64,000 nt of DNA from contig NZ_JAAN01000031.1 in assembly GCF_000559025.1 (NCBI RefSeq), forward strand, positions 1 to 64,000. Direction: 5' to 3'. A program made the translations under genes and the position numbers. Shown piece by piece: positions 1-64,000 of the stretch (the stretch's first letter is position 1; every line of letters starts with the position of its first letter). The notes beneath the pieces are model-generated. The model worked only from the letters and a program-made list of their open reading frames with translations. It was not told the origin of the DNA and did no database searches. Origin of the DNA: Luteimonas huabeiensis HB2 (GTDB lineage Bacteria > Pseudomonadota > Gammaproteobacteria > Xanthomonadales > Xanthomonadaceae).

Positions 1-105
1 GCGGGAGAAGGAACGACATGCCCCCGCTCGCGGGAGAAGGGACGAGATGCGCCCGCGAGCGGGGGAAGAGAAAAACAGCATGGGCCCGCTCGCGGAAAAA
101 GCGAT
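1..105. repeat. REP-like palindrome cluster (GCGGGAGAAGG family)
   Basis: Four imperfect copies of a short palindromic unit lie at about 1-12, 23-41, 52-68 and 85-100, spaced about 30 bp. The core is CCCGCTCGCGGGAGAAGG, and the copy at 52-68 is in the opposite orientation. The same unit recurs at 20730-20755 and in the array at 36909-37086. The cluster lies beyond the 3' end of the minus-strand M20 gene, the usual place for REP elements. The array is cut by the window edge. Confidence 0.7.
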
Positions 106-139
106 GGTTTCGACGCTGAAGGTCGAATGTCGATTCGCC

Positions 140-1318
140 CTAAGGCCCGTCGACAGGCCCCAGCCGCTTGCGCACGATCCGCTCGAACACCGCCGCGGCC
201 ACCGGCAGCAGCGCGTCGTCGAAGCGGAAGGTCGGGTGGTGACACATCGCGCTGTCCATGCCCAGGAACAGGTACGCCCCCGGCCAGTGCTCGAGCATGT
301 ACGAGAAATCGTCGGAGAACGGATACGCGCGCATGTCCGTGCGCACCCGATCCGGCCCCAGCACCTCGCCCAGCGCCTCCGCCGCCAGCGCCGCCTGCGC
401 CGGCGCGTTCACGCACGGCGGGCACGAGTGCGGGATGGTGCACGTCACCTTGCAGCCCGACATCGCCGCATGGCCCTCGCACAGCGCGTGCAGCCGCGCC
501 AGCAGCGCCTCGTGCACCTCGCGCGACAGCGCGCGCACCGTCCCGCTCAGCGTCGCCGTGGACGGAATGATGTTGTGGGTGGTGCCGGCCTGCAGCGAGC
601 CCACGTTGATCAGCGCCGGCTCCATCGGATCGATGTGGCGGCCCACGATCCCCGAAATCTCCACCGCCAGCCGCGCCGCCACCTGCAGCGGGTCGGTCGC
701 CTTGTGCGGCGCCGCCGCGTGCCCGCCCACGCCCTCGATCGCGATCTCGAACACCGCCAGCGACTGCAGCGTCGCCCCCGCCCGCACGCTCGCCTCGCCG
801 AAGCCCAGCAGCGGCATGTTGTGGAACGCGTACACCTCGTCGCAGGCGAAACGCTCGAATAGTCCGTCGGCGATCATCCGCGCCGCGCCGCGCCCGCCCT
901 CCTCCGCCGGCTGGAAGATCAGCACCACCCGGCCCCGCGCCGGCGGGTGCGCCACCAGGTGCTTGGCCGCCCCCAGCAGCGCCGCGGTGTGGCCGTCGTG
1001 CCCGCAGGTGTGCGCCACGCCGGGCCGCTGCGAGCGGAACGGCAGGTCGCTGTCCTCCTCCATCGGCAGCGCGTCCATGTCCGCGCGCAGCCCGATCGAC
1101 GGGCCCGGCGCGCCGCTGTCGATCGTCGCCACCACGCCGGTACCGCCCAGCCCGCGATGCACCGCCAGCCCCAGCGATTCCAGCACCTCCGCCACCAGCG
1201 CCGAGGTGCGCGCCTCCTCGAAGCCCAGCTCCGGCCAGGCATGGATGCGCTGGCGCCAGCCGGCCATCTCCGGCGCGAGGGTCTGCAGTTCGGCGGGGAC
1301 GGCGGGCTTGGCGGACAT
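140..1318 (-). CDS. M20 family amidohydrolase (hippurate hydrolase / N-acyl amino acid amidohydrolase)
   Basis: Predicted cytoplasmic metallo-amidohydrolase that removes acyl groups from N-acylated amino acids. It has the M20D metal-site signature: RADMDALP at residues 78-85, HTCGHDGH at 103-110 and QPAEEGG at 136-142, with later His residues in the C-terminal half (HNMP, CHHPTF). At 392 residues it matches the family's usual 380-440. I chose the ATG at 1318 because homologues begin about 20 residues before the WRQRIHAWPELGFEE segment; an in-frame ATG at 1378 would add 20 low-complexity residues. It is the last gene before the REP cluster. The exact substrate cannot be read from sequence. Confidence 0.93.
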   Translation of the reverse strand: MSAKPAVPAELQTLAPEMAGWRQRIHAWPELGFEEARTSALVAEVLESLGLAVHRGLGGTGVVATIDSGAPGPSIGLRADMDALPMEEDSDLPFRSQRPGVAHTCGHDGHTAALLGAAKHLVAHPPARGRVVLIFQPAEEGGRGAARMIADGLFERFACDEVYAFHNMPLLGFGEASVRAGATLQSLAVFEIAIEGVGGHAAAPHKATDPLQVAARLAVEISGIVGRHIDPMEPALINVGSLQAGTTHNIIPSTATLSGTVRALSREVHEALLARLHALCEGHAAMSGCKVTCTIPHSCPPCVNAPAQAALAAEALGEVLGPDRVRTDMRAYPFSDDFSYMLEHWPGAYLFLGMDSAMCHHPTFRFDDALLPVAAAVFERIVRKRLGPVDGP

Positions 1319-1385
1319 GACGGATCCGGGGGACGCGAACGGGGCCCGGATGGGAGCAGACGGGCCCCGGGCTGTCAAACCGCCT

Positions 1386-2036
1386 TCATTCCAGCGCCCC
1401 CTGCCAGTGGGTGCCGTACAGCCCGGCCGCCAGCCGCGCCTGCGGCCGCACCCGGAACACCACGCTGATGCGCTCGCCGACCGGCTTCGCGGTCTTGGGA
1501 ATGCCGTGCTCGTGGCTGAGCTGCGAGGCGTGGCTCATCGCCAGCACGCTGCCCGGCGCCAGCTCGATCGCGAGCGTCGCCCGCGCGCCGGTCTTGGCGC
1601 GGATGCGCATCCGCCGCGATGCGCCCAGCGAAAGCAGCGCGATCGGCTGCCCGGGCTCAAGCGTGTGCAGCTTGTCGTGGTGCATGGCCACGCTGTCGCC
1701 GCCGTCGCGGTACAGGTTGAGGCCGACGGCGTTGTACGGCGCCGGCGCCAGCCGCGCGACCGCGGCCAGCATCTCCCGCAACGGAAGATCCGGCGGCGGC
1801 GCGTCGAGCCGGTAGGACGCCAGCAGCCGCGGCACCGCCACCACCCGGTCGTACATCGGCCGCGCCTGCGCCTGCCAGGCCGCGTCCGCGCGCAGCGCCC
1901 GGAACCAGGCGTCCGCGACGGCGGCATCCACCGCCTGCGGCCAGTAGCGGATGCCGCCCTCGGCGTCGTCGACCAGCAGTTGCGGCCCGGCGGCCTGCGC
2001 GAAGAGATCCATCCCCGCCACATGGGGACGCGGCAT
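1386..2036 (-). CDS. AlkB-like 2-oxoglutarate/Fe(II) dioxygenase
   Basis: Predicted oxidative demethylase of alkylated nucleic acid bases. The non-haem iron triad is visible as HHD at residues 119-121 and the SHEHG histidine near 175. The 2-oxoglutarate-binding pair R189 and R195 follows the AlkB R-x5-R pattern, and a NLY motif precedes the iron site. At 216 residues it fits the short bacterial AlkB type. An alternative ATG at 2012 (MDLFAQ) is equally plausible. It lies 60 bp downstream of the UvrA-like gene on the same strand, so the two may form a DNA-damage unit. I infer a repair role; an RNA substrate is also possible. Confidence 0.88.
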   Translation of the reverse strand: MPRPHVAGMDLFAQAAGPQLLVDDAEGGIRYWPQAVDAAVADAWFRALRADAAWQAQARPMYDRVVAVPRLLASYRLDAPPPDLPLREMLAAVARLAPAPYNAVGLNLYRDGGDSVAMHHDKLHTLEPGQPIALLSLGASRRMRIRAKTGARATLAIELAPGSVLAMSHASQLSHEHGIPKTAKPVGERISVVFRVRPQARLAAGLYGTHWQGALE

Positions 2037-2096
2037 GGGCGCTGCCAGCGCCGCCCGGCCCGCCAGGCCGTCCGGTTCAGGCCGGAACGCGCCGGC

Positions 2097-4613
<2,517 letters not shown>

Positions 4614-4717
4614 GGCAGCACCTGGCTGGGAAACGGCCGGCATTATCCGCGCCGCGGCGTATCGGCCGCATCGACGCTAGACTCGGCCTCGACACCACAG
4701 GACGCCGAGGGCCGGAC

Positions 4718-5779
4718 ATGCGCGACGCCGCCGAAGACCCCGTCCGCCGCATCGCCCCGGCGAGCGGCGCCCGCAGGTGCGCGCGACGCGTCGCGCTCGT
4801 CGTCGCGCTCGCCATCGCGCTGCCGGCCCATGCCGACACGCCGCCCGCGCTGCTCGACGCGGTGCCGGCCGACCGCCCCGTGGACCTGGCGGCGCTCGAC
4901 TGGATCGCCCCGCGCTTCTCCGAAGACCCGGCCGAACGCGCGCGGTGGGATGCCCTGCTGGACTGGGCGAACGCCACCCGCGAAGCGCGGACCGCGGCGA
5001 TGCGCGCGGCGTTCCGGGAACGCGGCGTGGAGGCCACCGCCCTGCCTGTCGCCTGCTACGCCGATACCCGCTGCGGCCTGGTCCGCTCGGCCGAGGCCGC
5101 GGCCGCGCAGTTCGGAAGCTGGCCCGCGTTCGCGGCCGCGGCCGCCGCCGCCGCGCCCTACGTGCTCGGCATCCGCCGCGCGACCGAGATCGTCGACAGC
5201 ATCCATGCCGTGCGTCCGCCCACCGATCCCGATGCCGCCACCGCCCGCGACCTGCAGCGTCGCTTCATCAACGACCAGCTCCTGCGCAACGCCCTCGACG
5301 GCCTGCCCGGCCGGCCGGACGTACCGCCGGACGATCCGGTCTACGTGCTCTACGAATTCGCGCTGGGCACCGACTTCTCGCGCGAGGATCTGCGCAACGT
5401 CGTCCACGCCTCGGCACTGATCGCCGAGCGCGGATGGCCCGCGCCGCAGGAGACCGGCGCCGACACCCAGCAGCACCTGTGGGCGCTGGTCCAGCACGGC
5501 GACCTGCGCCCGGACCTGCAGTACGACGCGCTGCAGGCCATGCAGCGCCGCTTCGCCGCGCCGCCCTACCCGCAGGAATACGGCTATCTGCACGATCGCG
5601 TCATGCTGAAGGTCGCCGGTACCCAGCGCTACGGCACCCAGGTCACCTGCGACGGCGATGCGCGCGTGGCGCAGCCGCTCGACGGCAGCGGCGCCATCGA
5701 TACCCTGCGCGCGGAGGTCGGCCTGGGCCCGCTGGCCGACTACCTGGCCAAGTTCCCGCCCTGCGCGCTGCGGCCCTGA
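4718..5779 (+). CDS. Exported DUF6624-domain protein
   Basis: Predicted exported protein of unknown function, 353 residues. An N-terminal basic stretch and hydrophobic core (VALVVALAIALPAHAD) look like a signal peptide cleaved after AHA. The C-terminal half matches what I know of the DUF6624 family: LVQHGDLRPDLQYDALQ, a YGYLHDRV segment, QRYGTQV and the PLADYLA end. The N-terminal half has two cysteines (ACYADTRCG) that could form a disulphide. It is divergent from the UvrA-like gene across about 100 bp. No catalytic motif is recognisable. Confidence 0.82.
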   Translation: MRDAAEDPVRRIAPASGARRCARRVALVVALAIALPAHADTPPALLDAVPADRPVDLAALDWIAPRFSEDPAERARWDALLDWANATREARTAAMRAAFRERGVEATALPVACYADTRCGLVRSAEAAAAQFGSWPAFAAAAAAAAPYVLGIRRATEIVDSIHAVRPPTDPDAATARDLQRRFINDQLLRNALDGLPGRPDVPPDDPVYVLYEFALGTDFSREDLRNVVHASALIAERGWPAPQETGADTQQHLWALVQHGDLRPDLQYDALQAMQRRFAAPPYPQEYGYLHDRVMLKVAGTQRYGTQVTCDGDARVAQPLDGSGAIDTLRAEVGLGPLADYLAKFPPCALRP

Positions 5780-5824
5780 ATCCGCCGCGGGCGCGCGCTC
5801 GCGGCCACGGGCGCCGCCGTGGGG

Positions 5825-6964
5825 CTACGCCTCCTGCGGCGCGCCGACCGCCGGCGCCCGCGCCCGCCGCGGCCGGCTCGGGAACGCATGGCGCAGGATC
5901 CGCCACGTCACCTCGCCGAACTGCCTGAGCAGCGAGCCGGTGTCGTAGCGCTGTCCGTAGCGCGCGCAGATCTCGCGCACCTCCACCGCCATCGCGGCAT
6001 AGCGGTGCGCGGGCACGTCGGGGAAGAAATGGTGCTCGATCTGGTGGCTGAGGTTGCCGGTCAACAGGTGCATCAGCCGGCCGCCGGCGATGTTGGAGGA
6101 TCCGCGCAGCTGGCGCAGGTACCAGTGGCCGCGGGTCTCGCGGCGCAGGCAGTCCTTCGGGAATACCTCGGCATCGGCGGTGAAGTGGCCGCAGAAGATC
6201 ACCACGTAGGTCCACACGTTGCGGATGCCGTTGGCCGCCAGGTTGCCCAGCAGCACCGGCAGAAAGAACGGCCCCGCCAGCGCCGGGAACAGCACGTAGT
6301 CCTTCAGCAGCTGCCGGCCCATCTTGCGGCCGACCGGCGCGAAATCGCGCGCGAGCTTGCCCTTGGGCGTCTTGCCGGCGAGCCAGCGGCCCAGCTTCAG
6401 TTCCTGGATCGCCACGCCCCACTGGAAGTACAGCGCGAACACCGGCGCGATCAGCGGCTGCAGCAGGTAGAACGGCCGCCAGCGCTGCTCGGGGAACAGC
6501 CGCAGCAGGCCGTAGCCGATGTCGTCGTCCATGCCGCGCACGTTGGTGTAGGTGTGGTGGCGGAAGTTGTGCGAGTGCCGCCAGTTGTCGCCGGTGGCGA
6601 CGATGTCCCATTCGTAGCTGCGGCCTTCGAGCTGCGGGTCGCCCATGAAGTCGTACTGGCCGTGCATCACGTTGTGCCCGACCTCCATGTTCTCCAGGAT
6701 CTTGGCCAGCGCCAGCAGCAGCACGCCCGCAGGCCACGCCGCCAACAGCACCCACGGCACGAACGCGCCCGCGATCGCGCCGAGCATCAGCAGCGCGCGC
6801 CCGCTCAGGCTGGTCCAGCGCACGCCGGCCACCACCTTGCGGATGTAGTCGGCATCGGCCTGGCCGACCTGCGCCATCGTGCGGGTGTGCAGCGCATCGA
6901 GTTCGGCGCCGAAGGCTTCGAGTTCCTGCGCGCTCAGGCGGCGCGCGGCGGTAGCGTTGGACAT
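5825..6964 (-). CDS. desB: Membrane fatty acid desaturase (DesB/DesA3-like)
   Basis: Di-iron membrane desaturase that introduces a double bond into acyl chains and so tunes membrane fluidity. The three histidine boxes are present: GHNVMH, HSHNFRHH and HQIEHHFFP. Hydrophobic segments lie between the boxes, and the length of 379 residues is typical. The gene lies 13 bp downstream of a ferredoxin-type reductase, with a divergent TetR regulator beyond it. That is the layout of desT-desC-desB in Pseudomonas aeruginosa and resembles the mycobacterial DesA3/reductase pair. I infer acyl-CoA delta-9 activity from this context; regiospecificity cannot be read from sequence. Confidence 0.92.
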   Translation of the reverse strand: MSNATAARRLSAQELEAFGAELDALHTRTMAQVGQADADYIRKVVAGVRWTSLSGRALLMLGAIAGAFVPWVLLAAWPAGVLLLALAKILENMEVGHNVMHGQYDFMGDPQLEGRSYEWDIVATGDNWRHSHNFRHHTYTNVRGMDDDIGYGLLRLFPEQRWRPFYLLQPLIAPVFALYFQWGVAIQELKLGRWLAGKTPKGKLARDFAPVGRKMGRQLLKDYVLFPALAGPFFLPVLLGNLAANGIRNVWTYVVIFCGHFTADAEVFPKDCLRRETRGHWYLRQLRGSSNIAGGRLMHLLTGNLSHQIEHHFFPDVPAHRYAAMAVEVREICARYGQRYDTGSLLRQFGEVTWRILRHAFPSRPRRARAPAVGAPQEA

Positions 6965-6977
6965 GGCGGTTCCGGGA

Positions 6978-8084
6978 TCAGAGGTCGAGAACGAGATCGG
7001 TCGCCGCGCTGCTCACGCACAGCTTCAGCGCCGTGGCCGGCTCGCCGCTGGCGGCGCCGGTGCGCAGATCGCGCGCGGTGCCCGAGGACTTGCCGCAGGC
7101 GCAGGTGTTGCAGATGCCCATGCGGCAGGCCGAACGCGGCTTCAGGCCCTCGGCCTCCAGCGCGTCCAGCAGCGCGACGCCGCGCGGCAGCCGCAGCTCG
7201 CGGCCGCTGCGCGCCAGCCGCACCGCCACCGTGCCGGTGTCGTCCACCGGCGGCCGCGGCGGCGGCGTGAACGCCTCGCTGCGCAGCAACGGCACGCGGC
7301 CGTCGAGCAGCGCCTGCGCCGCGGCGACGAAACCGCCCGGCCCGCAGGCATGGACCTGCCGCCGGGCGAGGTCGGGCACCAGCGCCTCGAGCAGCGACGC
7401 ATCGATGCGCCCGGTCGCCTCGTCGGCGGCCTCCGGCGTTTCGCCGGTCAGCACGAAGCGCACGTCGAACCCGGCGTGCCGCGCCGCCAGCGCGCGCAGT
7501 TCGCGGGCGAAGCACAGTTCCGCGCGCGTGCGCGCCCAGTACAGCAGCGTCGCCGGCACCGGCATGTCCTGCGCGGCCAGTTGCCGGACCAGCGCCATCA
7601 GCGGGGTGATGCCGCTGCCCGCGGCCAGGAACAGCCAGGCGCCCTCCGCACGCGCCGGCAGCACCAGATCGCCGAAGCCGGGCCCGATGTCGAGCACGTC
7701 GCCCAGCCGCGCCGGGTCCAGCAGGTGCGCGCTCATCCGCCCGCCCGCGACACGCTTGACCGTCACCGTGATCCGCCCGTCCGCGCCCACCGGCGCATCC
7801 AGGCTGTAGCTGCGGTTGGTACGCACGCCGTCGATCTCGGCGCCCAGGTTCACGTGCTGGCCCGGGAGCGCGCCCGTCCAGTGGCGGTTGGGCCGCAGGG
7901 TCAGCGTGACCGCATCGGCGGCGGCCGGCGCGTGGCCGATCACGCGCGCCAGCGGCCGCTCCCAGGTCCAGGTCGGATGCAGGCGCCGCGCCCAGAAATC
8001 GAACACCGGCGGGGAAACGAACGGGGCGGCCAGCCGGCGCAGGCGGCTGCGCGGGCGGCTCGAAAGCGGGGGCACGGCGGACAT
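6978..8084 (-). CDS. desC: Ferredoxin-type reductase for the desaturase (DesC-like)
   Basis: Flavin/iron-sulphur electron-transfer protein that would pass electrons from NAD(P)H to the adjacent desaturase. In order: a FAD-binding domain with the RSYSLDAP motif, an NAD-binding domain with AAGSGITPLMAL and the CGPGGF segment, and a C-terminal plant-type [2Fe-2S] domain with CRMGICNTCACGK plus a final Cys (LKLCVSS). ATG at 8084 gives 368 residues; ATG at 8111 would add nine residues and sit inside the palindromic control region, so I prefer 8084. It is probably co-transcribed with the desaturase. Confidence 0.92.
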   Translation of the reverse strand: MSAVPPLSSRPRSRLRRLAAPFVSPPVFDFWARRLHPTWTWERPLARVIGHAPAAADAVTLTLRPNRHWTGALPGQHVNLGAEIDGVRTNRSYSLDAPVGADGRITVTVKRVAGGRMSAHLLDPARLGDVLDIGPGFGDLVLPARAEGAWLFLAAGSGITPLMALVRQLAAQDMPVPATLLYWARTRAELCFARELRALAARHAGFDVRFVLTGETPEAADEATGRIDASLLEALVPDLARRQVHACGPGGFVAAAQALLDGRVPLLRSEAFTPPPRPPVDDTGTVAVRLARSGRELRLPRGVALLDALEAEGLKPRSACRMGICNTCACGKSSGTARDLRTGAASGEPATALKLCVSSAATDLVLDL

Positions 8085-8090
8085 GGGAAG

Positions 8091-8134
8091 CGACTGTACA
8101 GGCATCCGCACACGCGTGTATACAGTCGTATATC
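8091..8134. promoter_or_regulatory. Palindrome-rich operator region between desC and tetR
   Basis: The 90-bp divergent spacer carries nested inverted repeats. CGACTGTA at 8091-8098 is matched by TACAGTCG at 8121-8128. ACACGCGTGT (8110-8119) is a perfect 10-bp palindrome. TGTATACA (8117-8124) is an 8-bp palindrome. TATAC-N4-GTATA spans 8119-8132. It is also one of the few AT-rich patches nearby. A TetR-family operator controlling both directions is the simplest reading. Confidence 0.55.
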
Positions 8135-8174
8135 AATTCGTTCAGTCGTCCGGGCGGGGGAAGGCGCGGCTGCT

Positions 8175-8888
8175 ATGCTGGGGGTTCGCCCGCGTCGATG
8201 CCCGCCCTTGTCCGTCCCCGCCCCCGCGCCCGCCGGCGATCCCGCCTCCATTCCGGACGGCCATCCCGGCCGCAAGCCGACCATCGTCCGCGAGGACCTG
8301 ATCGCCGCCGCGCTGCGCCTGATCGGCCCGCACCGCAGCGTCTCCACCCTGAGCCTGCGCGAGGTCGCGCGCGAGGCCGGCATCGCGCCCAACAGCTTCT
8401 ACCGCCAGTTCCACGACATGGACGAGCTGGCCGTCGCCCTGATCGACCTGGCGGGCGAATCGCTGCGCCGGATCGTCGGCGACGCCCGCAAGCGCGCGGT
8501 CTCCGGCCGCAGCATCGTGCGCGGCTCGCTCGAAACCTTCATGGAGCGCCTGCGCGCCGACGACAAGCTGCTGCACGTGCTGCTGCGCGAAGGCACGGTC
8601 GGCTCCGACGCGTTCAAGCGCGCGGTCGATCGCCAACTGCGCTTCTTCGAGGACGAACTGCGCGCCGACCTCGTGCGCATCGCCGCCGCGCAGGGCCTGG
8701 CCTTCCACGAACCCGCGCTGGTCGCGCGCGCGATCACCCGGCTGGTGTTCGCCATCGGCGGCACCGCGCTCGACTCCCCGCCCGAGCGCGACGAGGCGCT
8801 GGTCGACGAGCTGGCGCAGATGATCCGCATGCTGCTGCGCGGCGCGTACGCGCTGAGCGCCGACCACAAGCCCGCGCGCGCACCTTGA
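8175..8888 (+). CDS. desT: TetR-family transcriptional regulator (DesT-like)
   Basis: Predicted repressor of the divergent desaturase operon. The helix-turn-helix is at about residues 55-75 (LSLREVAREAGIAPNSFYRQF), preceded by GRKPTIVREDLIAAALRLI. The C-terminal half is the variable ligand-binding domain, which in P. aeruginosa DesT senses acyl-CoA saturation. ATG at 8175 gives 237 residues, about 25 more than typical, with a Pro/Ala-rich start. A downstream TTG at 8208 or another non-ATG start nearer GRKP is possible. Identity as DesT is inferred from synteny. Confidence 0.88.
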   Translation: MLGVRPRRCPPLSVPAPAPAGDPASIPDGHPGRKPTIVREDLIAAALRLIGPHRSVSTLSLREVAREAGIAPNSFYRQFHDMDELAVALIDLAGESLRRIVGDARKRAVSGRSIVRGSLETFMERLRADDKLLHVLLREGTVGSDAFKRAVDRQLRFFEDELRADLVRIAAAQGLAFHEPALVARAITRLVFAIGGTALDSPPERDEALVDELAQMIRMLLRGAYALSADHKPARAP

Positions 8889-8968
8889 CTCCCACCGACC
8901 GGATCGGACCCGTCACGCTGTCGGCCGGGACCGCCCCTGGCCCGGGCGCGACCCGCCGGTCGACCGCG

Positions 8969-9133
8969 ATGCAGCGCGCGCCGGAAGTCCTGATCCTGGG
9001 CACCGGCCCCGAGACGCCGATGCCGGTGGCGATGCTGCGCGCGCCGGGCATCCCGAGCTGCGGCCGCGGCGCGGAGGCCACCGCCCTCGGCATCGCCCCC
9101 CAGGTGCAGATCTGGCGGGGCGTGCAAGCTTGA
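8969..9133 (+). pseudogene. Degraded Mth938/DUF498-like fragment
   Basis: A 54-codon frame (MQRAPEVLILGTG...) resembles the central part of Mth938-domain proteins, where a PEVLLLGTG strand is followed by a loop and a RGIG segment. Compare PELVVLGSG in the intact homologue at 33387-33779. After LGTG the similarity fades, the RGIG-like part reads APGIPSCGRGAEA, and the C-terminal strands are missing. It may be a decayed copy or a frameshifted remnant. Its stop codon overlaps the TTG start of the next gene (TTGA), so a short translated leader is also possible. Confidence 0.4.
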
Positions 9134-9732
9134 AGACACCGGATCACGCCGCGGTCCTGCTCGCCGCCGGCGGCAGCACGCGACTGGGCCGCCCCAAGCA
9201 GCTGCTGCGCCGCGACGGCGAAACCCTGATCCACCGCGCCGCGCGGCTGGCACTGGCCACCGCGCCGCGCGAACTGCTGGTCATACTCGGCGCGCACGCG
9301 GCCACCCTGCAACGCGAAGTGGCCGATCTGCCGCATCGCGCGATCTCCAACCCGAACTGGTCCGACGGCATGGGCAGCAGCCTGGGTGCCGTCGCCGCCC
9401 AGGCGCGCCGCTACGACAGCGTGCTGATCCTGGCCTGCGACCTGCCCGCGCTCGAGGCCATGCACCTGCAACAGCTCGTGGCCGGCGCCCGCGGCGCGCC
9501 CTCGGGCTGCGCCGCGCTGCGCTGGCGCGATGCCGCCGGCATGCCTGCCGTCGTACCCGGCGCCTGGTTCGCCGAATTCGACGCTGCACCGGCCGACACC
9601 GGCTTCCGCCGGCGCCTGCGCGCGCTGCCCGCGGGCAGCGTGTGGCTGCTCGACGCCCCCGCCATCGCGTTCGACATCGATACCCCGGCCGACCTCGACG
9701 CGGCGATCGAAGCGGGCCTGCTCGACCCGTAG
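9130..9732 (+). CDS. MobA/MocA-like NTP transferase (molybdenum cofactor cytidylyltransferase family)
   Basis: Nucleotidyltransferase of 200 residues with the N-terminal signature LLAAGGSTRLGRPKQLL (residues 10-26) and a metal-binding acidic motif in LILACDLPAL near residue 100. This family includes MocA, which cytidylylates molybdopterin for xanthine dehydrogenase-type enzymes, and general NTP-transferase-like proteins. The start appears to be TTG at 9130, overlapping the stop of the preceding fragment. No molybdoenzyme or XdhC partner is next to it, so the cofactor role is an inference from the family. Confidence 0.85.
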   Translation: MKTPDHAAVLLAAGGSTRLGRPKQLLRRDGETLIHRAARLALATAPRELLVILGAHAATLQREVADLPHRAISNPNWSDGMGSSLGAVAAQARRYDSVLILACDLPALEAMHLQQLVAGARGAPSGCAALRWRDAAGMPAVVPGAWFAEFDAAPADTGFRRRLRALPAGSVWLLDAPAIAFDIDTPADLDAAIEAGLLDP

Positions 9733-10193
9733 CGCCGCGGCCGGCCACGCGGCGCGCCCGCCTGGAGACGTCGCAGCGCCCCACCTCACGCGCTCACGCA
9801 GTCGTGCCCTCGGGCGCACGACGTCATGCAGGCGTCGACCGCACCCGCACGTGCGCGCCCGCGAGTTCGACCGCACATCCGCGATCCCCAGCCAGCCCCC
9901 CGTATCCCGCGGCCCCGCCGCAACCTGCCGGCCGCCGGCCGCATCCTCAACCCCAGGCAGGCACGCCCCGACAGCTCGCCGACGAAGGCCAGGGCGCCGG
10001 CGAACTCGACCTGTGCGGCGTCGGCGCCGATCGCCAATGCCATCCACAACGCCACCGGCGTGCGCGCGCGACTACCCGGTCGCGTTCGCCCAGCTGCCGC
10101 CGGCGTTGCCCGCCGTGCAGGCGCGCAGGCACGCGACAGGTTCGGACCGGTGCTTCCGGCAACGTTCCGAAACGCGCCGCGCGAGCGCGCGCA
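9733..10193. other. Stretch without a supportable gene
   Basis: Several frames are open on both strands, but their translations are Arg/Pro/Ala-rich, lack recognisable domains and have no good ribosome-binding sites. I see no terminator with a T-run, RNA gene or repeat here. It may be decayed coding sequence. Confidence 0.4.
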
Positions 10194-10385
10194 TTACCCG
10201 CCCGCGAGGCCGCCACCTGCCGGGCCGGGCAGCGCATCGTCGCGCTCGGTGGCCTCCGGATCCTCCAGATCGCCGACCTCGCGCGCGATGCCCGCCTCCG
10301 GATCGGATGCCGCGGCGTCCGCCGCCGGCGCCCGCCGGCTGGAACGGTCCTCGTCCTGCGGGGCGTCGTTCTTCCGCCTGCCCAT
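10194..10385 (-). CDS. Small hydrophilic hypothetical protein ending in GGGLAGG
   Basis: A 63-residue acidic and basic protein (MGRRKNDAPQDEDRSS...). Translation is supported by GGAG eight bases before the ATG. It has no signal peptide or membrane segment. The pattern of a short charged protein with a GDLEDPEATERDDALPG segment and a Gly-rich end is shared by small uncharacterised proteobacterial proteins I have seen, but I cannot assign a function. The surrounding DNA is poorly conserved in appearance. Confidence 0.5.
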   Translation of the reverse strand: MGRRKNDAPQDEDRSSRRAPAADAAASDPEAGIAREVGDLEDPEATERDDALPGPAGGGLAGG

Positions 10386-10540
10386 GTCGGTCTCCAGCGC
10401 GTGGAGCCGCCGAGGCTACGGCGGCACGCGTGAACGGCGCGCACCGCCTCGCCCGGGCCGGCGCCTCGTGCCGACGCCGCGGGCGCGGGCAAGCCACCGC
10501 CATGCGCCCATAGCGCGCGCCGTCGCCGGCGACGCCCGCG

Positions 10541-11302
10541 TCAACGTCGCCGGATCGCAACCGGCGACCGACGACGCCAGCCCATGGCGGCCCATGCCGA
10601 GCGCATTGGAGGTCGTGCAACCCGCCGGCTCCGGCCGCCCGCACCCGAGCGATGCGACCCGCCGCCACAACGGCCGAGGTGCACGCGATACGCCGCAGGC
10701 GCCTCGCGCACGCCGAACCTCCCGCCTGCCTGCCCAAGGCGCTGACGCTCCACGCAATCCAGAATGCCGCGCAGCGCCTCGGCGGCATCGCGGACGGCCT
10801 CGCCCAGTTGCGGCAGCGTGCCCGGAGCCCATTCGTCCGCCCGCCCCGCGGCCATCGCATCCCCGTGCGCGGAGATTCTCCGGATCAGGCGGTCGAGCGC
10901 ATCCACCTGCTCGAGGGCCATGCCGAAGATGAAGCGTTCGCGGACGCCGTCGGGCTCCTCTTGCGCAGGGTCGGCCTCGACCGCGGCAGCCCGGCCGGGG
11001 CCCTCCGCTCCCCTGGCCCGCCCCTCCTCCGCCAACGGCATTTCCTTCATCGGCTGCGCACGCGCAGGCCGGCAGGGCTCGCCCAGCACAAGGCCCAGAT
11101 GTTCCGCCATGAAATCCAGGCCGGCCGCCATCTCCTCCACGCCGATCCCGGACATCCGTTCCCGCCCCGCCTCCGACGTACTCGCTCGCGCCAACCGCGA
11201 CAGGAACGTCATATGCCGCTGCAGCTGCTTCAGCCGCACCCGGCCACCCTCCGCCAGGACATCATCGGGCAGACCACGCCCTTGGGATTCGTGCACCGAC
11301 AT
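10541..11302 (-). CDS. XAC0095-like protein with extended C-terminus
   Basis: The N-terminal 70 residues resemble the Xanthomonadaceae-restricted XAC0095 family: a start followed by RVRLKQLQRHMTFLSRLAR, then VEEMAAGLDFMAEHLGLVL. A second helical region follows at about 115-185 (FIFGMALEQVDALDRLIRR...). The last 60 or so residues are Arg/Gly-rich and look like out-of-frame translation, so the 3' end may be frameshifted or the true stop lost. The ATG at 11302 has AAGGAG ten bases upstream. Function is unknown. Confidence 0.6.
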   Translation of the reverse strand: MSVHESQGRGLPDDVLAEGGRVRLKQLQRHMTFLSRLARASTSEAGRERMSGIGVEEMAAGLDFMAEHLGLVLGEPCRPARAQPMKEMPLAEEGRARGAEGPGRAAAVEADPAQEEPDGVRERFIFGMALEQVDALDRLIRRISAHGDAMAAGRADEWAPGTLPQLGEAVRDAAEALRGILDCVERQRLGQAGGRFGVREAPAAYRVHLGRCGGGSHRSGAGGRSRRVARPPMRSAWAAMGWRRRSPVAIRRR

Positions 11303-11534
11303 CGTTGCCAGCTCCTTCCATGCATTGGCCGCACACGCGCGGGGCGGCCACGACACCCCTCTCACCGAAAGCCTGACACGGGCGCGTCGCGGCAGTTGAG
11401 ACAGCCGCGACCTGGATGCGCAACGCCCTGCTTCGCTTGCACACCATCGACCGGCACGGACGCGGTATCGCTGGCGCACGGCGGCCGCTCGGCGCCCGCG
11501 CCGTGGGCAGCAGGCCCGGCCCGCCGACCGCTGC

Positions 11535-12335
11535 TCAGAACCCCCGCGTGACGCCGATGACCAAGCGCGCGCTGCCGTCGGCATCGGCCTCGATCAGCGG
11601 ACTGTCGGCGAGCTCGTCGGGCAGGAACTCGTAGCCCAGCGAGCCGATCAGGCGCCACCGCTCGCCGAGCGGGCGCGAGAAGGCGACGTTGACCTCGGGC
11701 ACGACGACCGAGCCGGGGCGGTACCGGCGCACGCCGCGAGCTTCTTCCTCGTCGAGGGTGCCGTAGTAGTAGTCGGCGAGATCGGAGGACATCCAGCGCG
11801 CGCCGACGCCGGGCACGATGGTGGTACGGCCCCAGTGCAGCGGATAGCCGTAGTCGAGCGTGAGCTCGTAGCCGCCGCTGGCGTCGATGACGTCGGCCAG
11901 GGCTTCGAGCTTGATCTGGCCGGCGCAGCCGTGCCAGGCGGCGGCCAGGCCGACGTCCAGGCCGTCGTCGCGGTCCTCCAGCAGGTCGGGATCGAGGCCG
12001 TTGGCGCGCAGTTCGGTGCGGCCGAGATCGTCGATGTCGAAGCCGTCGAAGCGGCCGGCGAGGACGGCGTCGAGCGTGAACGCGTCGCGCCGGACCAGAT
12101 GCACGCCGCCGCTCACGCCGCGCCAGAACACGCGTTCGCCTTCGTAGCCGACGAGCGGCAGCGGGCGCACCCGGGTGCCCTCGCCGGCATAGGGACTGTC
12201 CTTGAGGCCCGCACCGGCGCCGATGCTCCAGCGGTCGCCGGCGGGGCGCTCCTGGATCAGCAGCTCCGCGCTGCTGGACTGGGCCATGGCCAGAGCGGGG
12301 AACAGGAGGGATGCGGCGAGGGGGTAGCGAAGCAT
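11535..12335 (-). CDS. MipA/OmpV-family outer-membrane protein
   Basis: Predicted outer-membrane beta-barrel of 266 residues. It has an N-terminal signal peptide (cleavage after ALAMA), alternating beta-strand character, and a C-terminal phenylalanine (VIGVTRGF) as expected for BAM-dependent insertion. The GAGAGLKDSPYAGEG start and PLPLVGYEGERVFWRG segment are typical of MipA/OmpV proteins. MipA scaffolds murein-synthesising machinery in E. coli; OmpV relatives are porin-like. Which role applies is not clear. It is divergent from the peptidase gene at 12634. Confidence 0.88.
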   Translation of the reverse strand: MLRYPLAASLLFPALAMAQSSSAELLIQERPAGDRWSIGAGAGLKDSPYAGEGTRVRPLPLVGYEGERVFWRGVSGGVHLVRRDAFTLDAVLAGRFDGFDIDDLGRTELRANGLDPDLLEDRDDGLDVGLAAAWHGCAGQIKLEALADVIDASGGYELTLDYGYPLHWGRTTIVPGVGARWMSSDLADYYYGTLDEEEARGVRRYRPGSVVVPEVNVAFSRPLGERWRLIGSLGYEFLPDELADSPLIEADADGSARLVIGVTRGF

Positions 12336-12633
12336 GGGGGAACCTCGTGTGGACGATCCGGCGAGTGTCGGCGACCGCGACTTACACGGGTCTTACGGGC
12401 GCGGCGCCGTGGCGGCGATGGGCGGCGGGCGCTGCCCCATGACCAACCTCACATTGCCGCGGCCGCCGCCGATCGGCGAACATGACAGGTCGGCGGCGCT
12501 CCCCGCGCCCGCCCGCCCGCGGCGCTCGGCGTCGCCCGCCCCCGGTTGGCCCCGGACCGCCGACATCGCCTGCCCCGCCAGCGGCCTCGCCGCCGGCCCG
12601 GCCGATCCCGTTGTCTTCCCCGGAGTGTCCCCC

Positions 12634-14784
12634 ATGTTGCGCAAGCTTCTCCTGTCTTCCGCGATCGCGCTGGCGCTGTCCGCCTGCGGCGAGCGCACCG
12701 AAACCGGATCCACCATGCCCGAGACCCAGACCGCTGCCCCCGCCTCCACCGAGAATCCGCTGTTCGCGGCCAGCACCCTGCCGTTCCAGGCGCCGCCGTT
12801 CGACAAGCTGAAGGATGCCGACTACCAGCCGGCGATCGAGGAAGGCATGAAGCAGCACCTGGCCGAGGTGCGGCAGATCGCCGACAACCCGGAGCCGGCC
12901 ACGTTCGAGAACACGATCGAAGCGCTGGAGCGCAGCGGCGCGCTGCTGACCCGGGCCGCCGGCGTGTTCTTCGCGCTGACCTCGGCCAACACCAACGAGA
13001 CCCTGCAGGCGGCCGAGGAAGCGCTGGCGCCGAAGCTGGCCGAGCACAGCGACGAGATCCACCTGGACCCGAAGCTGTTCGCGCGGGTGAAGGCGGTCCA
13101 CGACCAGCGCGACGGCCTGGGCCTGACCCCGGAGCAGATCACCCTGGTCGAGCACACCTACCGCAACTTCGAGCGCGCCGGCGCGCTGCTGTCGGATGCG
13201 GACAAGGCCGAGCTGCGCAAGCTCAACGCCGAGGAATCCACCCTGTCGACGGCGTTCGGCAACAAGCTGCTGGCCGCCAACAACGCCGGCGGCGTGTTCG
13301 TGACCGACGTGGCGCGCCTGGACGGTCTGGACGAGGCCACGATCGCCGCGGCGGCCGACGCCGCGAAGGCGGCGGGCAAGGAGGGCCAGTGGCTGCTGAG
13401 CCTGCAGAACACCACCCAGCAGCCGGTGCTGGCCTCGCTGAAGGACCGCTCGCTGCGCGAGGAGGTGTTCGCCGCCTCGATCGGCCGCGCCGAGAAGGGC
13501 GATGCCAACGACACCCGCGCCACCATCCAGCGCCTGGCCGAGCTGCGCGCGCGCAAGGCGCAGTTGCTGGGCTTTGCGAACTACGCCGCCTACAGCATCG
13601 CCGACCAGATGGCCGCCACGCCGGAGGCGGCGCTGAAGCTGCTGACCGACACGGTGCCGGCGGCCACCGCGCGCGCGCGCGCGGAGCTGGCCAAGATCCA
13701 GGGCGTGGTGGATGCGCAGGGCGGCGGCTTCACCGCCGGCGCGGCGGACTGGGACTTCTACGCCGAGCAGGTGCGCAAGGCGGAGTTCGACCTCGACGAG
13801 GCGCAGATCCGCCCCTACTTCGAGCTCGACCGGGTACTGAACGACGGCGTGTTCTTCGCCGCCAACAAGCTCTACGGCATCACCGCCACCGAGCGCACCG
13901 ACCTCCCCGTCTACCACCCGGACGTGCGCGTGTTCGACATCAAGGACGAGGACGGCACCCAGATCGCGTTGTTCTACCTCGATCCGTTCAAGCGCGACAG
14001 CAAGCAGGGCGGCGCCTGGATGGGCAACTTCGTCGAGCAGGACGGGCTGACCGGGGCCATCCCGGTGGTCTACAACGTGGAGAACTTCACCAAGCCGGCG
14101 GCCGGGCAGCCGGCGCTGCTGAGCTGGGACGAGGTGACCACGCTGTTCCACGAGTTCGGCCATGCGCTGCACGGGTTCTTCTCCAAGACCCGCTACCCGA
14201 GCCTGGCCGGCACCAACGTGCCGCGCGATTTCGTGGAGTTCCCCTCGCAGTTCAACGAGCACTGGGCGCTGGACCCGACGGTGTTCGCGAACTACGCCAA
14301 GCACCATGAGACCGGCGAGGCGATGCCGCAGGCGCTGGTGGACAAGATCGTCAAGGCACGCACCTTCAACCAGGGCTATGCGACCACCGAGTACCTGTCG
14401 GCGGCGCTGCTGGATCTGGCCTGGCACACGCTGCCGCCGGAAGACGCGAAGCAGGACGTGGACGCGTTCGAGCGACAGGCGCTGGCCAAGTACCAGGTGG
14501 ACCTGCCGGCGGTGCCGCCGCGCTACCGCACCAGCTACTTCAGCCACATCTGGGGCGGCGGCTACGCGGCCGGCTACTACGCCTACTTCGGCGCGGAGGT
14601 GCTGGATCACGACGCCTTCCAGTGGTTCCGCGAGAACGGCGGCCTGACCCGCGAGAACGGCCAAATCTTCCGCGACAAGATCCTGTCGATCGGCCATACC
14701 CGCGACTTGGCCCAGGCCTACCGCGAGTTCCGCGGCAAGGACCCGAGCGTGGAGCCGCTGCTGGAGCACCGCGGGCTGAAGTGA
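12634..14784 (+). CDS. dcp: M3-family peptidyl-dipeptidase (Dcp), lipoprotein form
   Basis: Zinc dipeptidyl-carboxypeptidase that removes C-terminal dipeptides from oligopeptides. The thermolysin-like HEFGH begins at His506 (LFHEFGHALHG), with the third ligand in the SQFNEHW helix just after. At 716 residues it is the Dcp/OpdA length. The N-terminus is a lipoprotein signal (SAIALALSAC), so it probably acts in the periplasm on a membrane anchor. The ATG at 12634 puts this signal at the very start. A strong GC hairpin follows the stop. Confidence 0.95.
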   Translation: MLRKLLLSSAIALALSACGERTETGSTMPETQTAAPASTENPLFAASTLPFQAPPFDKLKDADYQPAIEEGMKQHLAEVRQIADNPEPATFENTIEALERSGALLTRAAGVFFALTSANTNETLQAAEEALAPKLAEHSDEIHLDPKLFARVKAVHDQRDGLGLTPEQITLVEHTYRNFERAGALLSDADKAELRKLNAEESTLSTAFGNKLLAANNAGGVFVTDVARLDGLDEATIAAAADAAKAAGKEGQWLLSLQNTTQQPVLASLKDRSLREEVFAASIGRAEKGDANDTRATIQRLAELRARKAQLLGFANYAAYSIADQMAATPEAALKLLTDTVPAATARARAELAKIQGVVDAQGGGFTAGAADWDFYAEQVRKAEFDLDEAQIRPYFELDRVLNDGVFFAANKLYGITATERTDLPVYHPDVRVFDIKDEDGTQIALFYLDPFKRDSKQGGAWMGNFVEQDGLTGAIPVVYNVENFTKPAAGQPALLSWDEVTTLFHEFGHALHGFFSKTRYPSLAGTNVPRDFVEFPSQFNEHWALDPTVFANYAKHHETGEAMPQALVDKIVKARTFNQGYATTEYLSAALLDLAWHTLPPEDAKQDVDAFERQALAKYQVDLPAVPPRYRTSYFSHIWGGGYAAGYYAYFGAEVLDHDAFQWFRENGGLTRENGQIFRDKILSIGHTRDLAQAYREFRGKDPSVEPLLEHRGLK

Positions 14785-14791
14785 GCCCTGC

Positions 14792-14819
14792 GCCGGGCAC
14801 GCCACAGGGCGTGCCCGGC
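14792..14819 (+). terminator. GC-rich hairpin after dcp
   Basis: GCCGGGCACGCC at 14792-14803 pairs perfectly with GGCGTGCCCGGC at 14808-14819 around a 4-nt loop, eight bases after the dcp stop. There is no T-run, so it may stabilise the 3' end or support Rho-dependent termination. Confidence 0.5.
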
Positions 14820-14832
14820 CGCAGGCCTGCAC

Positions 14833-14898
14833 GGTCGGAGTGCGCTCGCGCGCGACCGGTTTCCCTCCGCGGCCCGTCGCGCGCGAGCGCGTTCCTAC
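14833..14898. repeat. REP doublet (GTAGGAACGCGC-type inverted pair)
   Basis: Two facing copies of a REP-like unit. GCGCTCGCGCGCGAC at 14842-14856 is the exact reverse complement of 14876-14890, separated by 19 bases. Flanks carry the conserved heads GTCGGAGT on the left and, on the opposite strand at the right, GTAGGAAC. This head-to-head layout is the one associated with RAYT-transposase-mobilised REPs (BIME-like) in Xanthomonadaceae and Pseudomonas. The right head supplies the TAG stop codon of the next minus-strand gene. Confidence 0.72.
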
Positions 14899-15401
14899 GG
14901 CGCTTCGGGCGCCAGCGCGGCCTCGATCCGCGCCGAGAGCCAGGCGATGTCGGTCCCGCCGAGCTGCCTGCCCAGCGCGACGATCCCCTTGCCGATCAGC
15001 ATCAGGGCCAGTCCGACGGGCGCCAGCAGCCAGGCACGCGGTGTGCCGGCGAGCGCGAGGACGACCGCCGCGCCCGTCCACACCAGGCCGAAGCCGAACC
15101 AGAACGCGAGGAACACCCGCACGCTCCAGTGCATGCCGAAGCGGCCGACCAGCGCGGTGCGTCCGCTGTCGCCGACGAAGCGGCCGGCGAACGCCGGCTT
15201 GAAGGGATTGCGCGTGCGCGGAACGTGACGCTCGAGCACCACCCGATCCGCGGCGACGTGCCCGATCATCGCTTCCTCGCGCGGCGGCATGAAGCCGCGC
15301 CGCTGCGTGGCCGCGCCCAGCCGCGCGACCGAGGCCTGCAGCGAATGGGCGCTTTCGAAACGGACATGGCGATCCGGTGCGCCAGGGACGGTGCGGGACA
15401 T
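14895..15401 (-). CDS. Hypothetical membrane protein with two TM segments
   Basis: About 168 residues from ATG at 15401 (170 from ATG at 15407). The N-terminal half is soluble, with a REEAMIGHVAADRVVLERHVPRT segment. The C-terminal half holds two hydrophobic segments (VFLAFWFGFGLVWTGAAVV and LAPVGLALMLIGKGIVALG). No family is recognised. The stop codon lies inside the REP doublet, so the C-terminus may have been set by REP insertion. Its start region faces that of the aldehyde dehydrogenase. Confidence 0.65.
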   Translation of the reverse strand: MSRTVPGAPDRHVRFESAHSLQASVARLGAATQRRGFMPPREEAMIGHVAADRVVLERHVPRTRNPFKPAFAGRFVGDSGRTALVGRFGMHWSVRVFLAFWFGFGLVWTGAAVVLALAGTPRAWLLAPVGLALMLIGKGIVALGRQLGGTDIAWLSARIEAALAPEAP

Positions 15402-15407
15402 CGGCAT

Positions 15408-15713
15408 GGCAGGCGTGGACCGGCCCACATCGTACCCGATCCTGAAAGTGTCCCATCCTGCGACAGCCCGGGACGCGGCCACCGGACACGCAGTCCAACG
15501 CCAGCCGCGCGACGCAAGCCCTCGATGCCATCCCGGCCGGCACGCAACGTTCCGGCGCCGCGGCATACCGACGCATTGCCATGCCCGCCCCGCGCCCCAA
15601 CGTGGTCGGTACCGCGCGGCATCGCCCCTGCGACCGCCGGCGACGCAGGGTCTCCCCGGACAGCTCGCCCTGACGCCCTCCCCCGAGCTGCCCGGCTGCG
15701 ACGGAGCCGATCC
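15408..15713. other. Divergent spacer before the aldehyde dehydrogenase
   Basis: About 300 bp between divergent starts. It holds no frame with a recognisable product. The promoters of both neighbours should lie here, but no clear -35/-10 pair stands out in the GC-rich sequence. Confidence 0.4.
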
Positions 15714-17102
15714 ATGGCATTTGCGACCACCAATCCCTACACCGGCGAGACCCTCAAGACCTTCCCCGCGGCCACGCCTGCGGAGATCGACGCCGCCATC
15801 GAGCGCGCGCACGCTGCGTTCCTCACCTGGCGCGAGACCTCGCTCGACGACCGCGCTCAGGTGCTCGCGCGCGCGGCCGGGCTGCTGCGGGCCGAGCCGC
15901 GCCGGTTCGCCGAGATCCTCACCCTGGAGATGGGCAAGCTGATCGGCGAGGCCGAGGCCGAAGTCGAGCTGTGCGCGAAGATCCTCGACTACTACGTCGA
16001 GCACGGCGCCGAGGGCCTGGCCCCGCGCTACCTGCCGGCCGAAGGCTTCGGCGACACCGACGTGCAACTGGTCAAGGAGCCGCTGGGCGTGCTGTTCGCG
16101 GTGGAGCCGTGGAACTTCCCGTTCTACCAGGTGATCCGCATCACCGCGCCGCAGGCCACCGCCGGCAACGCCATCGTGCTCAAGCACGCGGCCAACGTGC
16201 CGCAATCGGCATTGGCGATGGAGCAATTGTTCCGCGACGCCGGCGCGCCGGAGGGACTGCTGACCAACCTGTTCGTGTCCCACGAGGATGCCGAGCGGGT
16301 GATCGCCGATCCGCGCGTGCGCGGGGTGGCGCTGACCGGCAGCGAGCGCGCGGGTTCGGCGGTGGCGGCGCTGGCCGGCAAGTACATGAAGAAGAGCACG
16401 CTGGAACTGGGCGGCGCGGACGCCTTCATCGTGCTGTCGGACGCGGACGTCGCGCAGGCGGCGAAGTGGGCGGTGTTCGGCCGCCACTGGAACGCGGGCC
16501 AGGTGTGCGTGTCCTCGAAGCGGATCATCGTCGAGGACGCGGTGTACGACGAATTCCTCGAGCACTACCGCGCCGGCGTGGCCGCGCTGCGCGCCGGCGA
16601 CCCGATGGACCCGGCGACCACGCTGGCGCCGCTGTCGTCCAGGAGCGCCCGCGACGGGCTGGCCAGGCAGGTGGAGGAAGCGGTCGCGCATGGCGCCAAG
16701 GCCGAGACGCTGGGTACGGTGCCCGAGCAGGGCGCGTTCTACCCGCCCACGCTGCTGACCGGCATCGCCCCGGACAACCCGGCCTACCGCACCGAGTTCT
16801 TCGGCCCGGTGAGCCAGGTGTATCGGGTGGCCAACGAGGAGGAGGCGATCCGGCTGGCCAACGACTCGCCCTACGGCCTGGGCGGCTCGGTGTTCAGCCA
16901 GGACATCGCGCGCGCCAGGCGCGTGGCCGCGAAGCTGGAGACCGGCATGGTCTACATCAACCAGCCCACCGGCGTGAAGGCCGATATCCCCTTCGGCGGG
17001 GTCAAGAACTCCGGCTACGGCCACGAGCTGATCGATCTGGGCCTCAACGAGTTCGTCAACGAGAAGGTGGTCGTGGTGACCGACATCCACGGCGCGTTCT
17101 GA
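15714..17102 (+). CDS. gabD: NAD(P)-dependent succinate-semialdehyde dehydrogenase (GabD/Sad family)
   Basis: Aldehyde dehydrogenase of 462 residues that would oxidise succinate semialdehyde to succinate in 4-aminobutyrate catabolism. The catalytic Cys265 sits in NAGQVCVSSKR and the general-base Glu in LELGGADAFIV. The N-terminal ATNPYTGE start and the length match the short Sad/YneI branch rather than the 480-residue GabD branch. ATG at 15714 follows a GGAG-like element (ACGGAGCC). No gabT is adjacent. Confidence 0.9.
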   Translation: MAFATTNPYTGETLKTFPAATPAEIDAAIERAHAAFLTWRETSLDDRAQVLARAAGLLRAEPRRFAEILTLEMGKLIGEAEAEVELCAKILDYYVEHGAEGLAPRYLPAEGFGDTDVQLVKEPLGVLFAVEPWNFPFYQVIRITAPQATAGNAIVLKHAANVPQSALAMEQLFRDAGAPEGLLTNLFVSHEDAERVIADPRVRGVALTGSERAGSAVAALAGKYMKKSTLELGGADAFIVLSDADVAQAAKWAVFGRHWNAGQVCVSSKRIIVEDAVYDEFLEHYRAGVAALRAGDPMDPATTLAPLSSRSARDGLARQVEEAVAHGAKAETLGTVPEQGAFYPPTLLTGIAPDNPAYRTEFFGPVSQVYRVANEEEAIRLANDSPYGLGGSVFSQDIARARRVAAKLETGMVYINQPTGVKADIPFGGVKNSGYGHELIDLGLNEFVNEKVVVVTDIHGAF

Positions 17103-17210
17103 CCGACGCGGGACGACGAAGGCGGGCCGCCTGGCCCGCTCTCGGCCAGGCCGGCCGGGCGCCGGGCCTCTTTCACTTCCCAGGCCGACGCGGCGCGGCG
17201 CCGTCGCCGC

Positions 17211-18137
17211 CTATGCGCGCGGCCGCGGGGCCGGCGGCGCGTGCGCGGCCATCAGTTCGACGATCCAGTCGATGAACGCCCGCGCCTTGGCGCTGACGTG
17301 GCGGTTCGGCGCAAAGGCCACGTGCATCGGCATCGGGTCGATGCGCCAGTCCTCGAACAGGCGCACCAGCGCTCCGCTCGCGATTTCCGCCTCCGCAATG
17401 TAGGTCGGCAGCCACAGCACGCCCAGGCCGGCGAGGCCGGCGGCGAGATAGGCGTTGCCGTCGTCGAGCGCGACCACGTAGCGCCCTTGCGCCCGCACGC
17501 GCTCGTCGCCGCGGCGCATCGCGCAGGGTAGCGGCCTGCCGGTGCGCCCCCCGAGGAAGCCGACGATGCGGTGGTGCCCGTCGTCGAGCTCGCGCGGGTG
17601 CGCCGGCACGCCCATGCGCTGCAGATATGCCGGCGCGGCGTACACGCCGAGCGGCAGGTCGCCCACGTGCCGGGCGACCAGCGAGGGGTCGGTGATCGTA
17701 CCGCCACGCACCACGCAATCGACGTGCTCGCCGATCAGGTCCACGCGCCGGTCGCTGACGCCCAGGTCGAGCTGGATGTCCGGGTAGCGGGCGTGGAACC
17801 GCGGCAGCGCCGGCACCAGGATCAGGCGCGCGAACGGGCTGGGCACGTCGATGCGCAGGCGCCCGCGCGGCGCCGCCGCCGCGCTCGACAGGCTGGTCTC
17901 GGCATCGTCCAGGTCGGCCAGCAGGCGCGCCACGCGCTCGTAGTAGGCGGCGCCGTCGGCGGTCGCGGCCACGCGCCGCGTGGTGCGGTTGAGCAGCTTC
18001 ACCCGCAGCCGCGCCTCCAGCTGCTGCACCAGCTGGGTCACGGTGGTGCGGCTTATGTGCAGGGTCGCGGCCGCCTTGGTGAAGCTGCCCGTCTCCACCA
18101 CACGGGCGAAGGCCTGCATCGCATCGAATCGGTCCAT
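17211..18137 (-). CDS. LysR-family transcriptional regulator
   Basis: Classic LysR regulator of 308 residues. The N-terminal winged helix is at residues 1-60 (FARVVETGSFTKAAATLHISRTTVTQLVQQLE), followed by a helical linker and a periplasmic-binding-like effector domain. It is closest in style to the DsdC/CrgA-like branch with RVDLIGEHVDCVVRGG. It is divergent from ridA across 117 bp, so ridA and itself are the likely targets. It converges on the succinate-semialdehyde dehydrogenase gene. Effector unknown. Confidence 0.93.
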   Translation of the reverse strand: MDRFDAMQAFARVVETGSFTKAAATLHISRTTVTQLVQQLEARLRVKLLNRTTRRVAATADGAAYYERVARLLADLDDAETSLSSAAAAPRGRLRIDVPSPFARLILVPALPRFHARYPDIQLDLGVSDRRVDLIGEHVDCVVRGGTITDPSLVARHVGDLPLGVYAAPAYLQRMGVPAHPRELDDGHHRIVGFLGGRTGRPLPCAMRRGDERVRAQGRYVVALDDGNAYLAAGLAGLGVLWLPTYIAEAEIASGALVRLFEDWRIDPMPMHVAFAPNRHVSAKARAFIDWIVELMAAHAPPAPRPRA

Positions 18138-18254
18138 GGCGGGTCCAACGCGGGAATTGTTTGGATTCTACGAACAGTGCTGGACAGCACTGCGCGTTTA
18201 TCGCGGCCGCGCCGGCGGCCAGACTGGGCCGCCCCCCAACCCGAGGATCTTTCC

Positions 18255-18656
18255 ATGCCGACCCGCGACGTCGTGTTCCCCGCCAACCGCCATGCGCTGT
18301 ACGAGCGCCACCGCTACTCGCCGGCCGTGCGCGCGAATGGATTCCTGTTCGTGTCCGGGCAGGTCGGCAGCCGCGAGGACGGCTCGCCGGAACCCGATTT
18401 CGAGCGGCAGGTGCGCCGCGCGTTCGAGAACCTCAACGCCGTGCTCGCCGCGGCCGGCTGCACCTTCGACGACGTGATCGACGCGACCTTCTTCGTCGTC
18501 GACCCCGGTCAGCGGTTCGAGCGCGCCTGGGCGATCGTGCCGGAGTTCTGGGGCGAGGCCCCCTTCCCCACCGCGACCGTGGTCGGTGCGACCTGGCTCG
18601 CCGGTTTCGATTTCGAGATCAAGGTGGTCGCGAAGCTGCCGCAGGCCGCGGGCTGA
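18255..18656 (+). CDS. RidA/YjgF-family protein
   Basis: Rid-family deaminase, 133 residues. Members hydrolyse reactive enamine/imine intermediates or act on related small molecules. Visible features are the FLFVSGQVGSREDG and FENLNAVLAAAGCTFDDVIDATFFV segments; the usual catalytic Arg before xxCEI is not in its canonical place (DFEIKVVAKL), so it belongs to a RidA subfamily other than canonical RidA. ATG at 18255. Divergent from the LysR regulator. Confidence 0.88.
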   Translation: MPTRDVVFPANRHALYERHRYSPAVRANGFLFVSGQVGSREDGSPEPDFERQVRRAFENLNAVLAAAGCTFDDVIDATFFVVDPGQRFERAWAIVPEFWGEAPFPTATVVGATWLAGFDFEIKVVAKLPQAAG

Positions 18657-18666
18657 GTCCACGCGC

Positions 18667-18699
18667 CCGGCAAGGCGGGCCTCGCGGGCCCGTTGCCGG
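18667..18699. terminator. Hairpin between convergent ridA and sugar dehydrogenase genes
   Basis: CCGGCAA (18667-18673) pairs with TTGCCGG (18693-18699), with an inner CGGGCC/GGCCCG stem, in the 58-bp gap between converging genes. No T-run. A bidirectional terminator is plausible. Confidence 0.4.
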
Positions 18700-18714
18700 A
18701 TGCGCGTCGCGCCG

Positions 18715-20115
18715 TCAGTCCATGGGGGCCGCGGGCGCGGGCGCTTCGGCCGGCGCAGCGGACGCCGGCGCCGCGGGAACGCCCGTCGTCCGCGCGCCGG
18801 TCGGTGCGATCCGCCAGACCGTGTTCGACAGGTCGTCGGCCACCAGCAGCGCGCCGCGCGGGTCCACCGCCACGCCGACCGGGCGGCCGCGCGCCTTGCC
18901 GTCCTCGCCGAGGAATCCGGTGGCGAAATCGATCGCCTCGCCCGCCGGCCGGCCGTCGCGGAAGGGCACGAACGAGACCTTGTAGCCCACCGGAGGATCG
19001 CGGTTCCAGCTGCCGTGCTGGCCCACGAACACGCCCTCGGCGAACCGCGCGCCCATCGCCGGGGTCGAGAACGCCAGCCCCAGCGCCGCCACGTGCGAGC
19101 CCAGCGCGTAATCGGGCACGATCGCGCGCGCCACCAGATCGGGCCTCTGCGGGCGCACGCGCTCGTCCACGTGCTGGCCCCAGTAGCTGTAAGGCCAGCC
19201 GTAGAAGCCGCCGGGACGCACGCTGGTCAGGTAGTCGGGGACCAGTTCGTCGCCGAGTTCGTCGCGCTCGTTGACCACCGCCCACAGCTGGTCCATGCCG
19301 GGCTGCATGGCCAGCGCGGTCGGGTTGCGCAGGCCGGTGGCGAACACCCGGTGGAAACCGGTCTGCGCATCCACCTGCCAGATCATCGCGCGGTTCTCCT
19401 CCACCGCCAGGCCGCGCTCGGTGATGTTGCTGTCCGAGCCGATGCCCACGAACAGGTAGCGGCCGTCGTGGCTGATCGCCAGCGCCTTGGTCCAGTGGTG
19501 GTTCACCGCCGCGGGCAGCCTGGCGATCTCCTGCGGCGGGCCGGCGGCGTTGACCGCGCCTTCGGTGTAGTCGAAGCGCAGCAGCGCGTCCTGCGTGGCC
19601 ACGTAGATCGAATCGTTGCCGTAGGCCAGGCCGTACGGCGCGTCCAGGCCGTCGGCGAAGATCGAGCGGCTCTCGTAGGTGCCGTCGCCGTCGGCATCGC
19701 GCAGCAGCGTGATGCGGTTGCCGCTCTCGACCTGGGTGTTGCCGCGGGCCTTGATGATCCCGGCGATGACGTCCTTGGGCGTGAGCTTGGGCGCGCGCCC
19801 GCCGCGCCCCTCGGCGACGAGGACGTCGCCGTTGGGCAGGACCAGCAGTTGCCGCGGGATCCGCAGGTCGTCGGCGATGGCGGCGATCTCGTAGCCGTCG
19901 GGCACCGTCGGCAGGCGATCGCCCCACTCGGCCGGCAGCGAGACCTTCAGCGTGGGAAACAGCCCGCGCTGCGGCTTGGGCAGCTCGGGCGAGGGCCCGA
20001 CGTAGGTTTCGTCCGGCGCACCGCCGCACGCGGCCAGCGCGAGCGCCAGCGACGATGCCAGCAACGGGCGCGAGCGCTTGCGCGCGCGCTCGCTCATCGG
20101 GAAGAGGCCGTTCAT
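18715..20115 (-). CDS. PQQ-dependent sugar dehydrogenase-like lipoprotein (sorbosone dehydrogenase family)
   Basis: Beta-propeller dehydrogenase-like protein of 466 residues, periplasmic. The N-terminus has a basic stretch and lipobox (LALALAACGG). Propeller repeats contain typical motifs (PRQLLVLPNGDVLVAEGRGG, LRNPTALAMQPG, GSWNR, RPVGVAVDPRGALLVADD) known from L-sorbosone and soluble glucose dehydrogenases. The C-terminus is Ala/Pro-rich. The start overlaps the DUF2231 stop (ATGA), so the two are translated together, suggesting the membrane protein is its electron-transfer or anchoring partner. Substrate unknown. Confidence 0.88.
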   Translation of the reverse strand: MNGLFPMSERARKRSRPLLASSLALALAACGGAPDETYVGPSPELPKPQRGLFPTLKVSLPAEWGDRLPTVPDGYEIAAIADDLRIPRQLLVLPNGDVLVAEGRGGRAPKLTPKDVIAGIIKARGNTQVESGNRITLLRDADGDGTYESRSIFADGLDAPYGLAYGNDSIYVATQDALLRFDYTEGAVNAAGPPQEIARLPAAVNHHWTKALAISHDGRYLFVGIGSDSNITERGLAVEENRAMIWQVDAQTGFHRVFATGLRNPTALAMQPGMDQLWAVVNERDELGDELVPDYLTSVRPGGFYGWPYSYWGQHVDERVRPQRPDLVARAIVPDYALGSHVAALGLAFSTPAMGARFAEGVFVGQHGSWNRDPPVGYKVSFVPFRDGRPAGEAIDFATGFLGEDGKARGRPVGVAVDPRGALLVADDLSNTVWRIAPTGARTTGVPAAPASAAPAEAPAPAAPMD

Positions 20116-20558
20116 GCCACCACCTCCCGGCGCCGCAGCGTGCCGCCGAACGCAAACCACAGGGCCGCGCCGATCGACAGCACGCACAGGACCGACCATA
20201 CCAGCGCCTGCGGCATCTTCTGCCAGGCGTCCATCGCATGCACCAGCGAGTTGACGAAGCCCAGCACGCAGGTCAGCGCCAGCAGGCCGACGTAGACGTA
20301 GCGACCGCGCGTCCGCGCTGCCGGCGCCAGCAGCGCCAGCAATGCCCAGACCAGCGCCAGGCCGGCGAACGCCAGCGCACCGGCGACCAGCCAGGACGCG
20401 AAGTTGGTCCACTGGATCTCGTAGGTCCGCGCGTATGCGATGTCGGCGAACAAGGCGCCGAGGAACAGCGGGAACGCGCTGCTGGCCAGCAGCAGATGCA
20501 GGGGATGCAGCGGCCGGTCGGGCCGCGCCACGGGGACGGGGCGTGTGTCCATGGGCAT
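20112..20558 (-). CDS. DUF2231-family membrane protein
   Basis: Integral membrane protein of 148 residues with four hydrophobic segments (LLASSAFPLFLGALFADIAY, WLVAGALAFAGLALVWALLALL, YVGLLALTCVLGFVNSLVHA, LVWSVLCVLSIGAALWFAF). The HPLHLLLASSAFPLFLGAL opening and the SLVHAMDAW loop are typical of DUF2231. The family often accompanies PQQ-type dehydrogenases, and here the two genes overlap by 4 bp. ATG at 20558 or 20552 both fit. Confidence 0.85.
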   Translation of the reverse strand: MPMDTRPVPVARPDRPLHPLHLLLASSAFPLFLGALFADIAYARTYEIQWTNFASWLVAGALAFAGLALVWALLALLAPAARTRGRYVYVGLLALTCVLGFVNSLVHAMDAWQKMPQALVWSVLCVLSIGAALWFAFGGTLRRREVVA

Positions 20559-20727
20559 CTCATCGTCGGCGGGGCGATCACCGCGCACGGTCGCACGGCT
20601 CGACGCACAAGATCGTGCCTGGCGCGGCAAGACACGGTGAACGCGCGGCGACGGCGCGCGGCAGCCGTCCTGCCCGCCAAAAGAGGACCTGACGAGCACG
20701 CACCTTCAGCAACTCGATTTCGCCCCA

Positions 20728-20755
20728 ACCTTCTCCCGCAAGCGGGAGAAGGGAA
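20728..20755. repeat. Single REP-like palindrome (CCTTCTCCCGC-AA-GCGGGAGAAGG)
   Basis: A perfect 11-bp inverted repeat with an AA loop, just downstream of the purA terminator. It is the clearest single copy of the family also found at the window start and at 36909-37086. Confidence 0.75.
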
Positions 20756-20770
20756 GCTGAAAGATCGTAC

Positions 20771-20810
20771 CAATCAGAAAAGAGGAAGGCCCCTCGCGGG
20801 GGCCTTCCTC
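20771..20810 (-). terminator. Rho-independent terminator of purA
   Basis: GAGGAAGGCCCC (20782-20793) pairs with GGGGCCTTCCTC (20799-20810), a perfect 12-bp stem with a 5-nt loop. Read on the minus strand it is followed by TTTTCTGATT. It starts 24 bp after the purA stop. Confidence 0.9.
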
Positions 20811-20833
20811 GCTTCCGCGACGCCGGGCGTGGA

Positions 20834-22555
<1,722 letters not shown>

Positions 22556-22559
<4 letters not shown>

Positions 22560-23443
22560 CGATCGCTGCGCATGTACTGCAGGAACGGGTCGTCGCGCTC
22601 GAGCACGATCACCGAGTCGCCGCCCTCGAAGGACCGGCGGTAGGCGTCCAGGCTGCGCTGGAAGGCGAAGAACGCCGGATCGCGGTTGGCGGCCTCGCCG
22701 TAGATGCGCGCGGCCTCGGCGTCGCCCTCGCCGCGCAGGGTCTGCGCGTCGCGCTCGGCCTCGGCCAGGATCACCGCCTGGTCGCGGTCGGCCTGGGCGC
22801 GGATCAGGCGCGCCTGCTCCTCGCCCTCGGCGCGCAGCCGGCTGGCCACCTGCTTGCGCTCGGCGCGCATGCGGTTGTAGACCTGCTGGATGACGTCGCT
22901 GTCGGTGGGCAGGTCGATCTGCTTGAGCCGGATGTCGATGATCCGCATGCCCAGCGTCGCGGCGCCCTGGTTGATCGACTCCAGCTGCTTGGCGATCACT
23001 TCGCCGCGGTCGCCGGAGACCAGCTGGGTCAGCGTGCGCGCGTTGATCTCGTTGCGCAGCGAGTCCTTGATGATCGGCGCGAGGCGATCGGCCGCGCGCG
23101 CTTCCATGTCGGCGATGCTGCCGCCGCCGCGATAGGTCGCGCGGTAGAAGTCGGCCACGTCGGAGATCGCCACGATGGCGACGAAATCGACGCTGACGTC
23201 CTTGCGCTCCGAGGTCAGGTAGCGCTCGGGGGTGAAGTCGACGGCGTTGAAGCGGCGGTCGAACACGCGCGCGGTCTGCATCAGCGGAATCTTGAAGTGC
23301 AGCCCCGGCGGGACGTCGGAGCGCACCACGCGGCCCAGTTGCAGCACCAGGCCGACCTGGCCCTCGCGGACCACGTACACCGAGCCGAGCAGGCCCAGCA
23401 GGACCGCCACCAGCAGCACGGGGATCAGGGCGCGCGGGTTCAT
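22556..23443 (-). CDS. hflC: HflC, SPFH-domain regulator of FtsH
   Basis: Inner-membrane prohibitin-like protein of 295 residues that partners HflK to restrain FtsH. There is one N-terminal membrane anchor (LIPVLLVAVLLGLLGSVYVV), then the SPFH domain (residues 25-200) with VREGQVGLVLQLGRVV, then a charged coiled coil (RAEGEEQARLIRAQADRD...). Start ATG overlaps the hflK stop by 4 bp, and its own stop overlaps the DUF2065 start, so all three are translationally coupled. Confidence 0.97.
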
Positions 23444-24567
23444 CGGACGGCTCCTTCGCCGCGGACCGGCCGCGGCGGGTTGCGCGGGCGCGGCGGCTCG
23501 CTGGTGACGGTGGGCGCCAGCACGTCGGCCGGCACCACCTGCGGCGAGGACGAGGACGACGATCCGCCGGCCCCCTCCTGCGCCATCGGCACGTAGATCA
23601 GCTGGCGGCCGTCGCCGCCGACGATGGTGCGGTTGTCGGCCAGCACGTCGGAGACGGTCTCCAGCCACAGGCGCTTGCGGGTGACCTCGGGGGCGCTGCG
23701 GTACTGGTCGAGCAGCAGCGAGAAGCGGGCCGCGTCGCCGGTCGCGCGGGCGATCGTGGCGGTCTTGTAGCCTTCGGCCACGGTGCGGGTGCGCGAAGCC
23801 TCGCCTCGCGCTTCCGGCACGATCCGCGCCGCGTAGGCGCGCGCCTCGTTGACCAGGCTCTCCTGCACCTGCTGGGCGCTGTTGACCTCGTCGAAGGCCG
23901 GCTTGACCTCCTCCGGCGGGCGCGCGTCCTGCAGGTTGAGCTCGGTGACCACCAGGCCGGTGCGGTAGATGTCGAGCGAATCCTGCAGCTGCTTGGACGC
24001 CAGCGCGGAGAGCGGGCCGCGCGCGCCGAGCACGGTGTCGAGATCGGAACGACCGACCTGCTCGCGCACCACGCCCTGGGCGACCTGCTCCAGCACGCGT
24101 TCGGCGTCGCGGGTGCCGAACAGGTAGAGCTGCGCATCGCCCACGCGGTACTGCACGTTGAGCGAGACGATGACGATGTTCTCGTCGCGGGTCAGCACCG
24201 GCACGGTGTTGGTGAAGGTCTTGATCTCGGTGGCGTTGACCTTGTTCACCCGCTCCAGCGGCCAGGGCAGCTTGAGGTTGGGGCCCGGCGACATCACCCG
24301 CACCGCCTGACCGAAGCGCAGCACCACGCCGAGCTGCTGTTCACCGACCAGCACGAAGCTGCTGAAGAGCAGGAACGCGCCCACCGCCACGGCCGCCCAG
24401 CGCAGGGGATTGCCGCCACCGCCGCGACCGCCGCCGAAGAGGTTGCGCAGTTGTTCCAGCAGGCCATCGAACGCACCGCCGCCGCCGCCGCGCGGCTTCC
24501 ACGGACCCCGGCCGTTGCCGCCGCCGGTTCCACCGCTGTTGTTCTTGCCGGGAATATTCCAGGCCAT
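23440..24567 (-). CDS. hflK: HflK, SPFH-domain regulator of FtsH
   Basis: Partner of HflC, 375 residues. A Gly-rich cytoplasmic N-terminus (about residues 5-65) precedes a single membrane helix (LRWAAVAVGAFLLFSSFVLV). The SPFH domain starts at GEQQLGVVLRFGQAV, and the C-terminal tail is Ser/Pro-rich. The MAWNIPGKNN start matches HflK proteins. First gene of a coupled hflK-hflC-DUF2065 operon; 174 bp separate it from hflX, enough for a promoter. Confidence 0.97.
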   Translation of the reverse strand: MAWNIPGKNNSGGTGGGNGRGPWKPRGGGGGAFDGLLEQLRNLFGGGRGGGGNPLRWAAVAVGAFLLFSSFVLVGEQQLGVVLRFGQAVRVMSPGPNLKLPWPLERVNKVNATEIKTFTNTVPVLTRDENIVIVSLNVQYRVGDAQLYLFGTRDAERVLEQVAQGVVREQVGRSDLDTVLGARGPLSALASKQLQDSLDIYRTGLVVTELNLQDARPPEEVKPAFDEVNSAQQVQESLVNEARAYAARIVPEARGEASRTRTVAEGYKTATIARATGDAARFSLLLDQYRSAPEVTRKRLWLETVSDVLADNRTIVGGDGRQLIYVPMAQEGAGGSSSSSSPQVVPADVLAPTVTSEPPRPRNPPRPVRGEGAVR

Positions 24568-24741
24568 GCCTGCTCCAGTCTGTGGGTCGCCCCGCCGGTC
24601 GCCGACCGTGCGGAGGCACATTCTACAAGGTGACGCAGCCGCCGGCTCCGGCCTGGCGCGACGCCTGGCGGCGCGGTGCCCGCCGGTGCGCGGATGCGCG
24701 CCCGTACGGGGTTCTTCGCCCGGGCGCGGGCGCCGCGCGCC

Positions 24742-26061
24742 TCACCACTCGGCGTCGGCGGGCTCGGCCACCAATGGCCGCAAGGGCGCGCCGTCGGACT
24801 CCGCCGCCAGGCGCGCGGCATCGGTATGCGGAAGATCGATGCGCAAGCGCCAGCCGTGCTCGTCGTGGGCCTCCTCCTTCACCGCATCGAGCGCGTGCAG
24901 GCGCGCGCGCAGGCGACCGGCCGAGGGCGGCAACGTCACCTCGGCCACGATCCGGCGCAGCCCCAGCCGGGCGGCCAGCGCGTCGCGCAGCAGGCCGAGG
25001 CCGTCGCCGTCGCGGGCCGAGATCCAGACCCGCTCGGCCACCGCTTCGTCGGGCGCGGCATCGGCCGGGCGCTCGTGGCGCGCCTGCGCGCCCTCGATGC
25101 GGTCGATCTTGTTGAAGACCAGCAGCTGCGGGATGTCGCCGGCGCCGATCTCGGCCAGCACGGCGTCGACCTGGCGGATGCGTTCGTCTCGCAACGGATC
25201 GGCGGCGTCGATCACGTGCAACAGCAGGTCGGCCTCGCGGGCCTCGCTGAGGGTGGAGCGGAAGGCGGCCACCAGCTCGTGCGGCAGGTCGCGCACGAAG
25301 CCGACGGTGTCGGCCAGCACCACCCCGCCGCCGGGCAGCGCGATGCGGCGCACGGTCGGGTCGAGGGTCGCGAACAACTGGTCGGCGGCGTAGGCGTCGG
25401 CGCCGGTCAGCGCGTTGAACAGGGTGGACTTGCCGGCGTTGGTGTAGCCGACCAAGGCCACGCGCGGCATTTCGCTGCGCACGCGGGCGCGGCGCATCTG
25501 GGTGCGCTGCACCTCCACCTTCTCCAGCCGCCGCTGCAGTTGCTCGACGCGCTTCTGCAGCAGCCGGCGGTCGGTCTCGAGCTGGGTCTCGCCGGGGCCG
25601 CGCAGGCCGATCGAGCCGCCGCGCTGGCGTTCGAGGTGGGTCCAGCCGCGGACCAGCCGGGTCGCCATGTGCCGGAGCTGGGCGAGCTCCACCTGCAGCT
25701 TGCCCTCGTGGCTGCGGGCGCGCTGGGCGAAGATGTCGAGGATCAGGCCGGTGCGGTCGACCACGCGCCGCTCCAGCGCCTTCTCCAGGTTGCGTTCCTG
25801 ACCGGGGCTGAGCGGGTGGTTGACCAGGATCAGGTCGGCGCCGGCGGCGTCCGCGGCGGCCTTCGCCTCTTCCAGCTTGCCGCTGCCGATCAGCGTGGCG
25901 GGGTTGGGCTTGTCGATGCGCGCGGTCAGCACCAGCGCCACCGCCGCGCCCGCCGAGCGCGCCAGCTCGGCGAACTCCTCGAGGGCGCCCTCGTCCGGCG
26001 GGCCGCCGGCGTGCGGCTGGATGAGCAGCGCGTGCTCGCCCTTCTTGCTGCGTTCAAACAC
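24742..26061 (-). CDS. hflX: Ribosome-associated GTPase HflX
   Basis: GTPase of 439 residues that splits stalled or hibernating ribosomes. The N-terminal HflX domain (residues 1-190) contains the GSGKLEEAK and GPGETQLETDRR motifs. The G domain follows with GYTNAGKSTLFN (G1), DTVGF (G3) and NKID (G4). It lies 104 bp downstream of hfq in the conserved miaA-hfq-hflX order. The spacer has a 10-bp GCGGCGCCCC/GGGGCGCCGC hairpin (26108-26136) without a T-run that could reduce read-through. Confidence 0.97.
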   Translation of the reverse strand: MFERSKKGEHALLIQPHAGGPPDEGALEEFAELARSAGAAVALVLTARIDKPNPATLIGSGKLEEAKAAADAAGADLILVNHPLSPGQERNLEKALERRVVDRTGLILDIFAQRARSHEGKLQVELAQLRHMATRLVRGWTHLERQRGGSIGLRGPGETQLETDRRLLQKRVEQLQRRLEKVEVQRTQMRRARVRSEMPRVALVGYTNAGKSTLFNALTGADAYAADQLFATLDPTVRRIALPGGGVVLADTVGFVRDLPHELVAAFRSTLSEAREADLLLHVIDAADPLRDERIRQVDAVLAEIGAGDIPQLLVFNKIDRIEGAQARHERPADAAPDEAVAERVWISARDGDGLGLLRDALAARLGLRRIVAEVTLPPSAGRLRARLHALDAVKEEAHDEHGWRLRIDLPHTDAARLAAESDGAPLRPLVAEPADAEW

Positions 26062-26165
26062 GCGGGGCGTGCTCCTGGAGGCGGGGAAGAGCCCTCAAGA
26101 TGCGGGCGCGGCGCCCCCGGTTCAATGGGGCGCCGCCTTCGCGCCGCACGCCCGCGCGCGCCGCG

Positions 26166-26432
<267 letters not shown>

Positions 26433-26448
26433 CTAGATTTCCCCAACT

Positions 26449-26462
26449 TGTTTGTTGTTGTC
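26449..26462 (-). promoter_or_regulatory. A-rich triplet tract in the hfq leader
   Basis: The minus-strand sequence here reads ACAACAACAAACA, ending 16 bases before the hfq ATG. Repeated A-C-A/A-A-C triplets are the kind of sequence the Hfq distal face binds (A-R-N motifs). E. coli Hfq represses its own translation by binding its leader. In such a GC-rich genome the tract stands out. Confidence 0.4.
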
Positions 26463-26577
26463 GTGCGCATCCGTGCGGCGCGAACCGCGCCCTGCCCGAC
26501 CCGATTCCCCGGAAGCGGCGGCAGAGCCAGACGATGGTACACAACTCCGGCACGCCTGGCCGCACGGCTGCGCAGCA

Positions 26578-27540
26578 CTAGGCGCTCAGCGCGCGGGCGA
26601 CGGCTTCGCGCAGGGCGGCGCCGTCGGTGGCGGGATCGAACCATTGCAGGCCGGGCTGGCCGCGCAGCCAGGTGAACTGCCGCTTGGCCAGCTGGCGGGT
26701 GGCGGCGATGGCGCGCTCGGCGAAGGTCGCCGCGTCGGTCAGGCCGTCGAGGTGCTCCCAGGCCTGGCGGTAGCCCACCGCGCGCAGCGCCGGCAGGTCG
26801 AGCGGCGCGGGATGCGCGCGCAGCGGCGGCAGCGCGCGCAGGGCGCGGACCTCGTCGAGGAAGCCGGCGGCGAGCATGGCCCGGAACCGGCGGGCGATGC
26901 GCGCGTGCAGTTCGGCGCGCGAGGCCGGCGCGATCGCCAGCCGGGCCACCCGCAGCGGCAGGCCGGCGCCTGCGGGGCGCTCGCGCTGCCAGGCGCTGAT
27001 CGGCCGGCCGCTCAGCCGGTAGACCTCCAGCGCGCGCTGGATGCGCTGGGCGTCGGTGGCGTGGATGCGCGCGGCGGCTTCCGGATCGACCCGCGCCAGC
27101 TCCGCGTGCAGCGCGGCCCAGCCGCGCCCGGCGGCCTGCCCGGCGAGCTCGGCGCGCAGCGCCGGGTCCGCCGGCGGCATGTCGGCCAGGCCGTCGAGCA
27201 GCGCCCGGAAGTACAGGCCGGTGCCGCCGGCCAGCACCGGCAACCGGCCGCGGGCGAGGATGCCCTCGATCGCGGCGCGCGCATCGGCCGCGAACTCCGC
27301 CGCGGAGTAGGTCTGCCACGGGTCGCGCAGGTCGAGCATGTGGTGCGGCACCCGCGCGCGCTCGGCGGCGTCGGGCTTGGCGGCGCCGATGTCCAGCCCG
27401 CGGTAGACCAGCGCCGAATCGACGCTGACGATCTCGCCGCCGCGCGCCTGCGCCAGCGCCAGCGCCAGCGCGCTCTTGCCCGAGGCGGTCGGGCCGAGGA
27501 TCGCCAGCGCCCGCGGAAGCCGATCGTCCGGGCTCGCCAT
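26578..27540 (-). CDS. miaA: tRNA dimethylallyltransferase MiaA
   Basis: Adds a dimethylallyl group to A37 of tRNAs that read UNN codons. The P-loop [18 protein letters not shown] is at residues 12-29, followed by [18 protein letters not shown], which includes the DSxxVY motif, and the later [12 protein letters not shown] and [14 protein letters not shown] motifs. 320 residues, normal length. It is separated from hfq by 145 bp and from the symporter by 10 bp, so it may be co-transcribed with the latter. Confidence 0.98.
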
Positions 27541-27550
27541 CGCGCTTGGC

Positions 27551-29038
27551 TCAGTAGCCGGTCTCGCGCAACGACAGCCGGACCTGCCGGTGGGTCGCCT
27601 GCACCTGCGCCGACGGCGGCCGCCCCAGCAGGCTGACCACCACGATGGCCAGGGTCGCCGCGATCACCCCAGGCACCATCTCGTACAGCGCGCTGCCGGT
27701 CAGCGTCCACAGCACCACGGTCAGCGCGCCGGCCAGCATGCCGGCCAGGGCGCCGTTGCGGGTCATCCGCTGCCAGAACAGCGACAGCAGCACGACCGGG
27801 CCGAACGCGGCGCCGAAGCCGGCCCAGGCGTAGGCGACCAGGCCCAGCACGCGGCTGTCCGGGTCGCGCGCGATCCAGATCGCCAGCAGCGCGATCGCCG
27901 CGACCATCAGGCGGCCGACCCAGACCAGCTCGCGATGGCCCGCGTGCGGCCGCAGGAAGCCGCGGTAGAAATCCTCCGTGAGCGCGCTGGAGCACACCAG
28001 CAACTGGCACGACAGCGTGCTCATCACCGCGGCCAGGATCGCCGACAGCAGCACGCCGGCCACCCACGGGTTGAACAGCAGCTCCGAGAGCACGATGAAC
28101 ACGCGTTCGGGGTTCTCGTTCACCGGCCCGGCGAGCTCCGGATTGGCGGCGAAGTACGCCACGCCGAAGAACCCGGTCGACAACGCGCCGAGCAGGCACA
28201 GCACCATCCAGGTCATGCCGATCCGGCGCGCGCGCGGGATCGTGGCGACGCTGTCGGCGGCCATGAAACGGGCGAGGATGTGCGGCTGGCCGAAATAGCC
28301 GAAGCCCCAGGCCAGCGCCGAGACCACCGCCATCACGCCGCCGGCGCCGATCCATTGCAGGTGCCCGGGGTCCACCTGCTCGATCAGCGCCAGGCTCGGC
28401 CCGATGCCGCCGCTGGCCACGATCGCCATCACCGGCACCAGCAGCAGCGCGAAGATCATCAGCGTCGCCTGCACCATGTCGGTCCAGCTCACCGCGAGGA
28501 AGCCGCCGACCAGGGTGTAGAGGATCGTCGCCGCCGCGCCCCACCACAGCGCCTGCGCGTAGGGCATGCCGAACACGCTCTCGAACAGCCGCGCGCCGGC
28601 GACGATGCCGGAGGCGCAGTAGACCGCGAAGAACACCAGGATCACCAGCGCCGACAGCACCCGCAGCAGCTTCTGGCGGTCCTCGAAACGGTGGGTGAAG
28701 TAGTCGGGCAGCGTCAGCGCGTTGCGCGTGCGCTCGGTATAGACGCGCAGCGGTCCGGCGACGTAGCGCCAGTTGAGCCAGGCGCCGGCGGTCAGGCCGA
28801 CCGCGATCCAGGCTTCCGAGGCGCCGGTCAGGTACAGCGCGCCGGGCAGGCCCATCAGCAGCCAGCCGCTCATGTCCGAGGCGCCGGCCGACAGCGCGGT
28901 GACGTAGCTGCCGAGCGAACGGCCGCCGAGGATGTAGTCGTCGAAGGTCTTGGTGCGGTACCAGGCCCAGAAGCCGATCCCCACCATCAGCAGCAGGTAG
29001 GTGGCGAAGGTGACGTACAGCGGCGTGCTTGCGGTCAT
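27551..29038 (-). CDS. putP: Sodium/proline symporter PutP
   Basis: Sodium:solute symporter family (SSF) transporter of 495 residues with about 13 hydrophobic segments. Recognisable PutP features are [27 protein letters not shown] near residues 30-55, ALTLPDYF, and the [26 protein letters not shown] helix. ATG at 29038 is chosen because the upstream ATG at 29068 adds ten Arg/Gly residues not seen in PutP. It probably supplies proline as nutrient or osmoprotectant; no putA is adjacent. Confidence 0.95.
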
Positions 29039-29105
29039 GCGCGATCCCCGGCCGCGGACGGCGGCCACAAGAGCGGAAGCTTACCCGGGATCGCGAACCG
29101 GGCGC

Positions 29106-30005
29106 TCAGGCGTCGTCCGGCCAGCGGATCGCCGGCGCCGCGGCCTCGCGGCGCGGCGCGGGCACGGCGGCCACCGCCGCCCACACCTTCAGCGCATCGA
29201 CGGTGGCGGCGACGTCGTGCACGCGCAGGATCGCCGCGCCCCGCTGGGCGGCGATCAGGTGCGCGGCCACGGAGCCGGCGGCGCGCTCGGCCGGCGCCTC
29301 GCGGCCGGTCAGCTCGCCGATGCTGCGCTTGCGCGACAGCCCGGCCAGCACCGGCACGCCGAGCTCGGAAAACCGCGCCAGCCCGGCCAGCAGCGCCAGG
29401 TTGTGGTCCAGGGTCTTGCCGAAGCCGAAGCCGGGATCGACGACGATGCGCCGCTTGTCGATGCCGGCCATCTCGGCGGCGAAGAGGCGCTCGGCCAGGA
29501 ACCGGTGCACCTCGCCGACCACGTCGTCGTAGCGCGGCGCGTCCTGCATCGAACGCGGCTCGCCCAGCATGTGCATCAGCACCACCGCCGCACCGCTCTC
29601 GGCGGCCGCTTCCAGCGCGCCCTCGCGGCGCAGGGCATAGACGTCGTTGATCATGCCGGCGCCGGCGGCGACGGCCGCGCGCATCACCTCCGGCTTGGAG
29701 GTATCGACGCTGATCGGCACCTCGGTCGCCGCGCGCAGGCGCTCGATCACCGGCACCACCCGGCGGATCTCCTCCTGCACGGGCACCTCGCCGGCGCCCG
29801 GGCGGGTGGATTCGCCGCCCACGTCGAGCAGATCGGCGCCCTCGGCCACCAGGCGCAGGCCATGCGCGACGGCGGCCTCCGGGGTGTCGTGGCGGCCGCC
29901 GTCGGAGAACGAATCCGGGGTGACGTTGACGATCCCCATGACCCGCGGCCGGTCCAGGCGCAGGCGGCGCTCCCCGCAGGCCAGCTGCGGCGCGGTGTCG
30001 AACAT
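29106..30005 (-). CDS. folP: Dihydropteroate synthase
   Basis: Condenses p-aminobenzoate with hydroxymethyl-dihydropterin diphosphate in folate synthesis and is the sulphonamide target. A TIM barrel of 299 residues with VMGIVNVTPDSFSDGG at about 22-37, DVGGESTRPGA, ISVDTSKPEV, DPGFGFGKTLDHN and GLSRKRSIG. The ATG shares one base with the stop of the small membrane gene upstream (TGATG), implying coupling. The ftsH-folP neighbourhood is widely conserved in Gammaproteobacteria. Confidence 0.98.
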   Translation of the reverse strand: MFDTAPQLACGERRLRLDRPRVMGIVNVTPDSFSDGGRHDTPEAAVAHGLRLVAEGADLLDVGGESTRPGAGEVPVQEEIRRVVPVIERLRAATEVPISVDTSKPEVMRAAVAAGAGMINDVYALRREGALEAAAESGAAVVLMHMLGEPRSMQDAPRYDDVVGEVHRFLAERLFAAEMAGIDKRRIVVDPGFGFGKTLDHNLALLAGLARFSELGVPVLAGLSRKRSIGELTGREAPAERAAGSVAAHLIAAQRGAAILRVHDVAATVDALKVWAAVAAVPAPRREAAAPAIRWPDDA

Positions 30006-30211
30006 CAGCGCCGGCGCCCGCCGGGCGCGCGGCGCGTCTCGATCCGGCGCAGACGGCGGCTGCGCGCGACCACGCCGGCCATGATGCCGCAGGGCGCGCC
30101 GAAGGCCAGGCCGAGCACCACGTTGCCGACGAACAGGCCCACCGCGATGCCCAGGGCCAGGCCCAGCGGCAGCCAAAGCGGATCCATCACGGCATCGTCG
30201 GCAGCGGACAT
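30005..30211 (-). CDS. Small membrane protein between ftsH and folP
   Basis: A 68-residue protein with a single strongly hydrophobic stretch (WLPLGLALGIAVGLFVGNVVLGLAFGAPCGIMAGVV) and a basic C-terminus (RSRRLRRIETRR). It may span the membrane twice as a hairpin. Its stop overlaps the folP start. It lies just after the ftsH terminator, so it and folP probably share a separate promoter. The Gly-spaced hydrophobic pattern resembles small glycine-zipper-like proteins; function unknown. Confidence 0.7.
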   Translation of the reverse strand: MSAADDAVMDPLWLPLGLALGIAVGLFVGNVVLGLAFGAPCGIMAGVVARSRRLRRIETRRAPGGRRR

Positions 30212-30223
30212 GGGGTCTCCCGG

Positions 30224-30256
30224 AAACGAAAAAGGCCAGAGCGGACTCTGGCCTTT
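30224..30256 (-). terminator. Rho-independent terminator of ftsH
   Basis: AAAGGCCAGAG (30231-30241) pairs with CTCTGGCCTTT (30246-30256), an 11-bp perfect stem with a 4-nt loop. On the minus strand it is followed by more T residues. It separates ftsH from the small membrane gene and folP. Confidence 0.9.
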
Positions 30257-30321
30257 CGCGGCGCGTGATGCAACCGTGAAGGTCGCCGAAACGCGAACCG
30301 GGTCGCGCTCTCCCGGCGCCC

Positions 30322-32238
<1,917 letters not shown>

Positions 32239-32319
32239 GGAATGCTTCTGCTCTTGATGAGGATGGCGCGGGATCGCCCACGCACCGCTGCCCGATGGTA
32301 CTACCTTGGAGCCTGCCGC

Positions 32320-32946
32320 TCAGCGCGGCCGCCGCCCCCGGGCCAGGGCGTAGACCTCCGGAGAGCGCTGCCGCGACGCCGCCGGCTTGCGGACCGAGAC
32401 CTTGTCGTACCGGTGCCGCAGCTCGCGGACGTAGTCGTCGAAGCCCACGCCCTGGAACAGCTTGATCAGGAACGCGCCGCCCGGGCGCAGATGATCGTCG
32501 GCGAACGCCATCGCCAGTTCGGCCAGGTGCATGGCCCGGGGCTGGTCGACGGCACCCACACCGCTCTTGTTGGGGGCCATGTCCGACAACACAAGATCCA
32601 CCGGGCGTCCGTCGAGCGCGGCCTCCAGCCGCGATAACACCGCATCCTCCCTGAAATCGCCATGAAGGAACTCGACCCCGGCCAGCGGCGGCATCTCCAG
32701 GATGTCCAGCGCGATCACCCGGCCCTCGTCGCCCAGCGCCTGGCGGACCCATTGCGACCAGCCGCCCGGCGCCGCGCCCAGGTCGACCACGGTCATCCCC
32801 GGCTTGAGCAGGCGGTCGCGAGCGACCAGCTCCTCCAGCTTGTAGGCGGCGCGCGAACGCATGCCCTCGGCCTGGGCCCGCTTCACGTAGGGGTCGGAGA
32901 AGTGCTCGGCGAGCCAGCGCTGGCTGCTCTTGCTGCGGGGCGGCAT
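32320..32946 (-). CDS. rlmE: 23S rRNA 2'-O-ribose methyltransferase RlmE (FtsJ/RrmJ)
   Basis: SAM-dependent methyltransferase for U2552 of 23S rRNA, 208 residues. The SAM motif [14 protein letters not shown] and the K-D-K-E tetrad are recognisable: Lys in RAAYKLEEL, Asp in LVLSDMAPN, Lys in AFLIKLFQG, Glu in SPEVYALAR. It is followed by ftsH and is divergent from yhbY across about 100 bp, the conserved order in Gammaproteobacteria. Confidence 0.97.
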
Positions 32947-33043
32947 AAGGGGGATCGTGGCGCGGCGGAAGTGCCGCCAAATCAGGGAGTTCCGGCCGGC
33001 ATGATACCCTGCCCGCCCTCCGACCGCTGACCGCCACCGCCCG

Positions 33044-33349
33044 ATGAGCATCGCCCTGACCGCCTCCCAGACCCGATTCCTCCGCGGCCAGGCCCACGAC
33101 CTGCGTGCCGTTCTCCAGGTCGGCGGCAAGGGCGTCACCGATGCGCTGGCGGCGGAACTGGACGGGCTGCTGGAACACCACGAGCTGATCAAGGTGAAGG
33201 TGGCCGCCGCCGACCGCGAGGAGCGCGACGCGCTCGTCGCGGCGCTGGTGGAACGCAGCGGCGCGGCCCTGGTGCAGCGGATCGGCCACGTCGCCGTGCT
33301 CTACCGCCCGGCCCAGGACAAGCGCAGGATCGTCCTGCCCCGCGCCTGA
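33044..33349 (+). CDS. yhbY: CRS1/YhbY-domain RNA-binding protein
   Basis: A 101-residue CRM-domain protein associated with pre-50S ribosomal particles. The signature [23 protein letters not shown] (residues 8-30) includes the GxxG RNA-binding loop (VGGKG), and the domain ends with [13 protein letters not shown]. It is divergent from rlmE, as in E. coli. Confidence 0.96.
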
Positions 33350-33386
33350 GGCCCGGGCTCATCCGCTCCGGACCGCCCGACCGCCC

Positions 33387-33779
33387 ATGCAGCTCAATCT
33401 CGAAACGCCCGACTTCGATTACTTCCTCCGCGGGGCCGACGGCCGCACCGCGCTGGTCAACGAGCGCCGGCTGACCCGCAGCTTCGTGATCGCGCCCGAC
33501 GCGCTGGTCGAGGACTGGCCGGTCGCGGACATCGCGGCGCTGCGCGCCGAGGACCTGGACGCGCTGCTGGCGCTATCGCCGGAGCTGGTGGTGCTGGGCT
33601 CGGGGCGCACGCAGGTGTTCCCGCCGGCCGAGGTGGTCGCCGCCTGCCTGACGCGCGGCATCGGCCTGGAGACCATGGCCAACGACGCCGCCGCGCGGAC
33701 CTACCACGTGCTCGCCGGCGAGGGCCGCCGGGTGGTCGCCGCGTTCGTGCTCGCCGGGGCCCCGACCGGGGACGAGTGA
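33387..33779 (+). CDS. Mth938-domain (DUF498) protein
   Basis: A 130-residue protein of the Mth938/NDUFAF3 fold: LEDWPVADIAALRAEDLDALL, the PELVVLGSGRTQVFP strand-loop, RGIGLETMANDAAARTYHVLAGEGRRVVAAFVLA. The mitochondrial relative NDUFAF3 assists respiratory complex I assembly; the bacterial role is not established. It follows yhbY by 37 bp and may be co-transcribed. A shorter degraded relative is at 8969-9133. Confidence 0.92.
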   Translation: MQLNLETPDFDYFLRGADGRTALVNERRLTRSFVIAPDALVEDWPVADIAALRAEDLDALLALSPELVVLGSGRTQVFPPAEVVAACLTRGIGLETMANDAAARTYHVLAGEGRRVVAAFVLAGAPTGDE

Positions 33780-33825
33780 TCCGGAAAAGCCGGGGGGCCG
33801 CGCTGCTTGCGAATCCCCGATCCGG

Positions 33826-34584
33826 TCAGCGGCGCGGCAGGTACGAGAGCGGGTCGACCGGCTTGCCGTTGTAGCGGATCTCGAAGTGCAGCATGTCGCG
33901 CGCCGCGCCGCTGCGGCCCATCTCGGCGATCTGCTGTCCGGCGCGCACGCGCTCGCCCTCGTTGACCAGCCGCGAGCGGTTGTGGCCGTAGGCCGAGAGC
34001 CATTGTTCGTCGTGCTTGACGATGATCAGTTCGCCGTAGCCGACCAGCCCGGAACCGGAATACACCACCACGCCGTCGGCGGCGGCGCGCACGGCCTGGC
34101 CGCCGCTGCCGGCGATGCCGATGCCCTGCTTGGTCGGGTCGCCCTCGGCGAAGCGGCTGACCAGCTGGCCGTCGGCGGGCCAGCGCCAGGCGACGCTGCT
34201 GCGCACCGGCGGCGGCGGCGGCGCGGTCGGCTGCGCCGGCGGCCGCGCGGCGGTACCGCCCTGCGCGGGCCGCGACGCCGGGCCGGACGGGCGCGCGGCG
34301 GTGCCGCCGCCCTGCGGGTACAGCCGCAGGCGCTGGCCGGGATAGATGGTGTACGGCGGGGCGATGCCGTTCCACATCGCCAGATCCAGCGGACTGATGC
34401 CGTTGTTGACCGCGATCCGGTACACGGTATCGCCGCGCTGCACGGTCACGCTCTGCCCCGGGCGCGGCGTCGAGGCCGGCCGCGTTGCGCCGCCCTCGCG
34501 TACCACGCGGCTGCTGGCGCAGGCGCTCAACAGCGCCAGCGCGGCCACCACGGCCAGGGTCCGGAGCGCGGAATGTGCGGTCAT
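33826..34584 (-). CDS. nlpD: NlpD-like LysM/LytM lipoprotein (amidase activator)
   Basis: Envelope lipoprotein predicted to activate cell-separation amidases. The signal peptide ends in a lipobox (ALLSACASS). A LysM domain follows (about residues 42-85, VQRGDTVYRIAVNNGISPLDLAMWN). After a Pro/Ala/Gly linker comes a LytM/M23 domain (about 145-250). The LytM zinc motif is degenerate: the first His and Asp are replaced in the TKQGIGIAGSG stretch, while AYGH and HFEIR remain, as in non-catalytic NlpD/EnvC activators. ATG at 34584 puts the signal peptide first; ATG at 34668 overlaps the pcm stop (TGATG) and would add 28 residues. Confidence 0.93.
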   Translation of the reverse strand: MTAHSALRTLAVVAALALLSACASSRVVREGGATRPASTPRPGQSVTVQRGDTVYRIAVNNGISPLDLAMWNGIAPPYTIYPGQRLRLYPQGGGTAARPSGPASRPAQGGTAARPPAQPTAPPPPPVRSSVAWRWPADGQLVSRFAEGDPTKQGIGIAGSGGQAVRAAADGVVVYSGSGLVGYGELIIVKHDEQWLSAYGHNRSRLVNEGERVRAGQQIAEMGRSGAARDMLHFEIRYNGKPVDPLSYLPRR

Positions 34585-34667
34585 CGGGGCGGCGTCCTCA
34601 CGAGTGGGGCGGAAAGCGAGCGGGCGACAGCGTGCCGGGGTGCGCATGAACGTGGCGGCGACGCGCA

Positions 34668-35351
34668 TCAGCCCAGCACGCCCGACAGCAGCGGCACGAA
34701 CACCACCGGGGCCAGGTCGGTGCGCTCGATGCCGCCGTCCTCGCGGCGGCGCAGGCGCACCAGCGTCTGCGCGCCGCTGCCGCCGACCGGCGCCACCAGC
34801 ACGCCGCCGACCGCGAGCTGCGCGGTCAGCGCATCGACCAGGGCCGGCGCCGCGGCGGTGACCAGGATGCCGTCGAAGGGACCGTTCTCGGCCCAGCCGG
34901 CGCGGCCGTCGTCGTGCTTGCTGCGCACGTTGAGGCCCAGCGAGCGGAAGCGCTTGCGCGCCACCCGCAGCAGTTCGCCGATGCGCTCGACGGTATGCAC
35001 CTCGATGCCGAGCGCGGCCAGGATCGCGGCCTGGTAGCCGGAGCCGGTGCCGATCTCAAGCGCCTTCTGCGGCATGCCCTGCTCGAGCAGGGTCTCGGTC
35101 ATGCGCGCCACCACCCAGGGCTGGGAGATGGTCTGGCCGTGGCCGATCGGCAGCGCGGTGTCCTCGTAGGCGCGGGTGGCCAGCGCCTCGTCGACGAACA
35201 GGTGGCGCGGCACGGTGCGGATCGCGTTGAGCACGCGTTCGTCGCGGATGCCGCCCTCGCGCAGGCGCTCGATCAGGCGATCGCGCACGCGCTGCGAGGT
35301 CATGCCGACCCCCAGCGCCTCGGGCTGCAGTCGCAGGCGCGGGGTCATCAT
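34668..35351 (-). CDS. pcm: Protein-L-isoaspartate O-methyltransferase
   Basis: Repairs isomerised Asp/Asn residues by SAM-dependent methylation. 227 residues, with [17 protein letters not shown], the SAM motif [14 protein letters not shown], and the C-terminal [13 protein letters not shown]...APVVFVPLL segment. Start ATG overlaps the surE stop (ATGA). The surE-pcm-nlpD order is the stationary-phase survival cluster known from enterobacteria, where rpoS follows; here no rpoS is seen downstream of nlpD. Confidence 0.97.
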
Positions 35352-36130
35352 GCGTGGACGCTCCCGAGCGCCTGCGCCAGCCCGCCGACCCAGCTGGCGA
35401 CCTGCTCCAGCGCCTGGTAGCGGGTCAGGTCGACGTGGATCGGGGTGATCGCGATGTTGCGGGTGCGCACGGCGTGGAAGTCGGTGCCGGGGCCGGAGTC
35501 CAGCTCCGGGCCGGCCGGGCCGATCCACCACCAGGTCCGCCCGCGCGGATCCTCCAGCGGCACGCAGGGCTCGGCGCGGTGGCGGTTGCCCAGGCGGGTC
35601 ACCTCGAAGCCGGCGATCTCCGACCACGGCAGGTCGGGCACGTTGACGTTGAGGATGGTGTCGGCCGGCAGCGGGTCGGCCTTGAGCCGCTCGACGATCT
35701 CCACCGCGGCGCGCGCGGCGGTGTCGTAGTGCTCGCCCACGTGGTCGCGGGTGACCAGCGAGACCGCCACCGCCGGCAGGCCGAGGAAGCGGCCTTCCAT
35801 CGCCGCGGCGACGGTGCCGGAATAGATCACGTCGTCGCCGAGGTTGGCGGTGTTGTTGATGCCCGACACCACGATGTCCGGCTCGATCTCCAGCATGCCG
35901 GTGATCGCCACGTGCACGCAGTCGGTCGGGGTGCCGTGCACGCGCCAGGTCGCCTCGTCCACCTGGATCACCCGCAGCGGCATGTCCAGGGTCAGGGAAT
36001 TGCTGGCGCCGGAACGATCGCGGTCCGGGGCGACGATCAGCACGTCGTGGCCGGCATCGCGCAGGCCTTCCGCCAGGATGCGGATGCCCGGCGCATCCAC
36101 GCCGTCATCGTTGCTCACCAGTACGCGCAT
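35348..36130 (-). CDS. surE: 5'/3'-nucleotidase SurE
   Basis: Metal-dependent nucleoside monophosphatase of 260 residues. The acidic metal site is [13 protein letters not shown] at residues 4-16; [15 protein letters not shown] and [25 protein letters not shown] are family motifs. First gene of surE-pcm-nlpD. It is divergent from the Smr gene. Confidence 0.97.
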
Positions 36131-36273
36131 GAATCTGTCTGTCGAGCCTCGCCGCAGGACCTGTGCGCGACATGATACCGGATGTATGCTGGGCCGACCC
36201 CGGGCGTGGACGTCTTCGCGTCCGGCGAGTTCCGGCCGACGACTCCGCGCACCTGCGCGCTCCACGGGCCCCG

Positions 36274-36828
36274 ATGCCACGCGATCCCGATCCGCCGCAC
36301 GACGACGACGCCGCGCTGTTCCGCGCGGCGATCGGGCCGGTGCGCGAACTGCCGCCGGCGCCGGAACCCGCGCCCAGGCCGCGGCCGAGCCCGCGCCCGC
36401 GCATGGCCGAGCGCGAGGAGTCCGACGCGCGCAGCGAGTTCCATCGCCTGCTCGACGGCGCCGGTCCGCTGGAAGCCGGCCTGCTCGCCGGCGACGCCCT
36501 GCGCTATCGCCGCGACGACGTGCCGCCGCGCGTGCTCAAGCGCCTGTCGCGCGGGCAGTACGCCGCGCAGGACGAGCTCGACCTGCACCATGCCGGCGCG
36601 GCGCAGGCCGAGACGATGCTGCGGCGGTTCCTGGCCGAGGCGCGCGACGCCGGCATGGGCTGCGTGCGGGTCATCCACGGCAAGGGCCGCCACGCCGAAG
36701 GCACGCCGGTGCTGAAGAACGTGGTGGACCGCATCCTGCGCCAGCGCGCCGACGTGCTGGCGTTCCATTCCGCGCCGCCCGCCCAGGGCGGGACCGGCGC
36801 GGTGCTGGTGCTGCTCAGGCCGCGCTGA
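36274..36828 (+). CDS. Smr-domain protein (SmrA/B-like)
   Basis: A 184-residue protein with an N-terminal Asp/Pro-rich segment and a C-terminal Smr domain (about residues 100-184). The Smr motifs are ELDLHHAG and [13 protein letters not shown]. Smr domains are nucleic-acid endonucleases or nickases; E. coli SmrB cleaves mRNA at collided ribosomes. The third position of the LDLHG motif is His rather than Gly. ATG at 36274 (MPRDPD) is chosen because upstream codons are not family-like. Confidence 0.92.
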
Positions 36829-36908
36829 GCGCGCCGCGCCCCCCAGGCTGTCTCGACATTCAGCCTGCGAAAGGCCCCGCCTTCCTGCCGGGACCAGGCG
36901 GTCTTCGC

Positions 36909-37086
36909 CTTCCGCCGCAAGCGGGGAGCACTCTGTTTTTCCCTTCCCCCGCAAGCGGGGGGCATCCTGCTTTTTCCTTCCCCCGCAAGCTTGCGGGAGA
37001 AGGAACAACGTGCCCCGCTTGCGGGAGAAGGGACGACCCGGCCCCGCTCGCGGGAGAAGGGACAGCATGACCCCGTTTGCGGGAGG
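36909..37086. repeat. REP array with an orientation switch
   Basis: Six units with about 30-bp spacing fill the gap between convergent genes: about 36909-36928, 36942-36962, 36976-37003, 37013-37032, 37042-37061 and 37071-37086. The first two read CTTCCCCCGCAAGCGGGG and the last three CCCCGCTTGCGGGAGAAGG, the reverse complement. The middle unit is a symmetric fusion centred on GCAAGCTTGC (36985-36994), so the array is one large inverted repeat. It ends one base before the stop codon of the next gene. Confidence 0.8.
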
Positions 37087-37320
37087 CTAGCGGCGGGCGC
37101 GGGCCGGCTCGCGCCGCGGCGGCGGATTGAGCCACTGCACGGTGAGGCCGCGCCGCCGCGCCTCGGCTTCGACCCGCGCGACGTACTCGGCATCGTTGCG
37201 GATGACCTCGCCGCGCACACCGGGCTGCGCGGCGGGCACGCGGGAAACGGCCTGCGGGCCGGCGCAGGCGGCGAGCGCCAGCGGCACGAGACACAGGGCG
37301 GAACGGAACAGGATGCGCAT
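37087..37320 (-). CDS. Small lipoprotein
   Basis: A 77-residue protein with a lipoprotein signal (FRSALCLVPLALAAC) followed by about 58 polar residues and an Arg/Pro-rich end (NPPPRREPARARR). A segment DAEYVARVEAEARRRGLTV suggests a short helix. No domain recognised. The REP array abuts its stop codon. It could be an envelope protein of this family; function unknown. Confidence 0.75.
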   Translation of the reverse strand: MRILFRSALCLVPLALAACAGPQAVSRVPAAQPGVRGEVIRNDAEYVARVEAEARRRGLTVQWLNPPPRREPARARR

Positions 37321-37451
37321 GGCGGCGTCTCCGGGCGCGGCCCGCGCCTCGCGGGCCTGCGCCTCACGCTTATACGCTGCGCCGCCGGGCACACCGGTGC
37401 GCGCGGGCACTTTCCGACGAACGGTCCTCGGCGCGGCCGGGGCGCGCGCGT

Positions 37452-38519
37452 TCACGATTCCGCGGTGGCGGCGATCTCGCGCAGCACGGCGGTGGCGTAG
37501 GCGCCGGGGGGCAGCGAGAAGCGCAACGCCAGCACGTCGTCCGCCGGCCAGTCCCAGGCCAGATCCTGCGCGCGCAGGCGGGTCGCGCGGCGCTCCTGCC
37601 TGAGCCCCGCGCGCTCGAGCCCGGCGCGCAGGGCCAGGGCATCGTCGGCGCCGAGCGCCGCTTCCTCGAGCGCGCGCGCCTCGCCGGCGCTGCGCAGTTC
37701 GCCCAGCCCCCACAGGGGCGCGGTCGGATGGATGTCGAATGCGGCCAGGCGCGCCGCCAGGGCTTCGTTCCAGGGCTCCGGGCCGAACACGCTGCGGCTG
37801 CCGTCGAGCATCCACACCTCGCCGTCGAGCGGGCGGTCCCAGGTGTCGGCTTCCACCCGCCGCGCCAGCGCGCGGTTGAACAATTCCGAACGCGCGGCCG
37901 ACAGCAGCATCGTGCGCTCCTCGCGCCGCAGCCGCTTGCGCGGGCGGGCGGCGGCGTCGCCGGGCGGAACGTGTCCGAACATCGCCAACGCCTGGGCGAC
38001 GTTGCCGCCGCCGCGGCCGAAGCGCTGCTCGCCGAAGTAGTTGGGCACGCCGCGCGCGGCGACCTCGGCGAGCCTCGATGCCACCGCCGCGCGATCGCCG
38101 TGCACTTCGCGCAGCACCAGCACGAAGCGGTTGCCGGCCAGCGCACCGCGCGGCAGCTTGCGGGCATGCCGCGCGGCGGAGATCACCCGCAGGCCGTCCA
38201 CCCGCAACGCGTCCAGCGGCGGTGCCTCGCGCCCGGGCAGGTGCAGGCTGAAGCGCTGGCGGGTGACCGCGTGGCGGTCCTTGAGCCCGGCGTAGCCGAC
38301 GGCCGGTTCGTCGACGCCCGCCCACGCCGCCAGCGCGCGCGCGGCGAAGGCGGTGTTCATGCCGCGCTTCTCGACGGTCAGCAGCAGGTGCTCGCCCTCG
38401 CCGCTGGCGGCGAAGGCGTCCAGTTCCTCGACGCGGAAGTCCTCGTCGCTGGCGCGGAGGCGCGCCCGCGCCGGCGGCGGGCCGAACGCCCGCGGCAGCT
38501 CCCCGCCCGCCTCGCTCAT
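37452..38519 (-). CDS. truD: tRNA pseudouridine(13) synthase TruD
   Basis: Makes pseudouridine 13 in tRNA-Glu. 355 residues. The catalytic Asp is in [14 protein letters not shown], preceded by [15 protein letters not shown]; the TruD-specific insertion lies after [15 protein letters not shown]. The start overlaps the ispF stop by 4 bp. Confidence 0.97.
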
Positions 38520-38998
38520 GCCGCGACCAGCAGGCAGACCGCCTGCGCGGCGATGCCCTCGCCACGGCCGGTGAAGCCCAGGCGCTCGCTGGTGGTGGCC
38601 TTGACGCTCACCGCATCGAGGCCGATGCCGAGGTCGGCGGCGATGGCCTCGCGCATCGCCTGCGCGTGCGGGCCGATCTTCGGCCGCTCGCACACCACGG
38701 TGACGTCGGCGTTGCCGACCCGCCAGCCGCGCTCGGCCAGCAGCGCCGTGCAGTGGCGGACGAACACGCGGCTGTCGGCGCCCTTCCAGCGCGGGTCGGT
38801 CGGCGGGAAGTGCACGCCGATGTCGCCCAGCGCCAGCGCGCCGAGCATGGCGTCGCACAGCGCGTGCAGGGCCACGTCGCCATCGCTGTGGGCCAGCACG
38901 CCGCGCTCGTGGGGAATGCGCACGCCGCCGACGACGACGTGGTCGCCGTCGCCGAAGGCATGCACGTCGTAGCCGTGGCCGATGCGGATGGGGGGCAT
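38516..38998 (-). CDS. ispF: 2-C-methyl-D-erythritol 2,4-cyclodiphosphate synthase
   Basis: Trimeric zinc enzyme of the MEP isoprenoid pathway, 160 residues. Metal ligands are in GHGYDVHAF and HALCDAMLG; the [16 protein letters not shown] and [15 protein letters not shown] motifs and the [15 protein letters not shown]-terminus are canonical. I chose ATG at 38998; an upstream ATG at 39028 lies in the minisatellite. ispD is the next gene upstream on the same strand, past the repeat. Confidence 0.98.
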
Positions 38999-39001
38999 GG
39001 G

Positions 39002-39094
39002 GGCAGGGGTCCAGGGGTCAGGGGTCAAGGGGCAGGGACCAGAGGCCAGGGGCCAGGGGCCAGGGGCCAGGGGCCAGGGGCCAGGGGCCAGGGA
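39002..39094. repeat. 7-bp minisatellite (CCAGGGG)n, left arm
   Basis: Seven tandem 7-bp units of CCAGGGG at 39046-39094 (the last ends in A), preceded by degenerate units back to 39002. A second array of the reverse-complement unit lies at 39170-39211, so the two can pair. The array fills most of the ispF-ispD spacer. Confidence 0.85.
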
Positions 39095-39158
39095 AAGAAA
39101 AAAGCAGGAGGGTCGATCGGATGAGACGCTGTTACAGCGACCGTGGGCATGAACGCGA

Positions 39159-39890
39159 TCAGCTGCCCTCCCCTGGCCCCTGGCCCCTGGCCTCTGGCCT
39201 CTGGCCTCTGGCCCGCGCCAGCACGAATTCGAAGCGCTCCAGGTCGGCGCGCGTGGTGATCTTGAAGTTGTCCTCGGCGCCCTCGACCAGCAGCGGGCGG
39301 GCGCCCTGGCGCTCCATCGCCATCGATTCGTCGGTGACCTCGACGCCGGCGTCGCGGGCGGCCTGCAGGGCGCGGGTCAGCTGCAGGCGACGGAACAGCT
39401 GCGGGGTCAGCGCGCGCCACAGGCGCTCGCGCGGCTGGGTGCCGTCGATGCCGCCGTCGTCGCCGGCGCGCTTGAGCGTGTCGCGCACCGGGGCGGCGAG
39501 GATCGCGCCGACCGGGTCGTCGCGGCCGACTTCCAGCAGGTGCGACAGATCGTCCGGGCGCAGGTTGGGGCGCGCGGCATCGTGCACCAGCACGAAGTCG
39601 TCGGCGCGCACGTCCTCGGGCAAGGCCTGCAGGCCGGCCAGCACCGATTCCGCACGTGAGCCGCCGCCGGTGCAGGCCAGCACGGGCCGGCCCTCGAACT
39701 CGCGCCAGCCCGGCCACAGCCCGTCGTCGGGCGCCAGCGCCACCACCACGCCGCGCACGCCCGGGTGCGCCAGCAGCGCGCGCAGCGCGTGCGCGATCAG
39801 CGGCTCGCCGGCGACTTCCAGGTACTGCTTGGGCCGCTCGGCGCCGAAGCGCGCGCCGCGGCCGGCGGCCGGCACCACCGCCCAGGTCAT
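39159..39890 (-). CDS. ispD: 2-C-methyl-D-erythritol 4-phosphate cytidylyltransferase
   Basis: Cytidylyltransferase of the MEP pathway, 243 residues. The N-terminal nucleotide motif is [32 protein letters not shown] and [16 protein letters not shown] are signature motifs. The last 18 or so residues ([18 protein letters not shown]) lie beyond the family's usual end and are encoded by the right-hand 7-bp repeat array, giving a 7-residue period. The start overlaps the ftsB stop (ATGA), matching the E. coli ftsB-ispD-ispF cluster. Confidence 0.96.
39170..39211. repeat. 7-bp minisatellite, right arm, inside the ispD 3' end
   Basis: Six tandem units: three CCCCTGG (39170-39190) and three CCTCTGG (39191-39211). 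They are the inverse of the left array at 39046-39094. Three 7-bp units make seven codons, so the frame is kept and the IspD tail is repetitive. Confidence 0.85.
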
Positions 39891-40249
39891 CGCGGCGGCT
39901 CCTGCGCCGGCGCTTCGTCCGCATCCGCCGCATCGTCCGCGGCCGGCGGCGCGGCGTGGACCGGCGCGTCGACGACGCGGTAGAACACCTCGCCCGGCCG
40001 CACCATGCCCAGCTCGCTGCGCGCGCGCTCTTCCACCGCGGCCTCGCCGGTGGGGGATTTCAGGTCCGCGACCTCGGCGGCGAGCGCGGCGTTGCGCTCG
40101 GCCAGGCCGGCGTTCTGCCGGGCCTGTTCGTCGACGCGCGCCTGCAGCGCGGCCACCTCGCGGGTGCCCGCGGTGCCGAACCAGAGCCGGTACTGCAGCC
40201 ACCCGAGCAGGGCGATCAGCAGCACCAGCAGGATCCGCAGGGCGCGCAT
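39887..40249 (-). CDS. ftsB: Cell-division protein FtsB
   Basis: Bitopic divisome protein (FtsQLB complex), 120 residues. The N-terminal TM helix ([22 protein letters not shown]) is followed by a coiled coil ([25 protein letters not shown]) and the conserved [20 protein letters not shown]. The C-terminal tail is acidic and Ala-rich. It lies 19 bp after eno and overlaps ispD. Confidence 0.96.
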
Positions 40250-40268
40250 GGACGCGGGCTCCCTCCGC

Positions 40269-45189
<4,921 letters not shown>

Positions 45190-45237
45190 TTAACCCCGTG
45201 CTCTCGCCGCGCTTACGAAACGGTCACGAAAAGGCCC

Positions 45238-45254
45238 GAAAACCCCGGGTTTTC
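45238..45254. promoter_or_regulatory. Palindrome upstream of parE
   Basis: GAAAACCC-C-GGGTTTTC is a perfect 8-bp inverted repeat around one base, in an AT-richer patch 113 bp before the parE ATG. It may be an operator or a promoter-proximal hairpin. No clear -35/-10 pair was identified. Confidence 0.35.
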
Positions 45255-45366
45255 CCCAGCTGATCCGGAAGCGTTTTCCGTGCTGCCCCCCGGGACCGCT
45301 GCGCGAACGCGACCGCGCCGCCTTTCCATTACCATGCGCTGCCCCGCCCTTCCCCGCCGCCCCCGC

Positions 45367-47256
45367 ATGAGCAGCCGCTACAACGCCGTCGACATCGAAG
45401 TCCTCTCCGGGCTGGACCCGGTCAAGCGCCGGCCCGGCATGTACACCGACACCACGCGCCCGAACCACCTGGCGCAGGAAGTGATCGACAACGCGGTGGA
45501 CGAGGCGCTGGCCGGCCATGCGCGCACGATCGACGTGGTGCTGTACAAGGACGGCAGCTGCGAGGTCTCCGACGACGGCCGCGGCATGCCCGTGGACATC
45601 CACCCGGAAGAGAGGATCCCCGGTGTCGAGCTGATCCTGACGCGCCTGCACGCCGGCGGGAAGTTCAGCAACAAGAACTACACCTTCTCCGGCGGCCTGC
45701 ACGGCGTGGGCGTGAGCGTGGTCAACGCGCTGTCGACGCTGGTGGAGGTGCACATCAAGCGCGAGGGCAGCGAGCACCGCATCACCTTCCGCGACGGCGA
45801 GCGCGCCTCCCCGCTGGAGGTGGTGGGCACGGTCGGCCGCCGGAACACCGGCACCCGCGTGCGCTTCTGGCCCGATCCGAAGTACTTCGACACGCCGAAG
45901 TTCAACCTGCGCGCGCTGCGCCACCTGCTGCGCGCCAAGGCGGTGCTGTGCCCGGGCCTGACCGTGACCCTGTACGACGAGGCCAGCGGCGAACGCGAGC
46001 GCTGGTACTACGAGGACGGCCTGCGCGACTACCTGCGCGGCGCGCTGGCGGGCCTGGAGGCGCTGCCGCCGGAGCTGTTCGTGGGCCGCCTGGCGCGCGA
46101 GACCGAGGCCGTGGACTGGGCGGTGGGCTGGATCGCGGAGGGCGAGCTGGTGCAGGAGAGCTACGTCAACCTGATCCCCACCGCGCAGCACGGCACCCAC
46201 GTCAACGGCCTGCGCACCGGCTTCACCGATGCGCTGCGGGAATTCTGCGACTTCCGCAACCTGCTGCCGCGCGGCGTCAAGCTGGCGCCGGAGGACGTCT
46301 GGGACCGGGTGAGCTTCGTGCTGTCGCTGAAGATGAGCGATCCGCAGTTCTCCGGGCAGACCAAGGAGCGGCTGTCCTCGCGCCAGGCCGCGGGCTTCGT
46401 GGAAGGCGCCGCGCACGATGCGTTCTCGCTGTGGCTCAACCAGCACGTGGAACTGGGCGAGAAGATCGCGCAGCTGGCGATCGAGCGCGCCAGCGCGCGG
46501 CTGAAGACCGAGAAGCAGATCGTCCGCAAGAAGGTCACCCAGGGCCCCGCCCTGCCCGGCAAGCTGGCCGACTGCATCAGCCAGGACCTGTCGCGCACCG
46601 AGCTGTTTCTGGTCGAGGGCGACTCGGCCGGCGGCAGCGCCAAGCAGGCGCGCGACAAGGATTTCCAGGCGATCCTGCCGCTGCGGGGCAAGATCCTCAA
46701 CACCTGGGAAGTGGCCTCGGGCAGCGTGCTGGCCTCGGAGGAGGTGCACAACCTCGCCATCGCCATCGGCTGCGATCCCGGCAAGGACGACATCTCCGGG
46801 CTGCGCTACGGCAAGATCGTGATCCTGGCCGACGCCGACTCCGACGGCCTGCACATCGCCACCCTGCTCTCGGCGCTGTTCCTGCGCCACTTCCCGGCGC
46901 TGGTCGCGGCCGGCCACGTGTTCGTGGCGATGCCGCCGCTGTTCCGCGTGGACGTGGGCAAGCAGGTGTTCTACGCGCTGGACGAGGAGGAGAAGGCCGC
47001 GCTGCTGGAGAAGATCGCCCGCGAGAAGATCAAGGGCCAGGTCAGCGTGACCCGATTCAAGGGCCTGGGCGAGATGAACCCCTCGCAGTTGCGCGAATCG
47101 GCCATCCACCCCGACACCCGCCGCCTGGTGCAGCTCACCGTGGACGACGACCTCGCCACCCGCGGGCTGATGGACATGCTGCTGGCGAAGAAGCGCGCGG
47201 GGGATCGCAGAACCTGGCTGGAGACCAAGGGCGACCTGGCGACGCTGGAGGTCTGA
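45367..47256 (+). CDS. parE: DNA topoisomerase IV subunit B
   Basis: ATPase subunit of the decatenating type II topoisomerase, 629 residues. The GHKL ATPase is at the N-terminus ([39 protein letters not shown]). The TOPRIM domain holds [17 protein letters not shown] and DADSDGLHI. The opening [22 protein letters not shown] separates ParE from GyrB. The C-terminus has [13 protein letters not shown]. parC is not in the window. Confidence 0.97.
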
Positions 47257-47292
47257 GCGCCGACCGCCATCGCGCCCGACGGGCGGCGCGGG

Positions 47293-48708
47293 TCAGCCCT
47301 GGTCGGCCGGCTTGACCACGTTGTCCGGGATGCGGCGGGTCCGGCCGAGCTGGGCGAAGATCGCGGCCGAGGACAGGGTCAGCGCGCCGATGCACACGAA
47401 GGTCCAGCGGAACGCCGACAGCACCGGCGCGCCCGCGCCGCCGCCGTCCTCGCCGAAGGCCGCGAGCAGGCCGCCGGCGGTGGCCACGCCCAGGCTCATC
47501 GACAGCATCATCACCATCGACAGCAGGCTGTTGCCGGCGCTGGCGTGCTCGCCGTCCAGGTCGCGCAGGGTCAGGGTGTTCATGGCGGTGAACTGCAGCG
47601 AGTTGACCGCGCCGAAGCAGGCGAACTGGATCACGTGCAGCCACAGCGGCTGCCCCGGGCCGATCAGCGCGAAGCTGGCCATCGCCAGGCCGGTCAGCAC
47701 GGTGTTGACCACCAGCACGCGGCGGTAGCCGTAGCGGCGCACCAGCGGCACCACGATGCGCTTGGAGAACATGCCGGCCACCGCGACCGGGATCATCATC
47801 ATGCCGGCCTGCGCCGGCGGGATGCCCAGCGCCACCTGCAGCAGCAGCGGGATCAGGTAGGGCATGCCGCCGCTGCCCAGGCGGGCGAACAGGTTGCCGA
47901 GCACGCCGATGCCGAAGGTGCGCACACGAAACAGCGACGGCGGGAAGATCGGCGCCGGCGCGCGCGCGGCGTGCAGCCAGTAGGCGACCAGCGCGGCCAG
48001 CCCGAACACCAGCAGCACCAGGACCGCCGCCTTGCGGGCCACGTGGTCGGACAGCGCGTCCACCGACAGCGACACCGCCACCATGCCGAACGCGAGCAGG
48101 CCGTAGCCCGCCAGATCGAAGCGCGACACCGGCACCCGCAGGTCCGGCATCCAGCGCATCGCCGCGACCGCGCCGAGCAGGCCCAGCGGCAGGTTGATGA
48201 GGAAGATCCAGTGCCAGGAGGCGGCCTCGACCAGCCAGCCGCCGAGCGACGGCCCGATCAGCGGCCCGATCAGCCCCGGCACGGTGACGAAGGTCATCGC
48301 GGCCAGGAAGTCCTGGCGCGGCACCGAACGCAGCACCGCCAGCCGCCCGACCGGCAGCAGCATCGCGCCGCCCACTCCCTGCAGCACCCGCGAGGCCGCC
48401 AGCGCCTGCAGGCTCTGCGACAGCGCGCAGGCCAGCGAGCCGGCGGTGAACAGCACCACCGCGGCGAAGAACACCCGGCGGGTGCCGAAGCGGTCGGCCA
48501 GCCAGCCCGAGGCCGGAATCAGCATGGCCACCGTCAGCGCATAGGCGACCACCACCGCCTGCATCCGCAGCGGCGACTGGTCGAGGCTGCGGGCCATCGC
48601 CGGCAACGCGGTATTGACGATGGTGGTGTCCAGCATCTGCATGAACACCGCCACGGCCACCAGCCACAGCATCGGGCGGTGGGCGCGAAGGGCGTCGGAC
48701 GGGGACAT
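47293..48708 (-). CDS. MFS multidrug exporter (DHA2 / MdtD-like)
   Basis: Proton-driven exporter of 471 residues with about 14 hydrophobic segments. The [21 protein letters not shown] motif in helix 1 and [13 protein letters not shown] (MFS motif A) are DHA2 features; length equals that of E. coli MdtD. Converges on parE with a 36-bp gap. ATG at 48708. Substrate unknown. Confidence 0.92.
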
Positions 48709-48866
48709 GCCGCGCAGTGTGCCGGCGACGGCGTGGTCGCGTCGAGACGATCCGCCCGCCGGCGGCCCCGGACCGCCGTCCGACGCGCGCACGCGCATTG
48801 ATCGAGATCATTTCGGGCGCCCGGGCCCGCCCCTAGGATCGCCGCATCCTCCTTGCGGGCCAGGCG

Positions 48867-49229
48867 ATGCGTACCGAAGCGTTCCAGCAGGCGCTGGAAG
48901 ACCTCAACGGCTCCACCGCGGACATCGAGGCGTCCGCGCTGATCTCGGTCGACGGGCTGATGATGGCCTCGGCGATGCCGCAGACCATGGACGAGGACCG
49001 GGTCGGCGCGATGTCGGCGGCGATGCTGTCGCTGGGCGAGCGGATCGCGCGCGAGCTGGCCCGCGGCACCCTGGAGCGGGTGCTGATCCAGGGCGAGCAG
49101 GGCTGCGTGATCATGACCTCCGCCGGCAGCGAGGCGGTGCTGACCGTGCTCGCCCGGCCCAACGCCAAGCTCGGCCTGATCTTCCTCGACATCAAGCGCG
49201 CCGCCCGCGCGCTCGCGCAGCACGTCTGA
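48867..49229 (+). CDS. Roadblock/LC7-domain protein (MglB-like)
   Basis: A 120-residue single-domain protein of the Roadblock/LC7 fold, which in bacteria serves as a regulator (GAP or scaffold) of MglA-type small GTPases. Typical segments are EASALISVDGLMMASAMP, the MSAAMLSLGERIARELARG helix, VLIQGEQGCVIMTSAG and LTVLARPNAKLGLIFLDIKRAARAL. It opens a five-gene operon and is followed 10 bp later by a PAS protein. No MglA-like GTPase is in the window. Confidence 0.9.
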   Translation: MRTEAFQQALEDLNGSTADIEASALISVDGLMMASAMPQTMDEDRVGAMSAAMLSLGERIARELARGTLERVLIQGEQGCVIMTSAGSEAVLTVLARPNAKLGLIFLDIKRAARALAQHV

Positions 49230-49239
49230 GGCCGCCGCC

Positions 49240-49749
49240 ATGCTGCTCGACGACATGCCCGAGCCCGCCGCCCCGTTCCGGTCCGTGCGCATGACCTACT
49301 ACGACGGCAACAGCCGCATCGTGCGCTGGACCGAGCGCGAGGTGCCCTACCCGGACGGCCGCCTGATCGTCTCGCGCACCGACCTCGACGGCTACATCAC
49401 CCACGCCAACGACGCCTTCGTCGAGCTGAGCGGCTACGGCCGCGAGGAGCTGATCGGCGCGCCGCACTACATCCTGCGCCACCCCGAGATGCCGCGCGCG
49501 GCCTTCGCCGACCTGTGGAAGACGGTGATGGCCGGGCGCAAGTGGAACGGCTACGTCAAGAACCTGCGCAAGGACGGCCACTGCTACTGGGTCTACGCCA
49601 CCGCGATCCCGAACGTGCGCGGCGGCGAGGTGGTCGGCTATACCTCGGTGCGGCGCAAACCTTCCCGGCGCCGGATCGAGGAACTGCTGCCGGTGTACGC
49701 GCAGTGGCTCGCCGAGGAAGGGCGGCCGGCCGCGGGGGCGCCGGCATGA
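49240..49749 (+). CDS. Stand-alone PAS-domain sensor protein (Aer-like PAS)
   Basis: A 169-residue protein with one PAS domain (about residues 40-140): VSRTDLDGYITHANDAFVELSGY, the EELIGAPHYILRHPEMPRAAFADLW helix region, and NLRKDGHCYWVYATAIPN. This is the Aer/flavin-type PAS pattern, so it may bind FAD or another cofactor. There is no output domain or membrane segment, so it must signal through a partner. Its stop overlaps the next start (ATGA). Confidence 0.9.
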   Translation: MLLDDMPEPAAPFRSVRMTYYDGNSRIVRWTEREVPYPDGRLIVSRTDLDGYITHANDAFVELSGYGREELIGAPHYILRHPEMPRAAFADLWKTVMAGRKWNGYVKNLRKDGHCYWVYATAIPNVRGGEVVGYTSVRRKPSRRRIEELLPVYAQWLAEEGRPAAGAPA

Positions 49750-50495
49750 GCCTGAACTTCCTGGTCGCGCCGGATTTCTCGCCGCAGCAGTTCTCCGGCT
49801 GGCACCTGCTCAACACCCTGCTGCAGCGGCGCAGCGGGCAGCGCATCCACCTGCTGCTGCCCGCCGACGCCGCCGAGCAGGCGCGGTACATGGACGAGGG
49901 ACGCATCGACCTGATCTACGCCAGCCCGTTCGACGCCGCGACGCTGGTCCGCGAGGCCGGCTACGTGCCGCTGGCGCGGCCGGCGCACCGCGCCGACGAG
50001 ATGGTGATCGCCGCCTCCGCCCAGTCCAGCCTGGAACGGGTCGAAGACCTGCGCCCCGGCTGCGCGATCGCGCTGACCGAGCAGCGCGACGTGCGCCTGA
50101 TCGGCCTGCGCCTGATCGAGCCGGCCGACCTCGGCGAGCGCGACGTGCACTGGCAACGGGTCGACAGCGTCCAGGCCGCGGCGCGGCTGCTGCTGCAGGG
50201 GCGCGTGGACGCGGCGTTCTTTTCCGCCGACGCCTTCCATGCGCTCGCCCGCCCCACCCGCGCCGGCCTGCGGGTACTGGTGGAAAGCGCGCTGCGCGAC
50301 ATCGCCCACATGCTGCTCGCCCATCCGCGCGCCGAGGAGCAGGCGCGCGCGCTGATGCCGGCGCTGCTCGGCCTGGGCAAGGACCTCGCCAGCCGCGACG
50401 TGCTCGACGCGGTCGGCCTGCCCGGCGGCTTCGAAGCGGTCTCGCGCGAGGATGCCGAGTTCATGGTCGACCTGATGGACACCCTGCTCGAATGA
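49746..50495 (+). CDS. Cytoplasmic PhnD-like substrate-binding protein
   Basis: A 249-residue protein with the fold of phosphate/phosphonate ABC substrate-binding proteins: MSLNFLVAPDFSPQQ opening, GRIDLIYASPFDAATLV (the PhnD YASPxD-like motif), AHRADEMVIAAS and GRVDAAFFSADAFHAL. There is no signal peptide, so it would act in the cytoplasm, probably as a ligand sensor rather than a transporter component. No ABC permease or ATPase is adjacent. Overlaps both neighbours by ATGA. Confidence 0.85.
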   Translation: MSLNFLVAPDFSPQQFSGWHLLNTLLQRRSGQRIHLLLPADAAEQARYMDEGRIDLIYASPFDAATLVREAGYVPLARPAHRADEMVIAASAQSSLERVEDLRPGCAIALTEQRDVRLIGLRLIEPADLGERDVHWQRVDSVQAAARLLLQGRVDAAFFSADAFHALARPTRAGLRVLVESALRDIAHMLLAHPRAEEQARALMPALLGLGKDLASRDVLDAVGLPGGFEAVSREDAEFMVDLMDTLLE

Positions 50496-51145
50496 GCGCG
50501 GCGGCCGACCTGGAGGCCCGGCGCAGCTACCGCGACTGCGCGCGGCGGCTGCGCGAGCGCCCGGAGGCGGCGGCCACGCACCTGGCCCGGCTCGACGCCG
50601 CACTGGCGATGGACGGCGCCGAACCGGTGCAGGGCGCGCTCGCCGACCTGTTCGCCGGCCTGCCCGCGGCCGCCACCGGCGTGCGCCAGGCCGCGCTGCG
50701 GCTGGCCGCGCCGCGGCTCGGCCCGCACGTGGCCGACGCCTTCGAGCGCCACGCCCACGGCCACCCGCTGCCGCGGGTGCATCCGCTGGCCACGCGCTGG
50801 TCGGTGCTGGTGCAGCCCTCGGCCGAGGTGCCGGCGCGGGTGCGCCGCGGCAGCCCCGACGCCTCGCGCCGGCTCGCCGACGACGTGGTCGCCGCGCTGT
50901 GCGACGGCGCCCCGGTCGAGGCCAACCGCGTCGAGCGGGCCTTTCTCGACCACTGCGTCTCCTGCCAGGACAAGCTGGCCTTCATGCTCGCCGCGCGCGA
51001 GCTGCGCCGGCGCGAGGTCTGGCTGGGCGCGGACTGGCGCCGCGCCGAGGCCTGGCTGCAGCAATGCCTGCCCGACGGCGCGCGCGCGCCCGACGCCGGC
51101 GCGCAGGCCGCACGGATCCCTTCCTTCGACGAGACGAGCCCATGA
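50492..51145 (+). CDS. Hypothetical helical protein of the Roadblock operon
   Basis: A 217-residue protein, mostly Arg/Ala/Leu-rich helices, with no membrane segment. It contains RRSYRDCARRLRERPEAAA, a HPLATRWSVLVQPSAEVPAR segment and a DHCVSCQDKLAFMLAARELRRR stretch with two cysteines. The helical spacing resembles HEAT- or TPR-like proteins but no family is assignable. It is coupled to both neighbours by 4-bp overlaps, which supports a real gene. Confidence 0.75.
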   Translation: MSAAADLEARRSYRDCARRLRERPEAAATHLARLDAALAMDGAEPVQGALADLFAGLPAAATGVRQAALRLAAPRLGPHVADAFERHAHGHPLPRVHPLATRWSVLVQPSAEVPARVRRGSPDASRRLADDVVAALCDGAPVEANRVERAFLDHCVSCQDKLAFMLAARELRRREVWLGADWRRAEAWLQQCLPDGARAPDAGAQAARIPSFDETSP

Positions 51146-51771
51146 ACGGTGCCGCCGGCGGTCCCTGGCTGATGCTCACGCCGTCCGGCGTGCTGCATGC
51201 GTTCTCGCGCCGCGAGCCGGACCCGGAGCGGCGCGCGCTGCAGGCGCTGCTGGCCGCGCCGCAGGCGCAAGACGCCGCAAGCTGGCGCGCGCGCTGCGAC
51301 GGCGTGGAGGCCGAAGCCCTGCTGGAGGCGGCCGCGCGCCGGCACTGGGTGCAGGTCCTGCACCGGCCGCAGCCGGGGCCGGAGGTGCGGCTGGACGATT
51401 TCGCCCAGCACGTCATCGCGCCGCTGTCGGGCGAGCGCCGCGCGGTGCTGGCCTCGGAGAGCGGCTTCAGCCTGGGCCACGCCGGCGTATCGCAGGAAGA
51501 AGCCGACGCCCTGAGCGCCGCCGCCGCCGATTTCTCCGACTACGCCGCGCGGCAGGCGCGGCGCGGCTGGGACGGCGCCGGCCGCTGCGTGTCGTTCTTC
51601 AGCGACCCGCAGCTGCTGCTGCCGGACTGGTCGTTCGTGCCGTTCTGGGTCGAGGGCGCCGGCTACTGGCTGGCGATCGGCGGCGAGCCGCTGCTCAACA
51701 ACCTGGCGATGGTGGAACTGGCCTGGAGCATCCGCCTGGCCGGCAACCGCTTCGCCGCGCCGATCGTCTGA
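51142..51771 (+). CDS. Hypothetical protein, possible divergent Roadblock fold
   Basis: A 209-residue protein. The C-terminal 120 residues follow a pattern that could be a diverged Roadblock/LC7 domain: RRAVLASESGFSLGHAGVS, an EADALSAAAADFSDYAARQ helix, and YWLAIGGEPLLNNLAMVELAWSIR. This is inference from spacing, not strong similarity. Last gene of the operon. It converges on purT with a 16-bp gap carrying an almost palindromic sequence that spans both stop codons. Confidence 0.7.
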   Translation: MNGAAGGPWLMLTPSGVLHAFSRREPDPERRALQALLAAPQAQDAASWRARCDGVEAEALLEAAARRHWVQVLHRPQPGPEVRLDDFAQHVIAPLSGERRAVLASESGFSLGHAGVSQEEADALSAAAADFSDYAARQARRGWDGAGRCVSFFSDPQLLLPDWSFVPFWVEGAGYWLAIGGEPLLNNLAMVELAWSIRLAGNRFAAPIV

Positions 51772-51787
51772 CGCCGCGCGCGGCGCG

Positions 51788-53002
51788 TCACTCCAGCGCG
51801 ACGTCCAGCGCCACCGCGGCCTCGCGCGCGGTCGCCCGCGCCGCCTCGACGTCCTGCGCGCGCGCCAGCGTCACGCCCACGCGGCGCTGGCCTTCCACGC
51901 GCGGCTTGCCGAACAGCCGCAGCGCCGTGCCCGGGGCGCGCAGCGCGGCCTCGACGTTGGCGAACGCCGGCACGCCGTGCCCCTGCGCCAGCAGCGCGCA
52001 GGAGGCCGCGGGCCCCAGCAGCGGGACCGTGCCGTCGGCATCGGCGGGCACCGGCAGGCCGAGGATCGCGCGCGCGTGCAGCGCGAACTCGCTCAGCTCC
52101 TGCGAGGCCAGGGTCACCAGGCCGGTGTCGTGCGGGCGCGGCGACACTTCCGAGAACCACACCTCGTCGCCCTTGACGAACAGCTCCACGCCGAACACGC
52201 CCCAGCCGCCCAGGTCGTCGGTGATGGCGCGCGCGATCTCTTGCGAACGCGCCAGGGCCAGCGGCGACATCGGCTGCGGCTGCCAGCTCTCGCGGTAGTC
52301 GCCGTCGCGCTGCAGGTGGCCGATCGGCGCGCAGAACGCGGTACCGCCGGCGTGGCGCACGGTGAGCAGGGTGATCTCGTAGTCGAAATCGACGAAGCCT
52401 TCCACGATGACGCGACCGGCGCCGGCGCGACCGCCGGTCTGCGCGTGATCCCAGGCACCGTCGACCTGCGCCGCCTCGCGCACCAGCGACTGCCCCTTGC
52501 CGGAAGACGACATCACCGGCTTGACCACGCAGGGCAGCCCGATCTCCGCCACCGCGGCGCGGTAGTCCTCCAGCGAGTCCACGAAGCGGTACGGCGAGGT
52601 CGGCAGGCCCAGGGTCTCGGCGGCCAGCCGGCGGATGCCCTCGCGGTCCATGGTCAGGCGCGCCGCGCGCGCGGTGGGGATCACCCGCGTCGCGGTGCCG
52701 GCCTCGGCGAACTCGCGCTCCAGCGCGACCAGGGTCGGCGTGTGGATGGCCTCGATCTCCGGGACGATCAGGTGCGGGCGCTCGTGCGCCACCAGCGCGC
52801 GGATCGCGGCGCCGTCGAGCATGTCCAGCACGTGGCTACGGTGGGCGACCTGCATCGCCGGCGCGTCGGCATAGCGGTCGGCGGCGATCACCTCGGCCCC
52901 GAACCGCTGCAGCTCGATCGCCACCTCCTTGCCGAGCTCGCCCGAGCCGAGCAGCAGGACGCGGGTGGCGGACGGGGACAGCGGCGTGCCGAGGCGGACC
53001 AT
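51788..53002 (-). CDS. purT: Formate-dependent phosphoribosylglycinamide formyltransferase
   Basis: ATP-grasp enzyme that formylates GAR with formate in purine synthesis. 404 residues. The N-terminal Rossmann-like [29 protein letters not shown], the ATP-grasp [13 protein letters not shown] and [16 protein letters not shown], and [20 protein letters not shown] identify PurT. ATG at 53002. A strong divergent promoter for the SPFH operon lies next to it. Confidence 0.96.
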
Positions 53003-53068
53003 CGGGAATTCCTTGCGCGAAAGGGACGGCCATTGTAGGCGCCCGGCCCGGCCGCGCCCGCCCGCCGC

Positions 53069-53098
53069 TTGACACATTGATATCATTCCGATATCAAT
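53069..53098 (+). promoter_or_regulatory. Promoter and palindromic operator of the SPFH operon
   Basis: TTGACA (53069-53074), a 17-bp spacer and TATCAA (53092-53097) form a good sigma-70 promoter. Overlapping it is a perfect inverted repeat, ATTGATATC (53076-53084) and GATATCAAT (53090-53098), around five bases. The right half-site covers the -10, so a bound dimer would repress. The start codon is 40 bp downstream. Confidence 0.78.
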
Positions 53099-53137
53099 CT
53101 CTCGACGACCCGATCGCCGGGTCCGCGGAGACCCCCC

Positions 53138-54004
53138 ATGAAGGAAAACCCCGTCCGCTCGCTGCCGGGCATCCCGGTGACGCTGGTCCTGATCGCAGTG
53201 CTGCTGGCGGCCGGCTACGGCGTCGCCACCGTCCTGACCGCCGGGGCCTCCCCCGGGCGTCTGCTGGTCGCCGTCCCGGTCGCGGCGCTGGCGGCGTTCT
53301 GCCTGGCCGGGCTGTACATGGTCGAGCCGAACCAGTCGGCGGTGCTGAGCCTGTTCGGCCGCTACGTCGGCACCGTCCACGACAACGGCCTGCGCTGGAA
53401 CAACCCCTTCTACAGCAAGCGCAAGGTGTCCTTGCGCGTGCGCAACTTCGAAAGCGGGCGGCTGAAGGTCAACGAGCTCGACGGCAGCCCGATCGAGATC
53501 GCGGCGGTGATCGTGTGGAAGGTGGTCGATTCGGCGGAAGCGGTGTTCAACGTCGACGACTACGAGAGCTTCGTGCACATCCAGTCCGAGGCGGCGCTGC
53601 GCGCGATGGCCACCAGCTATCCCTACGACCAGCACGAGGAGGGCCAGGTCTCGCTGCGCAGCCACCCGACGGAGATCTCCGATCGCCTCAAGGAGCATCT
53701 CGACGAGCGCCTGACCTCGGCCGGCGTGGACGTGCTGGACGCGCGCATCAGCCACCTCGCCTACGCGCCGGAGATCGCCCAGGCGATGCTGCAGCGGCAG
53801 CAGGCCAACGCGGTGGTGGCCGCGCGCGCGCGGATCGTCGCCGGCGCCTGCGGCATGGTCGAGATGGCGCTGTCGGAGCTGCAGAAGAGCGGCGTGGTCG
53901 AGCTCGACGAGGAGCGCAAGGCGGCCATGGTCAGCAACCTGCTGGTGGTGCTGTGCGGCGATCGCGGCACGCAGCCGGTGGTCAACGCCGGAACGCTGTA
54001 CTGA
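53138..54004 (+). CDS. SPFH/band-7 domain membrane protein
   Basis: A 288-residue prohibitin-like protein. Two hydrophobic segments near the N-terminus ([20 protein letters not shown] and [20 protein letters not shown]) precede the SPFH domain (about 62-230) with [19 protein letters not shown] and a [24 protein letters not shown]-like segment. It belongs to the stress-linked SPFH branch, not HflKC. First gene of a four-gene cluster behind a palindromic promoter. Confidence 0.9.
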
Positions 54005-54006
54005 TC

Positions 54007-54276
54007 GTGCGCGAGGGCCTGCTTCCCGCCGTGGTGATCGCCGCCAGCAGCCTGCCGGCGTTCGTCCTCGCCCACGGATTCGCCCGCGAACGGCGGCGGT
54101 TGGCGACGCTGCTGCGCCTGGCGGGGCTGGCGATGCTGGCCGGCGGCGCCGGGCTGGCCTGGGCCGACGGCGACCGCGCGCGCACGCTCGCCGTCGCCCT
54201 GGGCATGGCGCTGGCGGTGAACGGCCTCGGGTTGCTGGTGCTCGTGGACGCGCTGCGCCGGCGCCGGCGGCCATGA
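54007..54276 (+). CDS. Small membrane protein of the SPFH cluster
   Basis: An 89-residue protein from GTG at 54007. Three hydrophobic stretches ([61 protein letters not shown]) fill most of it. Two bases separate it from the SPFH stop, and its own stop overlaps the RHH start (ATGA). No family recognised; a membrane partner of the SPFH protein is likely. Confidence 0.7.
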
Positions 54277-54461
54277 GCGCGAAGAAGAGCTACCCGCTGC
54301 GGATCGGCGCCGAGGTGCTGGAGGCGATGCAGCGCTGGGCCGACGACGACCTGCGCAGCGTCAACGCGCAGATCGAGTATGTCCTGCGCGAAGCGCTGCG
54401 CCAGGCCGGCCGGCTGCCGCGCGAAGGGCGCGCCCGCGCGGGCGACGGGCGCGCCTCGTGA
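54273..54461 (+). CDS. Arc-like ribbon-helix-helix DNA-binding protein
   Basis: A 62-residue Arc/MetJ-type protein. The beta strand [11 protein letters not shown], helix [31 protein letters not shown] and a basic tail fit the ribbon-helix-helix fold. Such proteins bind DNA as dimers through the strand. The Arc-SPFH-DUF4177 combination recurs in other bacteria, so it may be the autoregulator acting on the upstream palindrome; that is inference. Confidence 0.85.
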
Positions 54462-54516
54462 GCCCGCGATCGCACGCCGCCCCCCCCTTTTCTCTTTCCA
54501 TGTCGGAGGATCCGTC

Positions 54517-54696
54517 GTGAGCGAACGCTTTCAGCACAAGGTGGTGGAGGTACCGGCCAGCCTGTTCGGCGGCAAGCTGACCCGGCGGCTGCAGGAGGCG
54601 CTGGACAAGCTCGGCGCCCAGGGCTGGGAGCTGGTCGCGGTGACCCAGAACAGCAGCCTGGATGCGGTGCGGCTGTTCCTGAAGAAGGGCTTGTGA
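54517..54696 (+). CDS. DUF4177-domain small protein
   Basis: A 59-residue protein from GTG at 54517 with CGGAGGA just upstream. It has the DUF4177 pattern: FQHKVVEVPASLFGG, LQEALDKLGAQGWELVAVTQN, RLFLKKGL. Function unknown. It ends the cluster; the next gene starts one base after its stop. Confidence 0.85.
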   Translation: MSERFQHKVVEVPASLFGGKLTRRLQEALDKLGAQGWELVAVTQNSSLDAVRLFLKKGL

Positions 54697-54697
54697 G

Positions 54698-56101
54698 GTG
54701 AACCGGCGCGTGCTGTGCGCGGCCATCGCCGCCCTGGCGATCGCGCTGGCCGTCGCCTGCGCACGCGAGCGGCCGGCCGATGGGCCCGCGGCGGCGGCGC
54801 ATGCCGGGACCGCCGAGCAGCACGACCAGGCAATCGCGATCGCCGTGCGCGCGCTCGACCGCCTCGATGCCGGCGACTTCGACGCCGTCGTCGCGGACCT
54901 GGCCCCGGACGCCGCCGCGGCGATCGACGCCGCGGCGCTGGAAGCGGCCTGGACCGCGCTGCCGCAGCAACTCGGCGAGGCCACGGGCCGCGAGGCGCCG
55001 GCGCTGGCGCGCCGCGACGAGTACCGCGTGGTGACGGTGCCCTTGCGCTACGCGCGCGGCACGGTGGATGCCGTGTTCGCGCTCGACGCGCAGGACCGCA
55101 TCGCCGGCCTGCGCCTGGTCCCGCGCCCGGCCGCCCCGGCGCCCGCCGCGCTGCCGCCCGGTGCGAGCGAGCGCGCGTTGAGCGTCGGCGCCTTCGCCCT
55201 GCCCGGCACGCTGACGCTGCCGGCGCCCGCCCCTGCCGATACGCCCGCGGGTGCCGGCCCGGTGCCGGCGGTGGTCCTGGTGCACGGCTCGGGCCCGCAG
55301 GATCGCGACCAGACCATCGGTCCCAACGCGCCGTTGCGCGACATCGCCTACGGGCTGGCCGCGCGCGGCGTGGCGGTGCTGCGCTACGACAAGCGCAGCC
55401 TGGCGCATCCGCAGGCCTTCCAGGGCGAGGACTGGACCGTGGACGACGAGACCACCGACGATGCGGTCGCCGCGGTCGCCGTGCTGCGGGCCCAGCCCGG
55501 CATCGACCCGGCGCGGGTGTTCGTGTTCGGCCACAGCCTGGGCGGCCTGCTCGGCCCGCGCATCGCGCAGCGCGCCGACGCCGCCGGCGCGATCCTGTTC
55601 GCGGCGCCGTCTCGGCGCCTGCTCGACGTGCTGCTGGAGCAGGTGCAGCGCGCACCGACGCTGGGCGGGCTGCCGCCGCGCGCGCCCCCGGACGGGATCG
55701 AAACGCTGCGCAAGGGCATTGCCCGGCTGCGCGCCGGCGAGGCGACCGCCGCGGGCGAGCGCGTGCTGGGCCTGCCGGACGCCTACTGGCGCAGCGTCGA
55801 TGGGATCGACCCCGCGGCGCAGGCGCGCGCGCTCGGCCTCCCGCTGCTGGTGCTGCACGGCGGCCGCGACATCCAGGTCGCGGACGCGGACTGGCAGGGC
55901 TGGCGGTCCGCGCTGGGCGATACGCCGGGCGTCATGCTGAAACGCTATCCGGCGCTGAGCCACCTCGGCATCGCCGGGGTCGGCCCCGGCTCGCTGGCGG
56001 ACTACCAGACGCCGGGCCGCGTCGATGCCGGCCTGCTCGACGACGTGGCCGCCTGGATCCATGCGAGCCCGCCGCGGCCGCCGGCCGCGGGACGTCGCTA
56101 G
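54698..56101 (+). CDS. Alpha/beta hydrolase lipoprotein with N-terminal DUF3887-like domain
   Basis: A 467-residue exported hydrolase. The lipoprotein signal is CAAIAALAIALAVACARE. Residues about 40-130 look like a DUF3887/SnoaL-type domain. The hydrolase has the nucleophile elbow FGHSLGG, an oxyanion VLVHGSGPQDRDQT region, and later acid and His (LVLHGGRDIQVADAD, ALSHLG). GTG start at 54698. Substrate unknown; esterase or peptidase-like activity is likely. Confidence 0.87.
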   Translation: MNRRVLCAAIAALAIALAVACARERPADGPAAAAHAGTAEQHDQAIAIAVRALDRLDAGDFDAVVADLAPDAAAAIDAAALEAAWTALPQQLGEATGREAPALARRDEYRVVTVPLRYARGTVDAVFALDAQDRIAGLRLVPRPAAPAPAALPPGASERALSVGAFALPGTLTLPAPAPADTPAGAGPVPAVVLVHGSGPQDRDQTIGPNAPLRDIAYGLAARGVAVLRYDKRSLAHPQAFQGEDWTVDDETTDDAVAAVAVLRAQPGIDPARVFVFGHSLGGLLGPRIAQRADAAGAILFAAPSRRLLDVLLEQVQRAPTLGGLPPRAPPDGIETLRKGIARLRAGEATAAGERVLGLPDAYWRSVDGIDPAAQARALGLPLLVLHGGRDIQVADADWQGWRSALGDTPGVMLKRYPALSHLGIAGVGPGSLADYQTPGRVDAGLLDDVAAWIHASPPRPPAAGRR

Positions 56102-56133
56102 ACTGGCGCCGTCTCCCGCATCCTCCGCCGCGC

Positions 56134-56943
56134 ATGCGCTGCCCGCCCCGCCTGCTGATCAACACGCCCGACGTCGAGCTGTGGCCCGCCGACCTGCTGC
56201 GCGCGCGCGGCAACCGCGATGCGCGCGCGCTGGCGCAGGCGCGCTGGCTGCTGCGCCGCAAGCGCGACGGCCGCTACCTGGCGGCGGCGCAGGACCGCGG
56301 CCTGGTGCCGCTGCTGCCGCGCTGGACCGCCGGCATCGACGCCGAGGCCGCGCTCGACGCGCTCGACCGCGCGCCGCGCACCGGCGGCCAGGGCCTCGCG
56401 CCGGCCGCGCCGCTGCCGCTGCACCGGATCGAGGCGCGACTGCAGGCGCTGGGCCTGCGGGCCGAGGACTATGCGCAGCGCACCGGCCTGGCGCTGGTGC
56501 CGGAGCCTGCCTGGCTCGCCTTCGCCGGGCACGACCGCTACCGCCGCCCGCTGTGGCTCCAGGCCGACACCGCGCGCGCCTGGCACCGGCTGCGGGCCGC
56601 CGCGCGCGCCGACGGCATCGCGCTCGATGCGATCTCCGGCTACCGCAGCCACGATTACCAACTGGGCATCTTCGAGCGCAAGCGCGCGCGCGGGCTGTCG
56701 GTGGAGGCGATCCTGGCGGTCAACGCCGCGCCGGGCTTCAGCGAGCACCACAGCGGGCGGGCGCTGGACATCGGCGCGCCCGGCGAACCGCCCGCCGAGG
56801 CGAGCTTCGAGCGCACCGCCGCCTTCGCCTGGCTGCGCGAGCGCGCCGCCGGCCACGGCTTCGTCATGAGCTACCCGGCGGACAACCCGCACGGCATCGT
56901 CTACGAGCCCTGGCACTGGCGCCACGACGGCGCGGCCGCGTAG
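56134..56943 (+). CDS. M15/VanY-like D-alanyl-D-alanine carboxypeptidase family protein
   Basis: A 269-residue protein. The zinc motif SEHHSGRALDI (S-x-H-x-x-G-x-A-x-D type) and the catalytic and third-ligand region EPWHWRH are clear in the C-terminal half, with DAISGYRSHDYQLGIFERK before them. The N-terminal 100 residues are an extra Arg/Leu-rich region without signal peptide, so cytoplasmic or non-classical location is unclear. Acts on cell-wall peptides by family analogy. Confidence 0.88.
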   Translation: MRCPPRLLINTPDVELWPADLLRARGNRDARALAQARWLLRRKRDGRYLAAAQDRGLVPLLPRWTAGIDAEAALDALDRAPRTGGQGLAPAAPLPLHRIEARLQALGLRAEDYAQRTGLALVPEPAWLAFAGHDRYRRPLWLQADTARAWHRLRAAARADGIALDAISGYRSHDYQLGIFERKRARGLSVEAILAVNAAPGFSEHHSGRALDIGAPGEPPAEASFERTAAFAWLRERAAGHGFVMSYPADNPHGIVYEPWHWRHDGAAA

Positions 56944-57024
56944 CGACGCCGCCGCGCCCGCCGGCCCGGTGCCGGCAGCCCGGACCGGGCCGCATCCTCC
57001 GACGGACCCTGCCGCGCGGCGGCG

Positions 57025-57699
57025 CTACTCCTGCGAGCGCGGGGTCGGCGCCTTCGCCTGCGCGGCGAAGTCCGCCACCCGCCACAGGTAGAAGCCCGCG
57101 TAGGTGCGGTACGGTCCCCAGCGCTCGCCGCGCTCGGCCAGCTCGCGCGGCGTCGGCAGCGTCTCCAGGCGGTCGACCCGCTGCGCGCCCTTGCGCACGC
57201 CCAGATCGTCCACCGGCAGCAGGTCGGGCCGGCCGAGGCGGAACATCAGCATCATCTCCACCGTCCAGCGGCCGATGCCGCGGATCGGCACCAGGGCGGC
57301 GACGATCGCCTCGTGGTCCATCGTGGCCATCCGCCGCAGGCTCGGGATCTCGCCGCGAATCTCGCGCGCGGCGAGGTCGCGCAGGGCCAGGACCTTGTTG
57401 CCGGAAACGCCGCAGGCGCGCAGCGCGGCGTCGTCCACGCGGCCCAGGGTGTCGGCGTGCAGGCGGCGGCTGCCGATCGCGGCCTCCACGCGGCCGACGA
57501 TGGTCGCGGCGGCCTTGCCCGACAGCTGCTGGAACAGGATCGAGCGCGCCAGCGCATCGACCGGATCGAAACTGCGCTTCCACTGCGGGTTCGGCGGGAT
57601 CGGGCCGATGCGGCGCATCCACGCCGCCAGGCGGCGGTCGCGCCGCGACAGCCAGTCGTAGGCGGCCTGGGTATCGAATCCGCGCGGGTGTCTGGGCAT
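57025..57699 (-). CDS. DNA-3-methyladenine glycosylase II (AlkA-like)
   Basis: HhH-GPD base-excision glycosylase, 224 residues. The helix-hairpin-helix is VPIRGIGRWTVEMMLMF, followed by the catalytic Asp in LLPVDDLGVRKG. No iron-sulphur cysteines. The fold start SFDPVDALARSILFQQLSGKAA is family-typical. Short form without AlkA's N-terminal domain. It could repair alkylated bases alongside the AlkB-like gene at 1386. Confidence 0.93.
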   Translation of the reverse strand: MPRHPRGFDTQAAYDWLSRRDRRLAAWMRRIGPIPPNPQWKRSFDPVDALARSILFQQLSGKAAATIVGRVEAAIGSRRLHADTLGRVDDAALRACGVSGNKVLALRDLAAREIRGEIPSLRRMATMDHEAIVAALVPIRGIGRWTVEMMLMFRLGRPDLLPVDDLGVRKGAQRVDRLETLPTPRELAERGERWGPYRTYAGFYLWRVADFAAQAKAPTPRSQE

Positions 57700-57725
57700 G
57701 GCGTCGGGCCTCGGAAGGGCGGGCC

Positions 57726-58094
57726 TCAGCGGCGCAGGAAATCCAGCGCCAGCAGCAGCCAGCCCAGCATCATCAGCCCGCCGCCGAACGGCGCGGCCCG
57801 GGTCGGCCAGCCGGCCAGCGCGGCGCCGGCCAAGCTGCCGGCGAACACCAGCATGCCGAGCAGCAGCGCCAGCAGCGCGGCCTGCGCCAGCGCACGGCGG
57901 CGCTGGGCGCCGAGGGCGGCCAGCGCCAGGCCGTGGCCGAAGGCGAACAGCGCGGCCAGCTGCAGCCGCGCCTGCACCTCGCCGGTGGCGCCGTGCGCGG
58001 CGTAGGCCGACAGCGCCACCCCCAGGCCCGCGCACAGCGCGCCGATCGCGGCCAGCGGCGCGCGCGCCGGGCGTCGTGACGATTCGAGGATCAT
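57726..58094 (-). CDS. DUF423 family membrane protein
   Basis: A 122-residue protein with four hydrophobic segments: APLAAIGALCAGLGVALSAYAAHG, ARLQLAALFAFGHGLALAAL, AQAALLALLLGMLVFAGSLAGAAL and FGGGLMMLGWLLLALDFL. The AHG motif after helix 1 and PFGG before the last helix are DUF423 features. GAAGGAG precedes the ATG. Function unknown. It lies just after the terminator of the SRPBCC gene. Confidence 0.9.
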   Translation of the reverse strand: MILESSRRPARAPLAAIGALCAGLGVALSAYAAHGATGEVQARLQLAALFAFGHGLALAALGAQRRRALAQAALLALLLGMLVFAGSLAGAALAGWPTRAAPFGGGLMMLGWLLLALDFLRR

Positions 58095-58110
58095 GCGGGA
58101 ACGCTCCTTC

Positions 58111-58147
58111 AAAACGCACACGCCGCGCTGTGGGCGCGGCGTGTGCG
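58111..58147 (-). terminator. Rho-independent terminator of the SRPBCC gene
   Basis: CGCACACGCCGCGC (58115-58128) pairs perfectly with GCGCGGCGTGTGCG (58134-58147), a 14-bp stem with a 5-nt loop. On the minus strand TTTT follows and then the ribosome-binding site of the next gene. Confidence 0.85.
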
Positions 58148-58174
58148 GGTTCGCGGGTGCGGGACGGGACCCCG

Positions 58175-59290
58175 TTACTGCTTGAGGGTCCAGAACACCT
58201 CGTACTCGCCGTCGGCGGTGAACGCCGCGTCGATGCCGTTCTCGTAGTTCTCGAACGGGCGCCCGACCACCTCGTGGCCCTGGGTCACCGCCCAGGCGCG
58301 CAGGGCGTTGCGGACGTTGTCGAGCTCGGCCATGAAGCCGGTGTACTCGGCCTTCGCCACGCGCACCGGCTCGCTGCGCACGTACTCCACCGGGCCCAGC
58401 AGCTCCAGGCCGGTCAGCTCGCCGGCATCGGCCACCGCGGACGGCGCGGGCGCCTCGCCCTCGGCGGCCTCGCCGCCGCCGGCCGGCCGCACCGGCAGCG
58501 CGATGTCGAAGGTGTAGGTCTCGCGCCCCAGTTCCGAGGTGATGATGCGCATCGGACCGGCCGCTTCCAGCTTGTTGGCGGCGAGGGTGCGGTTGATCCA
58601 CTCCATGTTGTCCTTCATGGAGGTCATGATCGCGTCGTTGCTGCGCTCGATCGCGCCGGCCTTGACCACCAGCAGGTTCTCCGCGGGCAGCTCCTCCACG
58701 GTCAGGCCGGTGAGCTTGCTGCCCTCGACCGCGTAGTCGACGTTGGGCACCGAGGCCAGCATGTTGGTCAGCCGCTTCAGGCCGAGCTCCATGCTGTCGC
58801 CGACGTTGCGGGCCACGTACAGGCCGGCGTAGCGGCCGAGCAGGTTCCAGCCGTAGTCGACGTGGTAGGTCTGGGTGATCTCGATGTTGCGGCCGCTGCG
58901 GCCGGTCGGGCGCAGCACGAACTCGGTGCGCTTGTTGGTGCCGCGCTGGTCGTTCTCGATCGCGTAGACGACCCGGGTGCGCGGCTCGGACTCGACGATC
59001 TCCCACTTGCCCGAGCCGATCGCGTTGACCTGCGACTCGTACTCCATCGTCGCGCCGACGCCGGACTCCGGGCCCGACAGGCGGATCTGGATGCGCGGGT
59101 CCTGGACCGCCATGGGATGCCAGTCGTCCAGACGGCGGAAACTGTTGAGCGTATCGAACACGATCGTCTGGCGGCGATTGGTCTCGACTTTCTCCTCCAG
59201 CGTCCGGCTGGACGGAAGGATCACGCCGATCACCAGGAACAGCACGGCGACGATCGCAACGGAAATCAGGAGCTCGAGCAGACGGGTCAT
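58175..59290 (-). CDS. SRPBCC-domain membrane-anchored protein
   Basis: A 371-residue protein. One N-terminal hydrophobic helix (LLISVAIVAVLFLVIGVIL) is followed by a START/SRPBCC-like domain (about 40-190; RRQTIVFDTLNSFRRLDDWHP, GTNKRTEFVLRPTG) and a second domain (about 210-370) with a GyrI-like flavour (KAEYTGFMAELDNVRNALRAWAVTQGHEVVGRPFENYENG). Possibly ligand-binding in the periplasm or at the inner membrane. Ends before a strong terminator. Confidence 0.85.
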   Translation of the reverse strand: MTRLLELLISVAIVAVLFLVIGVILPSSRTLEEKVETNRRQTIVFDTLNSFRRLDDWHPMAVQDPRIQIRLSGPESGVGATMEYESQVNAIGSGKWEIVESEPRTRVVYAIENDQRGTNKRTEFVLRPTGRSGRNIEITQTYHVDYGWNLLGRYAGLYVARNVGDSMELGLKRLTNMLASVPNVDYAVEGSKLTGLTVEELPAENLLVVKAGAIERSNDAIMTSMKDNMEWINRTLAANKLEAAGPMRIITSELGRETYTFDIALPVRPAGGGEAAEGEAPAPSAVADAGELTGLELLGPVEYVRSEPVRVAKAEYTGFMAELDNVRNALRAWAVTQGHEVVGRPFENYENGIDAAFTADGEYEVFWTLKQ

Positions 59291-59438
59291 TCAGGGTTCT
59301 CCAGGACCGGAACCGGCAGTGCCGGGGCGCAGACCCTGAATCGTAGCAAGATGCGACCCGGCCGGCGACAGCCGCGAACGCGCCATCGCACCGGCGGCGG
59401 CGCCCGGGCCGGCCCCCCGGCCCCGTCCGCGCCCCCGC

Positions 59439-60080
59439 TCAGACCAGCTTGAGCTCGAAGGCCTTGAGCACGGCGCGGGTACGGTCGCGCACGCCGAGCT
59501 TGGAGAGGATGTTGGACACGTGGTTCTTGATCGTGCCCTCGGCCACGCCCAGCGAGTTGGCGATCTCCTTGTTGGAGAAGCCGCCGGCCATCAGCCGCAG
59601 GATCTCGGTCTCGCGGTCGGTCAGCGGGTCGGGCCGGTCCAGGCTGACGAACTCGTTGCGCATGTGCTCCAGCCCCGACAGCAGCCGCTGGGTCATCGCC
59701 GGCTGCACCAGCGAGCCGCCGCCGGCCACGGTGCGGATCGCGCCGACCAGCTGCTCCAGGGAGACGTCCTTGAGCAGGTAGCCCTTGGCGCCGGCCTTCA
59801 GCCCGGCCAGCACCAGCTGGTCGTCGTCGAAGGTGGTCAGGATGATGGTCGGCGGCAGCTGGCCCTGCCGCGACAGCGTCTGCAGGGCCTCCAGGCCGGA
59901 CATCGCCGGCATGCGCATGTCCATCAGCACCACGTCCGGCGCGACCTGGGGGATCAGCTCCACCGCCTGCCGGCCGTCGCCGGCCTCGGCGATCACCTCG
60001 ATGCCGCCGTCGAGCGCCAGCAGGGAGCGGATGCCCTGGCGCACCAGGGTTTGGTCGTCGACCAGACAGACGCGGATCAT
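59439..60080 (-). CDS. NarL/LuxR-family response regulator
   Basis: Response regulator of 213 residues. The receiver has D54 as phospho-acceptor (VVLMDMRMP), an acidic pair VDD near residue 8 and Lys in YLLKDVS. The LuxR helix-turn-helix is at about 150-210 (LTDRETEILRLMAGGFSNKEIANSL). It follows its kinase by 38 bp and the pair is probably one operon. Targets are unknown. Confidence 0.96.
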   Translation of the reverse strand: MIRVCLVDDQTLVRQGIRSLLALDGGIEVIAEAGDGRQAVELIPQVAPDVVLMDMRMPAMSGLEALQTLSRQGQLPPTIILTTFDDDQLVLAGLKAGAKGYLLKDVSLEQLVGAIRTVAGGGSLVQPAMTQRLLSGLEHMRNEFVSLDRPDPLTDRETEILRLMAGGFSNKEIANSLGVAEGTIKNHVSNILSKLGVRDRTRAVLKAFELKLV

Positions 60081-60118
60081 GCCTTCTTCTCCCGGGTATC
60101 GTGGCGCCGGCGGCGCAT

Positions 60119-61354
60119 TCATCGCGGCACCGGCGCGCGCGCGGGCACCCGCGCGCCGCGCGCGGCGCGGGCCACCCGCTCGGCCGGCGCCGACAGCGGC
60201 AGGTGCAGGCGCAACCGGAAACCGCGGCCGGGCGCGGTCTCGATCTGCACCGTGCCGCCATAGGCCTCCAGCCGCTCGCGCATGCCGCGCAGGCCGTTGC
60301 CGATGGTGGCGATCTCGGCGCCGCGGCCGTCGTCGCGGGCGTCGAGGCGGACCCCGTCGGCGTCCAGACTGTAGCGCAGCCACAGGTGTTCCGCCTGGGC
60401 GTGGCGCACGGCGTTGGTGACGATCTCCTGCGTGCAGCGCAGCAGCACGTGGGCGCGCTCGGCATCGTCGAGCAGGAACGGCTCGGGCATCTCCATCGCG
60501 ATCCTCAGCGCCGGCACGTTCTCCGCCAGCGGCCGCAGGGTGGCGCCCAGGTCGATGGCGTCGTCCTCGCGCAGCCGGCTGACGGCCTCGCGCACGTCGC
60601 TGAGCAGCAGCTTGGCCAGGGTGTGGGCCTGGTGCACGTGCTCCTGCGCCACCCCCTCGGTCAGGTGGTTGGCGACCTCCAGGTTCAGGCTGAGCGCGGT
60701 CAGGTGGTGGCCCAGCAGGTCGTGCAGCTCGCGCGAGATGCGGGTGCGCTCGTTGACGCGCACGCTCTCGGCCAGCAGCGCGCGGGTGGCGCGCAGTTCC
60801 GAATTGAGCCGGCGCTGCTCGTCCCGGGCCTGCGCCTGCTGGCGCGCCACCAGCCCGGTCACGAAGGCGAACCCGGTGAAGCCCACGTACAGGCTGGCCT
60901 GCAGCACCGCCTCCAGCCACGAGAAGTCCAGGCCGCGCAGGTAGACCGGCACGATGACGAACTCGCACACCACCAGCAGGGCGATGCCCAGGCCCACCGG
61001 CATCAGCCAGGGCAGGACGCAGGCCACCACCATCAGCAGGATGCTGCCCAGCCCGCTCTGGCTGTAGTAGCTGATCGCGATCGCGCCGCCGGCCAGCAGC
61101 ACGACCAGCATGTGGTCCAGCGCGCCGATCCGGCGCTCGCCCAGGCCGCGGGTGAGCCAGGCGTAGCACAGCCCGAACACGCCCCAGGCCAGCCACGTCC
61201 TGAGCACGCCGTCGAACAGCGCGCCCTGCGCGCTCTCCGGCGCCGCCAGGTGCGCCTGGTCCAGGGTGAGCGCCAGCAGCGGCAGGCCGATCACGCCCCA
61301 GGTGAACAGGCCGGCGTAGCGCAGCAGGCGGTTGTGGTTGAGGCCGCGGATCAT
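60119..61354 (-). CDS. Membrane sensor histidine kinase (HisKA_3)
   Basis: Histidine kinase of 411 residues. About six hydrophobic segments occupy residues 10-170. A linker coiled coil leads to the HisKA_3 box with phospho-acceptor His211 (RISRELHDLLGHHLTAL). The HATPase_c domain has QEIVTNAVRHAQAEH and DDGRG. Overall it resembles DesK/LiaS-type kinases that sense membrane state. ATG at 61354. The tail ends in Ala/Arg repeats. Confidence 0.95.
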   Translation of the reverse strand: MIRGLNHNRLLRYAGLFTWGVIGLPLLALTLDQAHLAAPESAQGALFDGVLRTWLAWGVFGLCYAWLTRGLGERRIGALDHMLVVLLAGGAIAISYYSQSGLGSILLMVVACVLPWLMPVGLGIALLVVCEFVIVPVYLRGLDFSWLEAVLQASLYVGFTGFAFVTGLVARQQAQARDEQRRLNSELRATRALLAESVRVNERTRISRELHDLLGHHLTALSLNLEVANHLTEGVAQEHVHQAHTLAKLLLSDVREAVSRLREDDAIDLGATLRPLAENVPALRIAMEMPEPFLLDDAERAHVLLRCTQEIVTNAVRHAQAEHLWLRYSLDADGVRLDARDDGRGAEIATIGNGLRGMRERLEAYGGTVQIETAPGRGFRLRLHLPLSAPAERVARAARGARVPARAPVPR

Positions 61355-61443
61355 CGCCGCCGATGGTAGGCCGATTCCCCCTGCCGCGTGCCGGCCGGAA
61401 GTCATGCGCACCGGGCCGGGCCTGCGCGCCGCGCCGGCCATGC

Positions 61444-61486
61444 GATAATCCCGGCGCTGCCCGCCGCGCATGCGCGGGCGGGTTTT
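61444..61486 (+). promoter_or_regulatory. Promoter -10 and terminator-like leader hairpin
   Basis: GATAAT (61444-61449) looks like a -10. Eleven bases later a hairpin begins: CCCGCC and GCGC (61460-61469) pair with GCGC and GGCGGG (61472-61482, one bulged G), followed by TTTT (61483-61486). This looks like an intrinsic terminator within the leader of the GNAT gene, 20 bases before its ATG, which would make it an attenuator. Confidence 0.5.
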
Positions 61487-61506
61487 CGCTTTCGAGGAAG
61501 TCCGTA

Positions 61507-62106
61507 ATGTCGATCGTCATCCGCGACGTGCGCGAGCACGAGCTGGATTCCATCCTCGCCCTGAACAACGCCGCGGGCCCGTCCATCCTGGCGCTCGACG
61601 CGGCCCGCCTGCGCCGCTTCCACGATACCGCCGAGTACTTCCGCGTCGCCGAGCGCGACGGCAACCTGGCCGGCTTCCTGGTCGGCTTCGGCTCCGGCAG
61701 CGGCCACGACAGCAGCAACTTCCGCTGGTTCGCCGAGCGCCACGAGGCGTTCTTCTACATCGACCGCATCGTGGTCGCCAGCCGCCGCCGCGGCGGCGGC
61801 GTGGGCCGCGCCTTCTACGCCGACGTGCAGAGCTACGCCGAGGTGCGCTACCCGGCGCTGGTCAGCGAGGTCTTCATCGAGCACGACAGCGATCCGGCGC
61901 GGCTGTTCCACGGCGCCTTCGGTTTCCTGGAAGTCGGCCAGCACGTGATGCCCGAGACCGGCGTGCGCGCCTCGATGCTGCTCAAGCCGCTGTGCAGCTA
62001 CGAATGGGTGCGCGAGCGCTACCGGGGCGAGCTGCCCGACGTGCCCTGGCTGCACCGGCCGCGCGCCCAGGCCGCCGCCGCCCGCCTGTCCGCGGGAGGC
62101 GTCTGA
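61507..62106 (+). CDS. GNAT-family N-acetyltransferase
   Basis: A 199-residue GNAT protein. The acetyl-CoA site is in IVVASRRRGGGVGRAFYADVQSY, with the IRDVREHELDSILALNNAAG start. GAGGAAG precedes the ATG. The stop is two bases before minC's ATG, so the two are in one transcript. Substrate unknown. Confidence 0.9.
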   Translation: MSIVIRDVREHELDSILALNNAAGPSILALDAARLRRFHDTAEYFRVAERDGNLAGFLVGFGSGSGHDSSNFRWFAERHEAFFYIDRIVVASRRRGGGVGRAFYADVQSYAEVRYPALVSEVFIEHDSDPARLFHGAFGFLEVGQHVMPETGVRASMLLKPLCSYEWVRERYRGELPDVPWLHRPRAQAAAARLSAGGV

Positions 62107-62108
62107 CC

Positions 62109-62882
62109 ATGGCCGCGACCCACCTCGATTTCGAGCCCGCCGGCGAGCTGAAGTTCGGCCAGGTCGGCATCGCCAACCTGCGCGTGCGCCGGCTCGACCC
62201 GGACCGCCTGGCCGCGGAGATGCGCGACCGCGTCGCCCGCGCGCCGAACCTGTTCGCCCGCGCCGCGGTGGTCATCGACTTCGGCGGCCTGCCCGCCACC
62301 CCGGAGCCCGCGCAGGCGCAGGCGCTGATCGCCGCCCTGCGCGAGGCCGGCGTGCTGCCGGTGGCGCTGGCCTGGGGCAGCGCGGACAACGCCCGCCTGG
62401 CCGAGGCGCTGGGGCTGCCGCTGCTGTCGAAGTTCCGCGCCCAGTACGAGCGCGGCGACGGCGGCGCGGAAACGCCGCCGCCGGCCGCCGCCGCGCCCGA
62501 ACCCGCGCCCGAGCCGGCCCCCGCCCCGCCGCCCGCGCCGCCGGCCGCCGCGGAGCCCGGCCTGATGCAGTCGGTGCCGGTGCGCTCGGGCCAGCAGATC
62601 TACGCCGAGCACCGCGACCTGACCGTGCTCGGCGCGGTCGGCGCCGGCGCCGAGGTGATCGCCGACGGCTCGATCCACATCTACGGCCCGCTGCGCGGCC
62701 GCGCCCTGGCCGGCGCCCGCGGCAACGCCCGGGCGCGCATCTTCTGCCGCGGCTTCCAGGCCGAGCTGGTCGCCGTGGCCGGCCACTACAAGGTCCTCGA
62801 GGAAATTCCCAAGGCCCTGCACGGCAAGGCGGTGCAGGTCTGGCTGGAAGGCGAGGAACTGCGCATCGCCGCGCTCGACTAG
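62109..62882 (+). CDS. minC: Septum-site inhibitor MinC
   Basis: FtsZ-ring inhibitor, 257 residues. N-terminal domain (about 1-105; ELKFGQVGIANLRVRRLD) acts on FtsZ; a Pro/Ala-rich linker (about 115-150) leads to the C-terminal beta-helix domain that binds MinD (GSIHIYGPLRGRALAGARGN). It is unusual that 150 bp separate it from minD. Confidence 0.96.
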   Translation: MAATHLDFEPAGELKFGQVGIANLRVRRLDPDRLAAEMRDRVARAPNLFARAAVVIDFGGLPATPEPAQAQALIAALREAGVLPVALAWGSADNARLAEALGLPLLSKFRAQYERGDGGAETPPPAAAAPEPAPEPAPAPPPAPPAAAEPGLMQSVPVRSGQQIYAEHRDLTVLGAVGAGAEVIADGSIHIYGPLRGRALAGARGNARARIFCRGFQAELVAVAGHYKVLEEIPKALHGKAVQVWLEGEELRIAALD

Positions 62883-63032
62883 GACCGCCCCTGAACGGCC
62901 GCGCCCGCGGTTTTCCGCGCGCGTGGCAGCGATTACGCTAATGCCGTAACGTCCCCCCACCCGCGGGAAGCGCGCCGCTCGCCCGTCCGAACTCGCAGCC
63001 GCCCCGCGCGCTGCATCTCCAGGAGAACAACA
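62883..63032. other. minC-minD spacer with possible minD promoter
   Basis: A 150-bp gap where min genes are usually closely spaced. It contains a TTACG-N7-CGTAA inverted repeat (62933-62949) and a weak TTTTCC/TACGCT promoter-like pair (62911 and 62934). A separate minDE promoter is possible. Confidence 0.35.
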
Positions 63033-63842
63033 TTGGCCGAAATCATCGTAGTCACCTCGGGCAAGGGCGGTGTCGGCAAGACCACCACCAGCGCCAGCCT
63101 CGCCAGCGGTCTCGCCCGGCGCGGCAAGAAGGTCGCGGTGATCGACTTCGACGTGGGCCTGCGCAACCTCGACCTGATCATGGGCTGCGAGCGCCGCGTG
63201 GTGTACGACTTCGTCAACGTCGTCAACGGCGAGGCGACGCTGAAGCAGGCGCTGATCAAGGACAAGCGCTTCGACAGCCTGCACGTGCTGGCCGCCTCGC
63301 AGACGCGCGACAAGGACGCGCTGACCAAGGAAGGCGTGGAGCGCGTGCTGAAGGAACTGGCCGACGAGGGCTTCGAGTACATCGTCTGCGATTCGCCCGC
63401 CGGCATCGAGAAGGGCGCGTTCCTGGCCATGTATTTCGCCGACACGGCGGTGGTGGTGGTCAATCCCGAGGTGTCCTCGGTGCGCGACTCCGACCGCATC
63501 ATCGGCCTGCTGCAGTCCAAGACCCGCCGCGCCGAGACCGGCGAGCGGGTCGGCGAGTTCCTCCTGCTGACCCGCTACAGCCCCGCGCGCGTGGAAACCG
63601 GCGAGATGCTCTCCATCGGCGACGTCGAGGAGGTCCTGGGGCTCAAGACCATCGGCGTGATTCCCGAATCGCCCGACGTGCTCAACGCCTCCAACAAGGG
63701 CGAGCCGGTGATCCTGGACATGGAATCCAGCGCCGGCCAGGCCTACGACGACGCGGTCGCCCGGCTGCTCGGGGAGGAGCGCCCGATGCGCTTCACCCAG
63801 GCCGAGAAGAAGGGCTTCTTCAGCAAGTTGTTCGGGGGTTGA
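63033..63842 (+). CDS. minD: Septum-site ATPase MinD
   Basis: Membrane-binding ATPase that positions MinC, 269 residues. The deviant Walker A is [30 protein letters not shown] and [12 protein letters not shown] follow. The C-terminal amphipathic membrane-targeting helix is [13 protein letters not shown]. The start is TTG at 63033 with AGGAG seven bases upstream. minE follows after 2 bp. Confidence 0.97.
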
Positions 63843-63844
63843 CG

Positions 63845-64000
63845 ATGGGGCTGCTCGATTTCCTGAAGACCAAGAAGAACACCGCCCATATCGCCAAGGA
63901 GCGCCTGCGCATCATCGTCGCGCAGGAGCGCAGCGGCCGCGGCGCGCCCGACTACCTGCCGCTGCTGCAACGCGAGCTGCTGGAGGTGATCCGCAAGTAC
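63845..64000 (+). CDS. minE: Topological-specificity factor MinE, partial
   Basis: The first 52 codons of MinE are present ([21 protein letters not shown]...), including the N-terminal membrane-binding and MinD-interacting segment [16 protein letters not shown]. The gene is cut by the window edge and so is incomplete here; it follows minD by 2 bp. Confidence 0.95.

Follow-up and report, generated by a model that had tools for sequence, protein, structure and literature searches.

RESULTS

A conserved five-gene operon

Five plus-strand open reading frames (ORFs), here called A, B, C, D, and E, are closely packed at positions 48867 to 51771 of the window, which is the whole 64-kb stretch of DNA that was analyzed. 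ATGA is shared at the B/C, C/D, and D/E junctions, and A and B are separated by a 10-bp gap, a layout that had been given in the original prediction and with which the ORF coordinates agree. The order A-B-C-D-E was found in 21 of the 23 Xanthomonadaceae-type loci examined, the window counted (20 of 22 after removal of one duplicate), and because the same gene order recurs to this extent, the arrangement goes beyond chance. The two exceptions are L017, where an additional gene parts D from E, and L205, which stops before E. Conserved co-occurrence, which had been proposed as a check on the operon, is borne out in these loci, and relatives were found across the class. Among 13 related loci (L006 to L018), the overlap is ATGA at B/C in all 13 and at D/E in 11; at C/D, the close relative L006 alone has it. 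Ten of these 13 loci have in common upstream genes that are presumably EF-hand, arginyltransferase-like, and nuclease-like, and a downstream gene that is presumably purT-like is common to eight of them and the window. The window genome is a draft assembly in 86 contigs and is 99.97% complete, and the operon itself was read in the window and in nine of the 25 family genomes where A matched strongly. No paper on the five-gene operon was found by title or abstract start in the open-licence full-text literature searched.

Features of the five proteins

Roadblock proteins, from MglB through Ragulator, are known for regulating GTPases or serving as their platforms. A (48867 to 49229, plus strand; 120 amino acids) is a Roadblock/LC7 protein that passes the Pfam Robl_LC7 cut-off (60.6 bits against 23) and has 7f8m, CvnB5, and MglB as relatives in the PDB. 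With the NCBIfam model for MglB (NF052242), it scores 20 bits, below the curated cut-off of 200. In other families, A adjoins a GTPase gene and E.

B (49240 to 49749, plus strand; 169 amino acids) is a lone Aer-type PAS protein that passes the Pfam PAS_3 cut-off (56.5 bits against 25.6), and its residues 31 to 154 match the PAS domain of Aer (PDB 8dik) with an E value of 1.7e-38. It retains the RHP[DE]MP stretch of Aer, which we take to have a role in FAD binding by that receptor, and B is likewise expected to hold FAD. Although its PAS domain is of the type found in the Aer aerotaxis receptor (PDB 8dik and 31cj), B has only 169 residues and is without a transducer domain.

C (49746 to 50495, plus strand; 249 amino acids) is a PhnD-like protein (PF12974, Phosphonate-bd; 129.1 bits against a cut-off of 27). 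No signal peptide was found in C when the N termini of 27 aligned relatives were read, and a methionine stands at the first strand of the fold in 25 of the 27 aligned rows; the remaining two rows are partial or shifted hits. A Pfam search of the five operon proteins found no ABC permease or ATPase. The STSS segment of PtxB presumably has a role in that protein; the stretch of C aligned to it differs, in a weak alignment (E = 0.078).

D (50492 to 51145, plus strand; 217 amino acids) had no Pfam or NCBIfam match at an E value of ≤1, and by hhalign it is a divergent form of a TPR-like GTPase-system protein. Compared with 20 canonical D proteins, which had been picked with the window's D profile, it gave 98.4% and an E value of 4.4e-15 over 183 columns. 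The window D profile gave E values of 0.2 or more with six other families, and the canonical D profile gave 0.46 or more with five of six. A TPR model was matched at an E value of ≤0.5 by all six canonical D proteins scanned, one of them above the cut-off. As a single sequence, D compared with P0010 at 1.1% (E = 0.047), and homology was settled by the profile-level comparison. Set against the E family, the canonical D profile gave 8.3% and an E value of 0.0041.

E (51142 to 51771, plus strand; 209 amino acids) likewise had no Pfam or NCBIfam match of its own at an E value of ≤1. At the level of its family, 23 of 28 members matched Robl_LC7 at an E value of ≤1 (best, 2.3e-4), and the family matched CvnB5 with an E value of 0.0057; a profile comparison of E with A was not significant (1.1%, E = 0.048). 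E relatives adjoin a GTPase gene in other families. E probably carries a second Roadblock-type domain, a sub-threshold assignment, and its N-terminal part may be a winged helix.

An FNR-type box upstream of A

An FNR-type box, TTGATCGAGATCAT, lies at 48798 to 48811 on the plus strand and begins 69 bp before the A start codon. Taking the FNR consensus to be TTGATN4ATCAA, we found one mismatch in the box, which is the sole site with at most one mismatch in the 64-kb window; 12 of 100 shuffles of the window also contained such a site. Across 22 distinct loci, a box of this type precedes A in 20 (17 exact and 3 with one mismatch), L201 and L205 having none upstream of A. Eighteen other Xanthomonadaceae-type loci, one of them a duplicate, have an exact box there, and all 18 exact sites within 254 kb of loci are located upstream of A. 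GTPase-bearing loci showed no consistent FNR box. A Crp/Fnr protein of the window genome (L213) carries C-x2-C-x5-C and ETVSR. The box upstream of A suggests that the operon is controlled by oxygen through an FNR/Anr-type regulator.

A seven-gene relative with a GTPase

All five genes match genes of a gammaproteobacterial system that is ordered D-F-GTPase-E-A-B-C, where F is a receiver/winged-helix-like protein. Gene order and profiles indicate that in the Xanthomonadaceae version, D and E lie behind C, and that F and the GTPase are absent. Among 369 genomes of the class, 43 had strong A loci, 46 in all, with hits kept down to 2.2e-35 (43 of 55 matching genomes) and weaker ones dropped. A GTPase gene and then E lie upstream of A, on the same strand and within 2 kb, in 29 of these 46 loci. 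B and C follow A in 13 of 40 fetched loci, 12 of which have the GTPase, and all seven genes stand in canonical order in nine of the 40. The GTPase and F companions in other families are not visible from the window sequence alone.

The window genome had no match to the Group 3 GTPase profile at an E value of ≤0.01. The same small-GTPase profile recovers Rab-family proteins and MglA in the PDB, and it found GTPases outside its training set in three genomes (G043, G047, and G048) at 2.4e-54 or better. PF03029 gave 11 matches in the window genome at an E value of ≤1, none of them above the cut-off. When all candidates were scored, a credible Group 3 GTPase was missing from 10 of 14 operon-bearing genomes and from 19 of the 25 family genomes in which A matched strongly (those at 198 bits or more, out of 33 with a match); the two sets overlap. 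It was present, away from the operon, in the other four and six, and in each of the four GTPase-bearing genomes that were checked, another Roadblock gene is found no more than 2.5 kb from a GTPase gene. Among 11 family genomes that are single contigs and have a strong A match, nine had no GTPase match at an E value of ≤1e-3, and the other two had only 24- to 25-bit matches within open frames of 347 and 958 amino acids. The five of these 11 genomes whose operon was read have no such match. We also considered a GTPase hidden in the flanks, and the G profile found none in the window or in 22 other loci. The original prediction thus correctly saw no GTPase in the operon, and its proposal that the output acts on a distant GTPase finds no support in the window genome at the threshold above; the MglA-like gene that it suggested looking for was found, as a Group 3 GTPase, in six of the 25 family genomes and had no match in the window's own.

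Of the other 22 Xanthomonadaceae-type loci, 21 gave no match to the F profile, and neither did the window. L017 has F, in the order A-B-C-D-F-E. Elsewhere in the class, where the best 8 to 12 candidates were scored per genome, G152, G197, and G369 had no GTPase among those candidates, and their F and E matches are spaced by <200 bp. G503 (L210), which is outside the 25-genome set, has F, the GTPase, and a 106-bit A-like gene.

Probable gene loss and selection

The tree requires three changes of GTPase state, two of them forced, and can alternatively be read as one gain and two losses. As to direction, we consider loss more likely, although the tree alone does not fix it. It is a quick, midpoint-rooted tree without bootstraps and carries a long-branch warning that includes the Xanthomonadaceae clade; a long stem branch has 0.94 changes per column. 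SH-aLRT is 89 at the fork with L161 and L163, and L162 sits in an open fork. L166 was excluded from the tree, and L012 was excluded from the tree and from the D, A, and E alignments.

Compared with L006, a single close pair, dN/dS across the five genes is 0.03 to 0.26, from 0.027 for A to 0.26 for B (first 160 codons). For this one genome pair, all five genes are under purifying selection and therefore still work.

DISCUSSION

Relation to known systems

The relatives of the operon resemble Group 3 MglA/MglB systems by gene set and by a deviating G4 motif. Group 3 of the beta- and gamma-Proteobacteria was described by Wuichet and Sogaard-Andersen in 2014 (PMC4316618). As in that survey's account of Group 3, the relatives have Roadblock protein(s) in the operon together with a receiver/winged-helix-like protein, and their small GTPase has a G4 motif deviating from [NT]KxD. 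Unlike Group 3 as set out there, the window has neither the GTPase nor the receiver/winged-helix protein; what it shares is the Roadblock protein (A above the cut-off, E sub-threshold) and the common descent of all five genes. The survey's sections on Group 3 name no inputs for these systems and speak of neither D nor an Aer-type PAS nor any PhnD-like gene, and the words "PAS" and "phosphonate" are absent from its main text.

Roadblock genes that have parted from their GTPase are known elsewhere. According to the same survey's passages on orphans, actinobacterial orphan MglB genes come from conservons that lost mglA, many are flanked by conservon genes, and none had been experimentally characterized at that time (PMC4316618). 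The window likewise has a Roadblock gene whose coupled GTPase gene was probably lost, but it keeps five genes together in a genome without a Group 3 GTPase match. Compared with the actinobacterial conservon set (histidine kinase, MglB-like protein, CvnC, and GTPase), no kinase or GTPase is among the five proteins. In the Group 3 genome of Snodgrassella, as reported in PMC11112851, the orphan mglB-3 is likewise distant from the GTPase locus, but that genome keeps the coupled mglA. HGbRL of Methylacidiphilum, as outlined in PMC4476040, joins a heme sensor to a Roadblock domain; unlike the window's operon, it is one fused protein, in a genome that has an MglA-like GTPase.

A proposed Roadblock complex without a dedicated GTPase

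Taken together, these results lead us to read the operon, with a probability of about 0.6, as a GTPase-less derivative of an MglA-type system in which an oxygen- and redox-controlled Roadblock complex would signal without a dedicated GTPase. In the Xanthomonadaceae line, the GTPase would have been lost first and F later, because L017 keeps F and the GTPase-less state is rare. Low oxygen, judging from the box, would switch the operon on through an FNR/Anr-type regulator. B, with its Aer-type PAS, would read the redox state, and a small ligand would be read by C, with its binding-protein fold in the cytoplasm. The Roadblock proteins A and E would form the platform on which both act, and D would be its TPR-like scaffold. 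Since there is no dedicated GTPase, the output would pass from the Roadblock complex to another partner, and, more speculatively, might do so via the winged-helix-like N-terminal part of E. The cytoplasmic sensing module of the original prediction is supported by an Aer-type B, a C without a signal peptide, and a probable Roadblock E; its second Roadblock-like fold in the last protein is probably right, given family matches to Robl_LC7 and CvnB5 that are sub-threshold and a nonsignificant direct comparison with A.

Alternatively, the Roadblock proteins could still regulate a housekeeping or other non-Group 3 nucleotide-binding protein encoded elsewhere, and the system would then not be GTPase-free. 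A shares 60 to 61% identity with its counterparts in L019 and L020, the stretch EDR..AMSAA.L.LG.R included, so its surface would be little changed, and the 11 sub-threshold PF03029 matches in the window genome also speak for this. However, the window genome lacks a Group 3 profile match, the single-contig genomes yield at best the two matches of 24 to 25 bits, and the canonical GTPase sits within the same operon; we consider this explanation unlikely. That the operon acts in trans, its target being the Group 3 GTPase that a second MglA/MglB-type locus would supply in the six and four genomes noted above, is improbable, because most genomes, the window's among them, are without such a GTPase and because it has its own nearby Roadblock gene in the four genomes checked.

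We reject a third explanation, in which the operon would take up phosphonate and C would be a displaced protein of a phosphonate transporter, as very improbable. The PF12974 match of 129 bits and an upstream, opposite-strand ORF at 47293 to 48798, which is presumably MFS transporter-like, would fit it, but C has no signal peptide, no permease or ATPase is among the five proteins, the stretch aligned to the PtxB STSS segment differs, if weakly aligned, and C follows A and B in the loci profiled. A decaying, functionless remnant of a GTPase system, to which two missing genes, an altered order, and the long stem branch might point, is rejected as largely refuted by the low dN/dS values, the retention of all five genes in 21 of 23 loci (plus L017, with F), and the conserved box.

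The GTPase-less reading of the operon has a broader form, in which the switch was dropped in more than one lineage and the Roadblock platform stayed, along with its redox and ligand sensors, leaving a GTPase-free Roadblock complex with FNR control in the Xanthomonadaceae; we hold this tentatively, at somewhat less than even odds. If it is true, Roadblock proteins would themselves be signal integrators, not GTPase accessories. A conserved, selected GTPase-less operon with GTPase-bearing relatives lets Roadblock-only signaling be tested. The Aer-type redox sensor, protoglobins, and the cytoplasmic binding-protein fold are candidate inputs for Group 3 MglA-type systems.

Protoglobin, ODP, and Fer2-FNR-globin proteins are encoded next to A-type Roadblock genes elsewhere. 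Within the chosen part of the neighbors scanned, several A neighbors do not sense oxygen, namely FIST, CZB, and GAF histidine kinase proteins.

Conservation and selection of the operon in Xanthomonadaceae

The operon consists of five plus-strand genes: A (Roadblock/LC7; 48867-49229), B (a PAS protein; 49240-49749), C (PF12974, PhnD-like; 49746-50495), D (50492-51145), and E (51142-51771), the last two without a Pfam or NCBIfam match of their own at E<=1. These coordinates agree with those of the original prediction, as do the junctions: neighbouring genes overlap by ATGA at three of them and are 10 bp apart at the fourth. The co-occurrence check in Xanthomonadaceae that this prediction had proposed gave the order A-B-C-D-E in 21 of 23 loci, the window included. 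A scan with E had returned 13 loci, 12 in Xanthomonadaceae genera and one (L017) in a bin named Burkholderiaceae, all with A to E present; nine further loci were taken from family genomes, and two of the 23, L018 and L206, are duplicates of each other. The two exceptions are L017, where an additional gene separates D from E, and L205, which stops before E. Among loci L006 to L018, the B/C overlap was retained in all 13 and the D/E overlap in 11, while the C/D ATGA was found in L006 only. Of the 25 genomes sampled from the window's genus, three had E, and of the 297 sampled family genomes, 25 had a strong A match; the distribution is scattered, yet the operon is retained as a unit. Flanking genes common to several loci look functionally unrelated when their sequences are read.

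Against the close relative L006, dN/dS was 0.027 for A, 0.26 for B (first 160 codons), 0.18 for C and D, and 0.19 for E, showing purifying selection on all five genes against this one relative. A also retains 60 to 61% identity to the A proteins of fetched loci L019 and L020. Judged by its sequence, the operon appears to be still functional.

Shared descent of the operon with a GTPase-bearing system

Elsewhere in the order, E had two weak matches in other families, and these pointed to GTPase-bearing loci. There E adjoins a small GTPase and the long protein F; in L020 it also lies directly before an A-type Roadblock gene. Group 3 MglA systems of beta- and gamma-Proteobacteria combine a receiver/winged-helix-like protein and an MglA homologue with either one or two homologues of MglB, and their GTPases have a deviating G4 motif (PMC4316618). 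The relatives' loci hold the same gene set, and their GTPases deviate in G4 as well.

A survey of 369 gammaproteobacterial genomes gave 46 loci with a strong A match, spread over 43 genomes, and these were checked for the positions of E and the GTPase. E was found in 39 of the 43 and the GTPase in 36; in 29 of the 46 loci, GTPase and E lay in that order within the 2 kb upstream of A and shared its strand. Profiles of the seven genes, run on 40 fetched loci, yielded D-F-GTPase-E-A-B-C as the gene order, here called canonical. Nine loci showed all seven genes, 20 had a detectable D, and 13 had A followed by B and C, twelve of these with the GTPase. L019 (4003-7245) contains a tandem pair of nearly identical A-type genes, with C alone after one and B and C after the other. 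Several Group 3 GTPase loci have nearby a protein (L070:7121-8491, L073:7917-9242, L078:7147-8370) that, by reading, we take to be an ABC-type ATPase with a dual-specificity-phosphatase-like domain (HCxxGxGRTG) fused to it.

By profile comparison, the window's D belongs to the canonical D family (98.4%, E 4.4e-15, 183 columns), six other families scoring E 0.2 or more. A TPR model was matched at E<=0.5 by all six canonical D proteins scanned, with one over the cut-off.

The suggestion that the last protein may have a second Roadblock-like fold is favoured by the E family: 23 of its 28 members matched Robl_LC7 at E<=1, the best at 2.3e-4, and six matched LAMTOR5, also a Roadblock protein. Against it, E on its own matched nothing, and the E and A profiles, compared directly, gave 1.1% (E 0.048). 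In the PDB, the E-family profile matched CvnB5 best (E 0.0057) and then another Roadblock protein (0.07), the matches covering part of E's C-terminal half. E probably carries a second Roadblock domain. Two members matched MarR_2, and the N-terminal part of E may be a winged helix.

The five genes share their descent with those of the GTPase-bearing system. The original observation holds, and there is more of interest in it than the original account gave: the operon is the remainder of such a system minus its GTPase rather than an unrelated module.

The GTPase is missing

The idea of a module awaiting a distant GTPase found no support in the window's genome. A profile built from 11 such GTPases, which detects MglA and proteins of the Rab family in the PDB, had no match in this genome at E<=0.01 with all 69 candidates scored; the locus lacks both the GTPase and F, and A is the genome's sole Roadblock match at E<=0.01. 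Two control genomes and G023 belong to the profile by construction; in G043, G047, and G048, which lie outside it, GTPases were detected at 2.4e-54 or better.

Among 14 operon-bearing genomes, nine had no GTPase, one had an 18-bit P-loop fragment, and four had a real GTPase. Each of these four has a second Roadblock gene within 2.5 kb of a GTPase, and G043 has a further GTPase without a listed Roadblock gene nearby. A strong A match marks out 25 family genomes, which partly overlap the 14. Of these, 17 had no GTPase; in two, weak matches of 24 to 25 bits fell within open frames of 347 and 958 aa, and a real GTPase occurred in six, never beside A. The 11 single-contig genomes among the 25 comprised nine without a GTPase and the two with the weak matches; it was absent from all five single-contig genomes in which the whole operon was read.

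The GTPase is likewise absent from L017, which retains F, and from L161, L162, and L163 of other families, where the F and E matches are under 200 bp apart. For L017, a locus in a metagenome bin, misbinning and transfer are both possible.

A tree built from A plus E by a quick method, with 47 rows, requires the GTPase state to change three times, and starred branches force at least two of these changes. L017 grouped with Xanthomonadaceae (100), and L161/L163 fell among GTPase-bearing rows (89, not starred). Because the tree is rooted at its midpoint and came with a long-branch warning, it fits either loss in the Xanthomonadaceae clade or gain elsewhere; our reading is that the GTPase was lost in the Xanthomonadaceae line. 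The slot next to A differs among genomes of one further genus: G117 (L194) has a GTPase fragment of 53 bits there, G353 (C422) a match of 87 bits, and G249 (L164) no match, as though the gene were being lost. Orphan Roadblock genes, and conservons that have lost their GTPase, are already described in PMC4316618, so the operon is a variant of a known theme.

Proposed oxygen-related control and candidate inputs

The FNR consensus is TTGATN4ATCAA. Upstream of A lies TTGATCGAGATCAT, with one mismatch, the sole such site in the window; since 12 of 100 shuffles hold one too, the window alone is no proof of a box. Comparison across loci supports it as FNR-type: 22 distinct upstream regions have an exact box in 17 and one mismatch in three, with varying spacers and 48 to 83 bp ahead of the start used, and none of 300 mononucleotide shuffles equalled the real box in 21 of 23 loci. 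Exact sites in 254 kb of 22 loci number 18 (17 distinct), all at this position. The upstream regions of L201 and L205, from genomes of 2.2 to 2.4 Mb, have no box. One of four Crp-family matches in the window's genome, L213, has a C-x2-C-x5-C and an ETVSR stretch that we take to resemble FNR. The box does not occur consistently in GTPase-bearing loci, so FNR-type control looks like a later gain.

The best solved relative of B is the PAS domain of the Aer aerotaxis receptor (E 1.7e-38). Aligned N-termini place the start of C directly at the binding-protein fold's first strand in 25 of 27 rows, the window's C included, the other two being partial or shifted hits. The tail of C, EFM(I/V)DLMDTLL (window 50454-50492), is among its best conserved parts with or without the GTPase and is a possible docking tail.

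The FNR-type box is conserved, B is an Aer-type PAS protein, and C has no leader. In the proposed mechanism, FNR would control the operon, B would hold a flavin, C would bind a cytoplasmic ligand, and A, E, and D would form a complex. E's N-terminal part might, more speculatively, be the output. The main rival, a housekeeping NTP-binding partner, we judge unlikely, if well short of negligible.

For 20 loci that lack B, the genes around A were also viewed; nine selected neighbours, and a tenth in L069, were scanned. Next to A lie a protoglobin in L170, L173, and L176, an ODP-family protein in L165, and, in L069, a Fer2-FNR-globin fusion; the other neighbours are FIST in L186 and L190, CZB in L168, and GAF histidine kinases in L161 and L163. 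In L020 a protoglobin follows A. Genes after A in L178 and L189 read as unrelated, and some other loci had none in range. A haem-globin/Roadblock fusion is known from Methylacidiphilum (PMC4476040). In L165, the ODP-family protein (6164-6973) comes after an A-type Roadblock gene; its genome, G374, has no detected GTPase or E.
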